Program-made: the position numbers and the translations under genes
Notes under the pieces: model-generated
What the model was told of the DNA's origin: nothing
Databases searched by the model: none
What the model saw: only the letters and a program-made list of their open reading frames with translations
Source of the DNA: an uncultured Lewinella sp.
GTDB taxonomy: Bacteria; Bacteroidota; Bacteroidia; Chitinophagales; Saprospiraceae
Reading direction: 5' to 3'
DNA length: 64,000 nt
Assembly (NCBI GenBank): GCA_913057725.1
Contig: CAJXOS010000012.1
Span: 1-64,000, forward strand
Shown: in pieces, positions 1 to 64,000 of the stretch
Layout: every line of letters starts with the position of its first letter
Position numbering within the stretch: position 1 is the first letter of the stretch

Positions 1-95
1 CGTCGGGGGACGCTCGGTAACATGGGGGGACGCTCGGGAATGAGGATTGGCTAGTTGGATTAGTTGAGCTAGTGAATTTAGTTGAGTTAGTCCAG
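1..95. repeat. Interspersed repeat, copy 1 (GGGGACGCTCGG + TTAGTTGAG)
   Basis: Two copies of a 15-base unit, GGGGACGCTCGG(T/G)AA, lie at 6-20 and 26-40. They are followed by degenerate TTAGTTGRN nonamers up to about 91. The same combination in reverse order (nonamers first, then the 15-mer) recurs at 42003-42079. No coding sequence is seen here. The nature of the element is unknown. Confidence 0.6.
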
Positions 96-137
96 AACTT
101 TCACTTTCATTTTAATCGCCATTTTGACTGATCAGCC

Positions 138-992
138 TCACGCTCCCTCCACTAACTGGTGTTGCTCTCGAAAGGCGGATGGCGTCATGCCGGCTTGCTT
201 TTTGAAAAAGCGGCTGAAGTAGGCGGGATCATCAAAGCCAAGATCATAAGCAATTTCCTGCGTCTGCTTATCCGTAAAGAGAATCAGGCGCTTGGCCTCC
301 AGCAAGACGCGATCTTGAATGATCTGCTGGGGTGACTGCTGATTATACGTAGCGAATAGATTCGACAGTGTCTTAGGCGACTTGTGCAACATCTCCGCGT
401 AGTCCTTCACCTTTCGTTTAGTACGGAAGTGCATATCCACCAACACATTAAACTGCCGGATGGTATCGATTTGTGAATCGTTGAGATTCTTCACAATGTG
501 TTGCTCTTTAGCCAATCGAGTACAGATGATGATCAGACGCTTCAGCAACATCTGCAACATATCCCCTTGGATGCCATCTACGGTGCGAAACTCCTCAATG
601 ATTACCTGCAGTAGAAGCTCAAACTTCCGCTCCTGCCCTTCTGGAATAGAGATAATTGGTAAGTCCTGCGTACCGAAAAACAATATGCCATTGCAGGACA
701 CTTCCTCATCATGATCAGCAATGCAGTAGAATTCCCGATTAAACAGGAAGGCGTTTAGCGGTAAGCTATTAGAAGGATAAGTAACGTGCTGAAAGTAGGT
801 CGTCGTGACCAGCTGATTCGGCTGAAGGTGAATAACGAGGTCATCGATATGAACAGGGACTGCCTCCTTGTTTCGATTCCAAAGGAGTTGAATCACTCCT
901 GCATCAATAGAAAAAGAGGATTGGTCTTTCTGCAAATTATCCGTATAGCCGAAGATAGACCCCAACTTGCGATCAATAAACTCATATTTCAT
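138..992 (-). CDS. AraC family transcriptional regulator
   Basis: A 284-residue AraC/XylS-type regulator, expected to bind DNA in the cytoplasm and activate or repress nearby promoters. Residues about 185-280 carry the paired helix-turn-helix arrangement, including the typical second-helix signature with GFDDPAYFSRFFKK followed by G(M)TPSAFR. Residues 1-170 form an effector-binding part of the cupin-like kind, with no recognisable sugar-specific motif, so the ligand is unknown. Length is normal for the family. It is transcribed away from the rest of the window and its own target is not evident; the neighbouring lipoprotein at 1123-1575 is on the same strand about 130 bases upstream. Confidence 0.93.
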   Translation of the reverse strand: MKYEFIDRKLGSIFGYTDNLQKDQSSFSIDAGVIQLLWNRNKEAVPVHIDDLVIHLQPNQLVTTTYFQHVTYPSNSLPLNAFLFNREFYCIADHDEEVSCNGILFFGTQDLPIISIPEGQERKFELLLQVIIEEFRTVDGIQGDMLQMLLKRLIIICTRLAKEQHIVKNLNDSQIDTIRQFNVLVDMHFRTKRKVKDYAEMLHKSPKTLSNLFATYNQQSPQQIIQDRVLLEAKRLILFTDKQTQEIAYDLGFDDPAYFSRFFKKQAGMTPSAFREQHQLVEGA

Positions 993-1122
993 CTAGCACA
1001 ACTTTTAAGCGTTGGCTGGAACCGTAGCACCAACCAACGCTCAATATACTTCATAGAAACAGCCTCTCTGCCAGAGGGGTTGTCCTAGAGCTGTCCAAAA
1101 TATGGAATTGTCGTATTAGGAC

Positions 1123-1575
1123 TTAGATTTTGCGGAACTTGAATGTGTACCAACCATTGCGGGTACGCGCTCGCACGTGGAGCTTATTTCGGGTAATCAA
1201 GTTCACGCAAGTAAAGTAGGCAAAGGATTCACTTCCGTTGGGTTCAAAGAAGTACATGTCCAGGAAGAATTCGATGTCCTCATCATCTCCATCCCATTGA
1301 CGTTCGAAGAACAATTCCCATTGGCCATCAAAAATGACACCTTCGCTGGCATCGTCATAAACGGCGCTATAGTCATCGTAGAATTCAATGATATCACCAC
1401 GGAATTCGTGGAACACATCATCGCGGAAGATTTGCCAATCGTTTCGGTAGAATGCTTTATCAAATTCCCAGGCCCCGATTAGGCGGTCCTCTTTACGCTC
1501 CAAGCGAGCGTAATCAGAGCAAGAAAACGCGGTGGTGATAATCACCGCTGCAAGCAAGATTTGAAGTTGTTTCAT
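1123..1575 (-). CDS. Hypothetical lipoprotein
   Basis: A 150-residue protein with a hydrophobic N-terminus ending in a lipobox-like ...TAFSC, so Cys19 is the likely lipidation site and the protein should sit in the outer membrane or periplasm. The mature part starts with RLIGAWEFDKAFYR and continues as alternating acidic and aromatic strands, which suggests a small lipocalin-like barrel; that fold is inference only. No family was recognised with confidence. A perfect 9-base inverted repeat lies about 20 bases upstream of its start (1596-1618). Confidence 0.75.
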   Translation of the reverse strand: MKQLQILLAAVIITTAFSCSDYARLERKEDRLIGAWEFDKAFYRNDWQIFRDDVFHEFRGDIIEFYDDYSAVYDDASEGVIFDGQWELFFERQWDGDDEDIEFFLDMYFFEPNGSESFAYFTCVNLITRNKLHVRARTRNGWYTFKFRKI

Positions 1576-1595
1576 GACAGTCGGCTTTTTGAATA

Positions 1596-1618
1596 AGGTG
1601 AGTATTTTCTACTCACCT
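1596..1618. promoter_or_regulatory. Inverted repeat in the leader of the 1123-1575 lipoprotein gene
   Basis: AGGTGAGTA (1596-1604), a 5-base loop and TACTCACCT (1610-1618) form a perfect 9-bp hairpin, 20 bases from the start codon of the minus-strand gene ending at 1575. It could be an operator or an RNA hairpin over the translation start. There is no T-run to make it a terminator on the minus strand. Confidence 0.5.
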
Positions 1619-1753
1619 GTTTTCATATTCGTGGGGTAATTTTACACTTACTAAGTTATTACAGTTTAGTGGCAAGAGCAACGCAAAACCTGGGGTTTAA
1701 TTACAGATTAACAGGTATTAATATGTTGTTAAAAGCCGGTAAAATCCGAACTT

Positions 1754-1794
1754 GAGGCCTTAACATTTGTGGAACATCACCATTTCAAGGCCTC
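1754..1794. promoter_or_regulatory. Inverted repeat upstream of the FKBP lipoprotein gene
   Basis: GAGGCCTT (1754-1761) and AAGGCCTC (1787-1794) are perfect 8-bp arms with a 25-base spacer, ending 16 bases before the start codon at 1810. This may be a protein-binding site or an RNA stem in the leader. Its function is unknown. Confidence 0.4.
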
Positions 1795-1809
1795 ACACTC
1801 CTTTACACC

Positions 1810-2391
1810 ATGAGAACTGTCGTATACCTCCTGACGCTACTACTCTTTACCGCTTGTGGTTCCAACTCAAGTTCGGATAGCCCTTCTACTAATGAAGATG
1901 AGGCCAGTGCCCCACTACCCCCAGTCAACGAAGACGAAGTACTGCTAGAACTCTCAGCTCATCTGAGTACAGATACCAGCCGCGCCGCTCGAGAACAAAA
2001 CGAAATCATAGATTACGCCATTGAGAATCTACTACCCCTAAAGCCTACCAACTCTGGGCTTTTCTATCGCATACTTAAAGAAGGGGATGGAGAACCAATC
2101 GCCTGGGGCGATTTTCTCAGCGCCCACTATAAAGGCTACCTACTCGACGGTACAGTATTTGCCGACTCAAAAAAGCAAGATCGGCCACTTGAGTTTTATG
2201 TAGGCAATATGATTGACGCCTGGAACGAGGGGCTTCAATTAATCAATGTGGAAGGAAAAATCCAGCTGCTAGTGCCCAGCCGATTAGGTTATGGAGAAGA
2301 GGGGCTGGTTAGTAGTATGGGCCGTACCATAGTGCCTCCTAACCAAATATTACTGTTCGAAGTTGAGGTACTCGAGAAGCAGCAGAAGTAG
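1810..2391 (+). CDS. FKBP-type peptidyl-prolyl cis-trans isomerase lipoprotein
   Basis: A 193-residue lipoprotein with signal ...LLLFTACG and lipidated Cys16. A Ser/Asp/Glu-rich linker follows, then an FKBP domain at about residues 80-190. The domain is recognised from SGLFYRILKEGDG, the Y-K-G-Y-L-L-DGTVFADS strand and LLVPSRLGYGEEG, which matches the family's VIP..LaYG region with IP replaced by VP. The predicted role is accelerating proline isomerisation during folding of secreted or outer-membrane proteins. The gene ends two bases from the stop of the convergent gene at 2394. Confidence 0.93.
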   Translation: MRTVVYLLTLLLFTACGSNSSSDSPSTNEDEASAPLPPVNEDEVLLELSAHLSTDTSRAAREQNEIIDYAIENLLPLKPTNSGLFYRILKEGDGEPIAWGDFLSAHYKGYLLDGTVFADSKKQDRPLEFYVGNMIDAWNEGLQLINVEGKIQLLVPSRLGYGEEGLVSSMGRTIVPPNQILLFEVEVLEKQQK

Positions 2392-2393
2392 TA

Positions 2394-2891
2394 TCACAGC
2401 GAACAGCTGCTAGCCACATGCCAGACACCAGCTACAAAGATAGAATCTCGAGAGGGTTGCTGTTCTCCCACAGAAAATATCATCAGATATGACGTATCAC
2501 AACTAGGGCACTGCAAATGCCTCCCTATAGCAGGACAGCTACCTATACGATATGGCCTTGGACGTAACTCCAAGTGCTCTTTTAACTCGATTCGAAAACG
2601 CACGCGTGGCATATCGTCCTCACTCAATAGTTGAAACCGATCTTGTAAATACCCAAAGCCATACTGATTTGGTTGAGACACAAAGGGAGTAATCTTGATT
2701 TCAAATTTATCAAAGCACTGCAAACAAGTACATTCCAACTTATAATTGTCTGGATCAATGGGCCAACTCAGCGGACGTTCCACGAAGCCCAGCGCCTCTT
2801 CTCCTAATAAATTGGAAGGCTTTATGCTTAACAACTTAAGGTCTTCCGATGACACAGGTTCGTGATTAACTGATTCTAATGGGGTATTCAC
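2394..2891 (-). CDS. Hypothetical protein with two Cys-pair motifs
   Basis: A 165-residue protein without a signal peptide. A CTCLQC cluster lies near residue 55 and a second pair, CPSC, near residue 131, with another Cys between them, so a structural zinc site is plausible. No family was recognised. The protein looks cytoplasmic, and the acidic, proline-bearing N-terminus may be flexible. It converges on the FKBP gene with only two bases between the two stop codons, so the 3' ends of the transcripts must overlap. Confidence 0.72.
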   Translation of the reverse strand: MNTPLESVNHEPVSSEDLKLLSIKPSNLLGEEALGFVERPLSWPIDPDNYKLECTCLQCFDKFEIKITPFVSQPNQYGFGYLQDRFQLLSEDDMPRVRFRIELKEHLELRPRPYRIGSCPAIGRHLQCPSCDTSYLMIFSVGEQQPSRDSIFVAGVWHVASSCSL

Positions 2892-3093
2892 TGCAAGGTA
2901 TGAACTACCTTGAGCATATCTCTATTTTCCTTAAAAAGGCAGGCTAACAGCTTTTCCGCATTGCATTTAGAGTAGCATTCAGTATGAATTAACTCTTATC
3001 AAGTAAACCAATGCACAATCCGGGACTTCTACAGAAGCCAGGAAAAGCTCGCATTTATTCTGCCTACATTAATCTGTACTAACCAAGACTAGT

Positions 3094-5655
3094 ATGAAAC
3101 TCAGAAATCTCCTTATCCTTTGCCTAAGCCTACTGTTTTTTGTGCCTGGCCAAGCCCAGAAACAAGAACTCACCTATTATTTACCGGATATTGCCTATGA
3201 TCCGGCTATACCTACGCCAGAGTCGTTTCTAGGTTGGCAGATTGGAGAATGGCACATTAGCCACGACCTTCAACTATCCTACATGCGGCTATTGGCAGCG
3301 TCCTCACCACGGATCACACTCACTGAGTACGCCCGCACCCACGAACAACGACCGCTGATCTATTTGACAATAACCAGTCCGGAGAATCATGCCCAGCTGG
3401 ACGACCTCAAAGCCCGGCACGTAGCCCTAACCGATCCAGATATTTCAGCTGACGTCAACCTTGATGATACTCCATTAGTACTCTACCAGGGCTACAGCAT
3501 CCATGGTAATGAGCCTAGCGGTGGAAATGCAGCTCCACTCGTAGCCTACTATTTGGCAGCAGGCCAGGGTGAAGTTATTGACGAATTACTGGACAACACC
3601 ATCATTCTTTTTGACCCTTGCTACAACCCTGACGGCTTCCAACGCTTCAGTACCTGGGCCAACATGCATAAGAACCTGACGATGACAGCCGACCCTATGG
3701 ATAGGGAATACGATGAAAGTTGGCCTCGCGGCCGCACCAACCACTACTGGTTCGACTTGAACCGGGATTGGTTGCCCGTTCAGCACCCGGAAGGCCGTGG
3801 TCGAGTTGTAACTTTCCATGACTGGAAACCCAATGTACTGACGGATCACCATGAGATGGGCACCAACTCAACTTTCTTCTTTATGCCAGGAGAACCCAGC
3901 CGAGTTCACCCGATTACTCCTTGGCGCAATCAGGAATTGACAGAAGCTATTGGCAACTACCACGCCAAGTCTTTGGATGAAATAGGATCACTCTATTATT
4001 CTAAAGAAGGATACGACGACTACTATATCGGGAAAGGAAGTACTTATCCGGATGTCAACGGTTGTATTGGAATTCTATTTGAGCAGGCTAGTTCGCGTGG
4101 CCACATACAAGAAAGCGACAATGGGCTTTTAACCTTCCCTTTTACGATCCGCAACCAAGTTCGTACTTCATTGAGTACGCACGAAGCAGTAGTGGGCTTA
4201 AAGAACGACATCCTTGGCTTCCAACGGGAATTCTTCCAAACCGCTAAGGAAGAGGCCGCTGCCGAAAGACGATACGGTTACGTATTTGGCACAGATAGTG
4301 ATGACAGCCGCGCCCGGCATTTGATTGACATGCTCATGGTGCACGAGGTAGAAATCTATCCACTTGCCAGCGATGTAAACGCAGGAGGTCAATCTTTTGC
4401 AGCTAATGAGGCATATGTGGTGCCACTGCAGCAAAACCAATACCGTTTCATCAAAGCCGTATTCGATCCGATTCTCGAATTCGAAGACAGTTTGTTCTAT
4501 GATATCTCTACCTGGACCTTGCCTATGGCCTGCAATTTGCCATATGCGGAATTGAATTCAAGTCCACGCCTTGGAGATCAGTTAACTACTGCACCAGGCG
4601 CAGTAACAGCCGAAACACAGCAGAGCAACTACGCCTACCTGTTGCCTTGGGATGACTTTTATGCACCTAAGCTAGCCTACGCACTAATGGATGAAGGCCT
4701 TCGCCTAAAGGTCACTACCGAAGCTTCTATTATTGACGGCGAGGAATACGCAGCTGGAACCGTAATTCTCCCGGTAGCCAACCAGGGAGATCACAGTAGT
4801 GCTGATATCTATGAGTTGGTAAAAGCTGGTGTTGCAGAAACAGGCGTTTCGATGTACGGTGTAAAAACCGGACTAAGCTCAGATGGACCAGACCTCGGTA
4901 GCCGTAAATATGAGACTTTGCAAATGCCCCGAGTAGCGGTCTTCGTCGGTGATGGCATCACTAGCTATGAGGCCGGTACCAACTGGCACTTGCTGGACCA
5001 ACGCTACCACATTCCGGTAACTAAGATTGCTACGGAGGACATGCGCCGAGCAGACCTTGATCGGTATAACGTCATCATTATGCCAAATGGCAGCTATCGT
5101 TGGGGCAATGGCCAAGCCGAAAAGCTACGGGATTGGGTAAGCGCTGGCGGCACCCTCATTGCTCAAAAGCGGGCCAACAGCTGGTGCGCAAGTAATAAAT
5201 TGGCTCAATTGACCTCAGTGAAAGTAGCCGAGGACGATCGGGAACAACGTCCTTACGGCAAATTGAGTCGTGATGGCGGCGGCCGAGTATTGGGTGGTTC
5301 TATCTTCAATACCGAAGTAGACCTCTCTCATCCACTCCTTTACGGATTTGAACGTACGGATCTTCCGGTATTCCAGCGCGGCAATCTATTTTATAAGCCT
5401 AGCGAGAATCCTTACGCAACACCAATACGATTTACGGAAGATCCACTATTGAGTGGTTATGTACATCCAAGTAGCCTGGAAGCTATCTCCGGTTCTGCAG
5501 CAATAATTATTAGTGGCCGTGGTGGCGGACGCACAATTTCTATGATGCAAGAGCCTGCTTTTAGAGCCTTTTGGTTTGGCACAAGCAAGCTTTTGGCCAA
5601 TGCAATTTTCTTCGGATCAACGATCAGTAATGGTGCCAGAGAGATGGTTAAATAA
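3094..5655 (+). CDS. M14 family zinc carboxypeptidase, secreted
   Basis: An 853-residue protein with a Sec signal (hydrophobic to about residue 20, ending GQAQ). The carboxypeptidase A-type domain occupies about residues 40-380. The zinc pair is His137-x-x-Glu140 in YSIHGNEPSGG, and DHHEMGT near residue 252 supplies the likely third ligand. EQASSRG near residue 330 resembles the catalytic-Glu region. The C-terminal part (about 615-720) has a class I glutamine-amidotransferase-like alpha/beta pattern (VAVFVGDG, YNVIIMPNGSY, WVSAGGTLIA) with no catalytic Cys obvious. This layout is common in large Bacteroidota M14 proteins. The expected activity is trimming peptides outside the cytoplasm; the substrate is unknown. 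No C-terminal sorting domain is seen. Confidence 0.92.
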   Translation: MKLRNLLILCLSLLFFVPGQAQKQELTYYLPDIAYDPAIPTPESFLGWQIGEWHISHDLQLSYMRLLAASSPRITLTEYARTHEQRPLIYLTITSPENHAQLDDLKARHVALTDPDISADVNLDDTPLVLYQGYSIHGNEPSGGNAAPLVAYYLAAGQGEVIDELLDNTIILFDPCYNPDGFQRFSTWANMHKNLTMTADPMDREYDESWPRGRTNHYWFDLNRDWLPVQHPEGRGRVVTFHDWKPNVLTDHHEMGTNSTFFFMPGEPSRVHPITPWRNQELTEAIGNYHAKSLDEIGSLYYSKEGYDDYYIGKGSTYPDVNGCIGILFEQASSRGHIQESDNGLLTFPFTIRNQVRTSLSTHEAVVGLKNDILGFQREFFQTAKEEAAAERRYGYVFGTDSDDSRARHLIDMLMVHEVEIYPLASDVNAGGQSFAANEAYVVPLQQNQYRFIKAVFDPILEFEDSLFYDISTWTLPMACNLPYAELNSSPRLGDQLTTAPGAVTAETQQSNYAYLLPWDDFYAPKLAYALMDEGLRLKVTTEASIIDGEEYAAGTVILPVANQGDHSSADIYELVKAGVAETGVSMYGVKTGLSSDGPDLGSRKYETLQMPRVAVFVGDGITSYEAGTNWHLLDQRYHIPVTKIATEDMRRADLDRYNVIIMPNGSYRWGNGQAEKLRDWVSAGGTLIAQKRANSWCASNKLAQLTSVKVAEDDREQRPYGKLSRDGGGRVLGGSIFNTEVDLSHPLLYGFERTDLPVFQRGNLFYKPSENPYATPIRFTEDPLLSGYVHPSSLEAISGSAAIIISGRGGGRTISMMQEPAFRAFWFGTSKLLANAIFFGSTISNGAREMVK

Positions 5656-5672
5656 AAAACCCACTGAGGCTG

Positions 5673-5702
5673 TTGATTTTACAGAAAATAAATCTATCTT
5701 TG
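5673..5702 (+). promoter_or_regulatory. Bacteroidota-type promoter of the L31 gene
   Basis: TTG at 5673-5675, a 19-base spacer and TATCTTTG at 5695-5702 match the Bacteroidota -33/-7 consensus (TTG, TAnnTTTG). Transcription should start near 5708, about 27 bases before the start codon at 5735. Confidence 0.75.
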
Positions 5703-5734
5703 CCGTCCGAATTTGAACAGGAAATATTACCGCC

Positions 5735-5992
5735 ATGAAAAATGATATCCATCCCGATAATTATCGCCTGGTTGTCTTCCGTGACATCTCGGTTGACAAA
5801 TCATGGTTGGCTTACTCTTGCGCTCCTTCAAGGGAGAATGTAAGCTGGGAAGATGGCAAAGAATATCCACTGGTGAAACTAGAAATCTCCAGTGAGTCTC
5901 ATCCGTTCTTTACGGGTAAGATGAAGTTTGTAGATACCGCTGGTCGTATCGACAAATTCAATAAGAAATTTGCCAAATTCGCTAAGAAGTAA
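5735..5992 (+). CDS. rpmE2: 50S ribosomal protein bL31, type B
   Basis: An 85-residue protein whose sequence is that of bL31 type B: it starts [11 protein letters not shown], contains the SHPFFTGK segment and ends with a Lys-rich [11 protein letters not shown] tail. It lacks the CxxC zinc pairs of type A L31, so it is the zinc-independent (C-minus) form. In other bacteria this form replaces type A under zinc limitation; whether this genome also has type A cannot be seen. It has its own promoter (5673-5702) and a strong terminator (6021-6060), so it is monocistronic. Confidence 0.97.
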
Positions 5993-6020
5993 GCGCAGAC
6001 GATTGTCTGGTTACGAACGA

Positions 6021-6060
6021 AAAAGTCCTAATCGGCCCTTGCGCTGCTTGGGACTTTTTT
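6021..6060 (+). terminator. Rho-independent terminator after the L31 gene
   Basis: AAAAGTCC (6021-6028) pairs perfectly with GGACTTTT (6051-6058), and the stem extends by TA/TG. The 22-base interior is GC-rich, and the right arm runs into a T-tract at 6055-6060. Confidence 0.88.
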
Positions 6061-6094
6061 ATTTTTGACTAATTCTCTAGCTCACCACACCCCT

Positions 6095-7306
6095 ATGGCT
6101 CATCTCATTCTTTTCGACAACGAGACCCGTGAACATCTTTTGCCACTGACCTACACCCGGCCAGTAGGCGAATTAAGAATTGGAATCCTCACCATTCGTG
6201 AGAAGTGGGAACGCGTCATGAATTGCCCCGTTTCTTTCCTTACTCAGGACTATCTGACCGAAAAATTCGAAATGGATTACGGGGAAGAGAACTTTCTCGT
6301 TAACGGCTCACTGCTGCCAACAGCACAGATGGTTCGCCTTATCGAACAACTCGACTTTAACGAGGCCATTCTCCTCGATGGCGAACTACTTGCCACTAAG
6401 CTCACCGGCAAACAGATCGAAAAGCTGATTAAGGACGAAGACTTTGGAGATCTGTCAGGTTTTGAGGCGGGTGAGACAGAAATACTCAAGCTACGTGGTG
6501 TCTATGACATCTTCCACTTGAACAAAGCGGCGCTAGAGGCAGACTTTCAACTATTAACAGCGGGCCGGACCAGCCAGCCGTTATCAGACAGCAACCGCCT
6601 CATAGGACCTGCTGACCGTCTGTTTATTGAGGAAGGTGCTACGATAGAGTGTGCTACGATTAACACCCAAAACGGCCCCGTCTATATTGGACGAAATGCG
6701 CTGGTCATGGAGGGGTCCTTGATTCGTGGAGGCTTGGCTATGGGTGAGGGCTCTGTCCTAAAAATGGGAGCAAGAATTTATGGCCCAACTACCCTCGGCC
6801 CAAAATGTAAGGTGGGTGGCGAAGTCAACAACGTGGTATTCCAAGCGAACAGCAATAAGAGTCATGAAGGCTACCTCGGGAATTCAGCTATTGGGCAGTG
6901 GTGTAACATTGGTGCAGATACCAATTGCTCCAACCTCAAGAACACCTATGAGGAAGTGAAGCTATGGAACTACCCGGCTGAGCGATTTTTGAAGACTGGC
7001 CACCAATTCTGCGGCTTAGTACTTGGAGACCACACCAAAGTTGGCATCAACACCATGTTTAACACAGGTACAGTGGTGGGCGTAGCTGCTAACATATTTG
7101 GCACAGGTTTCCCGCGCAATTTTGTGCCCTCCTTTGCTTGGGGCGGCGCCAGTGGTTTTAGCACCTACCGCACCAGCAAGACCTTTGATATGATGGAACG
7201 TGTTATGGCGCGTCGTGGGCAAGAATTGAGCGTACAGGATCGCCTAATTTTGTTGCGTATCTACGAAGACACTGCTAAATATCGTCGGTGGGAGTCTAGC
7301 AAGTAA
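6095..7306 (+). CDS. GlmU-like sugar nucleotidyltransferase/acyltransferase
   Basis: About 403 residues from the ATG at 6095. An in-frame TTG at 6065 lies only 5 bases beyond the L31 terminator and is unlikely to be the start. The N-terminal half (LILFDNETREHLLPLTYTRP) is the divergent nucleotidyltransferase-like domain of the GlmU-related Bacteroidota family. The C-terminal half from about residue 190 shows hexapeptide repeats (GPVYIGRNALV, EGSLIRGGLAMGEGS, TTLGPKCKVGGEV), that is, a left-handed beta helix. The predicted activity is a nucleotide-sugar pyrophosphorylase and/or acetyltransferase in envelope precursor synthesis. Whether both activities are present cannot be told, because the canonical LAAGxGTRM loop is absent. 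Confidence 0.88.
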   Translation: MAHLILFDNETREHLLPLTYTRPVGELRIGILTIREKWERVMNCPVSFLTQDYLTEKFEMDYGEENFLVNGSLLPTAQMVRLIEQLDFNEAILLDGELLATKLTGKQIEKLIKDEDFGDLSGFEAGETEILKLRGVYDIFHLNKAALEADFQLLTAGRTSQPLSDSNRLIGPADRLFIEEGATIECATINTQNGPVYIGRNALVMEGSLIRGGLAMGEGSVLKMGARIYGPTTLGPKCKVGGEVNNVVFQANSNKSHEGYLGNSAIGQWCNIGADTNCSNLKNTYEEVKLWNYPAERFLKTGHQFCGLVLGDHTKVGINTMFNTGTVVGVAANIFGTGFPRNFVPSFAWGGASGFSTYRTSKTFDMMERVMARRGQELSVQDRLILLRIYEDTAKYRRWESSK

Positions 7307-7349
7307 GCTCACACGGTACGACTCGTTTATTCGGTTAACTACCATACCT

Positions 7350-8039
7350 ATGCCTGCTCCACGCTGGAAAGTTTGGTTGAGCTACCTGTTCGAGATTCAT
7401 CTCGAGAGTACCAGCAGTGATTACAACCCGCATTTGTATGTGAGCTTATCCAAGGGCAGGTACCAACTCAGCACAGCTAATGCCGTCTACTCTTTTGGAG
7501 ACCTCTACACCAACTTCTCTCGTACTTTTGAACGCTGGAACTGGCAGGAGTACCCTTTTCAGGAAGTCTTGATCCTGGGCTTGGGTTTAGGAAGTATCCC
7601 TGTGATACTCGAAGAATTGCACGAAAAAGATTGCACCTATACCGCAGTAGAAATCGATGAAGAGGTAGTTGATCTTGCCTATCGTTATGCGCTCAACAAT
7701 CTGGCAAGCCCAATCCATATGATTACGGCCGATGCCGCGATCGCTGTACAGCAATTGAGCCCAGCATCCTACGATCTAATTTGTATAGATTTATTTGACG
7801 ATGACGTGGTACCGCCACAATTCGAAACGACAGACTTCTTGTCTCAAGCTTCCACCTTGCTCAGCGATGGTGGTGTGCTTCTTTTCAACCGGCTTGCCTA
7901 TAATGCCGAAGACAAAAAAGCCAGCAGCCGATTTTATGAGAAGACCTTTCGCAAGGTCTTTCCCAACAGCTATTGCCTAGATGTTGGAGGAAACTTCATG
8001 CTAGTAAGTGATAAACGAGCTATTCTGAGACAGGTCTAA
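7350..8039 (+). CDS. Spermidine-synthase-like methyltransferase-fold protein
   Basis: A 229-residue cytoplasmic Rossmann protein. The nucleotide loop is VLILGLGLGSIP (about residue 70), followed by an acidic YTAVEIDEEVV strand end and by YDLICIDLFDDDVVPPQF. This is the layout of spermidine synthase and related aminopropyl/methyltransferase-like proteins. It lacks the N-terminal beta-barrel of true spermidine synthases and may be a SAM-binding protein of other function. Its 3' end overlaps the convergent acyltransferase gene by 20 bases. Confidence 0.85.
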   Translation: MPAPRWKVWLSYLFEIHLESTSSDYNPHLYVSLSKGRYQLSTANAVYSFGDLYTNFSRTFERWNWQEYPFQEVLILGLGLGSIPVILEELHEKDCTYTAVEIDEEVVDLAYRYALNNLASPIHMITADAAIAVQQLSPASYDLICIDLFDDDVVPPQFETTDFLSQASTLLSDGGVLLFNRLAYNAEDKKASSRFYEKTFRKVFPNSYCLDVGGNFMLVSDKRAILRQV

Positions 8040-8598
8040 CTTGCCCGTCTTGCAGCACATACAGCTGACCGCTTTCACAACGTGCTTGCCCTTCCCCATC
8101 AAAGTGTAGGCGATGACCATTAGCACTCATCCAACCAATTTGCCTAGCCGGATTACCCACTACTAATGCATAGGCAGGCACATCCTTTGTCACCACAGTA
8201 CCTGCTCCCACAAAGGAATAGGTTCCCAGACGAACACCGCAAACGATTGTCGCATTTGCGCCAACGCTTACCCCCTGCTCCAAGACGGTGGCTTTGTATT
8301 CGTGTTTTCGAATAACACCACTTCGAGGATTGATGACATTGGTGAATACTGCACTGGGCCCGATAAAAACATCATCTTCGCAGACTACCCCTTCGTACAG
8401 GCTAACATTATTTTGCACCTTGACATTGCGGCCGAGGCGAACCTTGTTCGCGATAAATACATTTTGCCCTAAAGAACAACTCCCTCCAATGACGGCACCA
8501 GGCATTACATGACAGAAATGCCAGATTTTGGTACCCGCACCAATTTGGGCACCATCATCAATGATAGCCGACGGATGTACAAAAAAGGTAGCGCTCAT
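8020..8598 (-). CDS. WbpD-like UDP-amino-sugar N-acetyltransferase
   Basis: A 192-residue hexapeptide-repeat acyltransferase: FVHPSAIIDDGAQIGAGTKIWHFCHV is followed by isoleucine-patch coils to about residue 150 and closes with VVGNPARQIGWMS. The conserved His/Asn region (KIWHFCHV, FTNVINPRS) fits the WbpD/WlbB group, which acetylates the 3-amino group of UDP-2-acetamido-3-amino-2,3-dideoxy-glucuronate. The gene follows the aminotransferase at 8610 by 11 bases on the same strand, so the pair can perform the last two steps to a 2,3-diacetamido uronic acid. It overlaps the end of the gene at 7350-8039. Confidence 0.9.
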   Translation of the reverse strand: MSATFFVHPSAIIDDGAQIGAGTKIWHFCHVMPGAVIGGSCSLGQNVFIANKVRLGRNVKVQNNVSLYEGVVCEDDVFIGPSAVFTNVINPRSGVIRKHEYKATVLEQGVSVGANATIVCGVRLGTYSFVGAGTVVTKDVPAYALVVGNPARQIGWMSANGHRLHFDGEGQARCESGQLYVLQDGQVRPVSE

Positions 8599-8609
8599 AA
8601 GCAGGCTCC

Positions 8610-9752
8610 TTAAGCGAAAAAGGCCTTGACCTTATCACTGATGTAAGTAAGCGTATCCTCATCCAACTCACTGTGCATAGGCAAGCTGATAACCTCTTTG
8701 CAAAGCAAATCAGTAACCGGCAAGAAATCAACGTCATTCGCTGCTTTCCCTTTGTATGCCTCCTGCTCGTAAAGTGGCACAGGGTAGTAAATCATACTCG
8801 GAATACCCGCTTCTTTCAAATAGGCCTGTAGCTCGTCGCGGCGACCATTCGTCACGCGGAGGGTATACTGGTGAAAAACGTGCGTACTATTGTGTTGGCG
8901 CTTTGGCGTAATAAGCTCTGCGACATCGGCAAAAGCCTGATCATAGTGGTCTGCTGCAGCTCGACGCGTAGTGTTGTAATCGTCAAGATTGCGAAGCTTA
9001 ATACCCAAAATTGCTGCCTGAATAGAATCTAGGCGAGAGTTCACGCCGATTTCATCGTGGTAATAACGACGAACCTGTCCGTGATTGGCCATCATGCGAA
9101 TGCGAGCGGCTAAGTCATCATCATTAGTATAGATAGCACCGCCATCACCATAAGCGCCCAAGTTCTTAGACGGGTAAAAGGAAGTACAACCGATATCTCC
9201 AACTGCGCCGGCAGCCTTTACTGTACCATCAGGGAAGGTGTAACGTGCACCAATAGCCTGAGCATTATCTTCTACTACGTAAAGATTGTGCTTGCGGGCT
9301 AGTTCCATAATCGGAGCTAGATCACAACTCTGTCCAAAGAGATTGACTGGCACGATGGCTTTGGTCTTATCTGTGATTGCTGCTTCAATAATATCAGCTG
9401 TCACATTGAAACTCTCTGGATCAACATCCACCATTACGGGAGTCAAGCGGAGCAGGGCGATCACCTCAGCCGTAGCTACATAGGTAAAAGCTGGCACGAT
9501 AACTTCGTCTCCTGGCTCGAGGCCTAAGGCCATTAGTGCAATCTGCAGTGCATCGGTTCCATTGGCACATGGGATAACGTGCTTTACCTCGAGGTAAGCC
9601 TCCATATCTGCCTGAAACTGCTTAACTGCCGGGCCATTAATAAATGCACCGGAACGGATAACATCCAGTACGGCCTGATCGAGTTCATCTTGGATTTTCT
9701 GGTACTGACCTTTGAGGTCAACCATGTGAATGGTGGGATTCGTTGTATTCAT
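8610..9752 (-). CDS. DegT/DnrJ/EryC1/StrS (WbpE-like) sugar aminotransferase
   Basis: A 380-residue PLP-dependent aminotransferase. NGTDALQIAL near residue 65 binds phosphate, D162 is in VVEDNAQA, and the Schiff-base lysine is K196 in SFYPSKNLGAYGDGG. With the acetyltransferase just downstream, the best substrate guess is UDP-2-acetamido-3-keto-glucuronic acid, as for WbpE, but quinovose-type substrates cannot be excluded. The first Met (9752) lies only four bases from a TATCTTTG -7-like element (9757-9764, minus strand), so the mRNA would be nearly leaderless. The next Met (9725), starting MVDLKGQYQ as most homologues do, may be the true start. Confidence 0.93.
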   Translation of the reverse strand: MNTTNPTIHMVDLKGQYQKIQDELDQAVLDVIRSGAFINGPAVKQFQADMEAYLEVKHVIPCANGTDALQIALMALGLEPGDEVIVPAFTYVATAEVIALLRLTPVMVDVDPESFNVTADIIEAAITDKTKAIVPVNLFGQSCDLAPIMELARKHNLYVVEDNAQAIGARYTFPDGTVKAAGAVGDIGCTSFYPSKNLGAYGDGGAIYTNDDDLAARIRMMANHGQVRRYYHDEIGVNSRLDSIQAAILGIKLRNLDDYNTTRRAAADHYDQAFADVAELITPKRQHNSTHVFHQYTLRVTNGRRDELQAYLKEAGIPSMIYYPVPLYEQEAYKGKAANDVDFLPVTDLLCKEVISLPMHSELDEDTLTYISDKVKAFFA

Positions 9753-9951
9753 GGCACAAAGATAAGTCTTCTAACATCTGATTGATCTACTCACAGTGTA
9801 AAAAAATCAGTTTCTGCACGAAACCTACAGGCCACCTCTACGTATACAAGAAAGCATAATATAGCGGCCAGTAGCATTTACAAAAGCTACTACCCCCCGG
9901 AACATGAACTACACACTGACAGGCCGCCAGTGACACAATCTGACATCAGCT

Positions 9952-10146
9952 ATGCAAACAGTATTTCCTATCACCGAAGCGGCGCTTTACGCCCATCATA
10001 AGCAAGACAAGAGAAAAGAGGGTGAATGGGTCGTCTATACCTGTAAACAATGCCCTGGTTACGAACGGCGAGTGCATCAAGGCACTGGTCAAGTAACCCA
10101 GAAGGGTCATCTCAATTGTCCAGCATCCATCAATTGTAAACGCTAG
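9952..10146 (+). CDS. Small hypothetical Cys-rich protein
   Basis: A 64-residue reading frame, alone between two divergent gene groups. It contains CKQC near residue 31 and a C-terminal CPASINCKR, giving a possible four-Cys zinc ribbon. Charge is balanced, codon use is unremarkable and there is no signal peptide. It is not a shadow of another gene, which argues for coding. No family was recognised. Confidence 0.45.
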   Translation: MQTVFPITEAALYAHHKQDKRKEGEWVVYTCKQCPGYERRVHQGTGQVTQKGHLNCPASINCKR

Positions 10147-10233
10147 GATTTCCTTTACAAGAATAGGACTTCAACTTTTTTATCGGCCACCAAAGTCGCA
10201 GTACAGCTATTTTAGGCTTCGATATTCGTTGCC

Positions 10234-10983
10234 CTAAATCACTTTTATACCTGCTTCTCGATAAGGCATTAGCTGGTCATGCTCTGGGTGCAGCTCTGTA
10301 AGCAGGTAATCGATATCTGATAGCGAGCTTACTTTAATCTTTTGCATACTTCCCAACTTCTCCGCAATGGAAAGTACCACATTCTTTGAGGAAGCCTGCA
10401 TCATAGCTCGCTTCACCACTACCACTTCCCAATCTGAATCTGTCAGTCCTACCTCAGGGTCAATGGCATTTGCGCCAAGGAAACAAATATCTGGCCGAAC
10501 CTGACTCAACTGACTGATGACTTCTCCTCCAATGGTAATTTTTGCGGTAGGAGAGAGTAGCCCTCCCAAGAAGATGGTTTCGCAATTAGGATGTTCCAGT
10601 AACTGCTGAGCAGTAGAAAGGCTAAGAGTGAGAAAAGTAGCACGAAGCTCATGCGGTAGTATTCGCGCAATTTCCTGATTAGTACTACCGCCACTCATCA
10701 ATACTAACATGCCATCCCGCAGCATGCTTATCGCCTTACGAGCAATGATGGTTTTCTCCTGATAAGCATAGATATCATTCTCCTTGTAGGAATAGGAATG
10801 ATAGGAACGAGACAAAGCACCACCCCTTACTTTGATTAAGCGGTTTTTCGCTGCGAGTTCTTGCAAGTCTCTGCGAATAGTGTCTTCTGATACTTCAAAC
10901 TTCTCGCTTAGATCACTAAGAAGCACCTTGTTGTGGATATTAACCTCCCGTAAAATGAGGGCTTGTCTTTCCTTTTTTAGCAT
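10234..10983 (-). CDS. DeoR family transcriptional repressor
   Basis: A 249-residue DeoR-type regulator. The N-terminal winged helix covers residues 1-60, with the family signature KFEVSEDTIRRDLQELAAKN and the following LIKVRGGAL. The C-terminal effector domain (about 75-235) resembles the phosphosugar-binding DeoRC domain, with LMSGGSTNQEIARIL and IFLGGLLSPTAK. Such proteins usually sense a phosphorylated sugar and release their operator. It is divergent from the SusC/SusD pair, and the shared intergenic region has several TTGCA half-sites that recur upstream of murQ. A role as repressor of amino-sugar uptake and catabolism is therefore inferred. Confidence 0.93.
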   Translation of the reverse strand: MLKKERQALILREVNIHNKVLLSDLSEKFEVSEDTIRRDLQELAAKNRLIKVRGGALSRSYHSYSYKENDIYAYQEKTIIARKAISMLRDGMLVLMSGGSTNQEIARILPHELRATFLTLSLSTAQQLLEHPNCETIFLGGLLSPTAKITIGGEVISQLSQVRPDICFLGANAIDPEVGLTDSDWEVVVVKRAMMQASSKNVVLSIAEKLGSMQKIKVSSLSDIDYLLTELHPEHDQLMPYREAGIKVI

Positions 10984-11051
10984 TGTGTTTACAAGTTAGG
11001 CACCGAGCTAATTATAATAAAATCATCGCAATCAAAGCGCATCCTCCCCTT

Positions 11052-11090
11052 ATTGCAGCAATCCTCGAATAATATTGCAAAAAACTGCAC
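11052..11090. promoter_or_regulatory. TTGCA operator-like cluster near the DeoR gene
   Basis: This tract holds the 11-base palindrome ATTGCAGCAAT (11052-11062), then AATATTGCAAAA (11071-11082) and ACTGCA. The 12-mer AATATTGCAAAA recurs exactly at 20136-20147 upstream of murQ. It lies 70-107 bases upstream of the DeoR start and may serve autoregulation. Confidence 0.5.
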
Positions 11091-11133
11091 AAAGCGGTAG
11101 GTCAGACTCAAATGCTGGAAAATACACCTATTT

Positions 11134-11159
11134 TATTGCAGTAATATGCAATATTTTTG
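11134..11159 (+). promoter_or_regulatory. susC promoter -7 element overlapped by an inverted-repeat operator
   Basis: TATTGCA (11134-11140), a 6-base spacer and TGCAATA (11147-11153) form a perfect 7-bp inverted repeat. Its right edge overlaps TATTTTTG (11152-11159), an exact TAnnTTTG -7 element. A repressor bound here would block transcription of susC. The start would be near 11165, giving a leader of about 210 bases. No good -33 TTG was found. Confidence 0.55.
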
Positions 11160-11378
11160 GCCAATTCTGGCATTTTTTCGAAAAAAATTGCTTAAATATG
11201 CCCTGAAAATAGCGTTATGCTGCGGCTTTATGCTATTTCCTGAGAGAATTTTACAATCCTAACCATCTGCGTCCGTATTCCGTCGCCTTACTCGTATTCT
11301 ACTGCTGTATCCAAGACAAGCCAACAACACAGTCAGCCCGAGTTTAGGCCTCCGAACAAGACGCTAAAATTGGAGGCT

Positions 11379-14300
11379 ATGCAAAAAACCTACGCTTTAC
11401 ACCGCTTATTACCGGTTTTACTCTTGCTATTATCCGGATTTGCGCTTAGCGCACAAGACCTAAATTTCACCGTCAGCGGCACTGTCGTCGACGAGGACAA
11501 CACCCCGTTAATCGGGGTTACCGTACTGATCCCAAGCTTGGGTACGGGCTCCATCACCGATATTGATGGTACTTACACTGTAGAAGGAAAAGGGCCAGCA
11601 GGCGCTTATGAATTACAATTCTCCTACGTAGGCTACGCAACCGTAGCCCAAACGATAGACGTCACAAGCGACGATCAGACTTTCACGATGGATAGCCAAT
11701 TGGGAACGGATGTTCTCCGGATGGATGAAGTAGTTGTTATTGGTTCTTCGGTTACTTCTAGTCGCCGTTCCTTAGGTAACTCCATCACTTCTGTTAAGGC
11801 AGACCAACTTACTAATGCCAATCCGCAAGGAGTACTAAACTCACTTCAAGGACGGGTAGCCGGGGCACAAATTGTGCAGAACTCTGGTGATCCTGCAGGA
11901 GGGTTCTCCGTACGCCTTCGGGGGTCAAGCTCCATTTTGGGTAGCTCTGATCCGCTTTATATTGTAGATGGTGTGGTTATCAGTGCAGCTACTAGCAATG
12001 TGACCAACACCAATGTATCTGCAGGTGCAGCACGCCCAGGTACAAACCGCCTTGCCGACTTGAACCCGAACGACATCGAAAGTGTGGAGATCATCAACGG
12101 TGCCGCAGCAGCAGCCATTTATGGTTCGCGAGCTTCAAACGGTGTTGTTTTGATCACTACCAAGAAAGGTAAATCCGGTGCTCCGCAAATCACCTTGAGC
12201 TCAGGATTGAATGTGAACGAAATCCGTGAGACGGTTTACATCAATCTCCGTGGCGAGCAATTTGGCAGCGCCGACCAACGCCTCTACCCTATTGCCGGTT
12301 CTGATCCGGTTACTGGCGGTCTTACCGTAGGTCGTAACTTCTCCACCGATAAAGTACCCGTTACTCGCTACGACTACCAGGATGAAGTATTCCAGACTGG
12401 TATCGGAACAGACCAACACTTATCCGTTCGCGGAGGTAATGAAAGCTCCAATTACTACGCGGCCATGAATTACACCTTCAATGAAGGTATAGTCCGTAAT
12501 ACCGATTTCCGCCGCTATGGTGCTCGCCTGCGCTACAACCAGACAGTAAGCGATTGGATGAGTTTCTCTGTTGGTTTGAACTATAACAATTCGTTCTCAA
12601 ACGAAAAGCCCGACGGCAATGTATTCTGGAGTCCAATCAACGCCATAAACATCACCAACAACATCTGGGATATCACCCAACGCGACGAGCTGGGCAACCT
12701 ACAATCGGTAGAGCCTACGCGTGTCAACCCACTTAGTGTAATTGAGGACTTTGACATCAACCAGGAGGTCAACCGTGCTATTGCTGATATCAAAATTTCG
12801 TTGTTCCCCTTCGAGGGCTTCAACATCACCTATCTAGCCGGTACCGATACCTACAACCAACTGGGTAACACCTTTATCCCCCCATACCCTTACAGCCCAG
12901 TAAACCCTGGTTATTTCAATGACGGTTATGCCTCATCAGCGAGCAATCAAGTGTTCCAGATGAACCACGACATTAACTCGTCATACACTACTTCACTTTC
13001 TTCTTCCATTACCTCTACTACTCAGGCTGGTTTCTCTTCTCAATTCTCAAAGAACCAGTATTCTGTAGCTGACGGTCGTGCGCTGGCTCCTTTTGTAGAG
13101 ACAGTAAATGGAGCGGCTGTTGTGTTTAATCCACGTTCGGATATCAATCGTTTGCAGATCTGGGGTTACTACCTACAGCAAACCTTCAGCCTGAATGATC
13201 GCCTGTTCTTGACCCTAGCTGGACGTATTGATGGAGCGAGCTCCTTCAGCCCTGACAATCGGGAGCAGTTCTATCCTAAGGTGAGTGGTAGTTACCTGAT
13301 TTCTGACGAAGACTTCTGGCAAGGTAGTGGCATCGGCGATGCGATTTCTACCCTGCGTCTCCGGGCTTCTTGGGGTCAGGCTGGTAACCTTACCGGTATT
13401 GCACCTTACGACCGCTTCAACAACTTCGTGAGTGGCAACCTGGATGGTGAACTCGTGATCAATGCCAGTAACACGCTCGCTAACCCGGACGTAAAGCCAG
13501 AGCGCCAAACCGAATTGGAGGTTGGTGCTGATTTATCACTGTTCAATGATCGAATCGGCCTTTCTGCTACTTACTACCAGCAGGATATCGAAGATCTTCT
13601 TGTTCGGCGGGTACTACCCGCATCTCAAGGGGGTAAGGAAATCACCACCAACGTAGGTAACATGGAGAATAAGGGTATTGAATTGGCCCTTACTGCTACT
13701 GCTGTACGCACGAGCAAAATCAATGTTGACCTCTTCGCTAACTTCAGCCGTAACCGCAACCGGGTATTCAACTTAGGACAGACCCTTATTGGTATTCCTA
13801 ACGTAACAGGAGCTCCACTATTCCTGGTAGAGGGTGAGCCAATTGGTGTATTCTATGGTACTTACCAGGCTACTAATTCTGATGGTAGCATGCTCCTTAC
13901 TCCTGAAGGCTTGCGCCAACAAGAACGTGGTGATGTAGCCACGATGACACCAGGACGTGATGCGGATGGTCAGCCAAGCGGCGACCCACTTCGTAGAGTA
14001 ATTGGTGATCCAAATCCTGACTATGTACTTGGTTTTGGTTCTGACATCAAGATTGGCAACTTCGGTATTGGATTCCTCTTCGAATCTGTACAGGGTGTTG
14101 ATGTTTTTGATGCCGACAAGCGTACTCGCCAAGGTGTAGGAATTGGAGAGTTTGCAGAGCAAGAGCTAACCGGCGAGCTACCTCGTGGTTGGGTATGGTC
14201 TATCTATCCAATCCTGGATTGGCGAATCAGTGATGGTAGCTTCACCAAGCTGCGTGAGTTCACTTTGAGCTATACTTTCCCAGAGCTATTTGACGGTGCG

Positions 14301-14474
14301 TTAAACAACACTGTTTTGACAGTTGGTGGACGTAACATCTTCTCTTTCGACAACTTCAGCAGTTATGACCCTGAGGTAAACGCTGGTGGTCAGAGTAACC
14401 TGATGCGCGGTGTCAACTTTGGCCAGGTGCCAATTCCTAGAGTGTATACAGTGACCTTGAAGACCAATTTCTAA
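11379..14474 (+). CDS. SusC/RagA family TonB-linked outer-membrane transporter
   Basis: About 1031 residues from the ATG at 11379, which is preceded by GGAGG; the in-frame TTG at 11370 is less likely. The order is a signal peptide ending ALSAQD; a carboxypeptidase-regulatory-like domain (about 25-110, SGTVVDEDNTPLIGVTV); a TonB-box-like DEVVVIGSS near 120; the plug (about 135-260, with DPLYIVDGVV and ESVEIINGAAAAAIYGSRAS); and a TonB-dependent barrel to a C-terminal aromatic residue (TLKTNF). It imports a large nutrient with the SusD partner encoded next. The neighbouring murQ/kinase pair and shared operator-like sites suggest an amino-sugar or peptidoglycan-derived substrate; this is inference. 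Confidence 0.95.
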   Translation: MQKTYALHRLLPVLLLLLSGFALSAQDLNFTVSGTVVDEDNTPLIGVTVLIPSLGTGSITDIDGTYTVEGKGPAGAYELQFSYVGYATVAQTIDVTSDDQTFTMDSQLGTDVLRMDEVVVIGSSVTSSRRSLGNSITSVKADQLTNANPQGVLNSLQGRVAGAQIVQNSGDPAGGFSVRLRGSSSILGSSDPLYIVDGVVISAATSNVTNTNVSAGAARPGTNRLADLNPNDIESVEIINGAAAAAIYGSRASNGVVLITTKKGKSGAPQITLSSGLNVNEIRETVYINLRGEQFGSADQRLYPIAGSDPVTGGLTVGRNFSTDKVPVTRYDYQDEVFQTGIGTDQHLSVRGGNESSNYYAAMNYTFNEGIVRNTDFRRYGARLRYNQTVSDWMSFSVGLNYNNSFSNEKPDGNVFWSPINAINITNNIWDITQRDELGNLQSVEPTRVNPLSVIEDFDINQEVNRAIADIKISLFPFEGFNITYLAGTDTYNQLGNTFIPPYPYSPVNPGYFNDGYASSASNQVFQMNHDINSSYTTSLSSSITSTTQAGFSSQFSKNQYSVADGRALAPFVETVNGAAVVFNPRSDINRLQIWGYYLQQTFSLNDRLFLTLAGRIDGASSFSPDNREQFYPKVSGSYLISDEDFWQGSGIGDAISTLRLRASWGQAGNLTGIAPYDRFNNFVSGNLDGELVINASNTLANPDVKPERQTELEVGADLSLFNDRIGLSATYYQQDIEDLLVRRVLPASQGGKEITTNVGNMENKGIELALTATAVRTSKINVDLFANFSRNRNRVFNLGQTLIGIPNVTGAPLFLVEGEPIGVFYGTYQATNSDGSMLLTPEGLRQQERGDVATMTPGRDADGQPSGDPLRRVIGDPNPDYVLGFGSDIKIGNFGIGFLFESVQGVDVFDADKRTRQGVGIGEFAEQELTGELPRGWVWSIYPILDWRISDGSFTKLREFTLSYTFPELFDGALNNTVLTVGGRNIFSFDNFSSYDPEVNAGGQSNLMRGVNFGQVPIPRVYTVTLKTNF

Positions 14475-14499
14475 ATCCTACCATCCAATAAAATTTACG

Positions 14500-15813
14500 A
14501 TGATGAATCGTTTCAAGATATATTTCAAAAATGCAGGTCTCTTGGTTCTTGCCATGCTTGGCCTGATGGCCTGTGAAAAAGATTTCACCAATCCTGGTGC
14601 TGCCACTGAAGATCAAGTACTCAGTACGCCTGATGGGGTAATTGCCCTAGCTGTTGGAGCACAAACGCGCTTTTCGGTGGGCCGTCAGAGCCCCGTTTAC
14701 GCAACTGTAGCTGGCGCTGGTTTCACTACGAATGAATTGCGTTTGATCAACCCTGGTAATATCTCTGAGAATGAGGTTTCATTAGGTTATGCCGACCTAC
14801 CCGGTAGTAACGGTATCGTAACCAATATCTGGGAACAGTGCCTGCTGACCCGCAACGAGGCAGATAAAGTGATTGGTGCTGCAGATATTATCCCAGATGC
14901 CAACGCACGTGCTTGGACAGTTGCTTATGCTTCCATTTTCCAGGCCCTGTCGAATGGTACAATGGCTGAATTTTTCGAACAAATCCCACTGGTAACAGAA
15001 GAAAACGCTGCTTTCTCTAGTCGTGCTGATGCTATTAAGTCAGCGATTGGCTCCTTAGAAAACGCGCGCAATCTGCTTACTGGTGATGATGGTGGCTTGC
15101 TGGATCGTATTCCGTCTGGCATCGACATTCCTAATACGGTTAATGCTTTGCTGGCACGCTATTACTTGATTGATGGCCAATATGGCAACGCCATTACCGC
15201 CGCCAACGCTGTCGATTTAGGTGTTGCTTCTACCTTCACGTATGATGACGTAAATCCGAATCCGATCGCCTTTGTATCGATTCTAACCAACAATGTCTAC
15301 CAGCCTATTGACCTCACACTCGGCCTTCCTGCTGATTTGCAGCCCGACGCTGCTGACCAACGCTTACCGTTCTATTTCCAGGATTTAATGCCGGATGCGA
15401 ACGACTTCCGCGCAGCAGCCTTCTTTGATGGCAACACAGACGGTGTTCCAATTTACCTACCAGGTGAAATGATGCTGATCAAGGCCGAAGCTTATGCTCG
15501 TCAGAATCAACTGTCAGATGCGATTGCTGCGCTGAATGAGGTACTCACGAAGCAGCCAAGTGACGACATCTTCGGCATTGGTGCTGGTTTATCAGAATAC
15601 AGTGGTGCTGAGACACAAGAAGCCGTGCTAGACGCCATCTACGCCAATCGTTGTATGGAGTTGATGATGTCTGGCCTTCGCCTCGGCGACAGCAAGCGTT
15701 TTGGCCGCCCAGGCCCGAATGATGCTAGCCCGGAAAGAAATAGAAACTGGTACCCTTACCCGTTCACAGAGCGGGATAATAACCCCAATACACCACCCGA
15801 TCCTGAGATTTAA
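14500..15813 (+). CDS. SusD/RagB family nutrient-binding outer-membrane lipoprotein
   Basis: A 437-residue lipoprotein with signal ...MLGLMACEKD (lipidated Cys near residue 25). It has the SusD-like helical framework: an N-terminal repeat region around YASIFQALSNGTMAEFFEQ and a C-terminal LIKAEAYARQNQLSDAIAALNEVL helix pair, followed by ANRCMELMMSGLRLGDSKRFG, a hallmark near the end of SusD proteins. It caps the SusC barrel and binds substrate. It is 25 bases downstream of susC and is followed by a strong terminator, so the operon is susC-susD only. It is shorter than classic SusD (about 550), as in the compact subfamily of SusD proteins. Confidence 0.93.
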   Translation: MMNRFKIYFKNAGLLVLAMLGLMACEKDFTNPGAATEDQVLSTPDGVIALAVGAQTRFSVGRQSPVYATVAGAGFTTNELRLINPGNISENEVSLGYADLPGSNGIVTNIWEQCLLTRNEADKVIGAADIIPDANARAWTVAYASIFQALSNGTMAEFFEQIPLVTEENAAFSSRADAIKSAIGSLENARNLLTGDDGGLLDRIPSGIDIPNTVNALLARYYLIDGQYGNAITAANAVDLGVASTFTYDDVNPNPIAFVSILTNNVYQPIDLTLGLPADLQPDAADQRLPFYFQDLMPDANDFRAAAFFDGNTDGVPIYLPGEMMLIKAEAYARQNQLSDAIAALNEVLTKQPSDDIFGIGAGLSEYSGAETQEAVLDAIYANRCMELMMSGLRLGDSKRFGRPGPNDASPERNRNWYPYPFTERDNNPNTPPDPEI

Positions 15814-15880
15814 AAGTAGTCGGGTAAGCTGCGTCTTACCTCACTATTTTTGGTCTAGTGATTGTTCTACAATCCATTTG

Positions 15881-15912
15881 AACGCCCTACTCCTTGGAGT
15901 GGGGCGTTTTTT
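15881..15912 (+). terminator. Terminator of the susC-susD operon
   Basis: AACGCCC with an adjoining CTCC (15881-15892) pairs with GGAG and GGGCGTT (15896-15908), and a run of T follows to about 15912. The loop is short and GC content is high. Confidence 0.88.
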
Positions 15913-15976
15913 ATTTCAATTGAATACACTTCTAACTATCTTGTCTGGACATCACATGTGCACCTAACAATCTCCA

Positions 15977-16693
15977 ATGCCAGATTTCAGTGTTTTTCGC
16001 GGAAATGAACTCCACTACTTAGCTAGTAAAGCATCCACTATTTCGGATGTAACTAAAGCAGAAATTCGAGCCTATTGCCAGGAAAATGGGATTGACCTTG
16101 ATGATCCTAGCCTCTTCGCTGCAGAGTGGTCCAAGGAAGAAAACCGGATAAACGTCATCGAGTTGGAGGGAGAGTTACACTTGGAAAAGACGCGCCAGGC
16201 CAAGCAGGCAGCGGTTGTTAAATACATCTTTGCCCTAATCGCTGTTGCTGTAGTTCTCCTCTTCACCTTGAGAGAATTATTTGGAAGCGGCGGCTCCGGC
16301 ATCTCTCCGGTATTCTTATGGCTAGGAGTAGGGATTCTCGTCTATTTGCTATTCCGAATAATAAAGGAGTTACAAGCGAAAAGAGCAAACCTACATACAC
16401 AGAAGCGAATATTGCTAAACAGCAACAACCTCCGCTTTGAATACGACAACGAAACGAAGGAACCTGGCGGCATTGTGACGGTGATCCGCTACTATTGGCA
16501 TGATGACAGTGAGAACAGCAGTCCCTTTGGCGCTTTGGAATTAAAACTGGATAATGGCCAATTGGTCAGAGTTGATCAGGAGGGCGACTATCAAGAATTA
16601 TTCACCTTGGCAGATAAGATACGCGTTGTTACTGGTGCATCACTAGTGGTAAATCGCGGAAAACCTCCTCGAGCAGAATACTGGGAATTATAG
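15977..16693 (+). CDS. Hypothetical protein with two membrane segments
   Basis: A 238-residue protein. Residues 1-75 are charged and cytoplasmic-looking. Two hydrophobic helices lie at about 82-98 and 112-125 with a short Gly/Ser turn between them, and a C-terminal soluble domain (about 150-238) is rich in beta strands. The predicted topology has both ends on the same side of the inner membrane. No family was recognised. It stands alone between the susC-susD terminator and a convergent gene. Confidence 0.75.
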   Translation: MPDFSVFRGNELHYLASKASTISDVTKAEIRAYCQENGIDLDDPSLFAAEWSKEENRINVIELEGELHLEKTRQAKQAAVVKYIFALIAVAVVLLFTLRELFGSGGSGISPVFLWLGVGILVYLLFRIIKELQAKRANLHTQKRILLNSNNLRFEYDNETKEPGGIVTVIRYYWHDDSENSSPFGALELKLDNGQLVRVDQEGDYQELFTLADKIRVVTGASLVVNRGKPPRAEYWEL

Positions 16694-16706
16694 CCTCCCA
16701 CTAAAA

Positions 16707-16736
16707 AGCCGCCTTCACCAAGGGGCGAAGACGGCT
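16707..16736 (-). terminator. Terminator of the CxxCH lipoprotein gene
   Basis: AGCCGCCTTC (16707-16716) and GAAGACGGCT (16727-16736) pair with one mismatch around a 10-base loop. On the minus strand the stem is followed by a T-run (complement of 16702-16707), so it terminates the leftward gene at 16774-18204. It may also stop the rightward gene. Confidence 0.75.
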
Positions 16737-16773
16737 CTCACATAGTTCAAAGGATTGCTTGTTTGGCTAAGCG

Positions 16774-18204
16774 TTAGTTACTTGATACCACTGCGTTACG
16801 CGCAGCTTTATATGGGCTATCCCAATATTGGAGATAATAAAGCCCATCCTTTGTGGTATTGAGGTATTCAATGTAATTCTCAACACTCTTTTGTAGTTGT
16901 AAACTGTAGTCAAAGCTGATCGCCTGACCTTCATTAAATGCCGTACCGCAGGGTACGTTACGGAACCACTCCATCCAGGCATCGCTGGCAATAGTTCCTA
17001 CTGGAGGAATATCGACCTTCGGCTTATTCAGGAATGGCATAATCGCCGACACACCAGGATACTGCGCTGTACTGTGGCAAGACATACAGCTAGAGTTTGG
17101 GTTATCCACTGGTCCGTTTAGGCGGGAGCCCCACCCCAGGTGCATGGCCGGCATGCTTTCGTCGGTATTAATCATGGTCTCCGTCAGTGCTGGATTAATA
17201 ATCGTCTCCGTCGGCGTTGGGTTATTGCTACTCAGGTTCTCTTCTGGGTCATTACCCCACATCAAACCTACAGGCTGAAGGTTTTTCCAAGGATCTTCGC
17301 TGTTAAGATCGCCATTGTAGACAAAGGTGCCGAACACCCAGCCACCAGTGGAGGCCGCTCTTTCGTCACGAACCATGATATCCATCTGGATCAGGTTAAC
17401 TTTTGCTACCATGCGGGTGTCAACAGAGTCTGGCACACCACTACCCGGCACATCCTTACCGTAGACGTAAGCATCCCAGGTAACAGGGTTGTTCAAATAA
17501 GGCACTTGGGATCCGTCCAGTGTGGTCCAGAGTACTTTACCTACTACCGTACCTACCGGGAAGTTGTTACCCGCTAATAGCTTGTCGAATACCGGAGCGC
17601 CTACCTCTGGCCATACCTGACCAATGTGATAGCCTCCCAAATCATTATAGAAACCCACGGCATAAGCGTAAGAGGTTTCAGTCTGTGACTGCGCTAACAT
17701 TTTCTCAGCAATCGGACCTTCTCTCGTAAGACCATGAATACCTTCCCGACCAGTTGAACCCCAGTGCTGCCATGGCACGTGGTACCACGGACGTACGGTA
17801 TTCTCTTCCAAGTAGAACGAGTTAGCAACGTCTGTTGGGTTACCATTGCCCTCCAATACGTAATCACGTACAGCAAGAGCATATTCCTCCCAGTTGGTTT
17901 TAAAATCGATAGCGAAAATCTTTTCTACACCTGCGTCTACAGCTGGCTTCTTTTTAGGAAAATCTTGACTCAACAGAAACACTCTGCCGTCATACTTACC
18001 AGGGTCCTCCATTGCTCCGAAGTCCGGAAAACGGATAGCTGGTTCAACCTCTACATTTGGGTGATTAGGGTTGACAATTTTCATAAGGTTCGTTGTGGTG
18101 CCACCATCGTCAGAACCCGCAGAACCTGTGTTTTCGCATTGGGTGAATAGAAACGCAAGGGCTAATAATCCTACCCCTGACATGATAAGAACTTGCTTTT
18201 TCAT
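16774..18204 (-). CDS. Lipoprotein with a single c-type haem motif
   Basis: A 476-residue protein with signal ...LLALAFLFTQCEN (lipidated Cys23), so it is attached to an envelope membrane facing the periplasm or outside. A lone CMSCH haem-attachment motif lies near residue 372, and MHLGW about 25 residues earlier offers a possible Met ligand. The rest shows many Trp/Tyr-rich segments but no catalytic signature I recognise. It is probably a monohaem cytochrome-like electron carrier or oxidase component. It lies between susD and the kinase/murQ pair but has no TTGCA-type sites upstream. A TATATTTG -7-like element is on the minus strand at 18350-18357. Confidence 0.82.
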   Translation of the reverse strand: MKKQVLIMSGVGLLALAFLFTQCENTGSAGSDDGGTTTNLMKIVNPNHPNVEVEPAIRFPDFGAMEDPGKYDGRVFLLSQDFPKKKPAVDAGVEKIFAIDFKTNWEEYALAVRDYVLEGNGNPTDVANSFYLEENTVRPWYHVPWQHWGSTGREGIHGLTREGPIAEKMLAQSQTETSYAYAVGFYNDLGGYHIGQVWPEVGAPVFDKLLAGNNFPVGTVVGKVLWTTLDGSQVPYLNNPVTWDAYVYGKDVPGSGVPDSVDTRMVAKVNLIQMDIMVRDERAASTGGWVFGTFVYNGDLNSEDPWKNLQPVGLMWGNDPEENLSSNNPTPTETIINPALTETMINTDESMPAMHLGWGSRLNGPVDNPNSSCMSCHSTAQYPGVSAIMPFLNKPKVDIPPVGTIASDAWMEWFRNVPCGTAFNEGQAISFDYSLQLQKSVENYIEYLNTTKDGLYYLQYWDSPYKAARNAVVSSN

Positions 18205-18404
18205 GAATGTGTGCTTTGAATATGAGTAATAGTAGAAACAGTCCTGCTGTACTCGACAACAGGATAAAAATTCGTTCAGTACGGGAAATGCTAGGTCGAA
18301 TGCCGTTCTTTAGGGGAGGAGTTCATGATAAACTTACACGGCGGGTTACCAAATATAATTCAAATTTCGCTATTTGTTAAACTTGAACCTGCACTTTGGT
18401 TAAA

Positions 18405-19256
18405 TCATGATTGGTGGAAACGAAGTAATTCTGCCGTTGGGTTACCCAAATTCTCATGAATTTTGAGACCTTTTTCTGCTAGTGCTGCAGCCAGTTCTGC
18501 CTCAAAATTCACGGCAATACTTCCTACAAAACCAACCGCCGTATGATCAGCAGCTTGGCAAAGTGGAAAAAGGTAGTTTCTGGTAAGTATTTGGAATCGA
18601 GCACAAACCTGGTCTTGCAAGAAAGCGCTCTGATGTTTCCATTCGCAGACGAGAGGTGCAAACTGCGCCAAGAAGCGGCTAGGATTGGCGTCCTTGTATG
18701 TTCTTTCGATAATAACGGCACGATCAAGTCCATAGTCTTGACGTAAAACCTGCATAAGAGCATCCGGAAGCTGCTCATTCAAAAAGGCTACCAGGAGCTG
18801 CTTGCCAAGGTCGGCACCACTTCCTTCATCTCCTAACACATAGCCTATGCCACCTCGCTTCTGCCGAATTTGCGCTCCATCGTACCAGGCGGCATTGGAG
18901 CCCGTACCCAAAATACAGGCTATACCTTCCTGTCTTTGCCAACACGCTCTAGAAGCTGCCAATAGATCGCTATTTACAGAAACCTCTGTGCAATCCGGCC
19001 AGAAGGAGCGCAAATTTTGGCGCACAATCGTACACCCCGCTTCCTGAGAGCAGCCCGTACCGTAATAGTAGATTTGCTTGACCTGCAACTCATTTACAAC
19101 TGCTTGCAAGGTGGACAAACCTTGTTGCCAATCTTGGGCAGAACTTAAAAAAGGATGCAGACCGTCAAGCTCGCCTTGTCGGAAAACACGATTGGCATCA
19201 GCAGCCAACCAAGCCACTTTTGTGGCACCACTTTCAAGAATTAGGAATACACTCAA
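18405..19256 (-). CDS. BadF-type amino-sugar kinase (GlcNAc/MurNAc kinase-like)
   Basis: A 283-residue kinase of the ASKHA fold. Phosphate-binding segments are LILESGATKVAWL at the N-terminus and CILGTGSNAAWYDG near residue 118, then GGIGYVLGDEGSGADLGK, typical of the N-acetylglucosamine/N-acetylmuramate kinase branch of the BadF/BadG group. It overlaps the end of murQ by four bases (19253-19256), so the two are translationally coupled. The best assignment is MurNAc kinase feeding MurNAc-6-phosphate to MurQ, as known for the MurK-MurQ pair of Tannerella forsythia; GlcNAc kinase activity is also possible. Confidence 0.9.
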   Translation of the reverse strand: MSVFLILESGATKVAWLAADANRVFRQGELDGLHPFLSSAQDWQQGLSTLQAVVNELQVKQIYYYGTGCSQEAGCTIVRQNLRSFWPDCTEVSVNSDLLAASRACWQRQEGIACILGTGSNAAWYDGAQIRQKRGGIGYVLGDEGSGADLGKQLLVAFLNEQLPDALMQVLRQDYGLDRAVIIERTYKDANPSRFLAQFAPLVCEWKHQSAFLQDQVCARFQILTRNYLFPLCQAADHTAVGFVGSIAVNFEAELAAALAEKGLKIHENLGNPTAELLRFHQS

Positions 19257-20071
19257 GAGCTGGACATACTTTGGTGTTGCATCATGGCACGCCTTACACT
19301 ACCCGCCTCTAGAAGAAGGCCTCGTGCTTGATCATATGGAATATCTAGGGCTTGAACAAGCATCAGTGCTCCGCGGTCAATGAGTTTCTCATTACTCAAC
19401 TGCATATCAACCATCTTATTATCTACCACTCGGCCCAATCGAATCATTACACTTGTACTGATCATATTGAGCACCAGCTTCTGCGCAGTACCAGCTTTCA
19501 TACGTGTACTGCCCGTAACAAACTCTGGCCCTACCACTACTTCTACCGGATAATCTGCGTAAGTAGTAATCGGTGCACCGGGATTGCACGTAATGCAACC
19601 AGTAGTGATGCCGTTTTGCTGGCAAGCAGCCAACCCTTGAACTACATAAGGGGTAGTACCTGACGCGGCAATTCCAATGACGATATCTTGTTCATCGGCG
19701 TAGTATGCTTGCAAATCTGTCCAAGCTTGAGTAGGGCTGTCTTCGGCCGCTTCTACGGCTTTGCGGATAGCGGTATCTCCTCCGGCAATAAGACCGATCA
19801 CCAAATTATCCGGCACGCCATAAGTAGGAGGGCACTCACTCGCATCAAGGATACCAAGACGGCCACTAGTACCAGCACCGATATAAAATAAACGTCCCCC
19901 TTCTCGGAGGCGCTCGACGGCTTTTTCCACGAGGGGTTCGATTAGTGATATGGATTGGGCTACGGCCTGGGGAACGGTTTGGTCCTCACGGTTGATATTC
20001 ACCAATAGCTCTCGAACACTCATTCGTTCGAGATGGCGGTAGGTAGAAGAAGCCTCCGTTATTTTTTTCAT
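19253..20071 (-). CDS. murQ: N-acetylmuramic acid 6-phosphate etherase
   Basis: A 272-residue cytoplasmic enzyme that cleaves the lactyl ether of MurNAc-6-phosphate to GlcNAc-6-phosphate and D-lactate. The SIS fold is evident in LFYIGAGTSGRLGILDASECPPTYG. Glu79 and Glu110 (in EAAEDS) correspond to the two catalytic glutamates of the E. coli enzyme. GSTRMKAGTAQKLVLNMIST is the second family signature. It is slightly shorter than the E. coli enzyme (about 300), as the C-terminal helical part is reduced. It is first in the operon with the kinase, and three TTGCA sites lie just upstream. Confidence 0.96.
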   Translation of the reverse strand: MKKITEASSTYRHLERMSVRELLVNINREDQTVPQAVAQSISLIEPLVEKAVERLREGGRLFYIGAGTSGRLGILDASECPPTYGVPDNLVIGLIAGGDTAIRKAVEAAEDSPTQAWTDLQAYYADEQDIVIGIAASGTTPYVVQGLAACQQNGITTGCITCNPGAPITTYADYPVEVVVGPEFVTGSTRMKAGTAQKLVLNMISTSVMIRLGRVVDNKMVDMQLSNEKLIDRGALMLVQALDIPYDQARGLLLEAGSVRRAMMQHQSMSSS

Positions 20072-20117
20072 TTTCTTGCAACTACGTCAGCTTAAAAATA
20101 GGAAAAACAGACAAAAC

Positions 20118-20147
20118 TTGCATTATTTCTTGCAAAATATTGCAAAA
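20118..20147. promoter_or_regulatory. TTGCA operator-like repeats upstream of murQ
   Basis: TTGCA occurs at 20118-20122, 20130-20134 and 20140-20144, spaced 12 and 10 bases. The last is within AATATTGCAAAA (20136-20147), identical to 11071-11082 by the DeoR/susC region. They sit 47-76 bases before the murQ start. The remaining bases of the 20072-20429 gap show no gene. Confidence 0.5.
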
Positions 20148-20429
20148 TTGAATTTTAACGCTCGTATGTTGCTAATTGCTTGTGCTGCTTATTTGTGCTT
20201 GCTTTGTGTCAACTGAAGGCGAGACGAGTTGATCACAGTATCCGGTACAAAGATATTGGCTGTCTATAATCTGTGGGTCAACTGCTTGTTAAAATGCGAT
20301 CAAAGCATGGCATACCCTAAAAATTAAGTGTATCTTTTTCAGCAATGCACATTATCAAATAAGAAGTCGCAGAAAAGTTAACTCCGCGATTTTTCAAGTA
20401 GTACTATAACTGCGTTAACTCAATCTGTT

Positions 20430-21281
20430 TTGGCACAACTACAATGGACAGTCCCTGGTCTTGGAGGTCGCAACTATCGCGTGGGCATGTACCACGGCGA
20501 AAATAGCGGGCACCTGATGGTCCATTGTAACAACAAAGTAATGCTCATCGATTTTGGAGTAAAGGATTCTAAGAATTACTCCTTTTTCCTCGATCAAGAG
20601 CTTTTTGAGTTGCAGCTCACGCGTGACCAAGGTCGATTCTCTTACGACCTTAAGCACAATGAAGATATCGATTCGCCGCACAATCGCCGGCGCGAGCAAG
20701 AGAAGAAAACGGGCAAGTGGCGCATAATCGCCTCTGTAGTTGTACTGGCCTTTTTCGCGGTAGTCATGCTAGTTGCTTGGTCGAACAACCCGCAGGATCG
20801 TGCCGAAACCTTGGCCTTACTCGCGGCTGGGCAGGGCGTAAGCACAGAGGTCAGTTTGTACCAGAAAGATGGTCAATGGCATGCCAATTACCGCACGGAT
20901 GAAAGCGTACACGATATTGTATTATCATCCACCCATCCCATAACGGTAATGAAACTAGAATTGAGCAGCGGCAATCGCTTCGCAGGGCGCTACTGGGCCG
21001 ATCAACCTGATATTCTCTTTGTAGATTGGATGCAACCCAGTGACGAAACACTTGCTCAGTTTATGCACCAAACAATGGAGTATCACGCTAGCTCCCATCC
21101 AGAACTATCTCCGCAGCAGATCGGTTGTCAAGTACGTCTCGCTCATGAATTGCAGGCTTTGGATGGTTTGGGAATCATTCTAGGGCAAAACCGCAAGAAT
21201 GCTCCGAAGTTTAATCGCAATGACTATCTGCGCCTTACTCGCAGCACGGAGTTTAGAGCGGGTAATCGCGCTTGTTTGTAG
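20430..21281 (+). CDS. Hypothetical membrane protein
   Basis: A 283-residue protein beginning at TTG; the first in-frame ATG (residue 19) would remove the LQWTVPGLGGRNYRVG segment, which looks structured, so I keep the TTG with doubt. Residues 1-95 are soluble and end in a very charged stretch (NRRREQEKKTGKW). One transmembrane helix follows at about 100-117. The C-terminal domain (about 130-283) is likely periplasmic. No family was recognised. The next gene starts about 11 bases downstream, suggesting a two-gene operon of membrane proteins. Confidence 0.7.
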   Translation: MAQLQWTVPGLGGRNYRVGMYHGENSGHLMVHCNNKVMLIDFGVKDSKNYSFFLDQELFELQLTRDQGRFSYDLKHNEDIDSPHNRRREQEKKTGKWRIIASVVVLAFFAVVMLVAWSNNPQDRAETLALLAAGQGVSTEVSLYQKDGQWHANYRTDESVHDIVLSSTHPITVMKLELSSGNRFAGRYWADQPDILFVDWMQPSDETLAQFMHQTMEYHASSHPELSPQQIGCQVRLAHELQALDGLGIILGQNRKNAPKFNRNDYLRLTRSTEFRAGNRACL

Positions 21282-21292
21282 CCGGTTCACCA

Positions 21293-21856
21293 ATGCACCT
21301 AGAAGACTTTCTGATTCCACTTATCACCTTTGGCGTTTGGCTAGGATCATATGCCATCATTAAAAGGTATCTAGGTGATCGTGATCACTTTTCCGCCGAA
21401 CGATTTAATACCGCTTATCTCTTAAAGGTTTTGATCGGTTGGACCCTGGTCGGTTTTGTTACCACCTTTGAGCATACCACTAGCTGGGGCTGTATCGTAT
21501 TTGGTGAGCCCATTTTTTCTGTTAGTAACATTTTGCTATCAGCACTATCTCTAGCGCTATTCATCACCGCATTCTATGCCCCTAAGCTTAACACCGTAAG
21601 ACTACTAGTCAGCCTGGAGAGTGGATATTGGCTTTCCAAGTTTCTATTCTATAAAGCAGGTTATGCCGTAGGCTTTGGTGGTAGCCCCGACCCGATCGTA
21701 ATGTTGTTCGATATCACCTCTATTTATTGGCGATTCTTGCTCTTTGCTACCCTTTTCCACTCCATTGATCGCCATTTTCGTTTATGGTGGGTAATCGCAA
21801 TAATCCTTATTCTACTTAAGGCTATATTTTTCCCTATTGGCAAGTTGTATATCTAA
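21293..21856 (+). CDS. Hypothetical multi-pass membrane protein
   Basis: About 187 residues from the ATG at 21293; the TTG at 21272 overlaps the preceding gene and would place polar residues first. Six hydrophobic segments are visible, from LIPLITFGVWLGSYAII to IAIILILLKAIFFPIG. This is an integral inner-membrane protein with no recognised transport or enzyme motif, probably cotranscribed with the gene at 20430. Confidence 0.75.
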   Translation: MHLEDFLIPLITFGVWLGSYAIIKRYLGDRDHFSAERFNTAYLLKVLIGWTLVGFVTTFEHTTSWGCIVFGEPIFSVSNILLSALSLALFITAFYAPKLNTVRLLVSLESGYWLSKFLFYKAGYAVGFGGSPDPIVMLFDITSIYWRFLLFATLFHSIDRHFRLWWVIAIILILLKAIFFPIGKLYI

Positions 21857-21905
21857 GTCTTAAAATTCCAATTCTATTTCCGCGGCTCAATTCCTCCGCT
21901 CAAGT

Positions 21906-21913
21906 TATATTTG
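21906..21913 (+). promoter_or_regulatory. -7-like element ahead of scpB
   Basis: TATATTTG at 21906-21913 matches TAnnTTTG, without a clear -33 partner. Transcription would start near 21918-21920, downstream of the TTG at 21911, which argues for a later scpB start such as the TTG at 21953. Confidence 0.45.
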
Positions 21914-22561
21914 CCGAATGGTAGCAGACGCTACTCCAAGAAAACAAGAGATTTGGACCAGCTAGTACAACATATAGAGAGCCTCATTTTCACTACCGAC
22001 CACGCCATCAGCTTGGATGAGATCGATAGTGTATTGGAGGAAGCCTTCGGGATTCGCTTCCCACAACAAGAGGTAGAAGGTGCCATTGAGATCCTGAAAG
22101 CGCGTTACGCAGCCGATGAGTTTGCTTTCGATATCGTTGAGATTGGGGGCGGGTATCAGTTCCTCACTAAGGGTGCATTTCATAATACGGTTGGCGTTTT
22201 CCTACGCCAAACCACACGGAAGCGATTATCTCGTTCTGCGCTAGAGACTTTGTCTATTGTAGCGTACAAGCAACCGGTAACCAAGTCGGAGTTGGAGAAG
22301 ATTCGGGGCGTAAGCTGCGATTATGCCATCCAGAAACTATTGGAGAAGGAACTTGTTCTAATTGTAGGCCGCAGCGACGGCCCGGGCAAGCCCCTTCTTT
22401 ACGCTACTAGTGCCAAGTTCATGGATTACTTTGGCCTCAAGAGTATCGAAGAACTGCCGCAACCAAAAGAGTTCAAAGAACCGGATAACACCATCGGTGA
22501 AATGGCATCGGATGAAGATGCCGCTGGTCTACCAGCAGCCGACACTACCGAGGAGGAATAA
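21911..22561 (+). CDS. scpB: Segregation and condensation protein B
   Basis: A 216-residue ScpB that partners SMC and ScpA in chromosome condensation. Two winged-helix domains are visible: HIESLIFTTDHAISLDEI..., then LSRSALETLSIVAYKQPVTKSELEKIRGV, the most conserved ScpB segment. An acidic tail ends the protein. The start is uncertain: the frame begins with TTG at 21911, a second in-frame TTG is at 21953, and an out-of-frame ATG at 21918 runs only 15 codons to a stop. The gene is ten bases upstream of the DUF2480 gene, so they form an operon. Confidence 0.93.
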   Translation: MPNGSRRYSKKTRDLDQLVQHIESLIFTTDHAISLDEIDSVLEEAFGIRFPQQEVEGAIEILKARYAADEFAFDIVEIGGGYQFLTKGAFHNTVGVFLRQTTRKRLSRSALETLSIVAYKQPVTKSELEKIRGVSCDYAIQKLLEKELVLIVGRSDGPGKPLLYATSAKFMDYFGLKSIEELPQPKEFKEPDNTIGEMASDEDAAGLPAADTTEEE

Positions 22562-22570
22562 GCAAGTAGC

Positions 22571-23086
22571 ATGGAACAGCCTTTAATCAATAGAGTAGCA
22601 AATAGTGGACTTATCACCTTGAAGCTGGAAGAGTTCTTCCCGCAACAGGAGGTCGCCCACTTTGATTTGAAGGATTATCTCTTCATGGAAATGATCCTGA
22701 AGGAGAAAGACTTCCGTGCGGCCGTAAAAGAGCACGACTGGGCCCAATATGAAGGCAAAACTCTTTTGGTTTACTGTTCTACGGATGCGATTATTCCGGT
22801 TTGGGCCTATATGTTAGTGGCAGCGGCAGCGGCGTCATTTGCCCATGATGTGTTTCAAGGCACAGTCGACGACTATTATCGGAGCTTCTTCCTTCGCCGC
22901 TTAGACGAGCTGGACATGGAGCAATACCGCGACCAGCGATTGGTGATCAAAGGATGTAGCGACCATCCGGTACCTCCTGCTGCATACCTAGAGGTGACCC
23001 GGCGACTACAACCCCTGGCAAAGAGTATTATGTACGGTGAGCCTTGCAGTACCGTACCCGTTTATAAGCAGCCTCGCAAGAAGTAA
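22571..23086 (+). CDS. DUF2480 family protein
   Basis: A 171-residue cytoplasmic protein of the Bacteroidota-specific DUF2480 family: it starts INRVANSGLITLKLEEFFP, has DLKDYLFMEMILKEKDFR and CSTDAIIPVWAYMLV, and ends with RRLQPLAKSIMYGEPCS. The function is unknown. The conserved Cys/Asp-rich segments (YCSTDAI, KGCSDHPVP, GEPCSTV) may bind a metal; this is only inference. It is tightly linked to scpB. Confidence 0.88.
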   Translation: MEQPLINRVANSGLITLKLEEFFPQQEVAHFDLKDYLFMEMILKEKDFRAAVKEHDWAQYEGKTLLVYCSTDAIIPVWAYMLVAAAAASFAHDVFQGTVDDYYRSFFLRRLDELDMEQYRDQRLVIKGCSDHPVPPAAYLEVTRRLQPLAKSIMYGEPCSTVPVYKQPRKK

Positions 23087-23187
23087 GTGCTGCCATAGAA
23101 TTCCTTACTAGATCATTGCATTAGTCGACTCTATGCCTGCTACCTGGATAGTAGTAGGCGTCACAACTATTTATCACTTCAAATCGA

Positions 23188-23643
23188 ATGGAGATGAATA
23201 TCCGCCCCGCTAATGCTTCTGATGTATCCGCTATAGTAGCCATGTTGGCCAATGACAAACTCGGCCAATTACGTGAAGACTATCGTGATCCACTGCCTGA
23301 AGTGTACCATCAGGCCTTTGCCAAAATCGACGCAGATCCAAACCAGCATTTGGTGGTTTTGGAAGATAACGAACAGGTCATCGGTACCCTACAGCTCACC
23401 TTTATCCCCTACCTGACCTACCAAGGAGGTATCCGCGCCCAAATCGAGGCTGTACGTATTCATGCAGATTATCGCGGACAGGGATTAGGAGAGAAGCTCT
23501 TTCGTTGGGCGATCCAGCAAGCCCAATCCGAAGGCGCTCATGTTGTACAGTTAACTACCGATAAAAAACGCCCCGAAGCAGCACGCTTCTACGAAAAACT
23601 AGGCTTTACCGCCTCTCATCAAGGCATGAAACTCCACCTCTAA
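23188..23643 (+). CDS. GNAT family N-acetyltransferase
   Basis: A 151-residue GNAT acetyltransferase. The acetyl-CoA pyrophosphate loop is in motif A, IHADYRGQGLGEKLFRWA near residue 95, after an EAVRI strand. Motif B ends with ARFYEKLGFTASHQGM. The N-terminus IRPANASDVSAIVAML is typical of this group. The acceptor substrate is unknown. Its stop codon overlaps the OsmC start by one base (TAATG at 23641-23645), so the two genes are coupled. Confidence 0.92.
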   Translation: MEMNIRPANASDVSAIVAMLANDKLGQLREDYRDPLPEVYHQAFAKIDADPNQHLVVLEDNEQVIGTLQLTFIPYLTYQGGIRAQIEAVRIHADYRGQGLGEKLFRWAIQQAQSEGAHVVQLTTDKKRPEAARFYEKLGFTASHQGMKLHL

Positions 23644-24110
23644 TGAAATTACACCACTACCAACTCCAACTCAAATGGACCGGCAACCAAGGCAAAGGCA
23701 CCAGCAGCTATCGAGCCTACAGCCGCGATCATGAATTCCACTTCCCCGAAAAAGGTATTGTAATTCCCGGATCATCTGACCCTGCCTTCCGTGGTGACCC
23801 CACTCGCTACAACCCAGAGGAACTACTCGTGGCTTCACTAGCCAGTTGTCATATGCTGTGGTTTTTACACCTATCTGCAGAAGCGGGCGTGGTCGTACTA
23901 GACTACACGGACCAACCCACTGGAGAGATGCAAGAAAGCGCTGAGGAAGGCGGATACTTTGTGAAGGTTACCCTACATCCCAAAGTGCAGGTGGCCCAGC
24001 AGGACATGATTGAGAAAGTAGATGCACTACACCACCAGGCGAACAAGCTATGCTTCATTGCCAATTCCGTGAACTTTCCGGTAGGGCATGAGGGGGAGAC
24101 TTTTGTGTAA
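23643..24110 (+). CDS. OsmC family peroxiredoxin-like protein
   Basis: A 155-residue OsmC/Ohr-type protein. The two expected redox cysteines are present: Cys69 in LASLASCHMLWFLHL and Cys137 in NKLCFIANSV. The family reduces organic hydroperoxides in the cytoplasm. The gene follows the GNAT gene with a one-base overlap. Its last 80 bases recur in diverged form at 25338-25421, beyond the Fic gene, which suggests the Fic segment entered at this 3' end. Confidence 0.93.
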   Translation: MKLHHYQLQLKWTGNQGKGTSSYRAYSRDHEFHFPEKGIVIPGSSDPAFRGDPTRYNPEELLVASLASCHMLWFLHLSAEAGVVVLDYTDQPTGEMQESAEEGGYFVKVTLHPKVQVAQQDMIEKVDALHHQANKLCFIANSVNFPVGHEGETFV

Positions 24111-24198
24111 AACGAGCAGAGTAATACTAATAAATTATGAATAAAATATTGATAAATATGTACCAAATCCTTACTTTTAAATAAAATACGAGTAAAAA

Positions 24199-25275
24199 AT
24201 GGATAATAAATTCCAGTTTGACTTTAGGACTACTCAAGAAATAATCAAGAAAATTGGCTTCATTGACTCGTTTAAAGGCAAGTGGAAAACGATTACCAGA
24301 GAAGAGAATATCTATCTGAAAGAACTCAAGAAGATTGCTACAATCCAAAGTATAGGTTCATCTACAAGAATTGAAGGGGCAACACTAAGTAATGAAGAAG
24401 TCGCTACTCTAATAGAGAACTTAGAAATCAATAAGTTAGAAACTAGAGATGAGCAAGAGGCGATAGGATATTACGAGGTACTTGAGGTGATATTGGGAAG
24501 TTATGAAGACATAGAGCTTAAGGAATCCAATATTTTCAACTTACATAATTTGCTACTGAAGTTTAGTGGTAAAGATAGTTCGCATCGAGGTAAATACAAG
24601 AAACTTTCGAATAAGGTCGTAGCTACCTATCCAGGAGGAGAGCAACGGGTTATTTTTAATACTACTGATCCGTTCTTGGTGCCTAAGGAGATGGAATCTT
24701 TACTGGTATGGTATAATAGGCAGATTAATGAGGGAATAATGCACCCGCTTTTGTGTATCGGTGGGTTCGTGTACGAATTCTTGTCCATCCATCCTTTCCA
24801 GGATGGAAATGGAAGATTATCCCGATTGTTGACGTCTCTTTTGATGCTGCAAAGTGAATACGATTTTATCCAGTATATATCTTTTGAACATCAAATAGAA
24901 AGCACAAAAAAACGCTACTATCAAGTATTAATGGATGCTCAACAGCATAGAGGGACTGAGGAAGAAACTATTGATCAGTGGGTATTGTATTTCCTTGATT
25001 GTCTAGAGGTCTTAATTAAGAAGCTAGAGAAGAAGTATGAAACCTTTAATTCAATAGGTCCTTATTTAAATAGTCGCCAAAAGGAAGTAGTAGCCTTCAT
25101 AACTAAGGCGCAGCCAGTTAAAGTAGGAGATATTGCTAGAGCCCTGGAGGGCTACACCATTCACAGCATACGAAAGGATTTACAATACCTTTACCAAGAA
25201 GGGGTTATTGATAGATTGGGGAAGGGCAAAGGGGTAGTTTACTTTCTGTCACCGAGTGAAAATGAAGAGAACTAA
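24199..25275 (+). CDS. Fic family protein (class II, self-inhibited)
   Basis: A 358-residue Fic-domain protein. The catalytic loop HPFQDGNGRLSR starts at His198, matching HxFx(D/E)GN(G/K)R, so AMP transfer to a target protein is predicted. An inhibitory-helix motif (S/T)xxxE(G/N) is present before the core: S55-TRI-E59-G60. That marks class II, with regulation within the protein. The C-terminal part (about 285-350) resembles a winged helix (VGDIARALEGYTIHSIRKDLQYL). The gene is visibly richer in A/T than its neighbours and is bracketed by the OsmC 3' end and a degenerate copy of it, consistent with horizontal gain. No antitoxin gene is adjacent. Confidence 0.93.
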   Translation: MDNKFQFDFRTTQEIIKKIGFIDSFKGKWKTITREENIYLKELKKIATIQSIGSSTRIEGATLSNEEVATLIENLEINKLETRDEQEAIGYYEVLEVILGSYEDIELKESNIFNLHNLLLKFSGKDSSHRGKYKKLSNKVVATYPGGEQRVIFNTTDPFLVPKEMESLLVWYNRQINEGIMHPLLCIGGFVYEFLSIHPFQDGNGRLSRLLTSLLMLQSEYDFIQYISFEHQIESTKKRYYQVLMDAQQHRGTEEETIDQWVLYFLDCLEVLIKKLEKKYETFNSIGPYLNSRQKEVVAFITKAQPVKVGDIARALEGYTIHSIRKDLQYLYQEGVIDRLGKGKGVVYFLSPSENEEN

Positions 25276-25283
25276 ACACATTA

Positions 25284-25415
25284 GACAACTTAGCCAGAGC
25301 GAATGCTGTCGCTCTGGGTCCAGCCCAACGTAAACATCAGACCAAGAAGCTGGACTTCATTGTCAATCTAGTAAACTCCCCAATGGAGGAGCATGAGGAG
25401 AGGACCTTCGTCTAA
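25284..25415 (+). pseudogene. Diverged remnant of an OsmC gene 3' end
   Basis: Reading from 25338 gives QTKKLDFIVNLVNSP followed by MEEHEERTFV and a stop. It aligns with the last 24 residues of the OsmC protein (QANKLCFIANSVNFP, VGHEGETFV) at 14 of 24 positions with one added residue. The redox Cys is Asp here. The match continues past the stop (TAAAACGAG in both). The frame is open upstream but shows no further similarity, so it is a fragment. Confidence 0.6.
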
Positions 25416-25422
25416 AACGAGA

Positions 25423-25448
25423 AAGGGAGCTGGCATGCCAGCTCCCTT
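25423..25448. terminator. Bidirectional terminator between the Fic segment and the kelch gene
   Basis: A perfect 26-base palindrome, with 13-base arms beginning AAGGGAGCTGGCA, ends 47 bases before the stop of the convergent kelch gene. A short T-rich stretch follows on each strand, weakly on the plus side. Confidence 0.7.
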
Positions 25449-25495
25449 ACTTATTTCAGCCTGAAGCTAAACTTCAAGCCTATTTTTTCGATGAA

Positions 25496-26701
25496 TTACT
25501 TCACAATGGTAACCTTCTCCACACGCACCTCTTCTTCCTGGAAGAACTGTAGATAGTACAATCCAGCAGGCAAGGCTCTTACATCTACTTGATTGGTAGT
25601 AAGCGTTCTGACTACTTGGCCAAAGTTATTTACCAGACGTACCGCTGAGAACGTGGAGATATCCTCGGTAAAAGAGATTTGGTTAGAAGCTGGGTTCGGG
25701 AAAACGCGAATAGCTGTTTCCGTAAACTCCGTAGTGCTCGTTACATCAGAACCAAGATCGAAACGCATCATGTCGCTTTCCAAGCGCACATCGCTAAGAC
25801 CACACATCAGATAAACGAACTCATCGATCACGAAGCTACCTGGTGCCCACCGGCTGCTACCTGGGTGAGAGGTCATTTGTGTCCATTCGTCTGTTGAAGG
25901 TTCATATTCCCAGAATTCGCCCTCTTCCATGAAGGAGTGGTCATCACCATCACCGCTTAGTACATAACCTTTGCCGTTGAGGTCAAATTGAGTTCCGGCG
26001 ACTCGCCCTTCTCCAGGGAAGTCATTCAACTGGATCCACTCATCGGTAGCAGGGTCAAACTGGTAAAAGTCATTGTAAATATTCAGTGAACCATTTGGCG
26101 AGTTATTACCGTGGCCAAAACCTACGTAGGCAATATCACCGATTCCAAAATAGAACGGGTGATGCCGAGAAGGGCCAGGCAGGTTGTCTTTCTGTGACCA
26201 GGTATCGGTGGAGATATCATATTCCCACCAATCTTGTAGGTTGGATGAATTATTCCCCAAGCCAACATAGATTTTACCGTTCACCTGGATAAAAGCCGGG
26301 TGGAGTCGGCCAGCACAAGGGCACTCTGCTAGTTCCGTCCATTGCTCTGTTTCAGAGTCGTATTCCCAAAGGTCATTCAGCGCAAAATCCCCACTACGAC
26401 CAAAACCTACATAAGCCTTGGTACCTCTAGAGGTTCCGTAAGAAAAACTACGTGCAAAGCCTGGAAAATCTGGTAGCGCCTCCCAAGTATCCGTTAGCGA
26501 ATTGTAACGCATGAAGTCGTTGGCAGCGTCGCCATTTACAGAACCTGTTAGCAGATAACCATAATCTCCAATAGAGAAAGTTACTGGGTGATGGCGAGCA
26601 TCTGAAGAACCACCTGGCAAGGAAGCTACTGATTCCCATTCCTGTGCCATCAAGCTCGTTAGAGAAAGTAAAAGAGAAAAAAGAAGTAGATTTTTTTTCA
26701 T
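25496..26701 (-). CDS. Kelch-repeat protein with type IX secretion sorting domain
   Basis: A 401-residue secreted protein. The signal peptide ends SLMAQEW. Six kelch-type blades follow (about 25-315), each with a Gly-rich strand (GYLLTGS, AYVGFGRS, IYVGLGN, AYVGFGHG, GYVLSGDG, VYLMCGL) and a Y.....WxxL turn. The C-terminal 75 residues are a T9SS type A domain: IRVFPNPASNQISF, LVNNFGQVVRTL, ALPAGLYYLQFF and KVTIVK. It is expected to be exported through the type IX system and attached or released at the surface. The ligand is unknown. The gene appears monocistronic. Confidence 0.93.
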   Translation of the reverse strand: MKKNLLLFSLLLSLTSLMAQEWESVASLPGGSSDARHHPVTFSIGDYGYLLTGSVNGDAANDFMRYNSLTDTWEALPDFPGFARSFSYGTSRGTKAYVGFGRSGDFALNDLWEYDSETEQWTELAECPCAGRLHPAFIQVNGKIYVGLGNNSSNLQDWWEYDISTDTWSQKDNLPGPSRHHPFYFGIGDIAYVGFGHGNNSPNGSLNIYNDFYQFDPATDEWIQLNDFPGEGRVAGTQFDLNGKGYVLSGDGDDHSFMEEGEFWEYEPSTDEWTQMTSHPGSSRWAPGSFVIDEFVYLMCGLSDVRLESDMMRFDLGSDVTSTTEFTETAIRVFPNPASNQISFTEDISTFSAVRLVNNFGQVVRTLTTNQVDVRALPAGLYYLQFFQEEEVRVEKVTIVK

Positions 26702-27066
26702 GTCGTTTCGACGTTTTTGATGAATTGCTAGAAAGATTTGATGATATCGGTACCAATGTGAAGCTAGCTCCCCATAACTGCTAGTTCACAGCTAATTAGT
26801 TACCGCATAAGATTAACCGAAAGAAAAGCATACGGTTCTTCTTTCTCTACTCATTTTCGCATTTCCTTTGTCAGGGAGCCGCCCAAGTTGAAATGAAAGC
26901 TGAGTAGACCACTGTTATCAGAATATGGCACCTTGAAACCTTGTATATCAAGGCCTGCCCCAGCTCCAAAAAATACCTTACCTTTAATCAGTAACCCAAG
27001 CAAATAGTGGTTCGAAAAGCGCCTAAACATTCCCAACCAAAGCATCGTTCTCTAAAAAAGACAAAC
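26702..27066. other. Intergenic region with a possible gene fragment
   Basis: The gap between the kelch gene and the lytic transglycosylase start holds one minus-strand frame at 26851-27045 that does not shadow any gene. Its translation (YLLGLLIKGKVFFGAGAG, LLSFHFNLGGSLTKEMRK) resembles the last strands of an outer-membrane beta-barrel. I see no promoter, repeat or RNA gene in the rest. Confidence 0.5.
26851..27045 (-). pseudogene. Possible outer-membrane barrel C-terminal fragment
   Basis: A 64-codon frame with alternating hydrophobic and polar residues and a Gly-rich turn (FFGAGAGLDIQGF), like terminal barrel strands. There is no signal peptide and no upstream continuation in frame. It is either a decayed gene end or a short chance frame. 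Confidence 0.3.
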
Positions 27067-27990
27067 ATGACCAAGCAAAAACTCTGGCGGATCAATATCC
27101 TGCTGCTAGCCCTGACTGGGATATTCATTTTAGTAGCGTCGCGAATGACTTCTGGTGAGCAGCCAGACTACGATTGGCAACCTACTGATAATGTTCCGCA
27201 GATTGTGAAAGGCATGGACCTTGACCAGTCATTTGAGTTTTGTGGGGAAGAACTCCCAATGGACAACTTTGACATTAGAGAACGCTTAGATCGGGAACTT
27301 ACGGTAAACACTTATTGGCACAGTAGCACCATCCTATCCATAAAATCCACAATGCGCTTTTTCCCAGTGATGGAGCGCATTTTGGAGGAAGAGGGTGTAC
27401 CTACGGACCTGAAGTACATTGCAGTGGCTGAATCTGCACTTCGTAATGCCGTCTCCCCTGCTGGCGCCAAAGGCATTTGGCAGTTTATGAAAGGTACGGG
27501 GAATGAATATGGCTTGGAGATCAATAGCGAAGTAGATGAACGCTATCACTTAGAGAAGTCTACTCGTGCCGCCGCTAAATACTTGCGCTCCTTACGGCAA
27601 CGTTTTGGTAGTTGGGCGAATGCCGCTGCAGCCTACAATATGGGTGGAGGCAACATGAACAAACGCCTTCGTGAGCAAGAAGCCGATAACTACTTTGAAT
27701 TGAACTTGAACGAGGAAACCTCCCGATACTATTTCAGGTTGGTGGCCATCAAGAATATTTTAGAAAACCCAAGGGCTTTTGGATTCTACCTCGACAAGGA
27801 AGATTATTACAAGCCACTGGATGACTACACTACCGAAGAAGTCAGCGAAGCAATAGAGAGCTGGGGAGGATTTGCCAAAGAAAGAGGCATCAGTTATCGG
27901 ATGTTGAAGGTGTACAACCCCTGGTTAATCGATAGCAAGCTGACAAACAGAGCAGGGAAGACCTACGAAATTCGTCTCCCTCGCCAATAA
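27067..27990 (+). CDS. Lytic transglycosylase (SLT domain), membrane-anchored
   Basis: About 307 residues from the ATG at 27067. An in-frame GTG at 27007 would add a charged leader before the membrane segment and is not preferred. Residues 8-25 are a signal anchor. The SLT domain spans about 95-230: catalytic Glu122 in VAESALRNAVSPAGAKGIWQFM, then YHLEKSTRAAAKYL and WANAAAAYNMGGGNM. The C-terminus (YKPLDDYTTEEV to EIRLPRQ) resembles the segment before LysM modules in MltD proteins, but no LysM repeat follows. It cleaves peptidoglycan glycan strands to anhydro-MurNAc products, possibly supplying the murQ pathway; that link is inference. Confidence 0.92.
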   Translation: MTKQKLWRINILLLALTGIFILVASRMTSGEQPDYDWQPTDNVPQIVKGMDLDQSFEFCGEELPMDNFDIRERLDRELTVNTYWHSSTILSIKSTMRFFPVMERILEEEGVPTDLKYIAVAESALRNAVSPAGAKGIWQFMKGTGNEYGLEINSEVDERYHLEKSTRAAAKYLRSLRQRFGSWANAAAAYNMGGGNMNKRLREQEADNYFELNLNEETSRYYFRLVAIKNILENPRAFGFYLDKEDYYKPLDDYTTEEVSEAIESWGGFAKERGISYRMLKVYNPWLIDSKLTNRAGKTYEIRLPRQ

Positions 27991-28015
27991 GCTATTATCT
28001 TACCCAAACGAAAAA

Positions 28016-28049
28016 GCGGACCAACAACCAACGGTGGCTGTTCGTCCGC
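28016..28049. terminator. Hairpin downstream of the lytic transglycosylase
   Basis: GCGGACCAACA (28016-28026) pairs with TGTTCGTCCGC (28039-28049) with one mismatch. On the plus strand there is no T-run. On the minus strand TTTTT follows. It is a weak terminator candidate for the gene ending at 27990. Confidence 0.45.
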
Positions 28050-28122
28050 ATAATTAAGTACTTAAAAGACTAGTAAGATTCTTTAAGCACGGTGTAGGAT
28101 ATACACCAGAGCAGAAGAATTT

Positions 28123-28266
28123 AACTGTTTTGGAAGTCAGGTGATCATCGTGTTTGCTGCAGTATTGCTAAACTGGTATCCGTTCGACAAACGGGGACAG
28201 TTGCCAACTGATACGATACAGCCTCAGTTGAAATAGCGCGTTTATACTGCAGTTAATGGTAACTGC
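28123..28266. promoter_or_regulatory. Cluster of AACTG/CAGTT half-sites
   Basis: Seven half-sites occur in 144 bases: AACTG at 28123, 28171, 28206 and 28261, and CAGTT at 28198, 28225 and 28250. Two form inverted pairs, CAGTTGCCAACTG (28198-28210) and GCAGTTA-ATGG-TAACTGC (28249-28266). The region lies upstream of the winged-helix gene. The factor is unknown. Confidence 0.4.
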
Positions 28267-28315
28267 TTGCTCATGTATATCCACTTGCGATATTAGGGGC
28301 TATGCAGGAAAAAGC

Positions 28316-28346
28316 GTGAAAAAGAGTGTGAAAAGAGTGTGAAATC
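28316..28346 (+). promoter_or_regulatory. Three helical-phase GTGTGAAA direct repeats
   Basis: GTGAAAAAGA (28316), GTGTGAAAAGA (28326) and GTGTGAAATC (28337) repeat every 10-11 bases, ending 29 bases before the start codon at 28376. OmpR/PhoB-type winged helices bind such direct repeats, so autoregulation by the downstream protein is a fair guess. Confidence 0.5.
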
Positions 28347-28375
28347 CCGGTTTTCGCGGGAAAAACGCCCTAGTT

Positions 28376-30418
28376 ATGAAAAAACAGCCGCCTTTCAGGA
28401 TTGGTCAGTTTATTGTTGAACCGGAGCGCTACAGCATGCGCAGCGGGGCACAGACCATCGATGTCAGTAAGCGGCTGATGCAATTACTTCTCTTTCTTGC
28501 TGCCCGTCCTGACGAGGTCGTTACCAAGGAAGCCCTTCTCGACAATATCTGGCCGGGTGTAATGGTCAGCGATGATACCATTCGGAAATCTATATCCGAT
28601 TTGCGGATCCTTTTCCAGCAACATGACGGCTCCATTGAGATCGAATCCATCCGTGGTGTTGGGTATCGGTTACTAAGCCCCGTCGAGCCAGTGAAGGCTC
28701 CATTGGAAGTAGGCAATGTAAAACTGCTTTGGTCTATCGGTTTCCTATTGGCGTTTGCGCTAATGGCTTTGAGCTATTGGTCTGTCATGCAAGAGCAAGT
28801 GCAGATCCGCATTGACAACACCTTGAACCGTGCGGATGTAACCACCTCCGTCCGTTGGTCGGAGGACCAGGAGAAAATGGCCTTCGTTCAACATCTTGAA
28901 GACCAGCAAGCACTCTTCTTCCAAGAAAAGGGCAAGCGCGAGCTACCGCTCATGAAATCAGCTACGGCCCTGCGTCCGGAAGCAGCTTTTTCGCCGGATG
29001 GCAACGCACTTATTTATCTGGACCGACAAGGAGCGGATAAAATACTTAAGCTACGCACGCTGGAAGAAGAGACGGAGGTACAACTACAACAGTTGGAAAG
29101 TACTCCAGAGCTCTCTTCGCTCGATTGGTCTCCAGATGGTCAGTTAATTGTTTGGTCGGAAGCGAATACCGGACGGCCTTTTCAATTGCATACCTCTGCC
29201 CCGATCCGTATGAACAAGACGGCATTGACCTATCCACCGGCAGACTTTATTGGCGACATGCAAGCACGCTTCTCCCCTTCTGGGCAGCAAATGTGTTTTA
29301 TTCGTTACTCAACACCAGTGGCCTCCTACGAGGATATTCTTCCGGGCTTGGGTCAGCTTTACGTTAAAGATCTCATCAGTGGCGCTGAGATACCACTCCT
29401 TGAACGAGAAATGGTGCTGGGAGGTGTAGAATGGCTTAATGAAAACACCCTGGCCTACATCGCTAGAGATTTCTACACCTTTGGCATTCATACGATCCAT
29501 CTTGAAAGCCGGGAAAAGAATACGATCTACACCAGTGCTCGCACGCTGCGACACTTAGAAGCCTGGCAAGATTTCCTCTGGACGGAGGAGTGGCAGGAGA
29601 ATTATACCTTCCAACAGTTTGCCGCTAAGTCCGGCCAGACTACTTCAGCTTTCGATACGCCTTTGAAATGTTGGCACCCAGCTTATAGCCCGGATGGTCA
29701 GCAATTGGTGTTTGTTACGAAGGGGGAACAAGCCTATGAGCTTCGCGTCCGTCAGATAGCCTCTGGCCAGGAACAAGTCCTCTTTGCCGCACCAATGTTG
29801 ATTCAGTCACCACAATGGTCCCCGCAGGGCGATGCCCTCGTATTTATGCTGGAAGGTAGCGAAGCCGGTGTCTGTACATTTGAATTTAGCAACCGCCGAA
29901 TTACGCCTTTGACTAAAGGTGAATATCCTACCTGGAGTATGGATGGTGATGCTGTACATTACGTCGCTGAGCAAGATGGTCAGCGACAAGTATTCCGTCA
30001 GTCCACCAGCATTGGAAGTGAAGCAGTACCACTATTTGCCTTACCGGCGAACAGAGTGTGGGCCTATCAAAACGACTGGTTATTCAGCCATGTTTCTGAA
30101 CCAGGTCTCTGGTTGTACCGGAGTGATAGCAAAGCGATCGAGCAGATCGTGCTAGACTTCCACCCTGCTGATACGCCCAATTGGCTACTTACAGGCAATG
30201 AGCTGTACTACTGGAGCAGAGATGCCAACAACCTACCGACCGTACAGCATCATGACCTATCAAACGGCGTTTCTAATACCGTGTTCCAGTTAGAGCAAGA
30301 ACTACCATTCGACTATTCTGGCTTTGCCGTGCAATCGGGTGAAGACACCGTACTCTTCCCTGCTGAACAGAAGGTGGAGAACAAGCTCGTGCCCGTTCCT
30401 ATTGAAGGAAATAAATAG
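28376..30418 (+). CDS. Membrane-bound winged-helix regulator with WD40-like propeller (CadC-like layout)
   Basis: A 680-residue one-component regulator. Residues 5-100 are an OmpR/CadC-type winged helix (SKRLMQLLLFLAARPDEVVTKEALLDNIWPG, ending IRGVGYRLL). A single transmembrane helix lies at about 116-136. The rest is a TolB/WD40-like propeller outside the inner membrane, with repeated SPDG blades (FSPDGNALIYLD, WSPDGQLIVWSE, YSPDGQQLVFVT). DNA is bound in the cytoplasm and a signal is read in the periplasm. Three direct repeats just upstream may be its own site. The next gene (FtsX permease) is convergent with a 6-base gap. Confidence 0.9.
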   Translation: MKKQPPFRIGQFIVEPERYSMRSGAQTIDVSKRLMQLLLFLAARPDEVVTKEALLDNIWPGVMVSDDTIRKSISDLRILFQQHDGSIEIESIRGVGYRLLSPVEPVKAPLEVGNVKLLWSIGFLLAFALMALSYWSVMQEQVQIRIDNTLNRADVTTSVRWSEDQEKMAFVQHLEDQQALFFQEKGKRELPLMKSATALRPEAAFSPDGNALIYLDRQGADKILKLRTLEEETEVQLQQLESTPELSSLDWSPDGQLIVWSEANTGRPFQLHTSAPIRMNKTALTYPPADFIGDMQARFSPSGQQMCFIRYSTPVASYEDILPGLGQLYVKDLISGAEIPLLEREMVLGGVEWLNENTLAYIARDFYTFGIHTIHLESREKNTIYTSARTLRHLEAWQDFLWTEEWQENYTFQQFAAKSGQTTSAFDTPLKCWHPAYSPDGQQLVFVTKGEQAYELRVRQIASGQEQVLFAAPMLIQSPQWSPQGDALVFMLEGSEAGVCTFEFSNRRITPLTKGEYPTWSMDGDAVHYVAEQDGQRQVFRQSTSIGSEAVPLFALPANRVWAYQNDWLFSHVSEPGLWLYRSDSKAIEQIVLDFHPADTPNWLLTGNELYYWSRDANNLPTVQHHDLSNGVSNTVFQLEQELPFDYSGFAVQSGEDTVLFPAEQKVENKLVPVPIEGNK

Positions 30419-30424
30419 CTAACC

Positions 30425-32884
30425 TTACTCCCCTCTTAATTGCTCCGCTGGATTCACCCATGCTGCCCGCAGCGCATGATAACTGACCGTAATAAAGGCG
30501 ACGCCTAAGCCTACGATCGCTGCTAGCGGGAATGTCCACCAACTCAACTTCACTTGGTAGGCGTAGTCCTGAAGCCAGTAACGAATTCCCCACCATGCCA
30601 GTGGAAGGCCAATCACCACCGCAATCACGATAAGCTTGAGGAAATTACTACTCAACAGCAGTACCAAGCGTGTGGTACCAGCTCCTAAAATTTTGCGAAT
30701 ACTGATTTCGCGATTTCTCAACTGCGCTGCGTAGGCTGCCAAACCAATCAGGCCAAGGCAAGCAACAAGTATAGTCAAGAGCGTAAACAGAATAAGCATT
30801 TGTGCGAATTGCTGATCACTGGCGTATTGCTGGGCGAACTGCTCGTCCAAGAAGGTGTAGGAAAAGCCATTCCCGGGAAAGTGCTCGTCATAAAGCGCCT
30901 GTACCTGCGGCATAGTCGCCTCTACTTGATTGGCAGCCAGGCGGACGGAGATGGCATTGTTCGTACTGTACAGCGGCTGCAGTATCATCGGGTCAATTGT
31001 ACTGTGCAATGACAATTGATGGAAATCTGGCACTACGCCAATAATGGTCCATTCCTTACCATAAGTATCAACGACTTGCCCGACGGCAGACTCATTATCC
31101 TTGAAGCCCAATGTCTCTACGCCCGTCTCATTGATCAAGACATGCTGTACCTCATTGAAATCAGCGCTGTGATCTTGAGGTTCAAAAGGACGGCCGGCCA
31201 AAATATCCAGCTCGTAGGTGTTCGTATAGTTGTGGTCTACGTGAATAAAACCGAAGGTGTAATTGCGATCATCTTCCGCTGCAGGTACCGTTAATCCAAA
31301 AATACGGCCGATGCCATTGCCAGGAACTCGGCTCGAGGTACAGGCCGCTTGTACCGCAGGCAATCCGGTAAGCCGCTCTTTGAATACCTCCATACGACCG
31401 ATAAAGGTGTTATCCCACTGCGAGAGGTCAGGGCTTTGAATCAACATCACCTGATCGATATTGAGGCCCAGCTCTTTTTGTTGCATGAATTGGATCTGGT
31501 TGTACACCAGTATCGTTCCGGCAATCAAGGCAATAGATGCCGTAAACTGGAAAACGATCAGCCCTTGCTGCAAACGCTTACCACGCCCTTGGCCACCAAA
31601 GTAGCCCTTCACTACCGTGGCCATCTGCTGAGAGCTCAACACCCACGAAGGATAAAGCGCTGAAAGCAGCAAGCCCGTTGTAGTAAGCGCTAGGCCGGTA
31701 ATCCATAAGCCTGGATGATCCTGTAGCACCTCTACTAAACTTACGGTAGACAAGTCTACACTCAGTTGCTGTTCAATTAGGGGAGTTACAGCACCTAGCA
31801 GAACTACTGCTAAGCCCAAACTGAGGACATTAGCCAGCAATGCCTCCACAAAGAACTGCCCCACTAGCTGCCGTGTACTTGCACCCACCACCTTTCGAAC
31901 GCCCACTTCCTGCGCACGTTCCAGTGCACGTGATGCAGTGAGGTTCGCATAGTTGATCCAGGCTATCAATAGGATGAAGAAGGCAATGAGCAGTAATGCC
32001 CAAATGGAATTACCGTTGGCTTTTCGTGCCCAGTCGTATTCTAAATCGCTAGAATAGAGGTGAGCATCCAAGACGGGTTGTAGATAAAAGACCTCGTTTG
32101 CTCCCGATACTTCATCGCCGCGAAAATAGCGATCAGAGAAGTCAGCGAGCTTGGTTTCGAAAGCTTTAGGATCCGTTCCTGGTGCCAATTCCAGATAATG
32201 ATAGAAATCAGACCAGGTCCAGCTTTGATCTACATCCGGTCCCCAAGCTTCTATCAAGGTTTGGTAGGAAATCAGGACTTCAATATCCAGATGGGAATTT
32301 GAAGGCACATCAGCTATTACACCTGTGATCGTGAAGGGGAGTGAATCGCCATCTACCTCAATGAGTTCTCCCAGTGCTCGATGGTAATCAGAAGATTTTA
32401 GACCGAACCACTCTTCGATAAAACTAGCGGTAATCACAGCTTGGCGGCTACGTGCCAATAGACTATCATTAGCAGCAGCTAATACTGGAAAATCAAAGAC
32501 CTCTAAAAAGGCATGATCCACATAGTATACACCTTCTACTTGATGCAATTCGCCATCAATGGGCTTGATCCATTCGCCACCGCCACCGAAGAAGCGGGTA
32601 GCGTTCGTTACTTCGGGATAATCATTTAAGATAGTAGGCCCCACTGTCGGGTAGGTAATAGGCCCTTTCTGCACCATTTCGCCGTTCTGGTAGCGTTCAT
32701 TGATAACCCGATAGATATTATCGGCATTCGCGTGAAACCGGTCAAAGCTCAGTTCAAAGCCAATGTAACGCAACAGCAGTAGGCAGGCTGCCATACCCAT
32801 GGCTAGCCCAAAGAAATGGATAAAGGTGTAGCCCGGTCGGCGGCGGGCATTTCTCAAAGCGATCTTAAGATATTGAAATAGCAT
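30425..32884 (-). CDS. FtsX/MacB-like ABC transporter permease
   Basis: An 819-residue permease of the duplicated FtsX type found in Bacteroidota. The first membrane helix is at about 20-42 (PGYTFIHFFGLAMGMAACLLLL). A MacB-like periplasmic domain runs to about 280, followed by an FtsX core of three helices (about 290-405). A second helix near 430, a second periplasmic domain and a second FtsX core (about 690-810, with RNREISIRKILGAG) complete the protein. The likely role is a mechanotransmission-type exporter or lipoprotein/peptide extruder with the divergent ATPase at 33216. A sigma-54-like promoter is directly upstream. Confidence 0.92.
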   Translation of the reverse strand: MLFQYLKIALRNARRRPGYTFIHFFGLAMGMAACLLLLRYIGFELSFDRFHANADNIYRVINERYQNGEMVQKGPITYPTVGPTILNDYPEVTNATRFFGGGGEWIKPIDGELHQVEGVYYVDHAFLEVFDFPVLAAANDSLLARSRQAVITASFIEEWFGLKSSDYHRALGELIEVDGDSLPFTITGVIADVPSNSHLDIEVLISYQTLIEAWGPDVDQSWTWSDFYHYLELAPGTDPKAFETKLADFSDRYFRGDEVSGANEVFYLQPVLDAHLYSSDLEYDWARKANGNSIWALLLIAFFILLIAWINYANLTASRALERAQEVGVRKVVGASTRQLVGQFFVEALLANVLSLGLAVVLLGAVTPLIEQQLSVDLSTVSLVEVLQDHPGLWITGLALTTTGLLLSALYPSWVLSSQQMATVVKGYFGGQGRGKRLQQGLIVFQFTASIALIAGTILVYNQIQFMQQKELGLNIDQVMLIQSPDLSQWDNTFIGRMEVFKERLTGLPAVQAACTSSRVPGNGIGRIFGLTVPAAEDDRNYTFGFIHVDHNYTNTYELDILAGRPFEPQDHSADFNEVQHVLINETGVETLGFKDNESAVGQVVDTYGKEWTIIGVVPDFHQLSLHSTIDPMILQPLYSTNNAISVRLAANQVEATMPQVQALYDEHFPGNGFSYTFLDEQFAQQYASDQQFAQMLILFTLLTILVACLGLIGLAAYAAQLRNREISIRKILGAGTTRLVLLLSSNFLKLIVIAVVIGLPLAWWGIRYWLQDYAYQVKLSWWTFPLAAIVGLGVAFITVSYHALRAAWVNPAEQLRGE

Positions 32885-32911
32885 AAGTCAGGTGATTTCT
32901 ACTTTAAAATA

Positions 32912-32927
32912 ACCAAGGCCTGTGCCA
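32912..32927 (-). promoter_or_regulatory. Sigma-54-like promoter for the permease gene
   Basis: Read on the minus strand, TGGCACAGGCCTTGGT matches the -24 element perfectly and the -12 element except TTGG for TTGC, with correct spacing. Transcription would begin near 32902, 18 bases before the start codon at 32884. Confidence 0.5.
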
Positions 32928-32983
32928 CAATAAGTAAAGCACTGTAAATCAATATTTTGCAAAATTCAACGACTCCACGCGGG

Positions 32984-33040
32984 TGTTCAGAATAGAAAAC
33001 AAGTGTTCATAATCGTACAATGTTTGTTCAAGCACGAACA
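32984..33040. promoter_or_regulatory. Candidate enhancer (UAS) for an NtrC-type activator
   Basis: TGTTCA occurs at 32984, 33004 and 33025, spaced 20 and 21 bases (two helix turns). The last copy is paired with GAACA at 33036-33040 in an inverted arrangement. The cluster centre is about 110 bases from each predicted sigma-54 start site. Confidence 0.5.
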
Positions 33041-33096
33041 GCAAAAGGGCTACTGGGCGGATATTAAGCCTTTGGTAAACAGCTCGTTAGCGCTTT

Positions 33097-33112
33097 TGGC
33101 ATGTGTCTTGCC
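33097..33112 (+). promoter_or_regulatory. Sigma-54-like promoter for the ABC ATPase-kinase operon
   Basis: TGGCATGTGTCTTGCC has GG and GC at the exact -24/-12 spacing and the TTGC -12 element; the -24 element is TGGCAT instead of TGGCAC. The start would be near 33122, about 94 bases before the ATG at 33216. Confidence 0.6.
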
Positions 33113-33215
33113 CAAGAATTGAATAGTAGGCCAAGAAATCACCCGCTGTGTTTTCAGCATCATTGGCCCGATTTTTCAAAAGCTGTTATTTATCTTGGAA
33201 CTCAAAGATCAATCA

Positions 33216-33890
33216 ATGATACAACTCACCGACCTGGAAAAATCCGTACGCAACGGCTTACAAAAGGTATGGCTGCTCAACCAAATCAACCTGGAAATCA
33301 AAGAAGGGGAATTTGTAACCATCATGGGACCAAGTGGTGCTGGTAAAACTACCCTACTCAATATCCTTGGCATGCTCGATGGTGCCAGTGGTGGCTCCTA
33401 TAACTTTCTTGGCGAGCCCGTACATAAGCTCAATGAACGCAGTCGCAACGACCTGCATAAGCAGTATATGGGATTCGTATTCCAGGCTTACCACCTAATA
33501 GACGACCTTACGGTTTACGAAAACATTGAGACTCCTCTACTCTACCGTAACGTAAAGACGAAGGATCGCAAGAGTATCGTTGCCGATATGCTAGATCGCT
33601 TCCAGATTGTAGGCAAGAAAGACCTATTTCCAGAGCAACTCTCTGGTGGGCAACAACAGCTCGTGGGTGTGGCTCGTGCCATTGTACATAAGCCACGTTT
33701 GCTACTAGCAGACGAGCCGACCGGTAATCTCCATACTAAACAGGGAGAGCACATCATGGATCTTTTCAAAGAGCTCAATGATGAAGGTGTGACCATCATC
33801 CAGGTGACACATAGTGAAAAGAATGCTCAGTATGGCAACCGGATTATCGAGTTGGTGGATGGTAATATTAAAGAGGACATCAGCTTGTAA
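33216..33890 (+). CDS. ABC transporter ATP-binding protein (MacB/LolD type)
   Basis: About 224 residues from the ATG at 33216; an in-frame TTG lies 21 bases upstream. Walker A is GPSGAGKTT, the signature is LSGGQQQLVGVARA and Walker B is LLLADEPTGNL, followed by HxSEK for the switch His. The signature helix LSGGQQQ ends in LVGVA, a slight variant of the usual QRVAIA. Length and style match the MacB/LolD/FtsE group, which works with FtsX-like permeases such as the divergent gene at 30425. A histidine kinase follows 28 bases downstream. Confidence 0.95.
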   Translation: MIQLTDLEKSVRNGLQKVWLLNQINLEIKEGEFVTIMGPSGAGKTTLLNILGMLDGASGGSYNFLGEPVHKLNERSRNDLHKQYMGFVFQAYHLIDDLTVYENIETPLLYRNVKTKDRKSIVADMLDRFQIVGKKDLFPEQLSGGQQQLVGVARAIVHKPRLLLADEPTGNLHTKQGEHIMDLFKELNDEGVTIIQVTHSEKNAQYGNRIIELVDGNIKEDISL

Positions 33891-33918
33891 TTGATATCTT
33901 GCTGCGTAATTAAGGACT

Positions 33919-35244
33919 ATGCTTTACCGCTTTCGGACTATTCTCGTCATCAGGGTACTTTTGCTTACACTCGGTATTTACGGAGTGTTGGCTTCCTGGG
34001 ATGATAATTCTCTGCTGGCGTTCCTATCCGGATTACTCGCGCTGGGCAGCTTGGTCTCTATCGTCTATTTGGTTGATCAAACGAACCGAGACCTCGTTGG
34101 CTTCCTCACTTCAATCAAGTACAACGATTTTACCGCTACGTCTTCCGCTGCGCACCGCGGTGCCTCTTTCGGAGAACTCTACGATGCTTTTAACCTCATT
34201 AACCGAAAGTTTCAGGAGGTGCGAGCGGACAAGGAGGCTAATCACCAATTTCTGCAAACTATCGTTGAGCAGATAGAAGTGGGCCTCTTGTGCTATAATG
34301 AAGCAGGAGAGGTAAGGCTGATGAACAAAGCCCTGCAGCGCATGCTGCACAAATCCTTCCTGCTGCACATTGATAGTCTGGAGCAGGTAGATGCCAAGTT
34401 ATTAGAAGCCATCAAAGCCAGCCGGGAGGGAAAACGCGATCTGGTAAAGATTACGGTAGAGAACCGCCTATTACAATTAGCGGTCCTAACCAGCGAACTC
34501 CGCCTGCAGGACGAGCGCCTCTTCTTGGTAAGTATTAAGAACATCCAAAACGAATTGGAAGAGCAGGAGCTAGTGGCCTGGCAGAAATTGATCCGTATTC
34601 TGACCCACGAGATCATGAACTCCGTTGCTCCAATCACCTCTTTAAGTGGCACTATTGACGCCATGTTGGAAGAGAGTGATACTCCTGATGCCCAAACATT
34701 AGATGATGTGCGGCAATCGGTAAGAGTCATTCAGCGGCGCGGTGAGGGGCTGCTAGCGTTCACGGAAACGTACAGAAGCCTTACTCGAATTCCACCGCCT
34801 AACTTCCGCGAGGTATCCGCCAATCAACTCATGGAGCAGGTGGCTAAGTTATATGGCCCTAAAGCCGAAGAGCAAGGCATACAACTTCAACTCCACCAAT
34901 ACCCTGCTGATGTCATTCTTCAAGCTGACCCACATCTCTTAGAGCAGGTCGTGATTAACATTACCAAAAACGCCCTCGATGCTTTAGCAGAAAGGGAGGA
35001 TGGCGTTATCCATTTACACGTCAATCGCAATAAACAAGGTCAGGGTATACTCCAGGTAGCCGATAATGGTCCTGGCATTCCAGCCGAACAGCTGGAACAA
35101 ATCTTCGTTCCCTTCTTCACCACCAAGCCTACTGGCTCTGGGATCGGTCTAAGTTTATCCCGTCAAATTATCCGCATGCACAAAGGCTCTATCGAAGTGC
35201 AGTCTGTGGAAGGGGAAGGTACGGTCGTACAATTGTTGTTTTAA
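33919..35244 (+). CDS. Membrane sensor histidine kinase (NtrY-like)
   Basis: A 441-residue kinase. Two membrane helices lie at about 9-27 and 32-55 with a very short external loop, so it probably senses a membrane or intracellular signal. A PAS-like region follows (about 105-215). The phosphoacceptor is His230 in [14 protein letters not shown]. The ATPase domain has N-box [11 protein letters not shown]1 DNGPGIP and G2 GSGIGLSLS. This type commonly pairs with NtrC-like sigma-54 activators. No response regulator gene is adjacent here. It shares the ABC ATPase transcript, which starts at a sigma-54-like promoter. Confidence 0.94.
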
Positions 35245-35315
35245 GGCTCACTGCGTTCGCGGGGGTAGCTCATCACAGTCGCAGGGGACTCGCTCACGCT
35301 CGTGGGCAGAACTGA

Positions 35316-35334
35316 ACTGTCATTGGCCGACAGT
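35316..35334. other. Hairpin after the histidine kinase gene
   Basis: ACTGTC (35316-35321) and GACAGT (35329-35334) form a short stem. There is no T-run, so termination is doubtful. The surrounding 35245-35507 gap contains a GC-rich tract (CTCGCTCACGCTCG) and no gene. Confidence 0.3.
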
Positions 35335-35507
35335 GTAATTGTCTCAGTCAGGACGCCTAAATCGGTTCCATTACTCATTTCATGCATGCTAGGGGAAATT
35401 TGTACAAGTTGCCAGGAAAATCATCCTAACACTTCCCTTGTTTGGGGCTGCACCTTTGTAGCGTAAGATTTGAAAACAGTCTTTAATCAAAAAAACCAAA
35501 ACATAAC

Positions 35508-36056
35508 ATGAGTGCTTTTCAAGTTCCAACCCGCGAACAAGTATCCCCAAACAACCAAGCGATCTTTGACCAACTAGAAAAAGGCTTGGGCTTCGTACCT
35601 AACCTATATGCCACCTTTGCCTACAGCGACACCGCCCTTGGCGACTACTTGACCCTACAAAACCGCAAAAGCAGCCTTAAGGCAAAAGAACGTGAGGTAA
35701 TCAATCTGGTAGTAAGCCAAGTAAATGACTGTGCTTACTGCTTGGCGGCCCACACTGCCCTAGGAAAAATGAACGGCTTCACCGAGGAGCAAATCCTAGA
35801 GCTTAGTACCGGCGCTGCTTCTTTTGACAACAAACTAGATGCATTGGCCCGCTTCGTTAAGGACACGACTATCCAGCGCGGTAAGCCTACTTCTGAAAGT
35901 GTAGAGAATCTATTGGCTGCCGGCTACGACAAAGGCAACCTGGTAGATATCCTAGTTGTGATCGGTGACAAAATTATCAGCAACTTTTTGCACGGCGTAA
36001 CGCAAATCCCAGTGGATTTCCCTGCCGCTGCAGAACTAGAAGCTGCAACGATATAG
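35508..36056 (+). CDS. AhpD/carboxymuconolactone decarboxylase family protein
   Basis: A 182-residue all-helical cytoplasmic protein. The redox motif is C75-AY-C78 with His82 in CAYCLAAH, as in AhpD-like peroxidase proteins. The preceding KAKEREVINLVVSQVNDC is the family core. The expected role is peroxide or alkylhydroperoxide defence through the CxxC pair; the partner reductase is not in the window. It has its own strong terminator downstream. A CACCTTTG element at 35451-35458 is one base from the TAnnTTTG consensus. Confidence 0.93.
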   Translation: MSAFQVPTREQVSPNNQAIFDQLEKGLGFVPNLYATFAYSDTALGDYLTLQNRKSSLKAKEREVINLVVSQVNDCAYCLAAHTALGKMNGFTEEQILELSTGAASFDNKLDALARFVKDTTIQRGKPTSESVENLLAAGYDKGNLVDILVVIGDKIISNFLHGVTQIPVDFPAAAELEAATI

Positions 36057-36075
36057 TGTGATCAGGAGTGTAAAC

Positions 36076-36113
36076 GAGTCCTCTTTCAGTCCGCTGGAGG
36101 AGGATTCTTTTTT
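36076..36113 (+). terminator. Terminator of the AhpD-like gene
   Basis: GAGTCCTC (36076-36083) pairs with GAGGATTC (36100-36107) including one G-T pair, and a T-rich run follows to 36113. Confidence 0.75.
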
Positions 36114-36299
36114 ACAGCCTCGGCCCACTTGATAGTGCTCGTCAAAAATTAATCTCCCTCTTTTCATTCAGCCTTTTGGCTTGAATAAGCTCCTTAAACA
36201 GTCGCTTAATTCTGCGCCAAAATTCTGACCACGAAGTAGCAGCGAAGCTAACTCGGGAATTAATTATTCGACTGCTATTAACCACTAAACCAAATGACC

Positions 36300-36971
36300 A
36301 TGAAATACTTCTGCATTACCCTACTATCTGCCCTAACCCTAACTGCTTGTATCCAAGACGACATCGTTTTTGACACCGTCGATCCAGAGGTGCGTATTTC
36401 TCGCGCTGTGGATACCATTGCTATTGATAGCAGTTACCAATTCGAAGCGGTTTACCTAAACAATGTCGGCGTAGCTGAGCTGGTAGATATCCTCTGGGAA
36501 AGTAGCGCACCGGATGTCATCAGTATCGACAATAATGGGCTGGCTAGTGCTTTGCAAACTGGGTCTGCCACCATTAGCGCTAGCTTCAGTGATGGCACCA
36601 CCTTGGTAAGAGATGAAGTAGAAGTTCACACTGGCGAAGAGACCGTAGCCCAAGCCATTGAGCGCAGTGGAGTAATACAAACGACTACCTTCTACCAGCT
36701 TGAAGGCAACTTCACCATTGAGCAAGTAGATAATGACCTGCTAATAGAAATCGCGGATGACTACGTAGCCTCCAGTGCATTACCTGGCTTGTATTTGTAC
36801 CTCACTAATAACCCTACCACCATTGCCAATGCCCTTGAAGTAGGTCCTGTGCAAGTTTTTGAAGGAGCCCACTCCTATACCATCCCGAATGTGAACATCA
36901 ATACCTACAATTACCTGCTGTATTTCTGCAAGCCCTTCACAGTGAAAGTCGGCGATGGACTGATCGAATAA
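36300..36971 (+). CDS. Lipoprotein with Big2-like and DM13 domains
   Basis: About 223 residues from the ATG at 36300 (two codons inside the longest frame). The lipoprotein signal is ...ALTLTACIQ. A bacterial Ig-like (Big2-type) domain follows (about 30-110, WESSAPDVISIDNNGLASALQTGSATISA). The C-terminal ~100 residues look like a DM13 domain, with the typical ending YNYLLYFCKPFTVKVGDGLI. DM13 domains have been proposed to take part in electron transfer through their conserved Cys. It is first of three envelope genes in an operon. Confidence 0.82.
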   Translation: MKYFCITLLSALTLTACIQDDIVFDTVDPEVRISRAVDTIAIDSSYQFEAVYLNNVGVAELVDILWESSAPDVISIDNNGLASALQTGSATISASFSDGTTLVRDEVEVHTGEETVAQAIERSGVIQTTTFYQLEGNFTIEQVDNDLLIEIADDYVASSALPGLYLYLTNNPTTIANALEVGPVQVFEGAHSYTIPNVNINTYNYLLYFCKPFTVKVGDGLIE

Positions 36972-36993
36972 CTCCCCACACAAAACCAAAACC

Positions 36994-37869
36994 ATGAAAA
37001 AGCAAATTTTCCTGATCACCGCCAGCATACTCCTTTCCTTACAAGTACAAGCAGGTGGCCCCTGGCCGCAAGCAGCTGGCAATGGCTTCTTCAAGTTATC
37101 AGAATGGTGGATCGTCTTTGACCAGCATTATACGGATGAAGGCAGGATCGACCCCAATGTTACCACCGGCATCTTTAACACCAGTTTTTACGGCGAGTAC
37201 GGCATCACAGATCGTTTTACGGGTATAGTGAACGCCAATTTGTTCAGTCGAAACTACATGAACAATCTTGTTTCTAATACAACGGGTGAAACACTCCAGG
37301 CGGGCGAAGCCATTAATACTATTGGAGACATTGACATAAGCCTCAAGTACGGCCTCACGGCACCTGGGAATCGGTTCCCGCTGGCGGTAACGCTTACCCT
37401 AGGACTACCTACCGGAAAGGTTGGCGGCGGCACACAAGGCAACCTACAAACTGGTGACGGAGAGTTCAATCAGATTCTACAAATAGACGGAGGTACCAGC
37501 TTTAAGCTAGGCCGGAACACCAACAGCTACGTAAGTGGATACTTGGGCATCAATCACCGTACTAAAGGCTTTTCGGAAGAACTACGTTATGGACTAGAAT
37601 GGGGAATTGGATTGATGGAAAGTAAATTCTGGCTCATCGGCCGACTCAACACCGTGGAGTCTTTCAAAAACGGAGATACTGCAGCCAATACCACTAATAC
37701 CAGCATTTTTGCAAACAATACAGAGTTTGCGGGTGTTGCGCTCGAAGCGAACTATTACTTAACGGATCGCTGGGGTATTTCTGCATCGATGGCCGGGGCG
37801 TTCCGCGGAGAGATTATCGCAGCAGCACCATCCTACTCCTTCGGCGTATTTTATGATCTGCGTCGATAG
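36994..37869 (+). CDS. Outer-membrane beta-barrel protein, family unknown
   Basis: A 291-residue protein with signal ...LQVQAGGPW. The mature region alternates aromatic and polar residues in short strands with Gly/Asn turns (YGEYGITDRFTGIVNANLF, DIDISLKYGL, RWGISASMAG) and ends with an aromatic-containing strand (FGVFYDLRR), as expected of a barrel of about 12 strands. It may be a channel or a transport partner of the lipoproteins either side (22 bases after the DM13 gene, 57 bases before the next). No specific family was recognised. Confidence 0.78.
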   Translation: MKKQIFLITASILLSLQVQAGGPWPQAAGNGFFKLSEWWIVFDQHYTDEGRIDPNVTTGIFNTSFYGEYGITDRFTGIVNANLFSRNYMNNLVSNTTGETLQAGEAINTIGDIDISLKYGLTAPGNRFPLAVTLTLGLPTGKVGGGTQGNLQTGDGEFNQILQIDGGTSFKLGRNTNSYVSGYLGINHRTKGFSEELRYGLEWGIGLMESKFWLIGRLNTVESFKNGDTAANTTNTSIFANNTEFAGVALEANYYLTDRWGISASMAGAFRGEIIAAAPSYSFGVFYDLRR

Positions 37870-37926
37870 ACAAGGATTCATCGCCAATTCATCAAAATCA
37901 CACAAAGCGCAAAACCAAAATACATC

Positions 37927-38742
37927 ATGAGAATTGTTTCCTATTTATTCATCCTGAGTGGCCTATTTGCCATCACGGCATGTGGCCCAGAAGGCACCAA
38001 CGAGACCGCTGATAAAGCTATGGCTGAAGTAGCTACTATGCCTGAAACGGAGCAGCCCGCAGGGTTTGCAGAAAGCGTTGAGCAGGCGCATGCTAAAGAT
38101 GCCTTTAAAGCATATGAGGCCATTCAATTTGACATCCAGCTTTTCTTCGGTGGTCGCGAACGCCTGAATGGTACATTAACGCTTAGTACTGATTCCCGTC
38201 AAGGGCTTATTGCTACTAAAGAAGGAAAGAAGATCTACTTCCAAGACGATAAGATTTACTTTGCTCCCGATACTGAGAACGTAGCAGGTACTCGTTTCTC
38301 CGCATATACCTGGCCTTACTTTTTCATGCTTCCATACAAGCTCAATGATCCGGGCACTGTTTGGAACGACTACCCAGACAAAAGCATGAATGGGGAGAAT
38401 TACCTCACCCACAAACTAAGTTTCGAGCCTGGCACGGGTGATGCTCCTGATGATTGGTATGTCGTGTATGCGGATGAGGAAAGTGAGCTATTGCAAGTAG
38501 CCGCATATATCGTTACCGCTGGCCAGAGCCAGGAAGAAGCAGAAAAAGATCCACACGCTATCGAATACCTGAAATACGAGGCCGTGCAAGGTATTCCAAT
38601 TGCCACTGCTTGGAAATTCTGGGGCTGGCAAGCCGATCAAGGTCTAACTGACCAGCTTGGTGAAGCTCAACTCAGCAACATACAAATGCTCAAAGAAACA
38701 GGAGAAGTGTTTACACCTCCGACTGACTTCATAGAAGGATAA
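37927..38742 (+). CDS. Lipoprotein of the DUF6503-like type
   Basis: A 271-residue lipoprotein with signal ...FAITACGPE and a Glu/Ala/Pro-rich linker. The mature domain has an LolA/LolB-like run of antiparallel strands (FDIQLFFGGRERLNGTLTLST, GKKIYFQDDKIYFAPDT, WYVVYADEESELLQVAAY), as in the DUF6503 group of Bacteroidota lipoproteins. A lipid- or precursor-binding role is guessed from the fold only. It is the last gene of the operon and is followed by a strong terminator. Confidence 0.8.
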   Translation: MRIVSYLFILSGLFAITACGPEGTNETADKAMAEVATMPETEQPAGFAESVEQAHAKDAFKAYEAIQFDIQLFFGGRERLNGTLTLSTDSRQGLIATKEGKKIYFQDDKIYFAPDTENVAGTRFSAYTWPYFFMLPYKLNDPGTVWNDYPDKSMNGENYLTHKLSFEPGTGDAPDDWYVVYADEESELLQVAAYIVTAGQSQEEAEKDPHAIEYLKYEAVQGIPIATAWKFWGWQADQGLTDQLGEAQLSNIQMLKETGEVFTPPTDFIEG

Positions 38743-38747
38743 AATGA

Positions 38748-38788
38748 CAAAGCCGCTGCGATATGGAATCACAGCGGCTTTGTTTTTT
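38748..38788 (+). terminator. Terminator of the DM13/barrel/lipoprotein operon
   Basis: CAAAGCCGCTG (38748-38758) pairs perfectly with CAGCGGCTTTG (38772-38782) and runs into TTTTTT. It also lies just beyond the stop of the leftward glyA. Confidence 0.93.
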
Positions 38789-38801
38789 CTATTGCTTAGT
38801 G

Positions 38802-40091
38802 CTATGTCTCAACAGCTTCTCCCGCGAACAATGGGAATTTCGCCATGTGCATATTAATTGCCTCACGTACTTTGGCAATCTGAGTGCTATCCTCAGGATT
38901 ACTGAGCACTGCATCGATCCATTCAACTGTTTGTAGGCAGTCATCTTCCATAAAGCCACGAGTCGTTACTGCCGCTGTACCAACACGAATACCGCTAGTC
39001 ACCATGGGTGATTCTGTATCGAATGGTACCATGTTCTTGTTCACCGTGATATCTGCCTCGCCAAGCGCTGCTTCTGCTATCTTACCGGTCACTCCTTTAG
39101 AGCGCAAGTCGATCAACATGAGGTGGTTGTTCGTACCACCGCTGATAATCTTATAGCCACGGTCTACAAAAGCCTGCGCCATTACCTGGGCATTCTTAAT
39201 CACCTGTTGTCCGTAATCTTTGAAACTTGGTTGTAGACACTCACCAAAAGCAACCGCTTTTGCAGCAATTACGTGCTCTAGTGGGCCACCTTGCATACCT
39301 GGGAAAACTCCGCTATTCAGCACAGCTGACATTTTCAATGGGTTACCTTTTCTGGTAGTACGCCCCCAAGGGTTATCGAAATTCTTACCCATCATGATGA
39401 TACCACCACGTGGTCCACGAAGTGTCTTGTGGGTGGTAGAAGTAACAATATGACAATGCTGTAGTGGATCATTCAAGAGACCCGTTGCAATCAAGCCTGC
39501 AGGGTGAGCGATGTCAGCTAGTAGTAGTGCTCCTACCTCATCAGCTATTTCGCGGAAACGCACATAATCCCAATCACGAGAGTAGGCAGACGCACCACAA
39601 ATGATCAGTTTGGGCTTCACTTCACGAGCCTTAGCTGCCACTTTATCCATATCAATCAGCCCTGTATCCTCTTCTACACCATAAAAATGAGGCTTATAAA
39701 CTTTACCACTGAAGTTAACTGGAGAACCATGTGACAAGTGTCCACCGTGGGCCAAGTCAAATCCTAGAATAGTATCACCTGGTTGCAGAACCGCTAGAAA
39801 TACAGCGGCATTTGCTTGTGCACCAGAGTGAGGTTGTACGTTAGCATACTCGGCACCAAAGAGCTCTTTCAAGCGGGCAATAGCCAGACGCTCTACCTCA
39901 TCGACCACCTCACAGCCACCGTAATAGCGGCGACCAGGGTAACCTTCGGCATATTTGTTCGTCAAAACACTACCCATGGCACGCATTACTGCCGTGCTGG
40001 TGAAGTTTTCGGAAGCAATGAGTTCTACGCCTTTAAGTTGGCGTTCTTTTTCTTTTTGGATGAGATCAAAAAGCTGGGTATCCGTAGCCAT
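38802..40091 (-). CDS. glyA: Serine hydroxymethyltransferase
   Basis: A 429-residue PLP enzyme that converts serine and tetrahydrofolate to glycine and 5,10-methylene-tetrahydrofolate. Signatures are [46 protein letters not shown] and the PLP lysine in [13 protein letters not shown] near residue 230. Length is normal. A nested inverted repeat lies 62-108 bases upstream (40153-40199). It is cytoplasmic and monocistronic as far as seen. Confidence 0.98.
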
Positions 40092-40152
40092 TTTGCTAGT
40101 CGTGATTATAAGGGATTCAAACTCCTTGATAAATCTTATGTTGCGGGACCAT

Positions 40153-40199
40153 CAAAATGAAAATCACAGTTGCAATCGTTAGATTTTCATTGCATTTTG
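40153..40199. promoter_or_regulatory. Nested inverted repeat upstream of glyA
   Basis: The inner arms ATGAAAATC (40157-40165) and GATTTTCAT (40182-40190) are perfect with a 16-base loop. The outer arms CAAAATG (40153-40159) and CATTTTG (40193-40199) pair alternatively. On the glyA transcript these would be mutually exclusive stems. Confidence 0.45.
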
Positions 40200-40348
40200 G
40201 GCCACTCCAGAAAATTTGTCAAAGAAGGAAAATTAAGAATAACATAAATAAGGCACGAAGGTACAATATTTTGCCTTGGCCATGCCTTTATAATGGTGCT
40301 GAAGGAAGTCAGATCAGCGTTTATTTACAAATTGCAAACATTGTTCTT

Positions 40349-40356
40349 TAGCTTTG
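40349..40356 (+). promoter_or_regulatory. -7-like element for the phosphatase gene
   Basis: TAGCTTTG matches TAnnTTTG. A TTG at 40332-40334 is only 14 bases upstream, a bit short for -33. The leader to the ATG at 40416 would be about 53 bases. Confidence 0.45.
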
Positions 40357-40415
40357 CAAACTTCATTCGAGTTCTGGCTGTTTTTGATTTTTAACCAACC
40401 AAAACCTATCGGTCT

Positions 40416-41996
40416 ATGCCGCAAACGGCACCCACACTTAAAGATTTGTTTTTTCACAGTCTTTTGCTGTTTATTCTCGGGGTGCTCATTCCGAGCGAAG
40501 GCCACGCTCGAATTGATCGCTTGCGTGCCACTTGGCGAAGTGATCCTGCCACAAGCATGGTCATTGGTTGGGATCAAGTAACCGGCGGTAGACCAATTTT
40601 ATATTACGACAAAACGGACCACGGCCAGAACGCTGGTTCCTATCGCTTTCAAGCTCCTCCAACCTGGGCCAACCAACACAAGGCCATGAACAATGTATTT
40701 GTTCGTCTTGAGGGCTTGGAACCTAACACCGTCTACTACTTTATAGTACAAGACACGGAAGGTGTTAGCAAGCGCTATTCTTTCAAAACTGCTCCTGGCG
40801 ACGCTAGTCAACGACTCTCCATTATTGCGGGTAGTGATTCGCGCAACCACCGGATGGCACGTTGCGATGCCAATCGGTTAGTAAGTAAACTACGACCTCA
40901 CTGTGTAATGTTCGGTGGCGACATGACCGACGACGACTCCGACCAGGAATGGAGGGAATGGTTCGACGATTGGCAACTCACCATCGGAAGTGATGGCCGC
41001 GTATTTCCAATCATACCTGCGCGGGGTAACCACGAGGCAAATAATGCCACACTGGTCAACTGTTTTGATGTACCAAGCCCGAATGTGTACTACGCGCTAA
41101 GCTTAGGTGGTAATCTCCTTCGACTATATACTTTGAATACTCAGATACCAGGCGGCGGAGAGCAACGCGATTGGCTGGGTCGAGACCTACAAGCTAACCA
41201 ACGTGCAATCTGGCGCATGGCGCAATATCATCAGGCCATCCGTCCGCACAATGCCGCTAAGCAAGAACGAGAAGAACTCATCGTTCAGTGGGCTACCCTC
41301 TTTCATAAGTACAAGGTGCAGCTCGTGATGGAGTCCGATGCACACGTGGTTAAGACAACTTGGCCTATTCGTCCTAGTAGAGAAGCTGGCAGCCATGAAG
41401 GTTTCATTCGTGATGACCTCAGAGGAACCATCTACATGGGAGAAGGTGGCTGGGGAGCTCCCTTAAGAGCTAATGACGATCCTAAGCCCTGGACAAGAAG
41501 CTATGGACGCTTCAATCAGTTCAAGTGGATCTTTGTCGATAGAGATAAAATCGAAGTACGTACGATCAAAACAGAAGGCTCCACTCGAGTCGCTGAAGTA
41601 TCGCCTGACAATATTTTCGAACCACCTTATGGCCTCGTGATTTGGAGCCCGAAAGAAGGAGATGTCGTACGAATCATGAATCCGAATGCACGTCCAAGAC
41701 CACAGCAGGGCGCTCCGGGGGCAATTGCTCAAAATAATCCTGGAGGGATTCAAGATATCTCGCCAGACGCCAACGGCAACGTGCATATTGATTACAACCT
41801 TACGGAATTATCCCAAGTACAAATCATCCTCATCAATAACCAGATGCAGGAAATGGCACGCCTAGAGTATAAGGCACAGACACCGGGGCCATATAAGAAA
41901 TCGCTCGATCTGAGCAAGGCGCCGCCCGGAAGCTACAACCTGATTGTGAAGGCTAATAATAGGCTAAATAGCAGGTTTGTGGTGAAGATTCCTTAG
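40416..41996 (+). CDS. Purple-acid-phosphatase-like metallophosphoesterase, secreted
   Basis: A 526-residue secreted protein. After a signal peptide (to GHARID) comes an Fn3-like domain (about 30-130, VRLEGLEPNTVYYFIVQD). A metallophosphoesterase core follows (about 135-390): AGSDSR, FGGDMTDDD, RGNHEANN, YHQAIRP and ESDAHVV. Compared with classical purple acid phosphatases, DxG is SDSR and the terminal GHxH is DAHV, so one metal site may be altered. The last ~75 residues resemble a T9SS-type tail (VQIILINNQMQEMARLEY, APPGSYNLIVKANN, FVVKIP). The substrate is presumably a phosphoester outside the cell. Confidence 0.88.
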   Translation: MPQTAPTLKDLFFHSLLLFILGVLIPSEGHARIDRLRATWRSDPATSMVIGWDQVTGGRPILYYDKTDHGQNAGSYRFQAPPTWANQHKAMNNVFVRLEGLEPNTVYYFIVQDTEGVSKRYSFKTAPGDASQRLSIIAGSDSRNHRMARCDANRLVSKLRPHCVMFGGDMTDDDSDQEWREWFDDWQLTIGSDGRVFPIIPARGNHEANNATLVNCFDVPSPNVYYALSLGGNLLRLYTLNTQIPGGGEQRDWLGRDLQANQRAIWRMAQYHQAIRPHNAAKQEREELIVQWATLFHKYKVQLVMESDAHVVKTTWPIRPSREAGSHEGFIRDDLRGTIYMGEGGWGAPLRANDDPKPWTRSYGRFNQFKWIFVDRDKIEVRTIKTEGSTRVAEVSPDNIFEPPYGLVIWSPKEGDVVRIMNPNARPRPQQGAPGAIAQNNPGGIQDISPDANGNVHIDYNLTELSQVQIILINNQMQEMARLEYKAQTPGPYKKSLDLSKAPPGSYNLIVKANNRLNSRFVVKIP

Positions 41997-42002
41997 GGGG
42001 GT

Positions 42003-42079
42003 AGTTAGATTAGTTGAGTTAGTTGGGTTAGTTGGGTTAGTTGGAAATCATCTTCTTCGCGTCAGGGGACGCTCGGGAA
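42003..42079. repeat. Interspersed repeat, copy 2
   Basis: Degenerate nonamers (TTAGTTGRG) run from 42003 to about 42044. The 15-mer GGGGACGCTCGGGAA at 42065-42079 is identical to 26-40. The arrangement mirrors copy 1 at 1-95. No coding content. Confidence 0.6.
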
Positions 42080-42100
42080 CGGTTAGTGTTTGACCTGAGT

Positions 42101-43090
42101 TTATGCTCCGGTGCGGTAGGCTAGGTAGAAACCATAACCGAGGCCACGTGAGGCTCCGAAACCACCCATATTGAAGGAGCCAAGCAGTCCCATCCGAATC
42201 GTATCGTCTTCGGTAAATCCTCCAGGTAGCAGATATCCCAACTGTACAGCCAACGTTTGATTGAGACTATAACTCAAGCCTCCCCAAAATGCCTTAGGAT
42301 TTTCGATGTGCAAGTTGAATTGGCTATTAGCAATATTCTCTCCGGCTACATTCAGCCAGAGGGAAGGCTCAATAATCAGTGCGTTACCATAGGAGCGGTA
42401 ACCGATGGTGGCATTGCCATGAAATGCTCGTTGTAAATTACCCGTCGGTAAGGTTTCTCTGAACGTGATATCCTGTGGAAGGATTTGATTAGTACCAGCA
42501 CCAGCGTAGAAGAAGCTTTGGTCTTGCGGGCCTGTGGGGCGCGAAGCAAAGAATACCCCTAGGCCTACATTTGGAGCAAACTCATTTAACTCACCCACTG
42601 GCTGCAATGGGTCTCCTACATCCCTAACCAAATAGTCACCACCATCAATAAACACCTGCTGCATAGCTACCATCAGTCCTAGCGACAGCTGTGCTTCTCG
42701 ACGTGGACCTCCCCGGCGTCTACCACGGCGCGGACCAAAGCCTAATTTGTAAGCATAGGTAATACCCAGAGTATTATTACGAACCGGTGCGATCTCATCT
42801 AGCGACAAGAAACCGCCCATACTAAAGTTTTGCTTTTGAAAGGGGTACTGACCATAAATGGTGGTGGTCTGCGGAGCATCTTCAAAGCCCACCCATTCTT
42901 GCTGATGTGTCACACCAAGCTCCCAAAAATGCTCTACCGCAGTCATAGCTGGGTTCCACAGGAAGTTATTTGGGACAAAAGGGCTCCGTGCAGGTAACTG
43001 CTGTGCTTGCACGAGGGTGAGACAGGTAAACATACCAATCATCCATATCAAGGAACGAAGTGCAAGCAACCTAATATCAATTGAGTTCAT
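42101..43090 (-). CDS. PorP/SprF family type IX secretion membrane protein
   Basis: A 329-residue outer-membrane protein. The signal peptide ends LVQAQQLP. The family start follows: LWNPAMTAVEHFWELGVTHQQEWVGFEDAPQTTTIYGQYPF, a close form of the usual NPAxAG...R.QW opening, then KQNFSMGGFLSLDEI. A barrel of about 14 strands ends with GFYLAYRTG. Such proteins are encoded next to type B T9SS cargo and help secrete or anchor them (SprB-SprF in Flavobacterium). Here it sits 30 bases downstream of a type B cargo gene, on the same strand. Confidence 0.92.
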   Translation of the reverse strand: MNSIDIRLLALRSLIWMIGMFTCLTLVQAQQLPARSPFVPNNFLWNPAMTAVEHFWELGVTHQQEWVGFEDAPQTTTIYGQYPFQKQNFSMGGFLSLDEIAPVRNNTLGITYAYKLGFGPRRGRRRGGPRREAQLSLGLMVAMQQVFIDGGDYLVRDVGDPLQPVGELNEFAPNVGLGVFFASRPTGPQDQSFFYAGAGTNQILPQDITFRETLPTGNLQRAFHGNATIGYRSYGNALIIEPSLWLNVAGENIANSQFNLHIENPKAFWGGLSYSLNQTLAVQLGYLLPGGFTEDDTIRMGLLGSFNMGGFGASRGLGYGFYLAYRTGA

Positions 43091-43120
43091 AATTTCAACT
43101 TTGTAAGAATAGGGCCGGGC

Positions 43121-45055
43121 CTATTCCCAAACAAGGGTTAGGGTTTGTCGAATCTCACCTTGGCGAAAGGCGAGAACATAGAAATAGTTGCCGGCGGGTA
43201 ATCGTTTCCCATTGAAAAGGCCGGTGAAACGGTCTTCATCCGATTGATAGTTGAGTTTCTGATAGATCAGATCCCCCCAACGATTATACACCTTCAGCGA
43301 GTTAGCACCGAATTTGCTGATTTCCCCAAACTCCAAGGCATCATTGAAGCCGTCGTCATTGGGCGTGATCAAGTTATAGGGAATGATACTCGTGACGGGA
43401 TCATTGGCGACGAGGACCGTTACCTCATCAATCGTCACACAACCATTAATATCTGTGATGGTAACGGTATAGGTAGTACTGTCTTCCGGGCTAACCATTG
43501 GGTTTCCTATCCCCGGATCACTAACAGGGAAAGGACTATCTGCCCAGTCATAGAATATTCCGCCGATGGCCATAAGCTGAGCAGCATCTCCAGGTGCGAT
43601 ACATGTATCCGGCCCTGCAGAAGCTAGAGTTTCATAAACCAAGAGTGAAAAATCCAAGGTGTCCGCACCACAGCTATTGGCCACTTCTACTTGATACTGC
43701 GTAGTCGTATCAGGGAAAGCCATCGGGTTTGAAATATCAGTAGTAGTCAATGTCCCCTGCCCCATTAGCCAGGTATAGCTATCTCCACCGCTTACTGAAA
43801 GCTGAAGACTATCTCCTGGGCAAGTTTCTAGAAAGTCATTGTCTAATGAAGCAATTGGTACAACGCCAGGTATGACCTCTACACTGGCAGTAGCACTGCA
43901 ATTCGATGCATTCGTAACAGTGAGACCATACGTACCTGCGGTATTGACGACTATACTTTCCGTTGTAGCTCCAGTAGACCATTCATACGTACCCTCAGCA
44001 CCAGCACTTATGGTCAGCGTATCCTCACAAAGATCTAGTGTACTTGGAAGGTCGATCACGGGCGCATCAGGTGCCGTAACCATCGTATCAATAGTGATAG
44101 AGCAATCTGCTGCATCAATAACTTGTAATTGATAATTGCCAGTCGCCAGGCCCTGGTAGTCGCCCGTTTCATTACTAAAGCCATTTAATAGGTATTGATA
44201 AGGCGGCGTTCCTCCAGTTGCTTCACTGATCAACGAACCTGTTGGGGCCTCACATTCAGCATCGGTAATCAATAAGGTTTCTAGTGCTAAGGCGCTGGTA
44301 GCTTCGCCAATGGTTAGGTCATAGGTGAAGACGACAGCACCATCATTATCGGTAATAGTGAGTTGATACAGTCCACCGCTCAGGTTACTCAGCATGAGGC
44401 CGGTAGCCATAAACCCATCTGGACCAGTCCAAGTCAATGTATATTCATCAGGATTCACGTCCAGGCTAACAAGGGCATTCCCGTCAGCTTCGCCGAAGCA
44501 ACTCACATCATTGCTGGAGATATTGAATCCGAGCGGCGCTTCAATAGCGATCCGACCCTGGTTCGGATCGAAGTCGACCGGGTCAAAGATATTGGGCACC
44601 CCGGTAGCACGAAACACCTGGATTTCAAGCGGCATCCCTGTAAAGTCTACATCAGTAAATTCACCCGCTTCTCCCATGGCAGTAAACCGAAGGTTGGCGA
44701 TAACAGTACCATCTGGAAGAGTGCGACCATTACCGGTATTATCAAACCAACTAAGGCGCAATTCTCCTTGATCTGCTTGAAAATCGCCAATCGCTAATAG
44801 AGGTAATGCATCCAATTCAAAATCCACATAAGTGGCTACGGCAGTATTCCAGTTAATGGATACCTGCAAGCTTACAATACTATCAAAACCCGCAACAGTG
44901 ACTGGCATTGTAACGGTTGTACCATCTGGTACAGTAAGGGAGGGCAGACTAAGCTGCAGGCTCTGGGCACTCAGAAGGAAGGGGAAGAACAGGAGGAAGA
45001 AAAGAGACCGCCAATGACGGGTGTTAACTCCTGCTTTCAGCAAGTGTAGTTTCAT
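43121..45055 (-). CDS. Secreted protein with cohesin-like domain, SprB-like repeats and T9SS type B domain
   Basis: About 645 residues from the ATG at 45055; an upstream in-frame ATG at 45103 would put 16 polar residues before the signal. The order is signal (FLLSAQ), a cohesin-like domain (about 26-165), SprB-like repeats with FNISSNDVSCFGEADGNALV and CEAPTGSLISEATGGTPPYQY, Ig-like domains with WSTGATTESI and CPGDSLQLSVSGG, and a CHU_C (gliding-motility-associated) domain at about 565-645 (PYNLITPNDDGFNDAL, VYNRWGDLIYQ, LPAGNYFYVL). The last is the T9SS type B signal. It is exported to the surface with the PorP/SprF protein encoded next. Confidence 0.93.
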   Translation of the reverse strand: MKLHLLKAGVNTRHWRSLFFLLFFPFLLSAQSLQLSLPSLTVPDGTTVTMPVTVAGFDSIVSLQVSINWNTAVATYVDFELDALPLLAIGDFQADQGELRLSWFDNTGNGRTLPDGTVIANLRFTAMGEAGEFTDVDFTGMPLEIQVFRATGVPNIFDPVDFDPNQGRIAIEAPLGFNISSNDVSCFGEADGNALVSLDVNPDEYTLTWTGPDGFMATGLMLSNLSGGLYQLTITDNDGAVVFTYDLTIGEATSALALETLLITDAECEAPTGSLISEATGGTPPYQYLLNGFSNETGDYQGLATGNYQLQVIDAADCSITIDTMVTAPDAPVIDLPSTLDLCEDTLTISAGAEGTYEWSTGATTESIVVNTAGTYGLTVTNASNCSATASVEVIPGVVPIASLDNDFLETCPGDSLQLSVSGGDSYTWLMGQGTLTTTDISNPMAFPDTTTQYQVEVANSCGADTLDFSLLVYETLASAGPDTCIAPGDAAQLMAIGGIFYDWADSPFPVSDPGIGNPMVSPEDSTTYTVTITDINGCVTIDEVTVLVANDPVTSIIPYNLITPNDDGFNDALEFGEISKFGANSLKVYNRWGDLIYQKLNYQSDEDRFTGLFNGKRLPAGNYFYVLAFRQGEIRQTLTLVWE

Positions 45056-45510
45056 AGTTTTGGGATGATCAACAATTCGATAACACAAAAATACCGAAAG
45101 CATTTTCTAAATTATAGTAGCAAAATCTTGAATTTAAAAACAAAAAAGACGATATTGGTTTTTGAGTAAACAGAAAAGCTAATATTCAGAGGCTTTATTC
45201 CTTCGCTAGCTTGGGCGCTCCGCAGCGGAATCATCAGAGACACATTTCCCAGTTTTTCTACTCAACATAGGATTATGATGGCCTTAGTAGGAAATGGTTC
45301 TTACTGAGGGTGTGAATCCCATGCCAGTATCCGCTTGGGCGGTGATGGTCATGTCCCGGTCTTGGCGAGGGTGGGCCCGCCGAAGGCGGTATGCCCCCTT
45401 ACTTCCTCCCAGCCACAAAATCAATCATATTAGTTCTCCTCTCTAACTAAAACGAGGCCCTTTCACTTTATTTCGCAAAAGAGCCTCGTCTTATCTTTCA
45501 GTTACTTTCG
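45056..45510. other. Intergenic region with an unexplained GC-rich tract
   Basis: No gene is seen. Positions about 45299-45420 are GC-rich and self-complementary in places (GCCCGCC-GAA-GGCGG at 45376-45390), unlike the A/T-rich surroundings. It may be a structured RNA or a relic of a mobile element, but no family was recognised. Confidence 0.4.
45452..45489 (-). terminator. Terminator of the giant repeat-protein gene
   Basis: ACGAGGC (45452-45458) and GCCTCGT (45483-45489) pair perfectly. On the minus strand the stem is followed by TTTTAG. It lies 22 bases beyond the stop at 45511. Confidence 0.75.
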
Positions 45511-48500
45511 TTATGGCCGCACCACTACCATCGAGCGGGTCGCTGTCTGTTTACCGGCTTGTAGTGTATAATAGTATACACCTGCCGGTAGTGTCAGTTC
45601 GTCTAGGCGTAGGCGCTGTTCACCAGCACCATAATCCTTCTGCTGCTGCCAGATCAGTTTTCCGTAAGCATCACGAATTGTGAAGATCGTTAGACCCGCT
45701 TCTGGCAAGTAGAAATCAATCGTTGTTCTACCACCAAATGGATTCGGGTTGTTCTGATCCAATCGGAAGGCCTTAGCGGTCTGATCGATCGTGCTGGTTA
45801 CTGTTCCTCCAAACTGCAGCTCTGGCTCAAAGGCATCATCGGTGCTATTGTATGCCTCTGGCAGCATGCCATTCGGATCAACTCGCACCAGACCGTTCCA
45901 ATCTGTGATGTTACTCAACGCACGGAACTTCAAGCCAAATAATGGTGTAGCGGATGACGCACTGTGGCCGTTACCATCCAAGCTGAACCAACTGAGGCGT
46001 AGCTTACCATTGGCAGCATCCGAATCACCCGCAACAACGGTCTGGAATGGTTCTTCCTCTGCCGGTAAGAATTCAACGAACTCCAACTGGCCCGTTGCGA
46101 ACTCCACACCGAACTGGTAGCTCACCATATCCTGGAAGGCATCGCTACGGAAGTATAAGGTCACTTCTTCTCCAGCTTGTACAGCTGGGTTTTCTGCTAC
46201 GAACGGTAGTGGATCCAAATTCCGGCCTTCATCCTCGCCACCAAAGTTGCTTGGATTCGCTTGCCCTAGGATGTCTCCTACTTTCACACCCACAAAGTTG
46301 GCAGTCTCTGCCTCCATTAGCATCATCGTATTAGTCGACTCGTACGGGAAGACATTGTAGGCATCAAAATCGCCTGGCATATCCTGACCTTCCGTTACAA
46401 AGACCCAAGAAGGACAATTGTCAAACTCTGTCTGAGCTCCGATGATCAAGCGCTGAATCAAGAACAAGTCTAGCGTGGTAAATGCGTCATTACAGTTAGC
46501 ATCACCGGCGATAACCTGATATGGTGAAGTAATCTGTGGTGGGTTCATACCCAACAAGAAGCGCTGACCAATGAATAATGCATAGGTAGACAATCCATTA
46601 GTCGCATCCGCATTCTTTTCAGCACTCACAGTGTATTCCATACCTGGGTTCAAGTCAGGCAAGTTGTAGACACCGCTTTCGTTCGTCATCATCGTCTCCT
46701 CATATCCAGGTCCTGAAATCGTTACTGCTGCGTCCATGATACCTTCACTCCAGTAAGTAGAGAGCTGGCCATTAAGCGCTGCCATATTAACAATACTAGC
46801 AGAGCCCATCGATAGGCTGTACGGTACTGTTCCTGGAATACCATCCACAATTGCTCCCACTTCCACAGGTAATGGCGTCTGGATAAACTTCAGAATAGTG
46901 CTCTCGCCCGCATCGCCAAGGAGTAGGACATTCAGATAGAACAAGGTTACTTCACCACCAATATCAATACCATCACCACTATTGTTGTAGTAGCTAAAGG
47001 TATTGTTCGAAACATTGTACTGTGGTGCAATAGCTGCATTGGTCACACCTGTGATAATAGCAACTTCCTCATTCATTACCTCAATAGTACCCGCTAGAGA
47101 TATTAAGTCATCTACATTGTTAATAGTCACTGGTACTAGCACCGTGGCGTTAGGACCACCTTCCGTCTCACCAATATCGAGGATAGCCTGATTACTCTGC
47201 CCAGTGATTGTGATAAACTCACAGTGCGTTTCCGAACCGCAGGTTCCGCTCACCGTCAGACATACTTCGTACGTACCAGGCAGCAGATAGTTATAAACGG
47301 GGTTAGTAACTCCAGAAGAGGCACCGTCACCAAACTGCCAGTTGTACCAACCATTGCTTGACTGGTTTTCAAAGGTTACGGTAGGTCCGTCAATGGTGTA
47401 GGTGAAACCTGCTACTAAGTTGCCAGGAGTAGATCCTGGAACAATTAGATACAAAGTATTCGAACAACCATTCGCATCCGTAACGTTCACACTGTAGTTA
47501 CCACCGTTTAGTCCACCGATGACATAACTCGTGTTATTTGAAGTAGCAGAGCCAGAAGCTGTTCCTGACCAAGTAATATCAAAAGGTGCTTGGCCTTCGC
47601 CAAAGAGTAATCCGATCGACCCCAAGGTGCTACAACCAGGCCCGACCACAGTTGGATCTACTTGCAGAACATTATCCGGAGTGGCCACCGTCACATTCGC
47701 TGTTTGCTGACAGCCATCAGCATCCGTTACACGCACATAGTACGTGCCGGCTTCCAAATCATCAATAGTGTAGTGGTTCGAGTTGATATCGACCTCACCT
47801 TCAGGTGTACTGCCTAGGTTCCAGGCAATGGTATACCAAGGTGTTCCTCCATCGATGTATACACCGATGCTTGCTGGTCCACCGCAAGATCCATCATACG
47901 GTACAAAATTGACCTGAAGCGTATTCTGGATATTGATCACCTCTACCCACTGTACATCCACACAGTTGTTGCCGTCCGTAACAATGATGATGTATACGCC
48001 CGATGCTGCATTCTCAATGTCGTAGTAAGGGTTATTGGTAGTAACAGTACCTGAGGTTGGACCAATCCACTGAACGGTGTACGGACCAACTCCATTGAAG
48101 AAGTCCATCCAGATGTTATTCAGTGCTCCACAACCATTATTGCTTACACTATGCACCACCTCAAAATCAGTAGGGCCACTTTCTAACGTAATGTTGTCGG
48201 TGGCTGTACATCCATTGGCATCCACTACCGTAATGATATAAGGACTTCCAGGAAGAGGCTCTATAGTATAGACCGAACTGTTGGTCGTCACAAATCCTTC
48301 TACCTCGCCGTACCAGCTAATGTTGTATGGCGCCGTACCACCTGTGATTGTAACAGTAATAGATGCATTGTCACCACATATTCCATTAGTACCCACCAAG
48401 TCCATGTCAATACTGCTGTTGCCAACCGAACCAATAGTGGCTATGCTACAGTTATTAGCGTCAGTAAGGGTAAAGTTGTAGAACCCAGTTGGCACATCAT

Positions 48501-51500
48501 TCAGTACATAGCTATTTCCATTAACCTGCACCGAGCCATTTACTGGGCCATTCCAGCTTAACAGGTACGGGCCAGTACCTCCACCGAAGGTCAAGACAAA
48601 GCTTGCAGGGTTAAGGCAGTTTCCATCCTGTGGATCCGCAGAAATCGTCAAAGAGTTGCCTTGATTCATCAAGGATGTAGAACCGGTATCAGAACAGTCT
48701 CCACTGCTTACCGTAACGGTATAAGTTCCAGACACAAGATCTGGGATCGTTACGCTGCTACTATTGGTTGTAAGGCTACCCGACTGCGGACCAGTCCAGC
48801 TTACCAAATATGGTGCATCTCCACCGCCGATATTCACGACAATTTGACCCAAATCACCACAGAAACCAGGGTAAGGAATGACACCAATCACAAAGCCACT
48901 CTCTGGATCTGGCAAGACAACGGTCTCCATATCATCACAGCCATTACCATCATCTACAGTAATGGTGTAGGTTCCTGGCATTAGGTCAGGAATCTGATAA
49001 GGCGCATTGCCAATTATTGTAGTCGATCCACTTTCAGGGCCCGTCCATACTAGGGTGTAAGAGCCATCACCTCCGATGGTCTGTGTAGTGATAGAACCAT
49101 CAGAAATACAATCACCCACGTTGCCCGTAGCCGTCAGATCTACCTCATCTTCTGCCTCTGTGACTGTAACAACCTCTACTTCTGCACAGCCATTCACATC
49201 TGTAAGCGTTAGCGTGTAGGTGCCTGCAGGTAGGTTGGTAATTGTATAGGTGTCCCCAGCAAAACTGGTGTTACCATTTTGTGGGCCGGTCCAAGTCAAA
49301 CTGTAAGGAGCTGTTCCTTCCAGGACATTAACAACAATACTTCCAGGGCCAGCGCAGGTAGCATTGATCGGCGTTGCTGTAAATAGGTTAATAGGTGCAG
49401 GATAAATAATGATATCCTGTTCCATATCCATACAGCCATTCACGTCGATGACAGTCACTTTGTAAGTACCTGGCGGTAGGTCTTCAATCTCGTAACCCTG
49501 CGTAGTAGTCGTAGCCGAACCATTCTCACCTCCTGTCCAAGTGATGATATATGGTGGTGTTCCACCAATAATATCTACCCAGATCGTGTTGTATTGGCCA
49601 CACTCATTATAGATCAGAGCCGTAGTTATTTCTACAGTACTGCCACTTACCGTCACCGTCACTGTTTCAATTTCTGTACAGCCGTTGGCATCAGTCAAAG
49701 TCAGGGTATAAGTGCCAGCTGGTAGGTTGTCTAATAGGTACGTTCCACTTGTGGCGTACGTCTGTGAACCACTCGTCGGACCAGTCCAGTTGAGCACATA
49801 AGGTCCAGTACCGCCGAATATATCTACCGTAATGCTTCCATCATCACCACAGATACCTGGGTTAGGCGTAGCAGTGAAGATGTCCACTGGTGAAGGATAG
49901 ATAATAATATCCTGTTCCATATCCATACAGCCATTCGCATCTACTACGGTCACTTTATAAGTACCTGGTGGCAGATCTTCTATTTCATAGCCTTGAGTAG
50001 TCGTAGTCGCAGAACCATTCTCTGGCCCCACCCAAGTGATGACATAAGGTGGTGTACCACCCACAATGTCTACCCAAATCGTATTGTACTGGCCGCACTC
50101 ATTGTAGATCAATGCAGTAATGATCTCTACCGTACTTCCGGTATCCACTACCACCGTCTCTGTCTCTGTACAACCGTTAGAATCTGTAAGCGTCAGAACG
50201 TAAGTTCCACCTGGCAGATCATCCAGTACATAGGTACCACCGTTAGCGTAGGTCTGAGTACCACTCACTGGTCCGTTCCAGTTCAAAACATATGGTTCCG
50301 TACCACCATCAATATTGATTTGGATACTTCCATCTTCTCCACAAATTCCACTTATTGGTGTGGCGTCAAACAGATCTATTGGACTAGGATAAATGATAAT
50401 ATCCTGCTCCATATCCATACAGCCATTCACATCAACCACCGTTACCTTGTAGGTACCTGGAGGTAGGTCCATGATCTCAAATCCTTGTGTATTGGTACTA
50501 CCGGAGCCAGTTTCTGTACCCACCCACGTCACTGTGTATGGAGGAGTACCACCTACAATATCCACCCAGATTGTGTTGTACTGACCACAGATATTGTAGA
50601 TCAATGCCGTTGTTATCTCTAAACCACCATTGCTGTTATTCACCACTGTGGTCAGTGTACGCGTACAACCGTTGCTGTCCGTAATTACAACGGTATAAGC
50701 ACCTGATGGCAAACTAGTAATAGCATACTGATTACCGACTATCGTAACACTGCCTGATTGTGGCCCCGTCCAACTGATGGTATAATTCGGACTTCCTTCG
50801 GCAATATTCACAATAATAGTGCCCGTGCTGCCACAAAGCCCATCAATCGGGGAAACGGTAGCAATCAGGTTATTCTCAACACTTACGGTAACCGTTCCAG
50901 AAGTGCTACAGCCATTCGCATCAGTCACTACTACTGTATAGGTACCTGCTGGCGTATTGTCTAATTGATACACATTGCTACTGGTACTAGCGCTGCCATT
51001 AAGTGGTCCGCTCCAAGAAACGAGGTATGGAGCCGTGCCATTAGCGATGTAGATACCAATGTTACCGAAGTCAGTACATATACCATTATTGCCCACCAGG
51101 CTGATCTCCAAATCAGTGCCAAGGTTGAGGATTTCTTCACTAGCAGTTGCTGAACAACCGTTTGCATCTACTGCGTAAATAGTATAAACACCAGCCGTCA
51201 AATCACCAATGGTGGTCGAAGGATTCGGTGTTGTGATACTTCCAGATTCAGGTCCCGTCCAGCTGATTTGGTACGGCCCGACACCGCCGCTTAGGTTCAC
51301 TCCAATCGTTCCACCGGCACCACATACCGCTTCAGAAACGCTTGTGGTGATTTGCAAGTTAGACTCTGCAGTGATCACTTGCGTTACGGCGTAATCTGTA
51401 CAGCCATTGGCATCGGTTACTTGTACGGAGTAGGTTCCTGCTGGCAGGTTTGGAATGTTCAACACATTCGTTGCTGTCGAAGTCTGGCCACTTTGAGGAC

Positions 51501-54500
51501 CAGTCCAGGATACCACGTAGGTCGGTGATCCACCGTTAATGGTCACTAACACAGAACCTGGTTGGCCGCATATACCATTCTCTGGTGTGAGGTCTACATC
51601 AATCTCATCGCAGCCTCCAATTTCAACGGTCTGACTACCACTACAACCATTGCTATCCGTAATTACTACGTAATAGGTACCGCACGGTAGATTGCCAATA
51701 TCCAATCCATCATCGCTAGTAGTCAGGGTACCACTTTCAGGGCCTGTCCAGGTAATCGTGTAATCTGGACTACCACTGTAAATGTCTATCCAAAGTGCTC
51801 CATTTTGGCTACAGCCCCCAGGTAATGGAATGACATTAATACTCAATCCGCCACCTTCACCAGTAGTGAGGGTTACCGTTTCATAGTCAGTACAGCCATT
51901 GTCATCTTCTACCGTAATGGTGTAGTAGCCAGCTGGTAAGTTTGGAATAGTATAGTTAGAGCTGCTAGTACTGACGGATCCACTTTGTGGGCCAGACCAA
52001 CTAATCAAATAAGGTGCACTTCCGTTTCCGACAGACACCCCAATACTGCCATTTTCTCCGCACACACCAGGATAAGGCGTAGCGCTTACATCCAAATTAC
52101 CATCCGGTATAACGATAGTACGGGTTATCTGACACCAATTATCATCTTCGATAGTAACCTGATAGGTACCACCTGGTAGATTAATAATATTGAAACTGCT
52201 TGCATACGCAGTTGCTCCACCACTTACTGGGCCACTCACAAGAATGTTGTAAGGAGGATCACCATTATAAGTTTGCACATGGATCGCACCATATCCGCCG
52301 CAGTCTGCAGGAGTTACAGTGTACGTCCAGGTGAAGTTTCCACTACTGTGGTTGATCGTCACCTGCTGTGAAATGGAACAACCATTAGCGTCGGTAATGT
52401 GAATGGTATAATCACCTGGATCAAGACTACCTAGGTTAAAATTGTCTGTATTCGCAGTCAAATTACCAGAAGTAGGACCATTTACATATATCTGATATGG
52501 TGCTTGACCGTTGTGGATCGATACATCGATGGAACCTTCGGTCATGCATATCGCATCATTAGGCGTGAGTGTAGCCGAGAGGTTACCTCCACCTAAGATC
52601 GTCACGGTTCCTGTAATCGTACAGCCCTGAGAATCGGTCTTGGTGATGGTGTATGTACCCGGAGGCAAATAGTAGATCGTACATGAGTTACTACTAGTGG
52701 TAAAGCTTCCACTGATCGGTCCGCTATAGGTCACCAAATAGTTAGGCGTACCGCCACTTGAAGCGATATGGATGGAACCTGTACTCTGCCCACAACTACT
52801 TGAAGTTGCGGATAGGTCAGCCAACTCAAAATCGCATTCGCTCGTACATTCAACTAATAAATCATAGCCGCTTACAGCGCCATTGAAACCGTCAACTACT
52901 ACGTAGTAAGTACCCGCAGGTAAATACTCGTTGATATACTCATTTGTTGTACCAGAGTTCTGACTGTACTCAATACAATCACCACGATCACAAGAACGAA
53001 GGAGGAAAAGTTCCAAGTTCGCTTCCAGGCCGCCCATAGAGATGGTTACTGGTCCATCCTCCGTAGTAGTGAAAGTGTGTACTATTTCGGGGCCATTGTT
53101 CTCCACATTAAGGACGTTCCCGTCACAGCCATATAGAGACACATCATCATTACCGTATAAGTTGGTACCCCAATAAACTTCGCCACATTGTAACTGGACG
53201 GCATCCCCACAGTAGAGATAACCACAGCTTACTTCCAGTCGGAATGCTCCTTCAGATTGTGCATATTGTCCGTCTACAACAATATAATAAGTGCCGATAG
53301 GGGCATCTTCAAGGACGATACCTTCATTATTAGTGTTGTTGTTACTAGTCGTACTCTTAGCCAAACAGGTTAGTTGGCTACAGTTATCAGCTAATAAGAA
53401 TAGATCTAAGTCCATTCCTGGAGTTAAAATCTCCAGACCTATTTGTAAATCACCCACCGTTTGCTTCTCAATAACATACACTCGATCTGGACCAAGGAAG
53501 GTGGTATTTGTACAACCAGGATATTGCAAGATGTTATTGCCTGCTCCTACCGTTGTCTCATACGGCAAGAAGTCGCCACATTGGATCGGAATAGCTTCTT
53601 CACACCAAGCTGAAGTGCCACTACATGGGCCACTGGTATAACTGGTTACCCCCGCTGCATCCGCGCGGCAGGCATTCGGGTAGGTTACGCCATTACAACC
53701 ACATACAGGATCGTAGTTCAATGGGCAAACAGCATCAGGATCGATTTCAAAAGGATCGATACAAGAACTCTCACATGTACCCGGAGTATATAGCGTAATA
53801 CCAGCAGCCTCGGCCATACAAGCATTGGCGTAGGTAACACCATTACAGCCACATACAGGATCGTAGGCAGTTGGGCAGTCAACTGTAATCACACCCGTAC
53901 CTGTATCAACAGAAGTACCTGCGCTGGTTACCACGTACTGTGGATCATAACAGTCGTTATCAGCACAGGGACCAGGAACGGTGCTCTGTACACCAGCTGC
54001 ATCAGCTGCACATTGGTTAGGATAGGTCACGTCATTACAGCCACAAACCGGCTCATAGACAGCTGGGCAGTTTGCATTAGGGTCAATCTCTGTAGGATCG
54101 ATACAGCTATCATCAAAGCAAGTACCCGGCGTATAATCATAAACACCAGCTGCCTCGGCATAGCAAGAATTCAGATAGGTTACACCGTCGCTGCCACAAA
54201 CTGGGCTTATGGTATTTGGACATCCACCAGTAGAAGCACCCAGAGCAGTGAAACCAAAAGTGGAAGAAGCGATAAGCACACTATTCATCTCACTATCGAT
54301 AGCCATGACATCGCTAATCGTAAAGTTGAGCTGACTTGGAGTGTTAGGCACAGTTAGGTCAGCGAAATTCAGAATGAATCGAGCCAATTTACCTCCGCCA
54401 GCAACATCCTCTTGATTGGTACGAACCAAGGTTATAGTTGCAGAACCCGCAGCACTATTGTTCTGGACAAAAGCAGCTACGTTAGCATTTTCAGGATTGA

Positions 54501-55083
54501 AAAAAGAATCGGAATAAAGACTAGCTAATAAACCGTCTTCAGCTTGCAGGATACCAGGGTGATAATTTAACTTAAAGGTCAGTCCATAAAATTCGGAAAA
54601 GCGACTTTCCTCTCCTAAGGACATAATCACCTGTACTGATTGATCAGATGCCACTGCTTCATCACTGGGAATGAAGTTCATCTCTGGCCTATCAAACAGA
54701 CTTCCGGGAGCTGGCCCTTGAAAGGCATCGGGATCAAGAGTTCCGTGAACCAAACCAAAATTTTGACTTAGCACATCGGCATCATTGGCATCGATTCGGC
54801 CATTACCGTTAGCATCACCGTAAGCATAATTGGTGCTTTCTGGAAATTGCTCTGCCCAGGGGTTGCCCATAGCTTGTTCTTCCCAAGTAGTATCCCCATC
54901 TGGTCGATCGGGGCCCGCAGATCGATTCGCTACTCCCCAATAGAGGAAGTCTACACCATTTACGATACCATTGTTGTTGATATCGCCAGGCCAAATCATT
55001 TGCGCGCTTAATAAATACGGAAGAAAAACAGAAAGAGTAAGAAGACTAAGGGTACGAGTAGTCATCCGATACATAGTGTTCAA
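45511..55083 (-). CDS. Giant (3190-residue) multidomain surface protein, T9SS type A
   Basis: A signal peptide (YLLSAQM) is followed by: a dockerin-like segment (about 30-115, GDINNNGIVNGVDF); a cohesin-like domain (about 140-280); four Kazal-type domains (about 286-486, each CPxxYDPVCGCNGVTYxNAC); two PPC-type domains (about 490-745); 22 SprB-like repeats of about 82 residues (about 750-2553, G.APY.ISWTGP, LPAGTY.VTVTDANGC); a PKD domain (about 2555-2626, WQFGDGASS); a cohesin-like domain; a carboxypeptidase-regulatory-like domain; dockerin-like calcium motifs (GDANCNDAFTTLDL); another cohesin-like domain; and a T9SS type A domain (about 3105-3190). It is an adhesin or matrix protein secreted by T9SS. 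SprB-like repeats usually occur in type B cargo, so the type A signal here is notable. Confidence 0.93.
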   Translation of the reverse strand: MNTMYRMTTRTLSLLTLSVFLPYLLSAQMIWPGDINNNGIVNGVDFLYWGVANRSAGPDRPDGDTTWEEQAMGNPWAEQFPESTNYAYGDANGNGRIDANDADVLSQNFGLVHGTLDPDAFQGPAPGSLFDRPEMNFIPSDEAVASDQSVQVIMSLGEESRFSEFYGLTFKLNYHPGILQAEDGLLASLYSDSFFNPENANVAAFVQNNSAAGSATITLVRTNQEDVAGGGKLARFILNFADLTVPNTPSQLNFTISDVMAIDSEMNSVLIASSTFGFTALGASTGGCPNTISPVCGSDGVTYLNSCYAEAAGVYDYTPGTCFDDSCIDPTEIDPNANCPAVYEPVCGCNDVTYPNQCAADAAGVQSTVPGPCADNDCYDPQYVVTSAGTSVDTGTGVITVDCPTAYDPVCGCNGVTYANACMAEAAGITLYTPGTCESSCIDPFEIDPDAVCPLNYDPVCGCNGVTYPNACRADAAGVTSYTSGPCSGTSAWCEEAIPIQCGDFLPYETTVGAGNNILQYPGCTNTTFLGPDRVYVIEKQTVGDLQIGLEILTPGMDLDLFLLADNCSQLTCLAKSTTSNNNTNNEGIVLEDAPIGTYYIVVDGQYAQSEGAFRLEVSCGYLYCGDAVQLQCGEVYWGTNLYGNDDVSLYGCDGNVLNVENNGPEIVHTFTTTEDGPVTISMGGLEANLELFLLRSCDRGDCIEYSQNSGTTNEYINEYLPAGTYYVVVDGFNGAVSGYDLLVECTSECDFELADLSATSSSCGQSTGSIHIASSGGTPNYLVTYSGPISGSFTTSSNSCTIYYLPPGTYTITKTDSQGCTITGTVTILGGGNLSATLTPNDAICMTEGSIDVSIHNGQAPYQIYVNGPTSGNLTANTDNFNLGSLDPGDYTIHITDANGCSISQQVTINHSSGNFTWTYTVTPADCGGYGAIHVQTYNGDPPYNILVSGPVSGGATAYASSFNIINLPGGTYQVTIEDDNWCQITRTIVIPDGNLDVSATPYPGVCGENGSIGVSVGNGSAPYLISWSGPQSGSVSTSSSNYTIPNLPAGYYTITVEDDNGCTDYETVTLTTGEGGGLSINVIPLPGGCSQNGALWIDIYSGSPDYTITWTGPESGTLTTSDDGLDIGNLPCGTYYVVITDSNGCSGSQTVEIGGCDEIDVDLTPENGICGQPGSVLVTINGGSPTYVVSWTGPQSGQTSTATNVLNIPNLPAGTYSVQVTDANGCTDYAVTQVITAESNLQITTSVSEAVCGAGGTIGVNLSGGVGPYQISWTGPESGSITTPNPSTTIGDLTAGVYTIYAVDANGCSATASEEILNLGTDLEISLVGNNGICTDFGNIGIYIANGTAPYLVSWSGPLNGSASTSSNVYQLDNTPAGTYTVVVTDANGCSTSGTVTVSVENNLIATVSPIDGLCGSTGTIIVNIAEGSPNYTISWTGPQSGSVTIVGNQYAITSLPSGAYTVVITDSNGCTRTLTTVVNNSNGGLEITTALIYNICGQYNTIWVDIVGGTPPYTVTWVGTETGSGSTNTQGFEIMDLPPGTYKVTVVDVNGCMDMEQDIIIYPSPIDLFDATPISGICGEDGSIQINIDGGTEPYVLNWNGPVSGTQTYANGGTYVLDDLPGGTYVLTLTDSNGCTETETVVVDTGSTVEIITALIYNECGQYNTIWVDIVGGTPPYVITWVGPENGSATTTTQGYEIEDLPPGTYKVTVVDANGCMDMEQDIIIYPSPVDIFTATPNPGICGDDGSITVDIFGGTGPYVLNWTGPTSGSQTYATSGTYLLDNLPAGTYTLTLTDANGCTEIETVTVTVSGSTVEITTALIYNECGQYNTIWVDIIGGTPPYIITWTGGENGSATTTTQGYEIEDLPPGTYKVTVIDVNGCMDMEQDIIIYPAPINLFTATPINATCAGPGSIVVNVLEGTAPYSLTWTGPQNGNTSFAGDTYTITNLPAGTYTLTLTDVNGCAEVEVVTVTEAEDEVDLTATGNVGDCISDGSITTQTIGGDGSYTLVWTGPESGSTTIIGNAPYQIPDLMPGTYTITVDDGNGCDDMETVVLPDPESGFVIGVIPYPGFCGDLGQIVVNIGGGDAPYLVSWTGPQSGSLTTNSSSVTIPDLVSGTYTVTVSSGDCSDTGSTSLMNQGNSLTISADPQDGNCLNPASFVLTFGGGTGPYLLSWNGPVNGSVQVNGNSYVLNDVPTGFYNFTLTDANNCSIATIGSVGNSSIDMDLVGTNGICGDNASITVTITGGTAPYNISWYGEVEGFVTTNSSVYTIEPLPGSPYIITVVDANGCTATDNITLESGPTDFEVVHSVSNNGCGALNNIWMDFFNGVGPYTVQWIGPTSGTVTTNNPYYDIENAASGVYIIIVTDGNNCVDVQWVEVINIQNTLQVNFVPYDGSCGGPASIGVYIDGGTPWYTIAWNLGSTPEGEVDINSNHYTIDDLEAGTYYVRVTDADGCQQTANVTVATPDNVLQVDPTVVGPGCSTLGSIGLLFGEGQAPFDITWSGTASGSATSNNTSYVIGGLNGGNYSVNVTDANGCSNTLYLIVPGSTPGNLVAGFTYTIDGPTVTFENQSSNGWYNWQFGDGASSGVTNPVYNYLLPGTYEVCLTVSGTCGSETHCEFITITGQSNQAILDIGETEGGPNATVLVPVTINNVDDLISLAGTIEVMNEEVAIITGVTNAAIAPQYNVSNNTFSYYNNSGDGIDIGGEVTLFYLNVLLLGDAGESTILKFIQTPLPVEVGAIVDGIPGTVPYSLSMGSASIVNMAALNGQLSTYWSEGIMDAAVTISGPGYEETMMTNESGVYNLPDLNPGMEYTVSAEKNADATNGLSTYALFIGQRFLLGMNPPQITSPYQVIAGDANCNDAFTTLDLFLIQRLIIGAQTEFDNCPSWVFVTEGQDMPGDFDAYNVFPYESTNTMMLMEAETANFVGVKVGDILGQANPSNFGGEDEGRNLDPLPFVAENPAVQAGEEVTLYFRSDAFQDMVSYQFGVEFATGQLEFVEFLPAEEEPFQTVVAGDSDAANGKLRLSWFSLDGNGHSASSATPLFGLKFRALSNITDWNGLVRVDPNGMLPEAYNSTDDAFEPELQFGGTVTSTIDQTAKAFRLDQNNPNPFGGRTTIDFYLPEAGLTIFTIRDAYGKLIWQQQKDYGAGEQRLRLDELTLPAGVYYYTLQAGKQTATRSMVVVRP
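47425..52836 (-). repeat. Coding repeats: 22 SprB-like units of about 246 bases
   Basis: Twenty-two consecutive units, each beginning near a Cys-G-x-x-G/N-S/T-I motif and ending with DANGC plus a short beta strand, were counted in the translation of the giant gene. Unit length is about 80-84 residues. Similarity between neighbours is moderate except in the block at 49380-50640. Confidence 0.85.
49380..50640 (-). repeat. Recently expanded two-unit block, period about 492-495 bases
   Basis: Units 10, 12 and 14 are nearly identical (ALIYNxCGQYNTIWVDIVGG, DLPPGTYKVTVVDxNGCMD, MEQDIIIYPSP) and alternate with a second kind of unit (11, 13, 15). The DNA anchor ATATCCTG recurs at about 49412, 49907 and 50399. 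This shows duplication of a two-unit block of about 164 residues. Confidence 0.8.
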
Positions 55084-55436
55084 TGGTTTTACCGAACATA
55101 GGACGAACTTATTAGTCTAAGTCACTGGAAATGCACTAATCCAGTATACAATTCAAGAGAATCGTAATCGTCTTGTTACGGTAGGTCGTTACTAAGGATA
55201 TACTTACACAAGTGCAGCAATGCACCCGCGCTTGCAAGCATCGGAATGTAAAGGAGAGTTATTGGCGGTGACCGCCCAGATTTGTAAGGGTTTTTAGCGT
55301 TTACACGCAGCGTAAATGTACTAAAAAGCGCGCGGATCACATGAATTTACGACCCCTTCTCGTTATATTTTTTTTATGTTAAACCATAGATGTTCAGTCC
55401 CTTAGTTAAATATGCAGCTCAATCTCTTTTAGTGTT
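55084..55436. other. Divergent intergenic region before the giant gene
   Basis: No gene is seen. A perfect palindrome GGCGGTGACCGCC lies at 55264-55276. No clear TAnnTTTG element was found on either strand, though TATGTTCG, one base off, lies shortly upstream of the giant gene on the minus strand. Confidence 0.5.
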
Positions 55437-56471
55437 ATGAAGACAATTGCCATAACAACCTTAGTGCAATTACTGTCCACCAGTTTTCTCATCGCTCAAC
55501 TCGATCAACTTTACTGCACTATTGATCTCCCTACTGACACCATAATGATTGGTCAACCCCTTCCCGTAAAATACTATGTACGGAACCAGGGAAAGCGGCC
55601 TATCGACGTATACTACGACCCCATAGGCACCTATTGGAACGACATTGGTAGAGACGAGACTTTTGAGGTAGATTGCTTCGATGAGCAGGGGAACCTACTT
55701 GAACACCGTGTTGCGATCGAATCTCAGATTGTCTCTTACAGTAAGTATGTCGGTTTGCAGGAAATCGGAAGCACAGACAGCTTGGAGTACGTTTTGTGGT
55801 TAGAAGACTGGGTAGCGATCAACTCGCCGGGCACTTATCGTTTTGAGATTCGTAAGAAGGCCGTAATTGATAAGATTATTAGAGGGCCTGGAAAAGTGTT
55901 GAATTGTAGCCAATCAATTGTTGTTATTCCATTTGATTCGCTGCGCTTAGAACAGCACCTCGCCGACTTATGGTCGACCATTACTACCACAGGAATAGCT
56001 TCCAGATACGAGCAGGAAGCCTTAGTCAGGAATCCATCTGAGCGAGCCATTCCTTATTTACGTATGCTGGTCGAAAATTCAGGGCAATATCAACGTATCG
56101 TTAATGGCATCAAGGGACTTTCAAAGTACACATCAAACACCGTGGCGTTCCAAGCCATAGCCAAGATATTTGATCCAAAGAACGATCAGCCCTTAGTCCC
56201 CGCCCGCACACCTATTCTAGAAGAAAGTCTCATGCAGAATATTCGAGGTTTCGCATTTCGAGCAATGTCTCAATTTCAGGATTCGCTCAGTCTTCCTCTT
56301 GTTCTCAATTTGGAAGAACACCCAGACAGCAAGGTTCGCATGCGTGTTATACAGCATCTATATCATCGCGATCAGGAGATAGCAAAACCGGTCATTGAAA
56401 GACGCCTAAATGACGAAAGTGAGGATGTTCGCAAAGAGGCAAGGTGGATGTTTAAGCGCTTACAAGAATAA
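55437..56471 (+). CDS. Hypothetical secreted protein with HEAT-like C-terminus
   Basis: A 344-residue protein with a signal peptide (to LIAQLDQ). The N-terminal ~150 residues have an Ig-like strand pattern (MIGQPLPVKYYVRNQGKRPIDVYYD, GTYRFEIRKKAV). The C-terminal part (about 170-344) is helical with HEAT-repeat-like pairs: SLPLVLNLEEHPDSKVRMRVIQHLYHR and KPVIERRLNDESEDVRKEARWMFKRL. A protein-binding role in the periplasm is plausible. No family was recognised. It stands alone, divergent from the giant gene. Confidence 0.75.
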   Translation: MKTIAITTLVQLLSTSFLIAQLDQLYCTIDLPTDTIMIGQPLPVKYYVRNQGKRPIDVYYDPIGTYWNDIGRDETFEVDCFDEQGNLLEHRVAIESQIVSYSKYVGLQEIGSTDSLEYVLWLEDWVAINSPGTYRFEIRKKAVIDKIIRGPGKVLNCSQSIVVIPFDSLRLEQHLADLWSTITTTGIASRYEQEALVRNPSERAIPYLRMLVENSGQYQRIVNGIKGLSKYTSNTVAFQAIAKIFDPKNDQPLVPARTPILEESLMQNIRGFAFRAMSQFQDSLSLPLVLNLEEHPDSKVRMRVIQHLYHRDQEIAKPVIERRLNDESEDVRKEARWMFKRLQE

Positions 56472-56598
56472 ATTATCACTCCGATCAGTTTGAAGAGAAA
56501 GTCTTTTGTTTTTATCAAGCACTATTCGTTTCAACCACTATTGTCGTGGGCTTGTTAGCATCTTAAGCGTACATTTGCCCACAAATAACAACACCAAT

Positions 56599-57198
56599 AT
56601 GCATCATCCGATTTTTGCCTGGTCTTTTGTTCTCTTACTACTCATTGCCGCCTGTACACCTGCTGCTGAAGAAACTAATGAGGAGAGTGCTGACAGACAA
56701 CAATTCCTAGCTTCAACCGAGCCTCTACCGGAATTCACTACCACCGTAGTTGAAGCCGAGCTAGCCAGCCCACGCAAGGAAATGAAAGGGGAGCTAAACG
56801 GGGTCAACATTGTAGTTAATTATGGCAGTCCTTCCGTAAAAGGGCGTGCCATCTGGAACTCTCTGGTGCCTTACGGCGAAGTATGGCGCACTGGTGCCAA
56901 CGAAGCCACCAAAGTAACCTTTGACCAAGCCATTACCATTGGTGGTTCTGAGCTACCAGCCGGCACCTATGGTTTGTTCACGGTACCCTCTGCTGAAGGC
57001 TGGGAGGTGATCTTTAATGCAGAAGCTGATCAGTGGGGAGCTTATGAGTATAATGCCGACAAAGACGTTCTTCGAGTACAAACTCAAGCCTTCATGCAAG
57101 AAGACACAACCGAAACCTTGGAGTTCACACTCGGCCGCAACGCCATAGTGATGGAATGGGAACGACTTCGGTTACCCATCCCTATCGTAGGTGAATAG
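56599..57198 (+). CDS. DUF2911 family lipoprotein
   Basis: About 199 residues from the ATG at 56599. The 31-residue in-frame extension upstream is polar, and it includes the TACATTTG -7-like element at 56570-56577, so it is not coding. The lipoprotein signal is ...LLLLIAACTP. The DUF2911 core follows: VNYGSPSVKGRAIWNSLVPYGEVWRTGANEATKVTFDQ, then GTYGLFTVPSAEGWEVIFN. This Bacteroidota family has no known function. The gene is followed by a strong hairpin. Confidence 0.92.
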   Translation: MHHPIFAWSFVLLLLIAACTPAAEETNEESADRQQFLASTEPLPEFTTTVVEAELASPRKEMKGELNGVNIVVNYGSPSVKGRAIWNSLVPYGEVWRTGANEATKVTFDQAITIGGSELPAGTYGLFTVPSAEGWEVIFNAEADQWGAYEYNADKDVLRVQTQAFMQEDTTETLEFTLGRNAIVMEWERLRLPIPIVGE

Positions 57199-57236
57199 AA
57201 GCAAAACATTCTACATCCTTTACGCTAAGAAAAAAG

Positions 57237-57270
57237 AAGCCAGGCCCCCGTAATGGGCACCTGGCTTTCT
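57237..57270. terminator. Bidirectional terminator between DUF2911 and the ABC-M1 gene
   Basis: AAGCCAGG (57237-57244) pairs with CCTGGCTT (57260-57267). T-rich runs follow on both strands, with TTTTTT on the minus side. It separates two convergent genes. Confidence 0.85.
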
Positions 57271-57313
57271 TGATTACTCACCTTTATACTTTAGTCAGCT
57301 CTCAGCGATAGAT

Positions 57314-60300
57314 TTATTCTTCTATTCGGTTTAGCTTTTTGACGTTGTCATCCGGGAAGCGATCGATCAGTAGATAATTAGGGTCAATACCAGCCTCCAA
57401 CGGCTCTTCATCTACAATCATAGTGAAGCTGGCAGTAGGGCCATTGATCCGGTGCTTTTCTACCGTCAACAATCGATTGTTCTGCTTGCCTTCTTCGGCT
57501 TCTGCCAAAACACCGACTTCGATCCAGTCATTAAATTCTAATGGAGTTTCATGACCAACGGAGTCCGCTCGGAACTTATTCACTTCCACCGTCACGTTCA
57601 CCTCATAACGACCATCCGGTAGCTCTTTATAAGACGCCTCCGTTGTTCGGTTGCTGTATAGGGTGATGGTTTCAAACATATCTTCTACGAGATACAGAAG
57701 GCTATCTGGCGTTGCCGCCTTGATAAACTCGATACATTCCAGCGAGGTCGTATAAGGTGCCTCCTGATATGCTACCGCATCTACATAGTTTTTAAGTGCT
57801 GCATTTAAGCTATCCTCTCCAATGTACTCTCGAAGAGCATACATAACCACACTTCCTTTACGATAGTGGATATAAGGCTGATTCTCATTGTACAACAAAG
57901 GCTGCTCACCTTCACGCTCGCCACTACGGCCGCGTAAATAGCGATCCATTTCGTACTTCAAGAACTGCTTCATCTTGTCTTTTCCGTAAGCTTCTTCCAT
58001 GACCATTAAAGCGCTATACTGAGCAAAAGATTCCGACATCATTGTAGCCCCTTGCGCCAATGCACCAATCACCTGGTGTGCCCACCACTGGTGCGCCATC
58101 TCGTGCGCAACTACATAGTAGACGCCATCGATAGCATCCTCTTCGCGTAGGTCTGCCATAAAACCGATACTCTCAGAATAAGGCATTGTGCCAGGGAACG
58201 CCTGAGCAAAGCTGGCGTAACGTGGAAACTCGATAATGCGCGCTTGGGTATGCGGATATGGACCGAAGTTAGCCGAGCAGTAACTCAAGGAGTGCTTCAC
58301 CGACTTCACCATCTTATCAATGTTGTACTCGTGGCCTGGGTGGTAGTAAATCTCTACATCTACCTCTTCACCGGAAGGTCCTTGCCAGGTGTCCCGTTCA
58401 ATCTCATAAGCTGCTGAGATAAAGCTGTAGAAATTCAGCGATTTGTGGTCCAGTGCATATTCATAGTAGCGACGACCATCTTCTTCCCACTCTCGGAGCA
58501 GTGAGCCTGGTGCTATCGCCACCTGATCGGCACTAGTACTGATCACGGAACGTACATCTACCCAATCCGAATCACTAGAGATATAGGTATTGGAGCAAGT
58601 TTTGCTACAATCATGCGTCAGTTCTGGCATGCGCGGACGCTTCGGCAACTCTTGGTCGCGACGATCATCGCGGCTGCTGAGTTCACGCCCGGCATCATAA
58701 CCGAACGTAGGCATAAAATCTCCATTGCTAACGAAAGTACCATTAGGGACTACTCGTAAGTTAGATACCTCATTCTCAATACCAGTACTTACGTAGTTGG
58801 ATTCCACTTCAATCTGCAGGCTATCGCCTGGTGCTAAAGGCGTAGACAGCGAATAAATCTGGTAACGCAAGGTAGTATCGTTCCACACTAACTCACTCCC
58901 AGGAATGCTCGTTGTCGCCTTGAAATCGGAAGGTAAACTGAGGTGAATACTGTCTAAAGCTACATTGTGCTTATTGACGACCCACATGCTGGCCTTGGTC
59001 AGGAAGTCTCTTTCCGCTGGGAAGATTTCAATCTCGTAGTCAACAGATACAATCCGTGGCTGAGGGGTACCTTGATACTGCTTGTAGTCCTGCTCATACT
59101 TAGCGCGGCGTTCATCCAGCACATCACCAGGTGTAATCGTATTTACGACCTTCGTCTGATAATATAAGAAGCCACCAATGAGTAGCCAGGCTGCTCCTAC
59201 CCCAGCGCTCAAAACCACCGTAGGGCGATCGATACGCAAGCGGGCAATACCACGTCGTTGTGCAAAAGTATTGGCCTTACCACGCACCCAATACAAGGCA
59301 GTAGCTACCCCTAACAAAGCGGTAAAGGCCAGCCAGTACAAAATGAACCAGTGTAGGCCATTTTCAAATGGTCCCCAGGCATTCATATCTGAGTAGGTGT
59401 AAGATGGTGTTCCTCCCAGGATCGCTAGATTTGAACTGACATCTAGAGGAGACCAAATGAAGGCATTGGCCGCCACAACAACCAAAAAGACTAGGTAACC
59501 CAAGTATTTGTTGTTGACCAAAGCTTGAACAAGCAAGGCCAACATGATGTACAAGGCAAAGCCGCTTAGGTCGTATACCAAGAATTCACGCAGGTATACT
59601 CCCCATTCGAAGTTTGTGTATCCTTTAGCCGCTTGAGTTGCAACGCCAATGAACATACCTAGCACCAAAATAGTAGCTACCATTCCCAGAAGGGCCACAA
59701 ACTTCGCTACCATCGGCACCCAATTAGGAAATGGAGAGGCATCATAGAACTCGTCCATCTTGGCATCGCGCTCTTTCCAGACGATAACACCACTATAGTA
59801 CATGATGATACCGAAAAGAAACAAGTACAAGGTACCTCTAATGGCGTCTACCATCAGGTAAGTGACGGGGTGGTTACCAGTACCAAACCACTGGTCGACG
59901 AATTGTATTCCAAAGCCCATGTTCAGGCCACCAGCAATCAAAATCACGATGAAGGCCGTACTCTTGGCAATACCCATGAATTCCACCTTCGTCTGATGCC
60001 ACAGTTGACTGACAGCCGTACCGATTCCGTCATTGACGGTTACTTTAGGTAGGGCGATCGCTTTACCGATAGCAAAGCGCGGCGAAGCTTCCGTAGTACT
60101 CGTCTTGCCCTTCTTACGTTCTTTGCGACGCGTGAAGGAAAATCGCCAATACGTGAGAGCAAAGATCAGCAGAGATACCCCAATCCAGATCAAGCGGTTG
60201 AGGAGCAAGGCTCCACTGAATCCTAACCACAGGGTATTCTTATCATCCATTGTCCAGTACTTGGTTTCCAGCGTCAGCGTATTGATAGCCAGTGGGTCCG

Positions 60301-60925
60301 CTAGCTTGACTAGCATTTCATTATCCAAGTCTGACATTAAGCTCCCCGTTACGCCATAGCCAACCAGAAGAACGATAGCTCCCAGGAAGGAAATTACGCT
60401 TGAACGAAACAGTGCCGCTAGCGCAAAAATAATCGCTCCAATAAAGAGCGTATTGGGTAGTACCAAGAGCAAGAAACTATTGACATAGGCCCCCAAATAG
60501 AACGGTCCTACCTGATCGGCATCGACCCACCAGCTGCTTAAGCTCGCTAGAAAAATGGCGAGATAAATACCCAGTGCCGGGATCGTAGCTGCTACAGTAG
60601 CGCCAAAGAAGCGCCCACCGAGATAGCCCCACTTGCTCAGCGGAGTAGAGAAGAGGATCTGATCGTACTTGACGCTGTAGTCCCGCAGGGCGGAAGTATT
60701 CATAAATGCCGTGACCATGAGTAAGCCGATGAAGGTCATCATGGCCGGGTAAAACATGATCGCGAAGGGTGAATTGACATTAACATTGCCTAAGTCCTGG
60801 CCCACCTGGATGCTATCAGAAACCGATGCCCCATAAATGAGCAAGAAGTTGACAATGATAAAGATGTACACCATTGGCTGTCGAAGCCGGGTGCGTAGTT
60901 CAAATTGAAAAAACTCTTTAAACAT
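57314..60925 (-). CDS. ABC-2 type permease fused to an M1-like metallopeptidase
   Basis: A 1203-residue membrane protein. Residues about 1-600 hold an ABC-2-type permease duplicated into roughly twelve helices. The C-terminal ~500 residues form a periplasmic M1 aminopeptidase-like domain: VAHEMAHQWWAHQ near residue 940 supplies two zinc His and the catalytic Glu, and SESFAQY supplies the third ligand with a 19-residue gap, one more than typical. The usual GAMEN is GTMPYSES, so exopeptidase specificity may differ. It follows its ATPase by 12 bases in one operon. It may couple membrane transport to peptide processing; the substrate is unknown. Confidence 0.92.
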   Translation of the reverse strand: MFKEFFQFELRTRLRQPMVYIFIIVNFLLIYGASVSDSIQVGQDLGNVNVNSPFAIMFYPAMMTFIGLLMVTAFMNTSALRDYSVKYDQILFSTPLSKWGYLGGRFFGATVAATIPALGIYLAIFLASLSSWWVDADQVGPFYLGAYVNSFLLLVLPNTLFIGAIIFALAALFRSSVISFLGAIVLLVGYGVTGSLMSDLDNEMLVKLADPLAINTLTLETKYWTMDDKNTLWLGFSGALLLNRLIWIGVSLLIFALTYWRFSFTRRKERKKGKTSTTEASPRFAIGKAIALPKVTVNDGIGTAVSQLWHQTKVEFMGIAKSTAFIVILIAGGLNMGFGIQFVDQWFGTGNHPVTYLMVDAIRGTLYLFLFGIIMYYSGVIVWKERDAKMDEFYDASPFPNWVPMVAKFVALLGMVATILVLGMFIGVATQAAKGYTNFEWGVYLREFLVYDLSGFALYIMLALLVQALVNNKYLGYLVFLVVVAANAFIWSPLDVSSNLAILGGTPSYTYSDMNAWGPFENGLHWFILYWLAFTALLGVATALYWVRGKANTFAQRRGIARLRIDRPTVVLSAGVGAAWLLIGGFLYYQTKVVNTITPGDVLDERRAKYEQDYKQYQGTPQPRIVSVDYEIEIFPAERDFLTKASMWVVNKHNVALDSIHLSLPSDFKATTSIPGSELVWNDTTLRYQIYSLSTPLAPGDSLQIEVESNYVSTGIENEVSNLRVVPNGTFVSNGDFMPTFGYDAGRELSSRDDRRDQELPKRPRMPELTHDCSKTCSNTYISSDSDWVDVRSVISTSADQVAIAPGSLLREWEEDGRRYYEYALDHKSLNFYSFISAAYEIERDTWQGPSGEEVDVEIYYHPGHEYNIDKMVKSVKHSLSYCSANFGPYPHTQARIIEFPRYASFAQAFPGTMPYSESIGFMADLREEDAIDGVYYVVAHEMAHQWWAHQVIGALAQGATMMSESFAQYSALMVMEEAYGKDKMKQFLKYEMDRYLRGRSGEREGEQPLLYNENQPYIHYRKGSVVMYALREYIGEDSLNAALKNYVDAVAYQEAPYTTSLECIEFIKAATPDSLLYLVEDMFETITLYSNRTTEASYKELPDGRYEVNVTVEVNKFRADSVGHETPLEFNDWIEVGVLAEAEEGKQNNRLLTVEKHRINGPTASFTMIVDEEPLEAGIDPNYLLIDRFPDDNVKKLNRIEE

Positions 60926-60937
60926 GATGGCCGGGTT

Positions 60938-61804
60938 TTAGTGCATGACTTGTGAAAAGAAAACATCTTCCAGATCAGCACTGACACTGGCAAAGCCATC
61001 GCCCGGATCTGTTTCACTGCTTACGTGAATAAGCGGTTGTCCCGCCACTAGCTTGGTAGAAATGAGTTGGAACTCGCGATCATAGCGTTCCCATTCTGCT
61101 TTCGTGATCTGCTTTTCCCAAATCTTACCTTCTAAGTTGGCCATTGCTGCTTGCGGCGTACCATTGTACAGTACTTTACCATGGTGGATAATGGCCATAT
61201 TAGAGCACAGCTCTTTTACGTCATCTACAATGTGGGTAGAAAGGATAACGATTACATTTTCACCAATTTCTGCCAGCAAGTTGTAGAAACGGTTACGCTC
61301 GCCGGGGTCCAGGCCTGCAGTCGGTTCATCCACAATAATGAGCTGTGGGTTGCCAATCAGCGCCTGAGCAATACCGAAACGCTGACGCATACCTCCGGAG
61401 AAACTACTTACAGCCTTCTTTCTTTGCTCGTATAAGTTTACGCGTTCGAGCAGCGCATTGACCAACTCTTTGCGCTCGCCACCATTGGTTACGCCTTTAA
61501 GGACGGCCATATGGTTCAGAAGATCTTGAGCACTTACACGTGGGTAGACACCAAATTCCTGGGGAAGGTAGCCTAACACCTTGCGCAATTCGTGCTTTTG
61601 TTTCAGCACATCAAGATCGTTCAGCATGATACTTCCGGCATCAGGTTCTTGTAAAGTAGCAATCGTACGCATTAAGGTTGATTTACCTGCACCGTTTGGT
61701 CCTAAAAGGCCATACATACCTTTTGGAATAGTGAGGCTTACTTCATCAAGTGCCTTTACGCCGTTTGCGTAGGTTTTGGAGAGGTCTTTGATTACGAGTT
61801 CCAT
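60938..61804 (-). CDS. ABC-2 type transporter ATP-binding protein
   Basis: A 288-residue ATPase. Walker A is GPNGAGKST, the signature is SSFSGGMRQRFGIAQAL, Walker B is IIVDEPTAGLD and the switch His is LSTHIVDDV. The C-terminal extension (about 215-288) is typical of ABC-2 ATPases. It forms an operon with the permease-M1 fusion. The promoter region upstream carries a LytTR-like box (61891-61921) that may link it to the divergent two-component system. Confidence 0.95.
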   Translation of the reverse strand: MELVIKDLSKTYANGVKALDEVSLTIPKGMYGLLGPNGAGKSTLMRTIATLQEPDAGSIMLNDLDVLKQKHELRKVLGYLPQEFGVYPRVSAQDLLNHMAVLKGVTNGGERKELVNALLERVNLYEQRKKAVSSFSGGMRQRFGIAQALIGNPQLIIVDEPTAGLDPGERNRFYNLLAEIGENVIVILSTHIVDDVKELCSNMAIIHHGKVLYNGTPQAAMANLEGKIWEKQITKAEWERYDREFQLISTKLVAGQPLIHVSSETDPGDGFASVSADLEDVFFSQVMH

Positions 61805-61881
61805 ACTATGAATAAGGATTGTTAATAATCGTTTTGCTTACTTAGTTATTGCGCAGAAAATGAGGGGCGATTTTTTCTAAG

Positions 61882-61938
61882 TTTTTCAAAATAGTTAACA
61901 CACTTAAAGTGAAACGTTTAGTCAACTATTTTGAAAAA
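61882..61938. promoter_or_regulatory. LytTR-type tandem box within a large inverted repeat
   Basis: AACGTTTAG (61913-61921) fits the LytTR consensus [TA][AC][CA]GTTN[AG][TG]. ATAGTTAAC (61891-61899), a weaker match, lies exactly 13 bases upstream, the spacing of LytTR direct repeats. The flanks (61882-61899 and 61921-61938) pair in 17 of 18 positions. This is about 80 bases upstream of the ABC operon. Confidence 0.5.
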
Positions 61939-62243
61939 TAAAATCACTCTACATTTTCGTGCTGTTTCAAAGCTCTCTAAACTAAAGTCTTTCACAAAAT
62001 AAAATCCGCGAATCCGCCCTAGAATGGGGCGAGCTAAGGCCAAAAGCAGACGAATGATCAAATTGGCCCTTTAAACCACTTTTTGGACGGTGATCATTTA
62101 TTCAGAGTCGTTCATCAGCCATCTAGTCATTTTTATCAGTCGACACGGCACAAATGGAGCGTAGACTGTACATTAGTCGCAACATTAAGTACCACTTGAA
62201 AAATTACTTACCCACTTTTCTGTCGATTTTCAATTACTGATCC

Positions 62244-62264
62244 CACTTAAAATGAACCGTTTGG
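62244..62264. promoter_or_regulatory. Second LytTR-type box, upstream of the kinase gene
   Basis: ACCGTTTGG (62256-62264) fits the LytTR consensus. The preceding CACTTAAAATGA matches CACTTAAAGTGA at 61901-61912, so the two sites share an extended motif, CACTTAAA.TGAA.CGTTT. It lies about 70 bases before the start of the kinase gene. Confidence 0.5.
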
Positions 62265-62332
62265 CTCAGCATTTGAAAATCAAAGTCGGCAAGCTAATTT
62301 TTCTGCCTTACTAAATAAGAAATTACAGTTTC

Positions 62333-63409
62333 ATGGCAGGCTGGAGACAAAGATTAGCAGGCTGGCGTAATAAGTTTTTGCAAAGCAGGATGTGGCAAAA
62401 CATCCTGGTTTGGGTCCTGTTGTTCACCCTCATTAAGCTTACTGTACAGTTAGATGAAGAAACCACGGCCGCTGAAGTCTACGGTGTAATACTGGGCCTA
62501 TGTATCCTTATTGCCGTACCGATCTATATTACAAACTACCTGATACTGCCGCTGTGGCGCAAACGGTATTATTTCTGGGGTACGTTCTGCTATTTGTGGA
62601 ACTTGAGCGTATTTTCTGTTGCTGGTCCGCTCATTCTGGTGAGCATTACCAATATCTTCATTTATGCCACCGGTGGTGAACCCCTCAACACTACTGATTT
62701 CCATATTGGTGGGACCACAAACATATTTGGCACCCTCGCTATTTCGACGATTAGTGGAATCGCAATACGCATAGCCAGGGATAGCATCATTGCCACTAAT
62801 AAAAGCCAAGAGGCGGAGCTACAACTATTAAAAGGACAACTCAATCCTCACTTCCTCTTTAACACACTCAACAACCTCTACGGGCTAGCTGTCACGAAAT
62901 CTGATAAGCTCCCTGACCTCATGCTAAAGCTCTCGGACCTGCTCCGCTACGGCTTGTATGACACCCAATCGCAGTGGGTGCCCCTCAGCAACGAAGTACA
63001 GTATATCCAGAACTACATTACCCTGGAAAAGCTGCGCCTGGAAGAGCGAACACTCATCGATCTCGACATAGAAGGAGAAATCGATCAGCAGCGCATCGCT
63101 CCCATGCTGCTCATTGTGTTTCTAGAGAATGCCTTCAAGCATTTTGGAGCATCGGGAGATCAGCTACCGCAAATAAAGATCAAGCTGAGTATTCGAGAAA
63201 CGGTACTACAATTCAGCTGCTACAATAGCAAGGATGATCAAATAAAGGAAAGCCCACGCCAGCAGAATACTAGCGGCATTGGCCTCGCCAACGTGCGCAA
63301 ACGCCTCGATTTGCTTTACCCCAAACGTTACCAGCTGGGAATCCAAAATGAAGACACCAGTTTTCGTATATTTTTAGAATTACAACTTGACCCACTAACA
63401 ACCTCTTAA
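62333..63409 (+). CDS. LytS/YehU-type sensor histidine kinase
   Basis: A 358-residue kinase with four membrane helices (about 24-42, 52-72, 83-110 and 125-150). The His kinase domain has His173 in NPHFLFNTLNNLYGLA. The ATPase part has the N-box FLENAFKHF and the G2-like GIGLANVRKRLDLLY. The sensing part has no recognised ligand domain. It is followed by its LytTR response regulator four bases downstream. Its promoter region carries a LytTR-like box (62244-62264). Confidence 0.93.
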   Translation: MAGWRQRLAGWRNKFLQSRMWQNILVWVLLFTLIKLTVQLDEETTAAEVYGVILGLCILIAVPIYITNYLILPLWRKRYYFWGTFCYLWNLSVFSVAGPLILVSITNIFIYATGGEPLNTTDFHIGGTTNIFGTLAISTISGIAIRIARDSIIATNKSQEAELQLLKGQLNPHFLFNTLNNLYGLAVTKSDKLPDLMLKLSDLLRYGLYDTQSQWVPLSNEVQYIQNYITLEKLRLEERTLIDLDIEGEIDQQRIAPMLLIVFLENAFKHFGASGDQLPQIKIKLSIRETVLQFSCYNSKDDQIKESPRQQNTSGIGLANVRKRLDLLYPKRYQLGIQNEDTSFRIFLELQLDPLTTS

Positions 63410-63413
63410 TCGT

Positions 63414-64000
63414 ATGAGCATCCGTTGCCTCGTTGCTGATGATGAGCCTATCGCCCGCCAAATCGTGGTCGGGTATATCGAGCAAATTCCACACCTGGAG
63501 CTGGTTGGCACCTGCAAAGATGCATTTGAGGTCATGGATGTGTTGCGCAAAGAGGAAGTTGACCTACTTTTCTTGGATATCAACATGCCGAAGCTAAGTG
63601 GTTTGAGCCTATTGCGTAGCCTCACAAAACGGCCAAAAGTCATTCTTACTACTGCCTACCGGGAATATGCGTTGGAGGGCTTTGAACTTTCCGTTACCGA
63701 TTACCTTCTTAAACCCTTTTCCCTGGAGCGCTTCTTACAGGCTGTGCAAAAAGTAGAAGGCAACCAGCAGCCTGCACCTACTGTTGTGACCACCGCTCCT
63801 GCAGCACCTCCCAGCATTGAGCACCTTTTCGTAAAAGTCGAGCGGCAAATGATCAAGGTCATGCTGGAAGATATTCGCTACGTTTCAGCTTACGGCAACT
63901 ATATCAAAATTCACCTTCCAGAAGAGACGCTACTGAGCTTACAAACGCTCGGACAATTCCTCCAACGGCTCCCCGCCAAGGACTTTCTTCAAATCCACAA
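63414..64000 (+). CDS. LytTR response regulator (truncated by the window end)
   Basis: At least 195 residues, cut off at the window edge. The receiver domain has D9/D10, phosphoacceptor Asp55 in LLFLDINMP, and Lys107-like in YLLKPF. After a Pro/Ala-rich linker the LytTR domain begins with LFVKVERQMIKVMLEDIRYVSAYGNYIKIHL and continues past the end. It binds DNA direct repeats, and boxes fitting the LytTR consensus occur in the divergent region shared with the ABC operon. Confidence 0.95.
   Translation, partial: MSIRCLVADDEPIARQIVVGYIEQIPHLELVGTCKDAFEVMDVLRKEEVDLLFLDINMPKLSGLSLLRSLTKRPKVILTTAYREYALEGFELSVTDYLLKPFSLERFLQAVQKVEGNQQPAPTVVTTAPAAPPSIEHLFVKVERQMIKVMLEDIRYVSAYGNYIKIHLPEETLLSLQTLGQFLQRLPAKDFLQIH

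What the first reader, a model, noticed from the sequence alone, without database searches (positions are those of the whole stretch)
32884..33216. Symmetric pair of sigma-54-like promoters around a shared TGTTCA enhancer
The gap between the divergent FtsX permease and the ABC ATPase-kinase operon holds TGGCAC-N5-TTGG on the minus strand (32912-32927) and TGGCAT-N5-TTGC on the plus strand (33097-33112), both with exact -24/-12 spacing. Between them TGTTCA repeats at 32984, 33004 and 33025 (20-21 base steps) with an inverted GAACA. The cluster centre is about 110 bases from each predicted start. One NtrC-type activator could switch the permease, the ATPase and its own kinase at once. The kinase is of the NtrY type, which fits; its response regulator is not in the window.
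Basis: partly seen in the sequence, partly recalled or inferred. Interest (0 to 1): 0.75.

Follow-up and report, generated by a model that had tools for sequence, protein, structure and literature searches.

The report
Shared sigma-54 enhancer of exporter regulon
The gap between two divergent transporter genes carries an evolutionarily conserved pair of sigma-54 promoters around one shared activator-binding site, and the likely missing activator and several further target genes can be found elsewhere in the same genome.

Summary
The gap holds two divergent -24/-12 boxes with three 16-bp palindromes (TGTTC-N6-GAACA type, 20/21-base steps) between them, placed symmetrically (56/76/97 and 56/77/97 bases from the boxes). 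The tandem palindrome recurs at 25 places in 8 of 60 related genomes; 22 of 25 have a -24/-12 box 51-66 bases away. Distances cluster one helical turn apart, and 56 of 63 downstream genes are exporter parts or the kinase. The 'missing' response regulator is on another contig (C5), beside its own copy of the enhancer; in 7 of 13 relatives its ortholog sits next to the window kinase's ortholog. Own-genome regulon: permease | ATPase-kinase (window), adaptor-ATPase-nine permeases (C5), lone permeases (C7, C39), an exported protein (C29). In two congeners each promoter has its own palindrome pair; here the middle palindrome serves both. The window ATPase belongs to a conserved variant (His in the D-loop) found beside or with a canonical ATPase, suggesting one ATPase pair powers many scattered permeases (inferred). 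A 2025 survey reports sigma-54 enrichment at such permeases, so this is a new variant of a known kind. Nothing was tested at the bench.

The parts
30425..32884 (-). 819-aa fused MacB/FtsX-type permease (target 1)
   Evidence: Pfam MacB_PCD and FtsX, two stretches each; AlphaFold model pLDDT 80.8, best PDB match E. coli YbbAP 9ge6
32913..32927 (-). sigma-54 promoter TGGCACAGGCCTTGG driving the permease; expected +1 about 32901
   Evidence: same box in G001 (TGGCAC..TTGC) and, with one mismatch, G002 (CGGCAC..TTGC)
32940..32952 (-). IHF-like element between enhancer and box (TTGATTTACAGTG on the minus strand)
   Evidence: anchored alignment of 64 promoters; positional control; IHF consensus recalled
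32984..32999 (.). enhancer palindrome 1, TGTTCAGAATAGAAAA (weak right half)
   Evidence: conserved in both congeners
33004..33019 (.). enhancer palindrome 2, TGTTCATAATCGTACA, shared by both promoters here
   Evidence: two copies, one for each promoter, in G001 and G002
33025..33040 (.). enhancer palindrome 3, TGTTCAAGCACGAACA (exact)
33071..33089 (+). corresponding upstream element of the plus promoter (TTTGGTAAACAGCTCGTTA), a weak match
33097..33111 (+). sigma-54 promoter TGGCATGTGTCTTGC driving ATPase and kinase; expected +1 about 33123
   Evidence: conserved in G001 and G002
33216..33890 (+). ABC ATPase of a variant type (LSGGQQQL; D-loop GNLH); start set by homologs (33195 TTG is an alternative)
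33919..35244 (+). histidine kinase: two hydrophobic stretches with a very short loop, PAS-like region, HEIMNS H-box, HATPase

Best explanation
The gap is a compact divergent sigma-54 control region. Dimers of an NtrC-type response regulator, encoded on contig C5 (G000:C5:90933-92306), bind the three tandem palindromes. They assemble there into the AAA+ hexamer and, by looping over an IHF-like bend, open sigma-54 polymerase at both -24/-12 boxes. This co-induces the permease (minus) and the ATPase-kinase operon (plus). The window kinase is the regulator's partner, so the circuit includes positive feedback on the kinase. The same regulator drives an adaptor-ATPase-nine-permease gene run on C5, lone permeases on C7 and C39, and an exported protein on C29. 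The system is one cluster (regulator-kinase divergent from adaptor-ATPase-ATPase-permeases) in some relatives and is split here, with the enhancer code keeping the parts co-regulated. SHOWN by sequence: boxes, palindromes, conservation, recurrence, phasing, co-occurrence, adjacency in relatives. INFERRED: binding, phosphotransfer, looping, sigma-54 dependence, the exporter's substrate (envelope-active compounds are likely by family).
For: Tandem palindrome at 25 places in 8 of 60 relatives, reversed control 0; 22 of 25 places have a box (at most 1 mismatch) 51-66 bases away, five control intervals 0-2 of 25. Palindrome+box pattern: 52 matches in 13 of 60 genomes, reversed control 0 in all 60. 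Purine at position 6 in 100 of 100 exact palindromes and pyrimidine at 11 in 98 of 100, neither in the search pattern; palindrome spacing 20-22 in 52 of 53; proximal distances 51-56 (40), 62-66 (19), 72-76 (4), 99 (1); Rayleigh p 1e-13 to 1e-14, 0 of 2000 uniform simulations as phased. Downstream genes: 33 MacB_PCD, 15 HlyD, 7 ABC ATPase, 1 kinase of 63. Regulator identity: C5 regulator beside the enhancer; kinase in 13 of 14 regulator genomes and 0 of 46 others; adjacent in 7 of 13; a regulator within 500 bases upstream of the kinase in 72 of 80 named loci, 5 untellable, 3 not. Conserved gap in G001 and G002.
Against: No transcript start, binding or genetic data. The C83 paralogous regulator has a similar recognition helix, and its cluster carries a related, weaker palindrome TGTTTGATATCGGACG, so cross-regulation is possible. 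Six of the 14 regulator genomes lack an exact tandem palindrome; four of those six have looser ones in the catalogue, G019 and G027 have none. Three of 25 tandem places have no box in range. 11 of 15 exact palindromes in the genome have no box within 125 bases. Kinase and regulator are not adjacent in this genus. Seven of 63 downstream genes are not exporter parts; three of these look like chance matches (C75, G031, G052:C74). Ortholog/paralog cut-offs at the low end are soft (regulators 51% versus 49%). Related genomes are not independent samples. The box search window (50-80 bases) limits the distance range, though not.
Confidence: 0.85

Rival explanations
1. The enhancer is real, but the C83 paralogous regulator (which has its own adjacent kinase) is the main activator, or both act on it.
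For: Similar C-terminal helices (GITRSALYRR versus GLTRAALYRR); the C83-type cluster in G017 (C169) and adaptor promoters in G022, G035 and G052, which have only more distant regulators, carry single palindromes of the same class.
Against: The exact tandem form occurs in 8 of 14 genomes with the C5-type regulator and 0 of 46 without. The C5 regulator is the one beside the tandem enhancer, and C83 already has an adjacent kinase.
Confidence: 0.08
2. The palindromes are the operator of an unrelated repressor or activator that happens to sit beside sigma-54 boxes.
For: Palindromic operators are common. Four of 15 exact palindromes genome-wide lie beside a sigma-54 box (C5, C7, C12, C29); the other 11 have none, even with one mismatch, within 125 bases on either side.
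Against: Fixed helical phasing to the boxes, tandem 20-22 spacing, and the regulator's own gene beside it in G000-G003, G017, G023, G030, G032 and G033. The 11 without a box are single palindromes of mostly other inner sequence.
Confidence: 0.04
3. Chance boxes in an AT-rich gap; transcription is from ordinary promoters.
For: Single -24/-12 boxes are in large part chance in this genome (57 per strand versus 29-36 for the reversed pattern).
Against: Shuffles, conservation and recurrence. No Bacteroidota -7 motif TANNTTTG (recalled) in the gap on either strand.
Confidence: 0.02

Closest known systems
sigma-54 / NtrC-type enhancer (e.g. NtrC at glnA; recalled)
   Same: -24/-12 boxes, tandem palindromes, helical phasing, IHF-like bend, AAA+ response regulator with C-terminal HTH
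   Different: Palindromes lie close (51-66 bases in 59 of 64 promoters), one enhancer serves two divergent promoters, and the targets are FtsX-type exporters, not nitrogen genes
sigma-54 enrichment at COG0577 FtsX permeases in Bacteroidia (PMC12316311; passages read)
   Same: Predicted sigma-54 promoters before FtsX/MacB-type permeases in Bacteroidota
   Different: The passages seen name no activator, enhancer, kinase or scattered regulon for them; 'UAS' and 'bEBP' occur 0 times in its main text
BceAB-RS modules (PMC5985334, passages)
   Same: FtsX-type permease, separate ATPase, dedicated kinase and response regulator; kinase with almost no sensor loop (Bce kinase loop recalled)
   Different: Output through sigma-54 and an NtrC-type regulator; adaptor protein present; many permeases per kinase; NtrY-like kinase core
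YbbAP / MacAB-TolC / LolCDE (type VII ABC)
   Same: Permease model matches YbbAP over its length (9ge6, E 3e-18, TM 0.47, rmsd 11.5); adaptor and permease families as in MacAB
   Different: Two different ATPases, one with His in the D-loop; many lone permeases
MsmK-type shared ATPase (PMC4519317, start of abstract in listing)
   Same: One ATPase serving several permeases
   Different: That case concerns carbohydrate uptake; here it is only inferred, for exporters, with an ATPase pair

Membership tests
sigma-54 promoter | TGGCA(C/T)-N5-TTG(C) with exact spacing | tested here: met
   the minus box has TTGG
sigma-54 promoter | rpoN in the genome | tested here: met
   one gene, C25, E 2e-53
sigma-54 promoter | conserved at the orthologous place in relatives | tested here: met
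   G001 and G002, both promoters; G002's minus box has one mismatch; G003 lacks the locus
sigma-54 promoter | transcript start 12 bases after the -12 box; rpoN dependence | not testable with these tools
   needs RNA and mutants
NtrC-type enhancer | tandem palindromes in helical phase with each other and the promoter | tested here: met
NtrC-type enhancer | bound by an NtrC-type regulator | not testable with these tools
   inferred from regulator gene beside the enhancer and co-occurrence
NtrBC/NtrYX-like two-component pair | kinase and regulator adjacent or co-occurring | tested here: met
   7 of 13 adjacent in relatives; 72 of 80 named loci; not adjacent in this genus
NtrBC/NtrYX-like two-component pair | control of nitrogen metabolism | tested here: not met
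   56 of 63 downstream genes are exporter parts or the kinase; so not filed as Ntr
Bce-type sensing module | kinase with two TM helices and a very short extracytoplasmic loop (recalled) | tested here: met
   hydropathy only: stretches about 7-27 and 30-55; alignment
Bce-type sensing module | BceB-type 10-TM permease with one extracellular domain | tested here: not met
   two MacB_PCD stretches; best match YbbAP; so 'works like', not a member
MacB/FtsX (type VII) ABC transporter | MacB_PCD + FtsX domains | tested here: met

The most novel reading that the evidence does not exclude
One sigma-54 enhancer code commands a hub-and-spoke exporter: a single kinase/regulator, one adaptor and one asymmetric ATPase pair (canonical ATPase1 plus the window's D-loop-His ATPase2) serve a whole family of fused FtsX permeases scattered over the genome. 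The kinase reads the activity of these transporters rather than a ligand. Basis: in this genome I saw 23 fused permeases of this type, 12 of them behind this enhancer (nine in one gene run), and only two such ATPase genes beside any of them: ATPase1 in the C5 run and ATPase2 divergent from the window permease (a different 844-aa MacB_PCD protein on C211 has an ATPase of its own and is not counted; half-size permeases were not fetched apart from C83). In 18 of 18 permease loci checked (7 behind the enhancer, 11 not), no such ATPase lies in the fetched 8-14 kb. ATPase2 keeps LSGGQQQL and GNLH in 8 of 8 aligned sequences, and is found at 65% identity or more in 12 of the 13 kinase genomes and 0 of the other 47 (the G032 copy has an in-frame TGA).
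Probability: 0.35. Interest if true: 0.75.

Novelty: new variant of a known kind. Interest (0 to 1): 0.58.

Why it matters
Sigma-54 control outside Proteobacteria is little mapped. This gives a specific candidate activator, its likely binding code, its kinase and its targets for a module whose kinase-regulator pair is found in Bacteroidota and neighbouring phyla, so regulons can be read from sequence. It shows a cluster broken up in evolution while its co-regulation is kept by a common enhancer, and a case where one palindrome serves two promoters that have separate pairs in sister species. If the shared-ATPase reading holds, it would explain the many permeases in this genome with no ATPase beside them.

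Tried and rejected
Rejected: (1) Chance boxes. (2) A separate Bacteroidota vegetative promoter in the gap: no TANNTTTG match on either strand (motif recalled). (3) The other four NtrC-type regulators as the main activator: C4 lies near a contig end beside a PhoB/PhoR-like pair, C24 by glycosyltransferase genes, C74 in an unrelated gene set, C83 has its own kinase (functions by eye from the translations); only C83 remains a rival. (4) The IHF-like element as regulon-specific: its composite with -24/-12 gave 18 matches in 10 of 60 genomes, reversed control 0; 7 of the 18 are catalogue promoters, 3 more have weaker palindromes upstream and 8 have none, so it is probably a general feature of sigma-54 promoters here. 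The element is nearly palindromic, so the opposite strand scores as well (32 of 64 at one mismatch), and at two mismatches it is less distinct (49 of 64 against 20 downstream and 20 in shuffles). (5) Catalogue entries C75 (inside a CHAT/TPR gene), G031 and G052:C74 look like chance; they were kept in the counts. (6) C42 permease: box with one mismatch and a single palindrome 85 bases away; marginal, not counted. (7) Nine paper searches gave only PMC12316311 as directly relevant among the rows listed; most subscription papers are not held.

Led nowhere: the organism cannot be named from these tools (Saprospiraceae-like by relatives; inferred). only reported that the structure job was unfinished.
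Full report
WHAT IS THERE. The gap 32885-33215 separates a minus-strand permease (30425-32884) from a plus-strand ATPase (33216-33890) and kinase (33919-35244). It holds TGGCACAGGCCTTGG (minus, 32913-32927) and TGGCATGTGTCTTGC (plus, 33097-33111). Between them are three 16-bp palindromes of the form TGTTC-N6-GAACA at 32984 (1 mismatch), 33004 (1) and 33025 (0). Box-to-palindrome distances are 56/76/97 on one side and 56/77/97 on the other. In 20,000 dinucleotide shuffles of the gap a box appeared on some strand 132 times, on both strands once, and the tandem palindrome never. Isolated boxes are common by chance genome-wide (57 per strand against 29-36 for the reversed pattern), so the rest of the argument uses the combination.

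RECURRENCE. Exact TGTTC-N6-GAACA occurs 15 times in the 7.19-Mb genome. Four of these lie beside a box: the window; C5, in the gap between an NtrC-type regulator and an adaptor/ABC gene run; C7, before a permease; and C29, before a 135-aa exported protein. The other 11 have no box, even with one mismatch, within 125 bases on either side. A tandem version of the pattern was searched in 60 relatives (own genome included) and found at 25 places in 8 genomes, with none for the reversed pattern. Without having been asked for, a -24/-12 box (at most one mismatch) lies 51-66 bases from 22 of the 25 places; five control intervals of equal width gave 0-2 of 25. The three without one in that range are G017:C192, G023:C535 and G026:C93 (box at 99). 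Searching palindrome plus box gave 52 matches, some sharing a box, in 13 of 60 genomes, reversed control 0 in all 60.

PHASING AND MOTIF. From the fetched loci I catalogued 64 promoters, 51 with two or more palindromes (at most one mismatch). Spacings between palindromes are 20-22 bases in 52 of 53. The nearest palindrome ends 51-56 (40 promoters), 62-66 (19), 72-76 (4) or 99 (1) bases before the box: one helical turn apart (Rayleigh p 1e-13 to 1e-14, 0 of 2000 uniform simulations). All 100 exact palindromes have a purine at position 6, and 98 have a pyrimidine at 11, neither of which was in the pattern. A conserved element resembling the IHF site (WATCAANNNNTTR, recalled) lies within the 36 bases before the box: 28 of 64 at one mismatch, against 0 of 64 in the 36 bases upstream of that, 1 of 64 downstream of the box, and a mean of 2.6 (largest 6) in shuffles. 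Of 18 exact composites of this element and a box in the 60 genomes, 8 have no palindrome upstream, so it is probably general.

TARGETS. Of 63 downstream proteins (one promoter, in G003, has no gene left) 33 match MacB_PCD, 15 HlyD adaptor, 7 ABC ATPase and 1 is a window-type kinase; 7 are other. In the window's genome the set is: permease | ATPase-kinase (C12), adaptor-ATPase1-nine fused permeases (C5, about 65.9-90.6 kb, one strand), single permeases on C7 and C39, and the exported protein on C29. C42 is marginal and C75 is chance. A permease 72% identical to the C7 one has the same arrangement in G002.

THE REGULATOR. The genome has one rpoN and five full-length NtrC-type regulators, none on the window contig. 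The C5 one sits beside the enhancer. Its orthologs (51% identity or more; the next paralogs are at 49%) are in 14 of 60 relatives. The window kinase's orthologs (37% or more, near full length) are in 13 of these and in 0 of the other 46 (Fisher 3e-12, not corrected for kinship). The two genes are adjacent in G004, G019, G026, G027, G030, G032 and G033 (7 of 13) and lie 26-28 kb apart on one contig in congeners G001 and G002. In 80 named loci with kinase relatives (Bacteroidota, Ignavibacteria, KSB1, Latescibacterota, Gemmatimonadota and others by record title; the best 80 of a capped scan), an NtrC-type regulator lies within 500 bases upstream in 72; 5 contigs are too short to tell and 3 lack it. 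Of 59 of these with more than 4 kb upstream, 38 have a divergent adaptor, 42 an ATPase and 25 a permease of the reference kinds. Exact palindromes (TGTNCR-N4-YGNACA) occur in 36 of those 80 loci against 4 for the reversed pattern, and with a perfect box 45-110 bases off in 14 against 0. The exact tandem palindrome occurs in 8 of 14 regulator genomes and 0 of 46 others. The genome lists 5.15% contamination, but both the C12-type and the C5-type locus lie on the single contig of G001, so the link is not an assembly artefact.

EVOLUTION. In G019 and G032 the parts form one cluster: regulator-kinase divergent from adaptor-ATPase1-ATPase2-permeases (the G032 ATPase2 has an in-frame TGA). In this genus they are split. 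Aligning the gap of G000, G001 and G002 shows both boxes and the palindromes conserved, but the congeners carry a second copy of the ATCGTACA half-site 209 and 215 bases after the first, so that each promoter has its own pair. In the window genome there is one copy, and the middle palindrome serves both. Either a deletion between these repeats fused two enhancers here or the congeners gained sequence; I did not resolve which. Congener G003 has no kinase, ATPase2 or adaptor ortholog (best matches 30%, 45% and 21%); it keeps the regulator and an enhancer beside a changed box, TGACAC.

HOW IT LIKELY WORKS. Inferred: a signal reaches the kinase, whose two hydrophobic stretches are joined by only a few residues (hydropathy), which recalls Bce-type kinases that depend on the transporter for sensing (PMC5985334, passages). 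The phosphorylated C5 regulator fills the tandem palindromes, hexamerises, and opens sigma-54 polymerase on both sides. [quoted passage not shown] The window ATPase is a conserved variant (LSGGQQQL, GNLH in 8 of 8) related to a canonical ATPase1 (LSGGQQQR, GNLD in 7 of 7). It occurs at 65% identity or more only in genomes with the kinase (12 of 13, missing in the fragmented G023; 0 of 47 others). Among the named loci, three carry an LH-type second ATPase (L254, L272, L297) and three a QH, LN or RN one (L260, L268, L274); in L278 both are canonical. Permease loci have no such ATPase nearby in 18 of 18 examined. A shared asymmetric ATPase pair is therefore plausible but untested.

NOVELTY. Sigma-54 enrichment before FtsX-type permeases in Bacteroidia has been reported from a promoter-matrix survey (PMC12316311, passages only). 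The activator, enhancer code, kinase partner, split regulon and shared enhancer were not in the passages seen, nor in the rows listed by my nine paper searches. I file it as a new variant of a known kind.

Noticed in passing
G000:C5 about 65.9-90.6 kb (L300, L037): One adaptor, one ATPase and nine consecutive fused FtsX permease genes on one strand behind one sigma-54/enhancer promoter.
   Followed up: partly
G003:C106:95435-95551 (L198): Congener without kinase, ATPase2 or adaptor ortholog that keeps the regulator and an enhancer beside a changed box (TGACAC): a natural remnant.
   Followed up: partly
L044 (G000:C83): Complete paralogous system (TolC-like, ATPase, two half-permeases, NtrC-type regulator, kinase; adaptor at C83:11320-12501) with a related palindrome about 51 bases from a -24/-12 box.
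   Followed up: partly
64 catalogued promoters; also L201-L217: A nearly palindromic TTGATNATCAA / IHF-like element lies within about 36 bases upstream of -24 boxes, also at 8 box composites without the palindromes.
   Followed up: partly
G000:C1:42390 and 42482 (L022, L023): Two copies of TGTTCCACGTGGAACA 92 bases apart, resembling parS sites (recalled); no -24/-12 box within 125 bases.
   Followed up: no
window 28376-30418: Winged-helix (Trans_reg_C) domain fused to a PD40 beta-propeller, convergent with the permease; a different gene lies there in G001 and G002.
   Followed up: no
L039:6829-7236 (G000:C29): 135-aa exported protein of unknown function behind a strong copy of the enhancer and box.
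   Followed up: no
L040 (G000:C206): Genes resembling a contractile injection system (sheath, tube and spike proteins, by eye from the translations); the palindrome there is inside a coding frame and probably chance.
   Followed up: no
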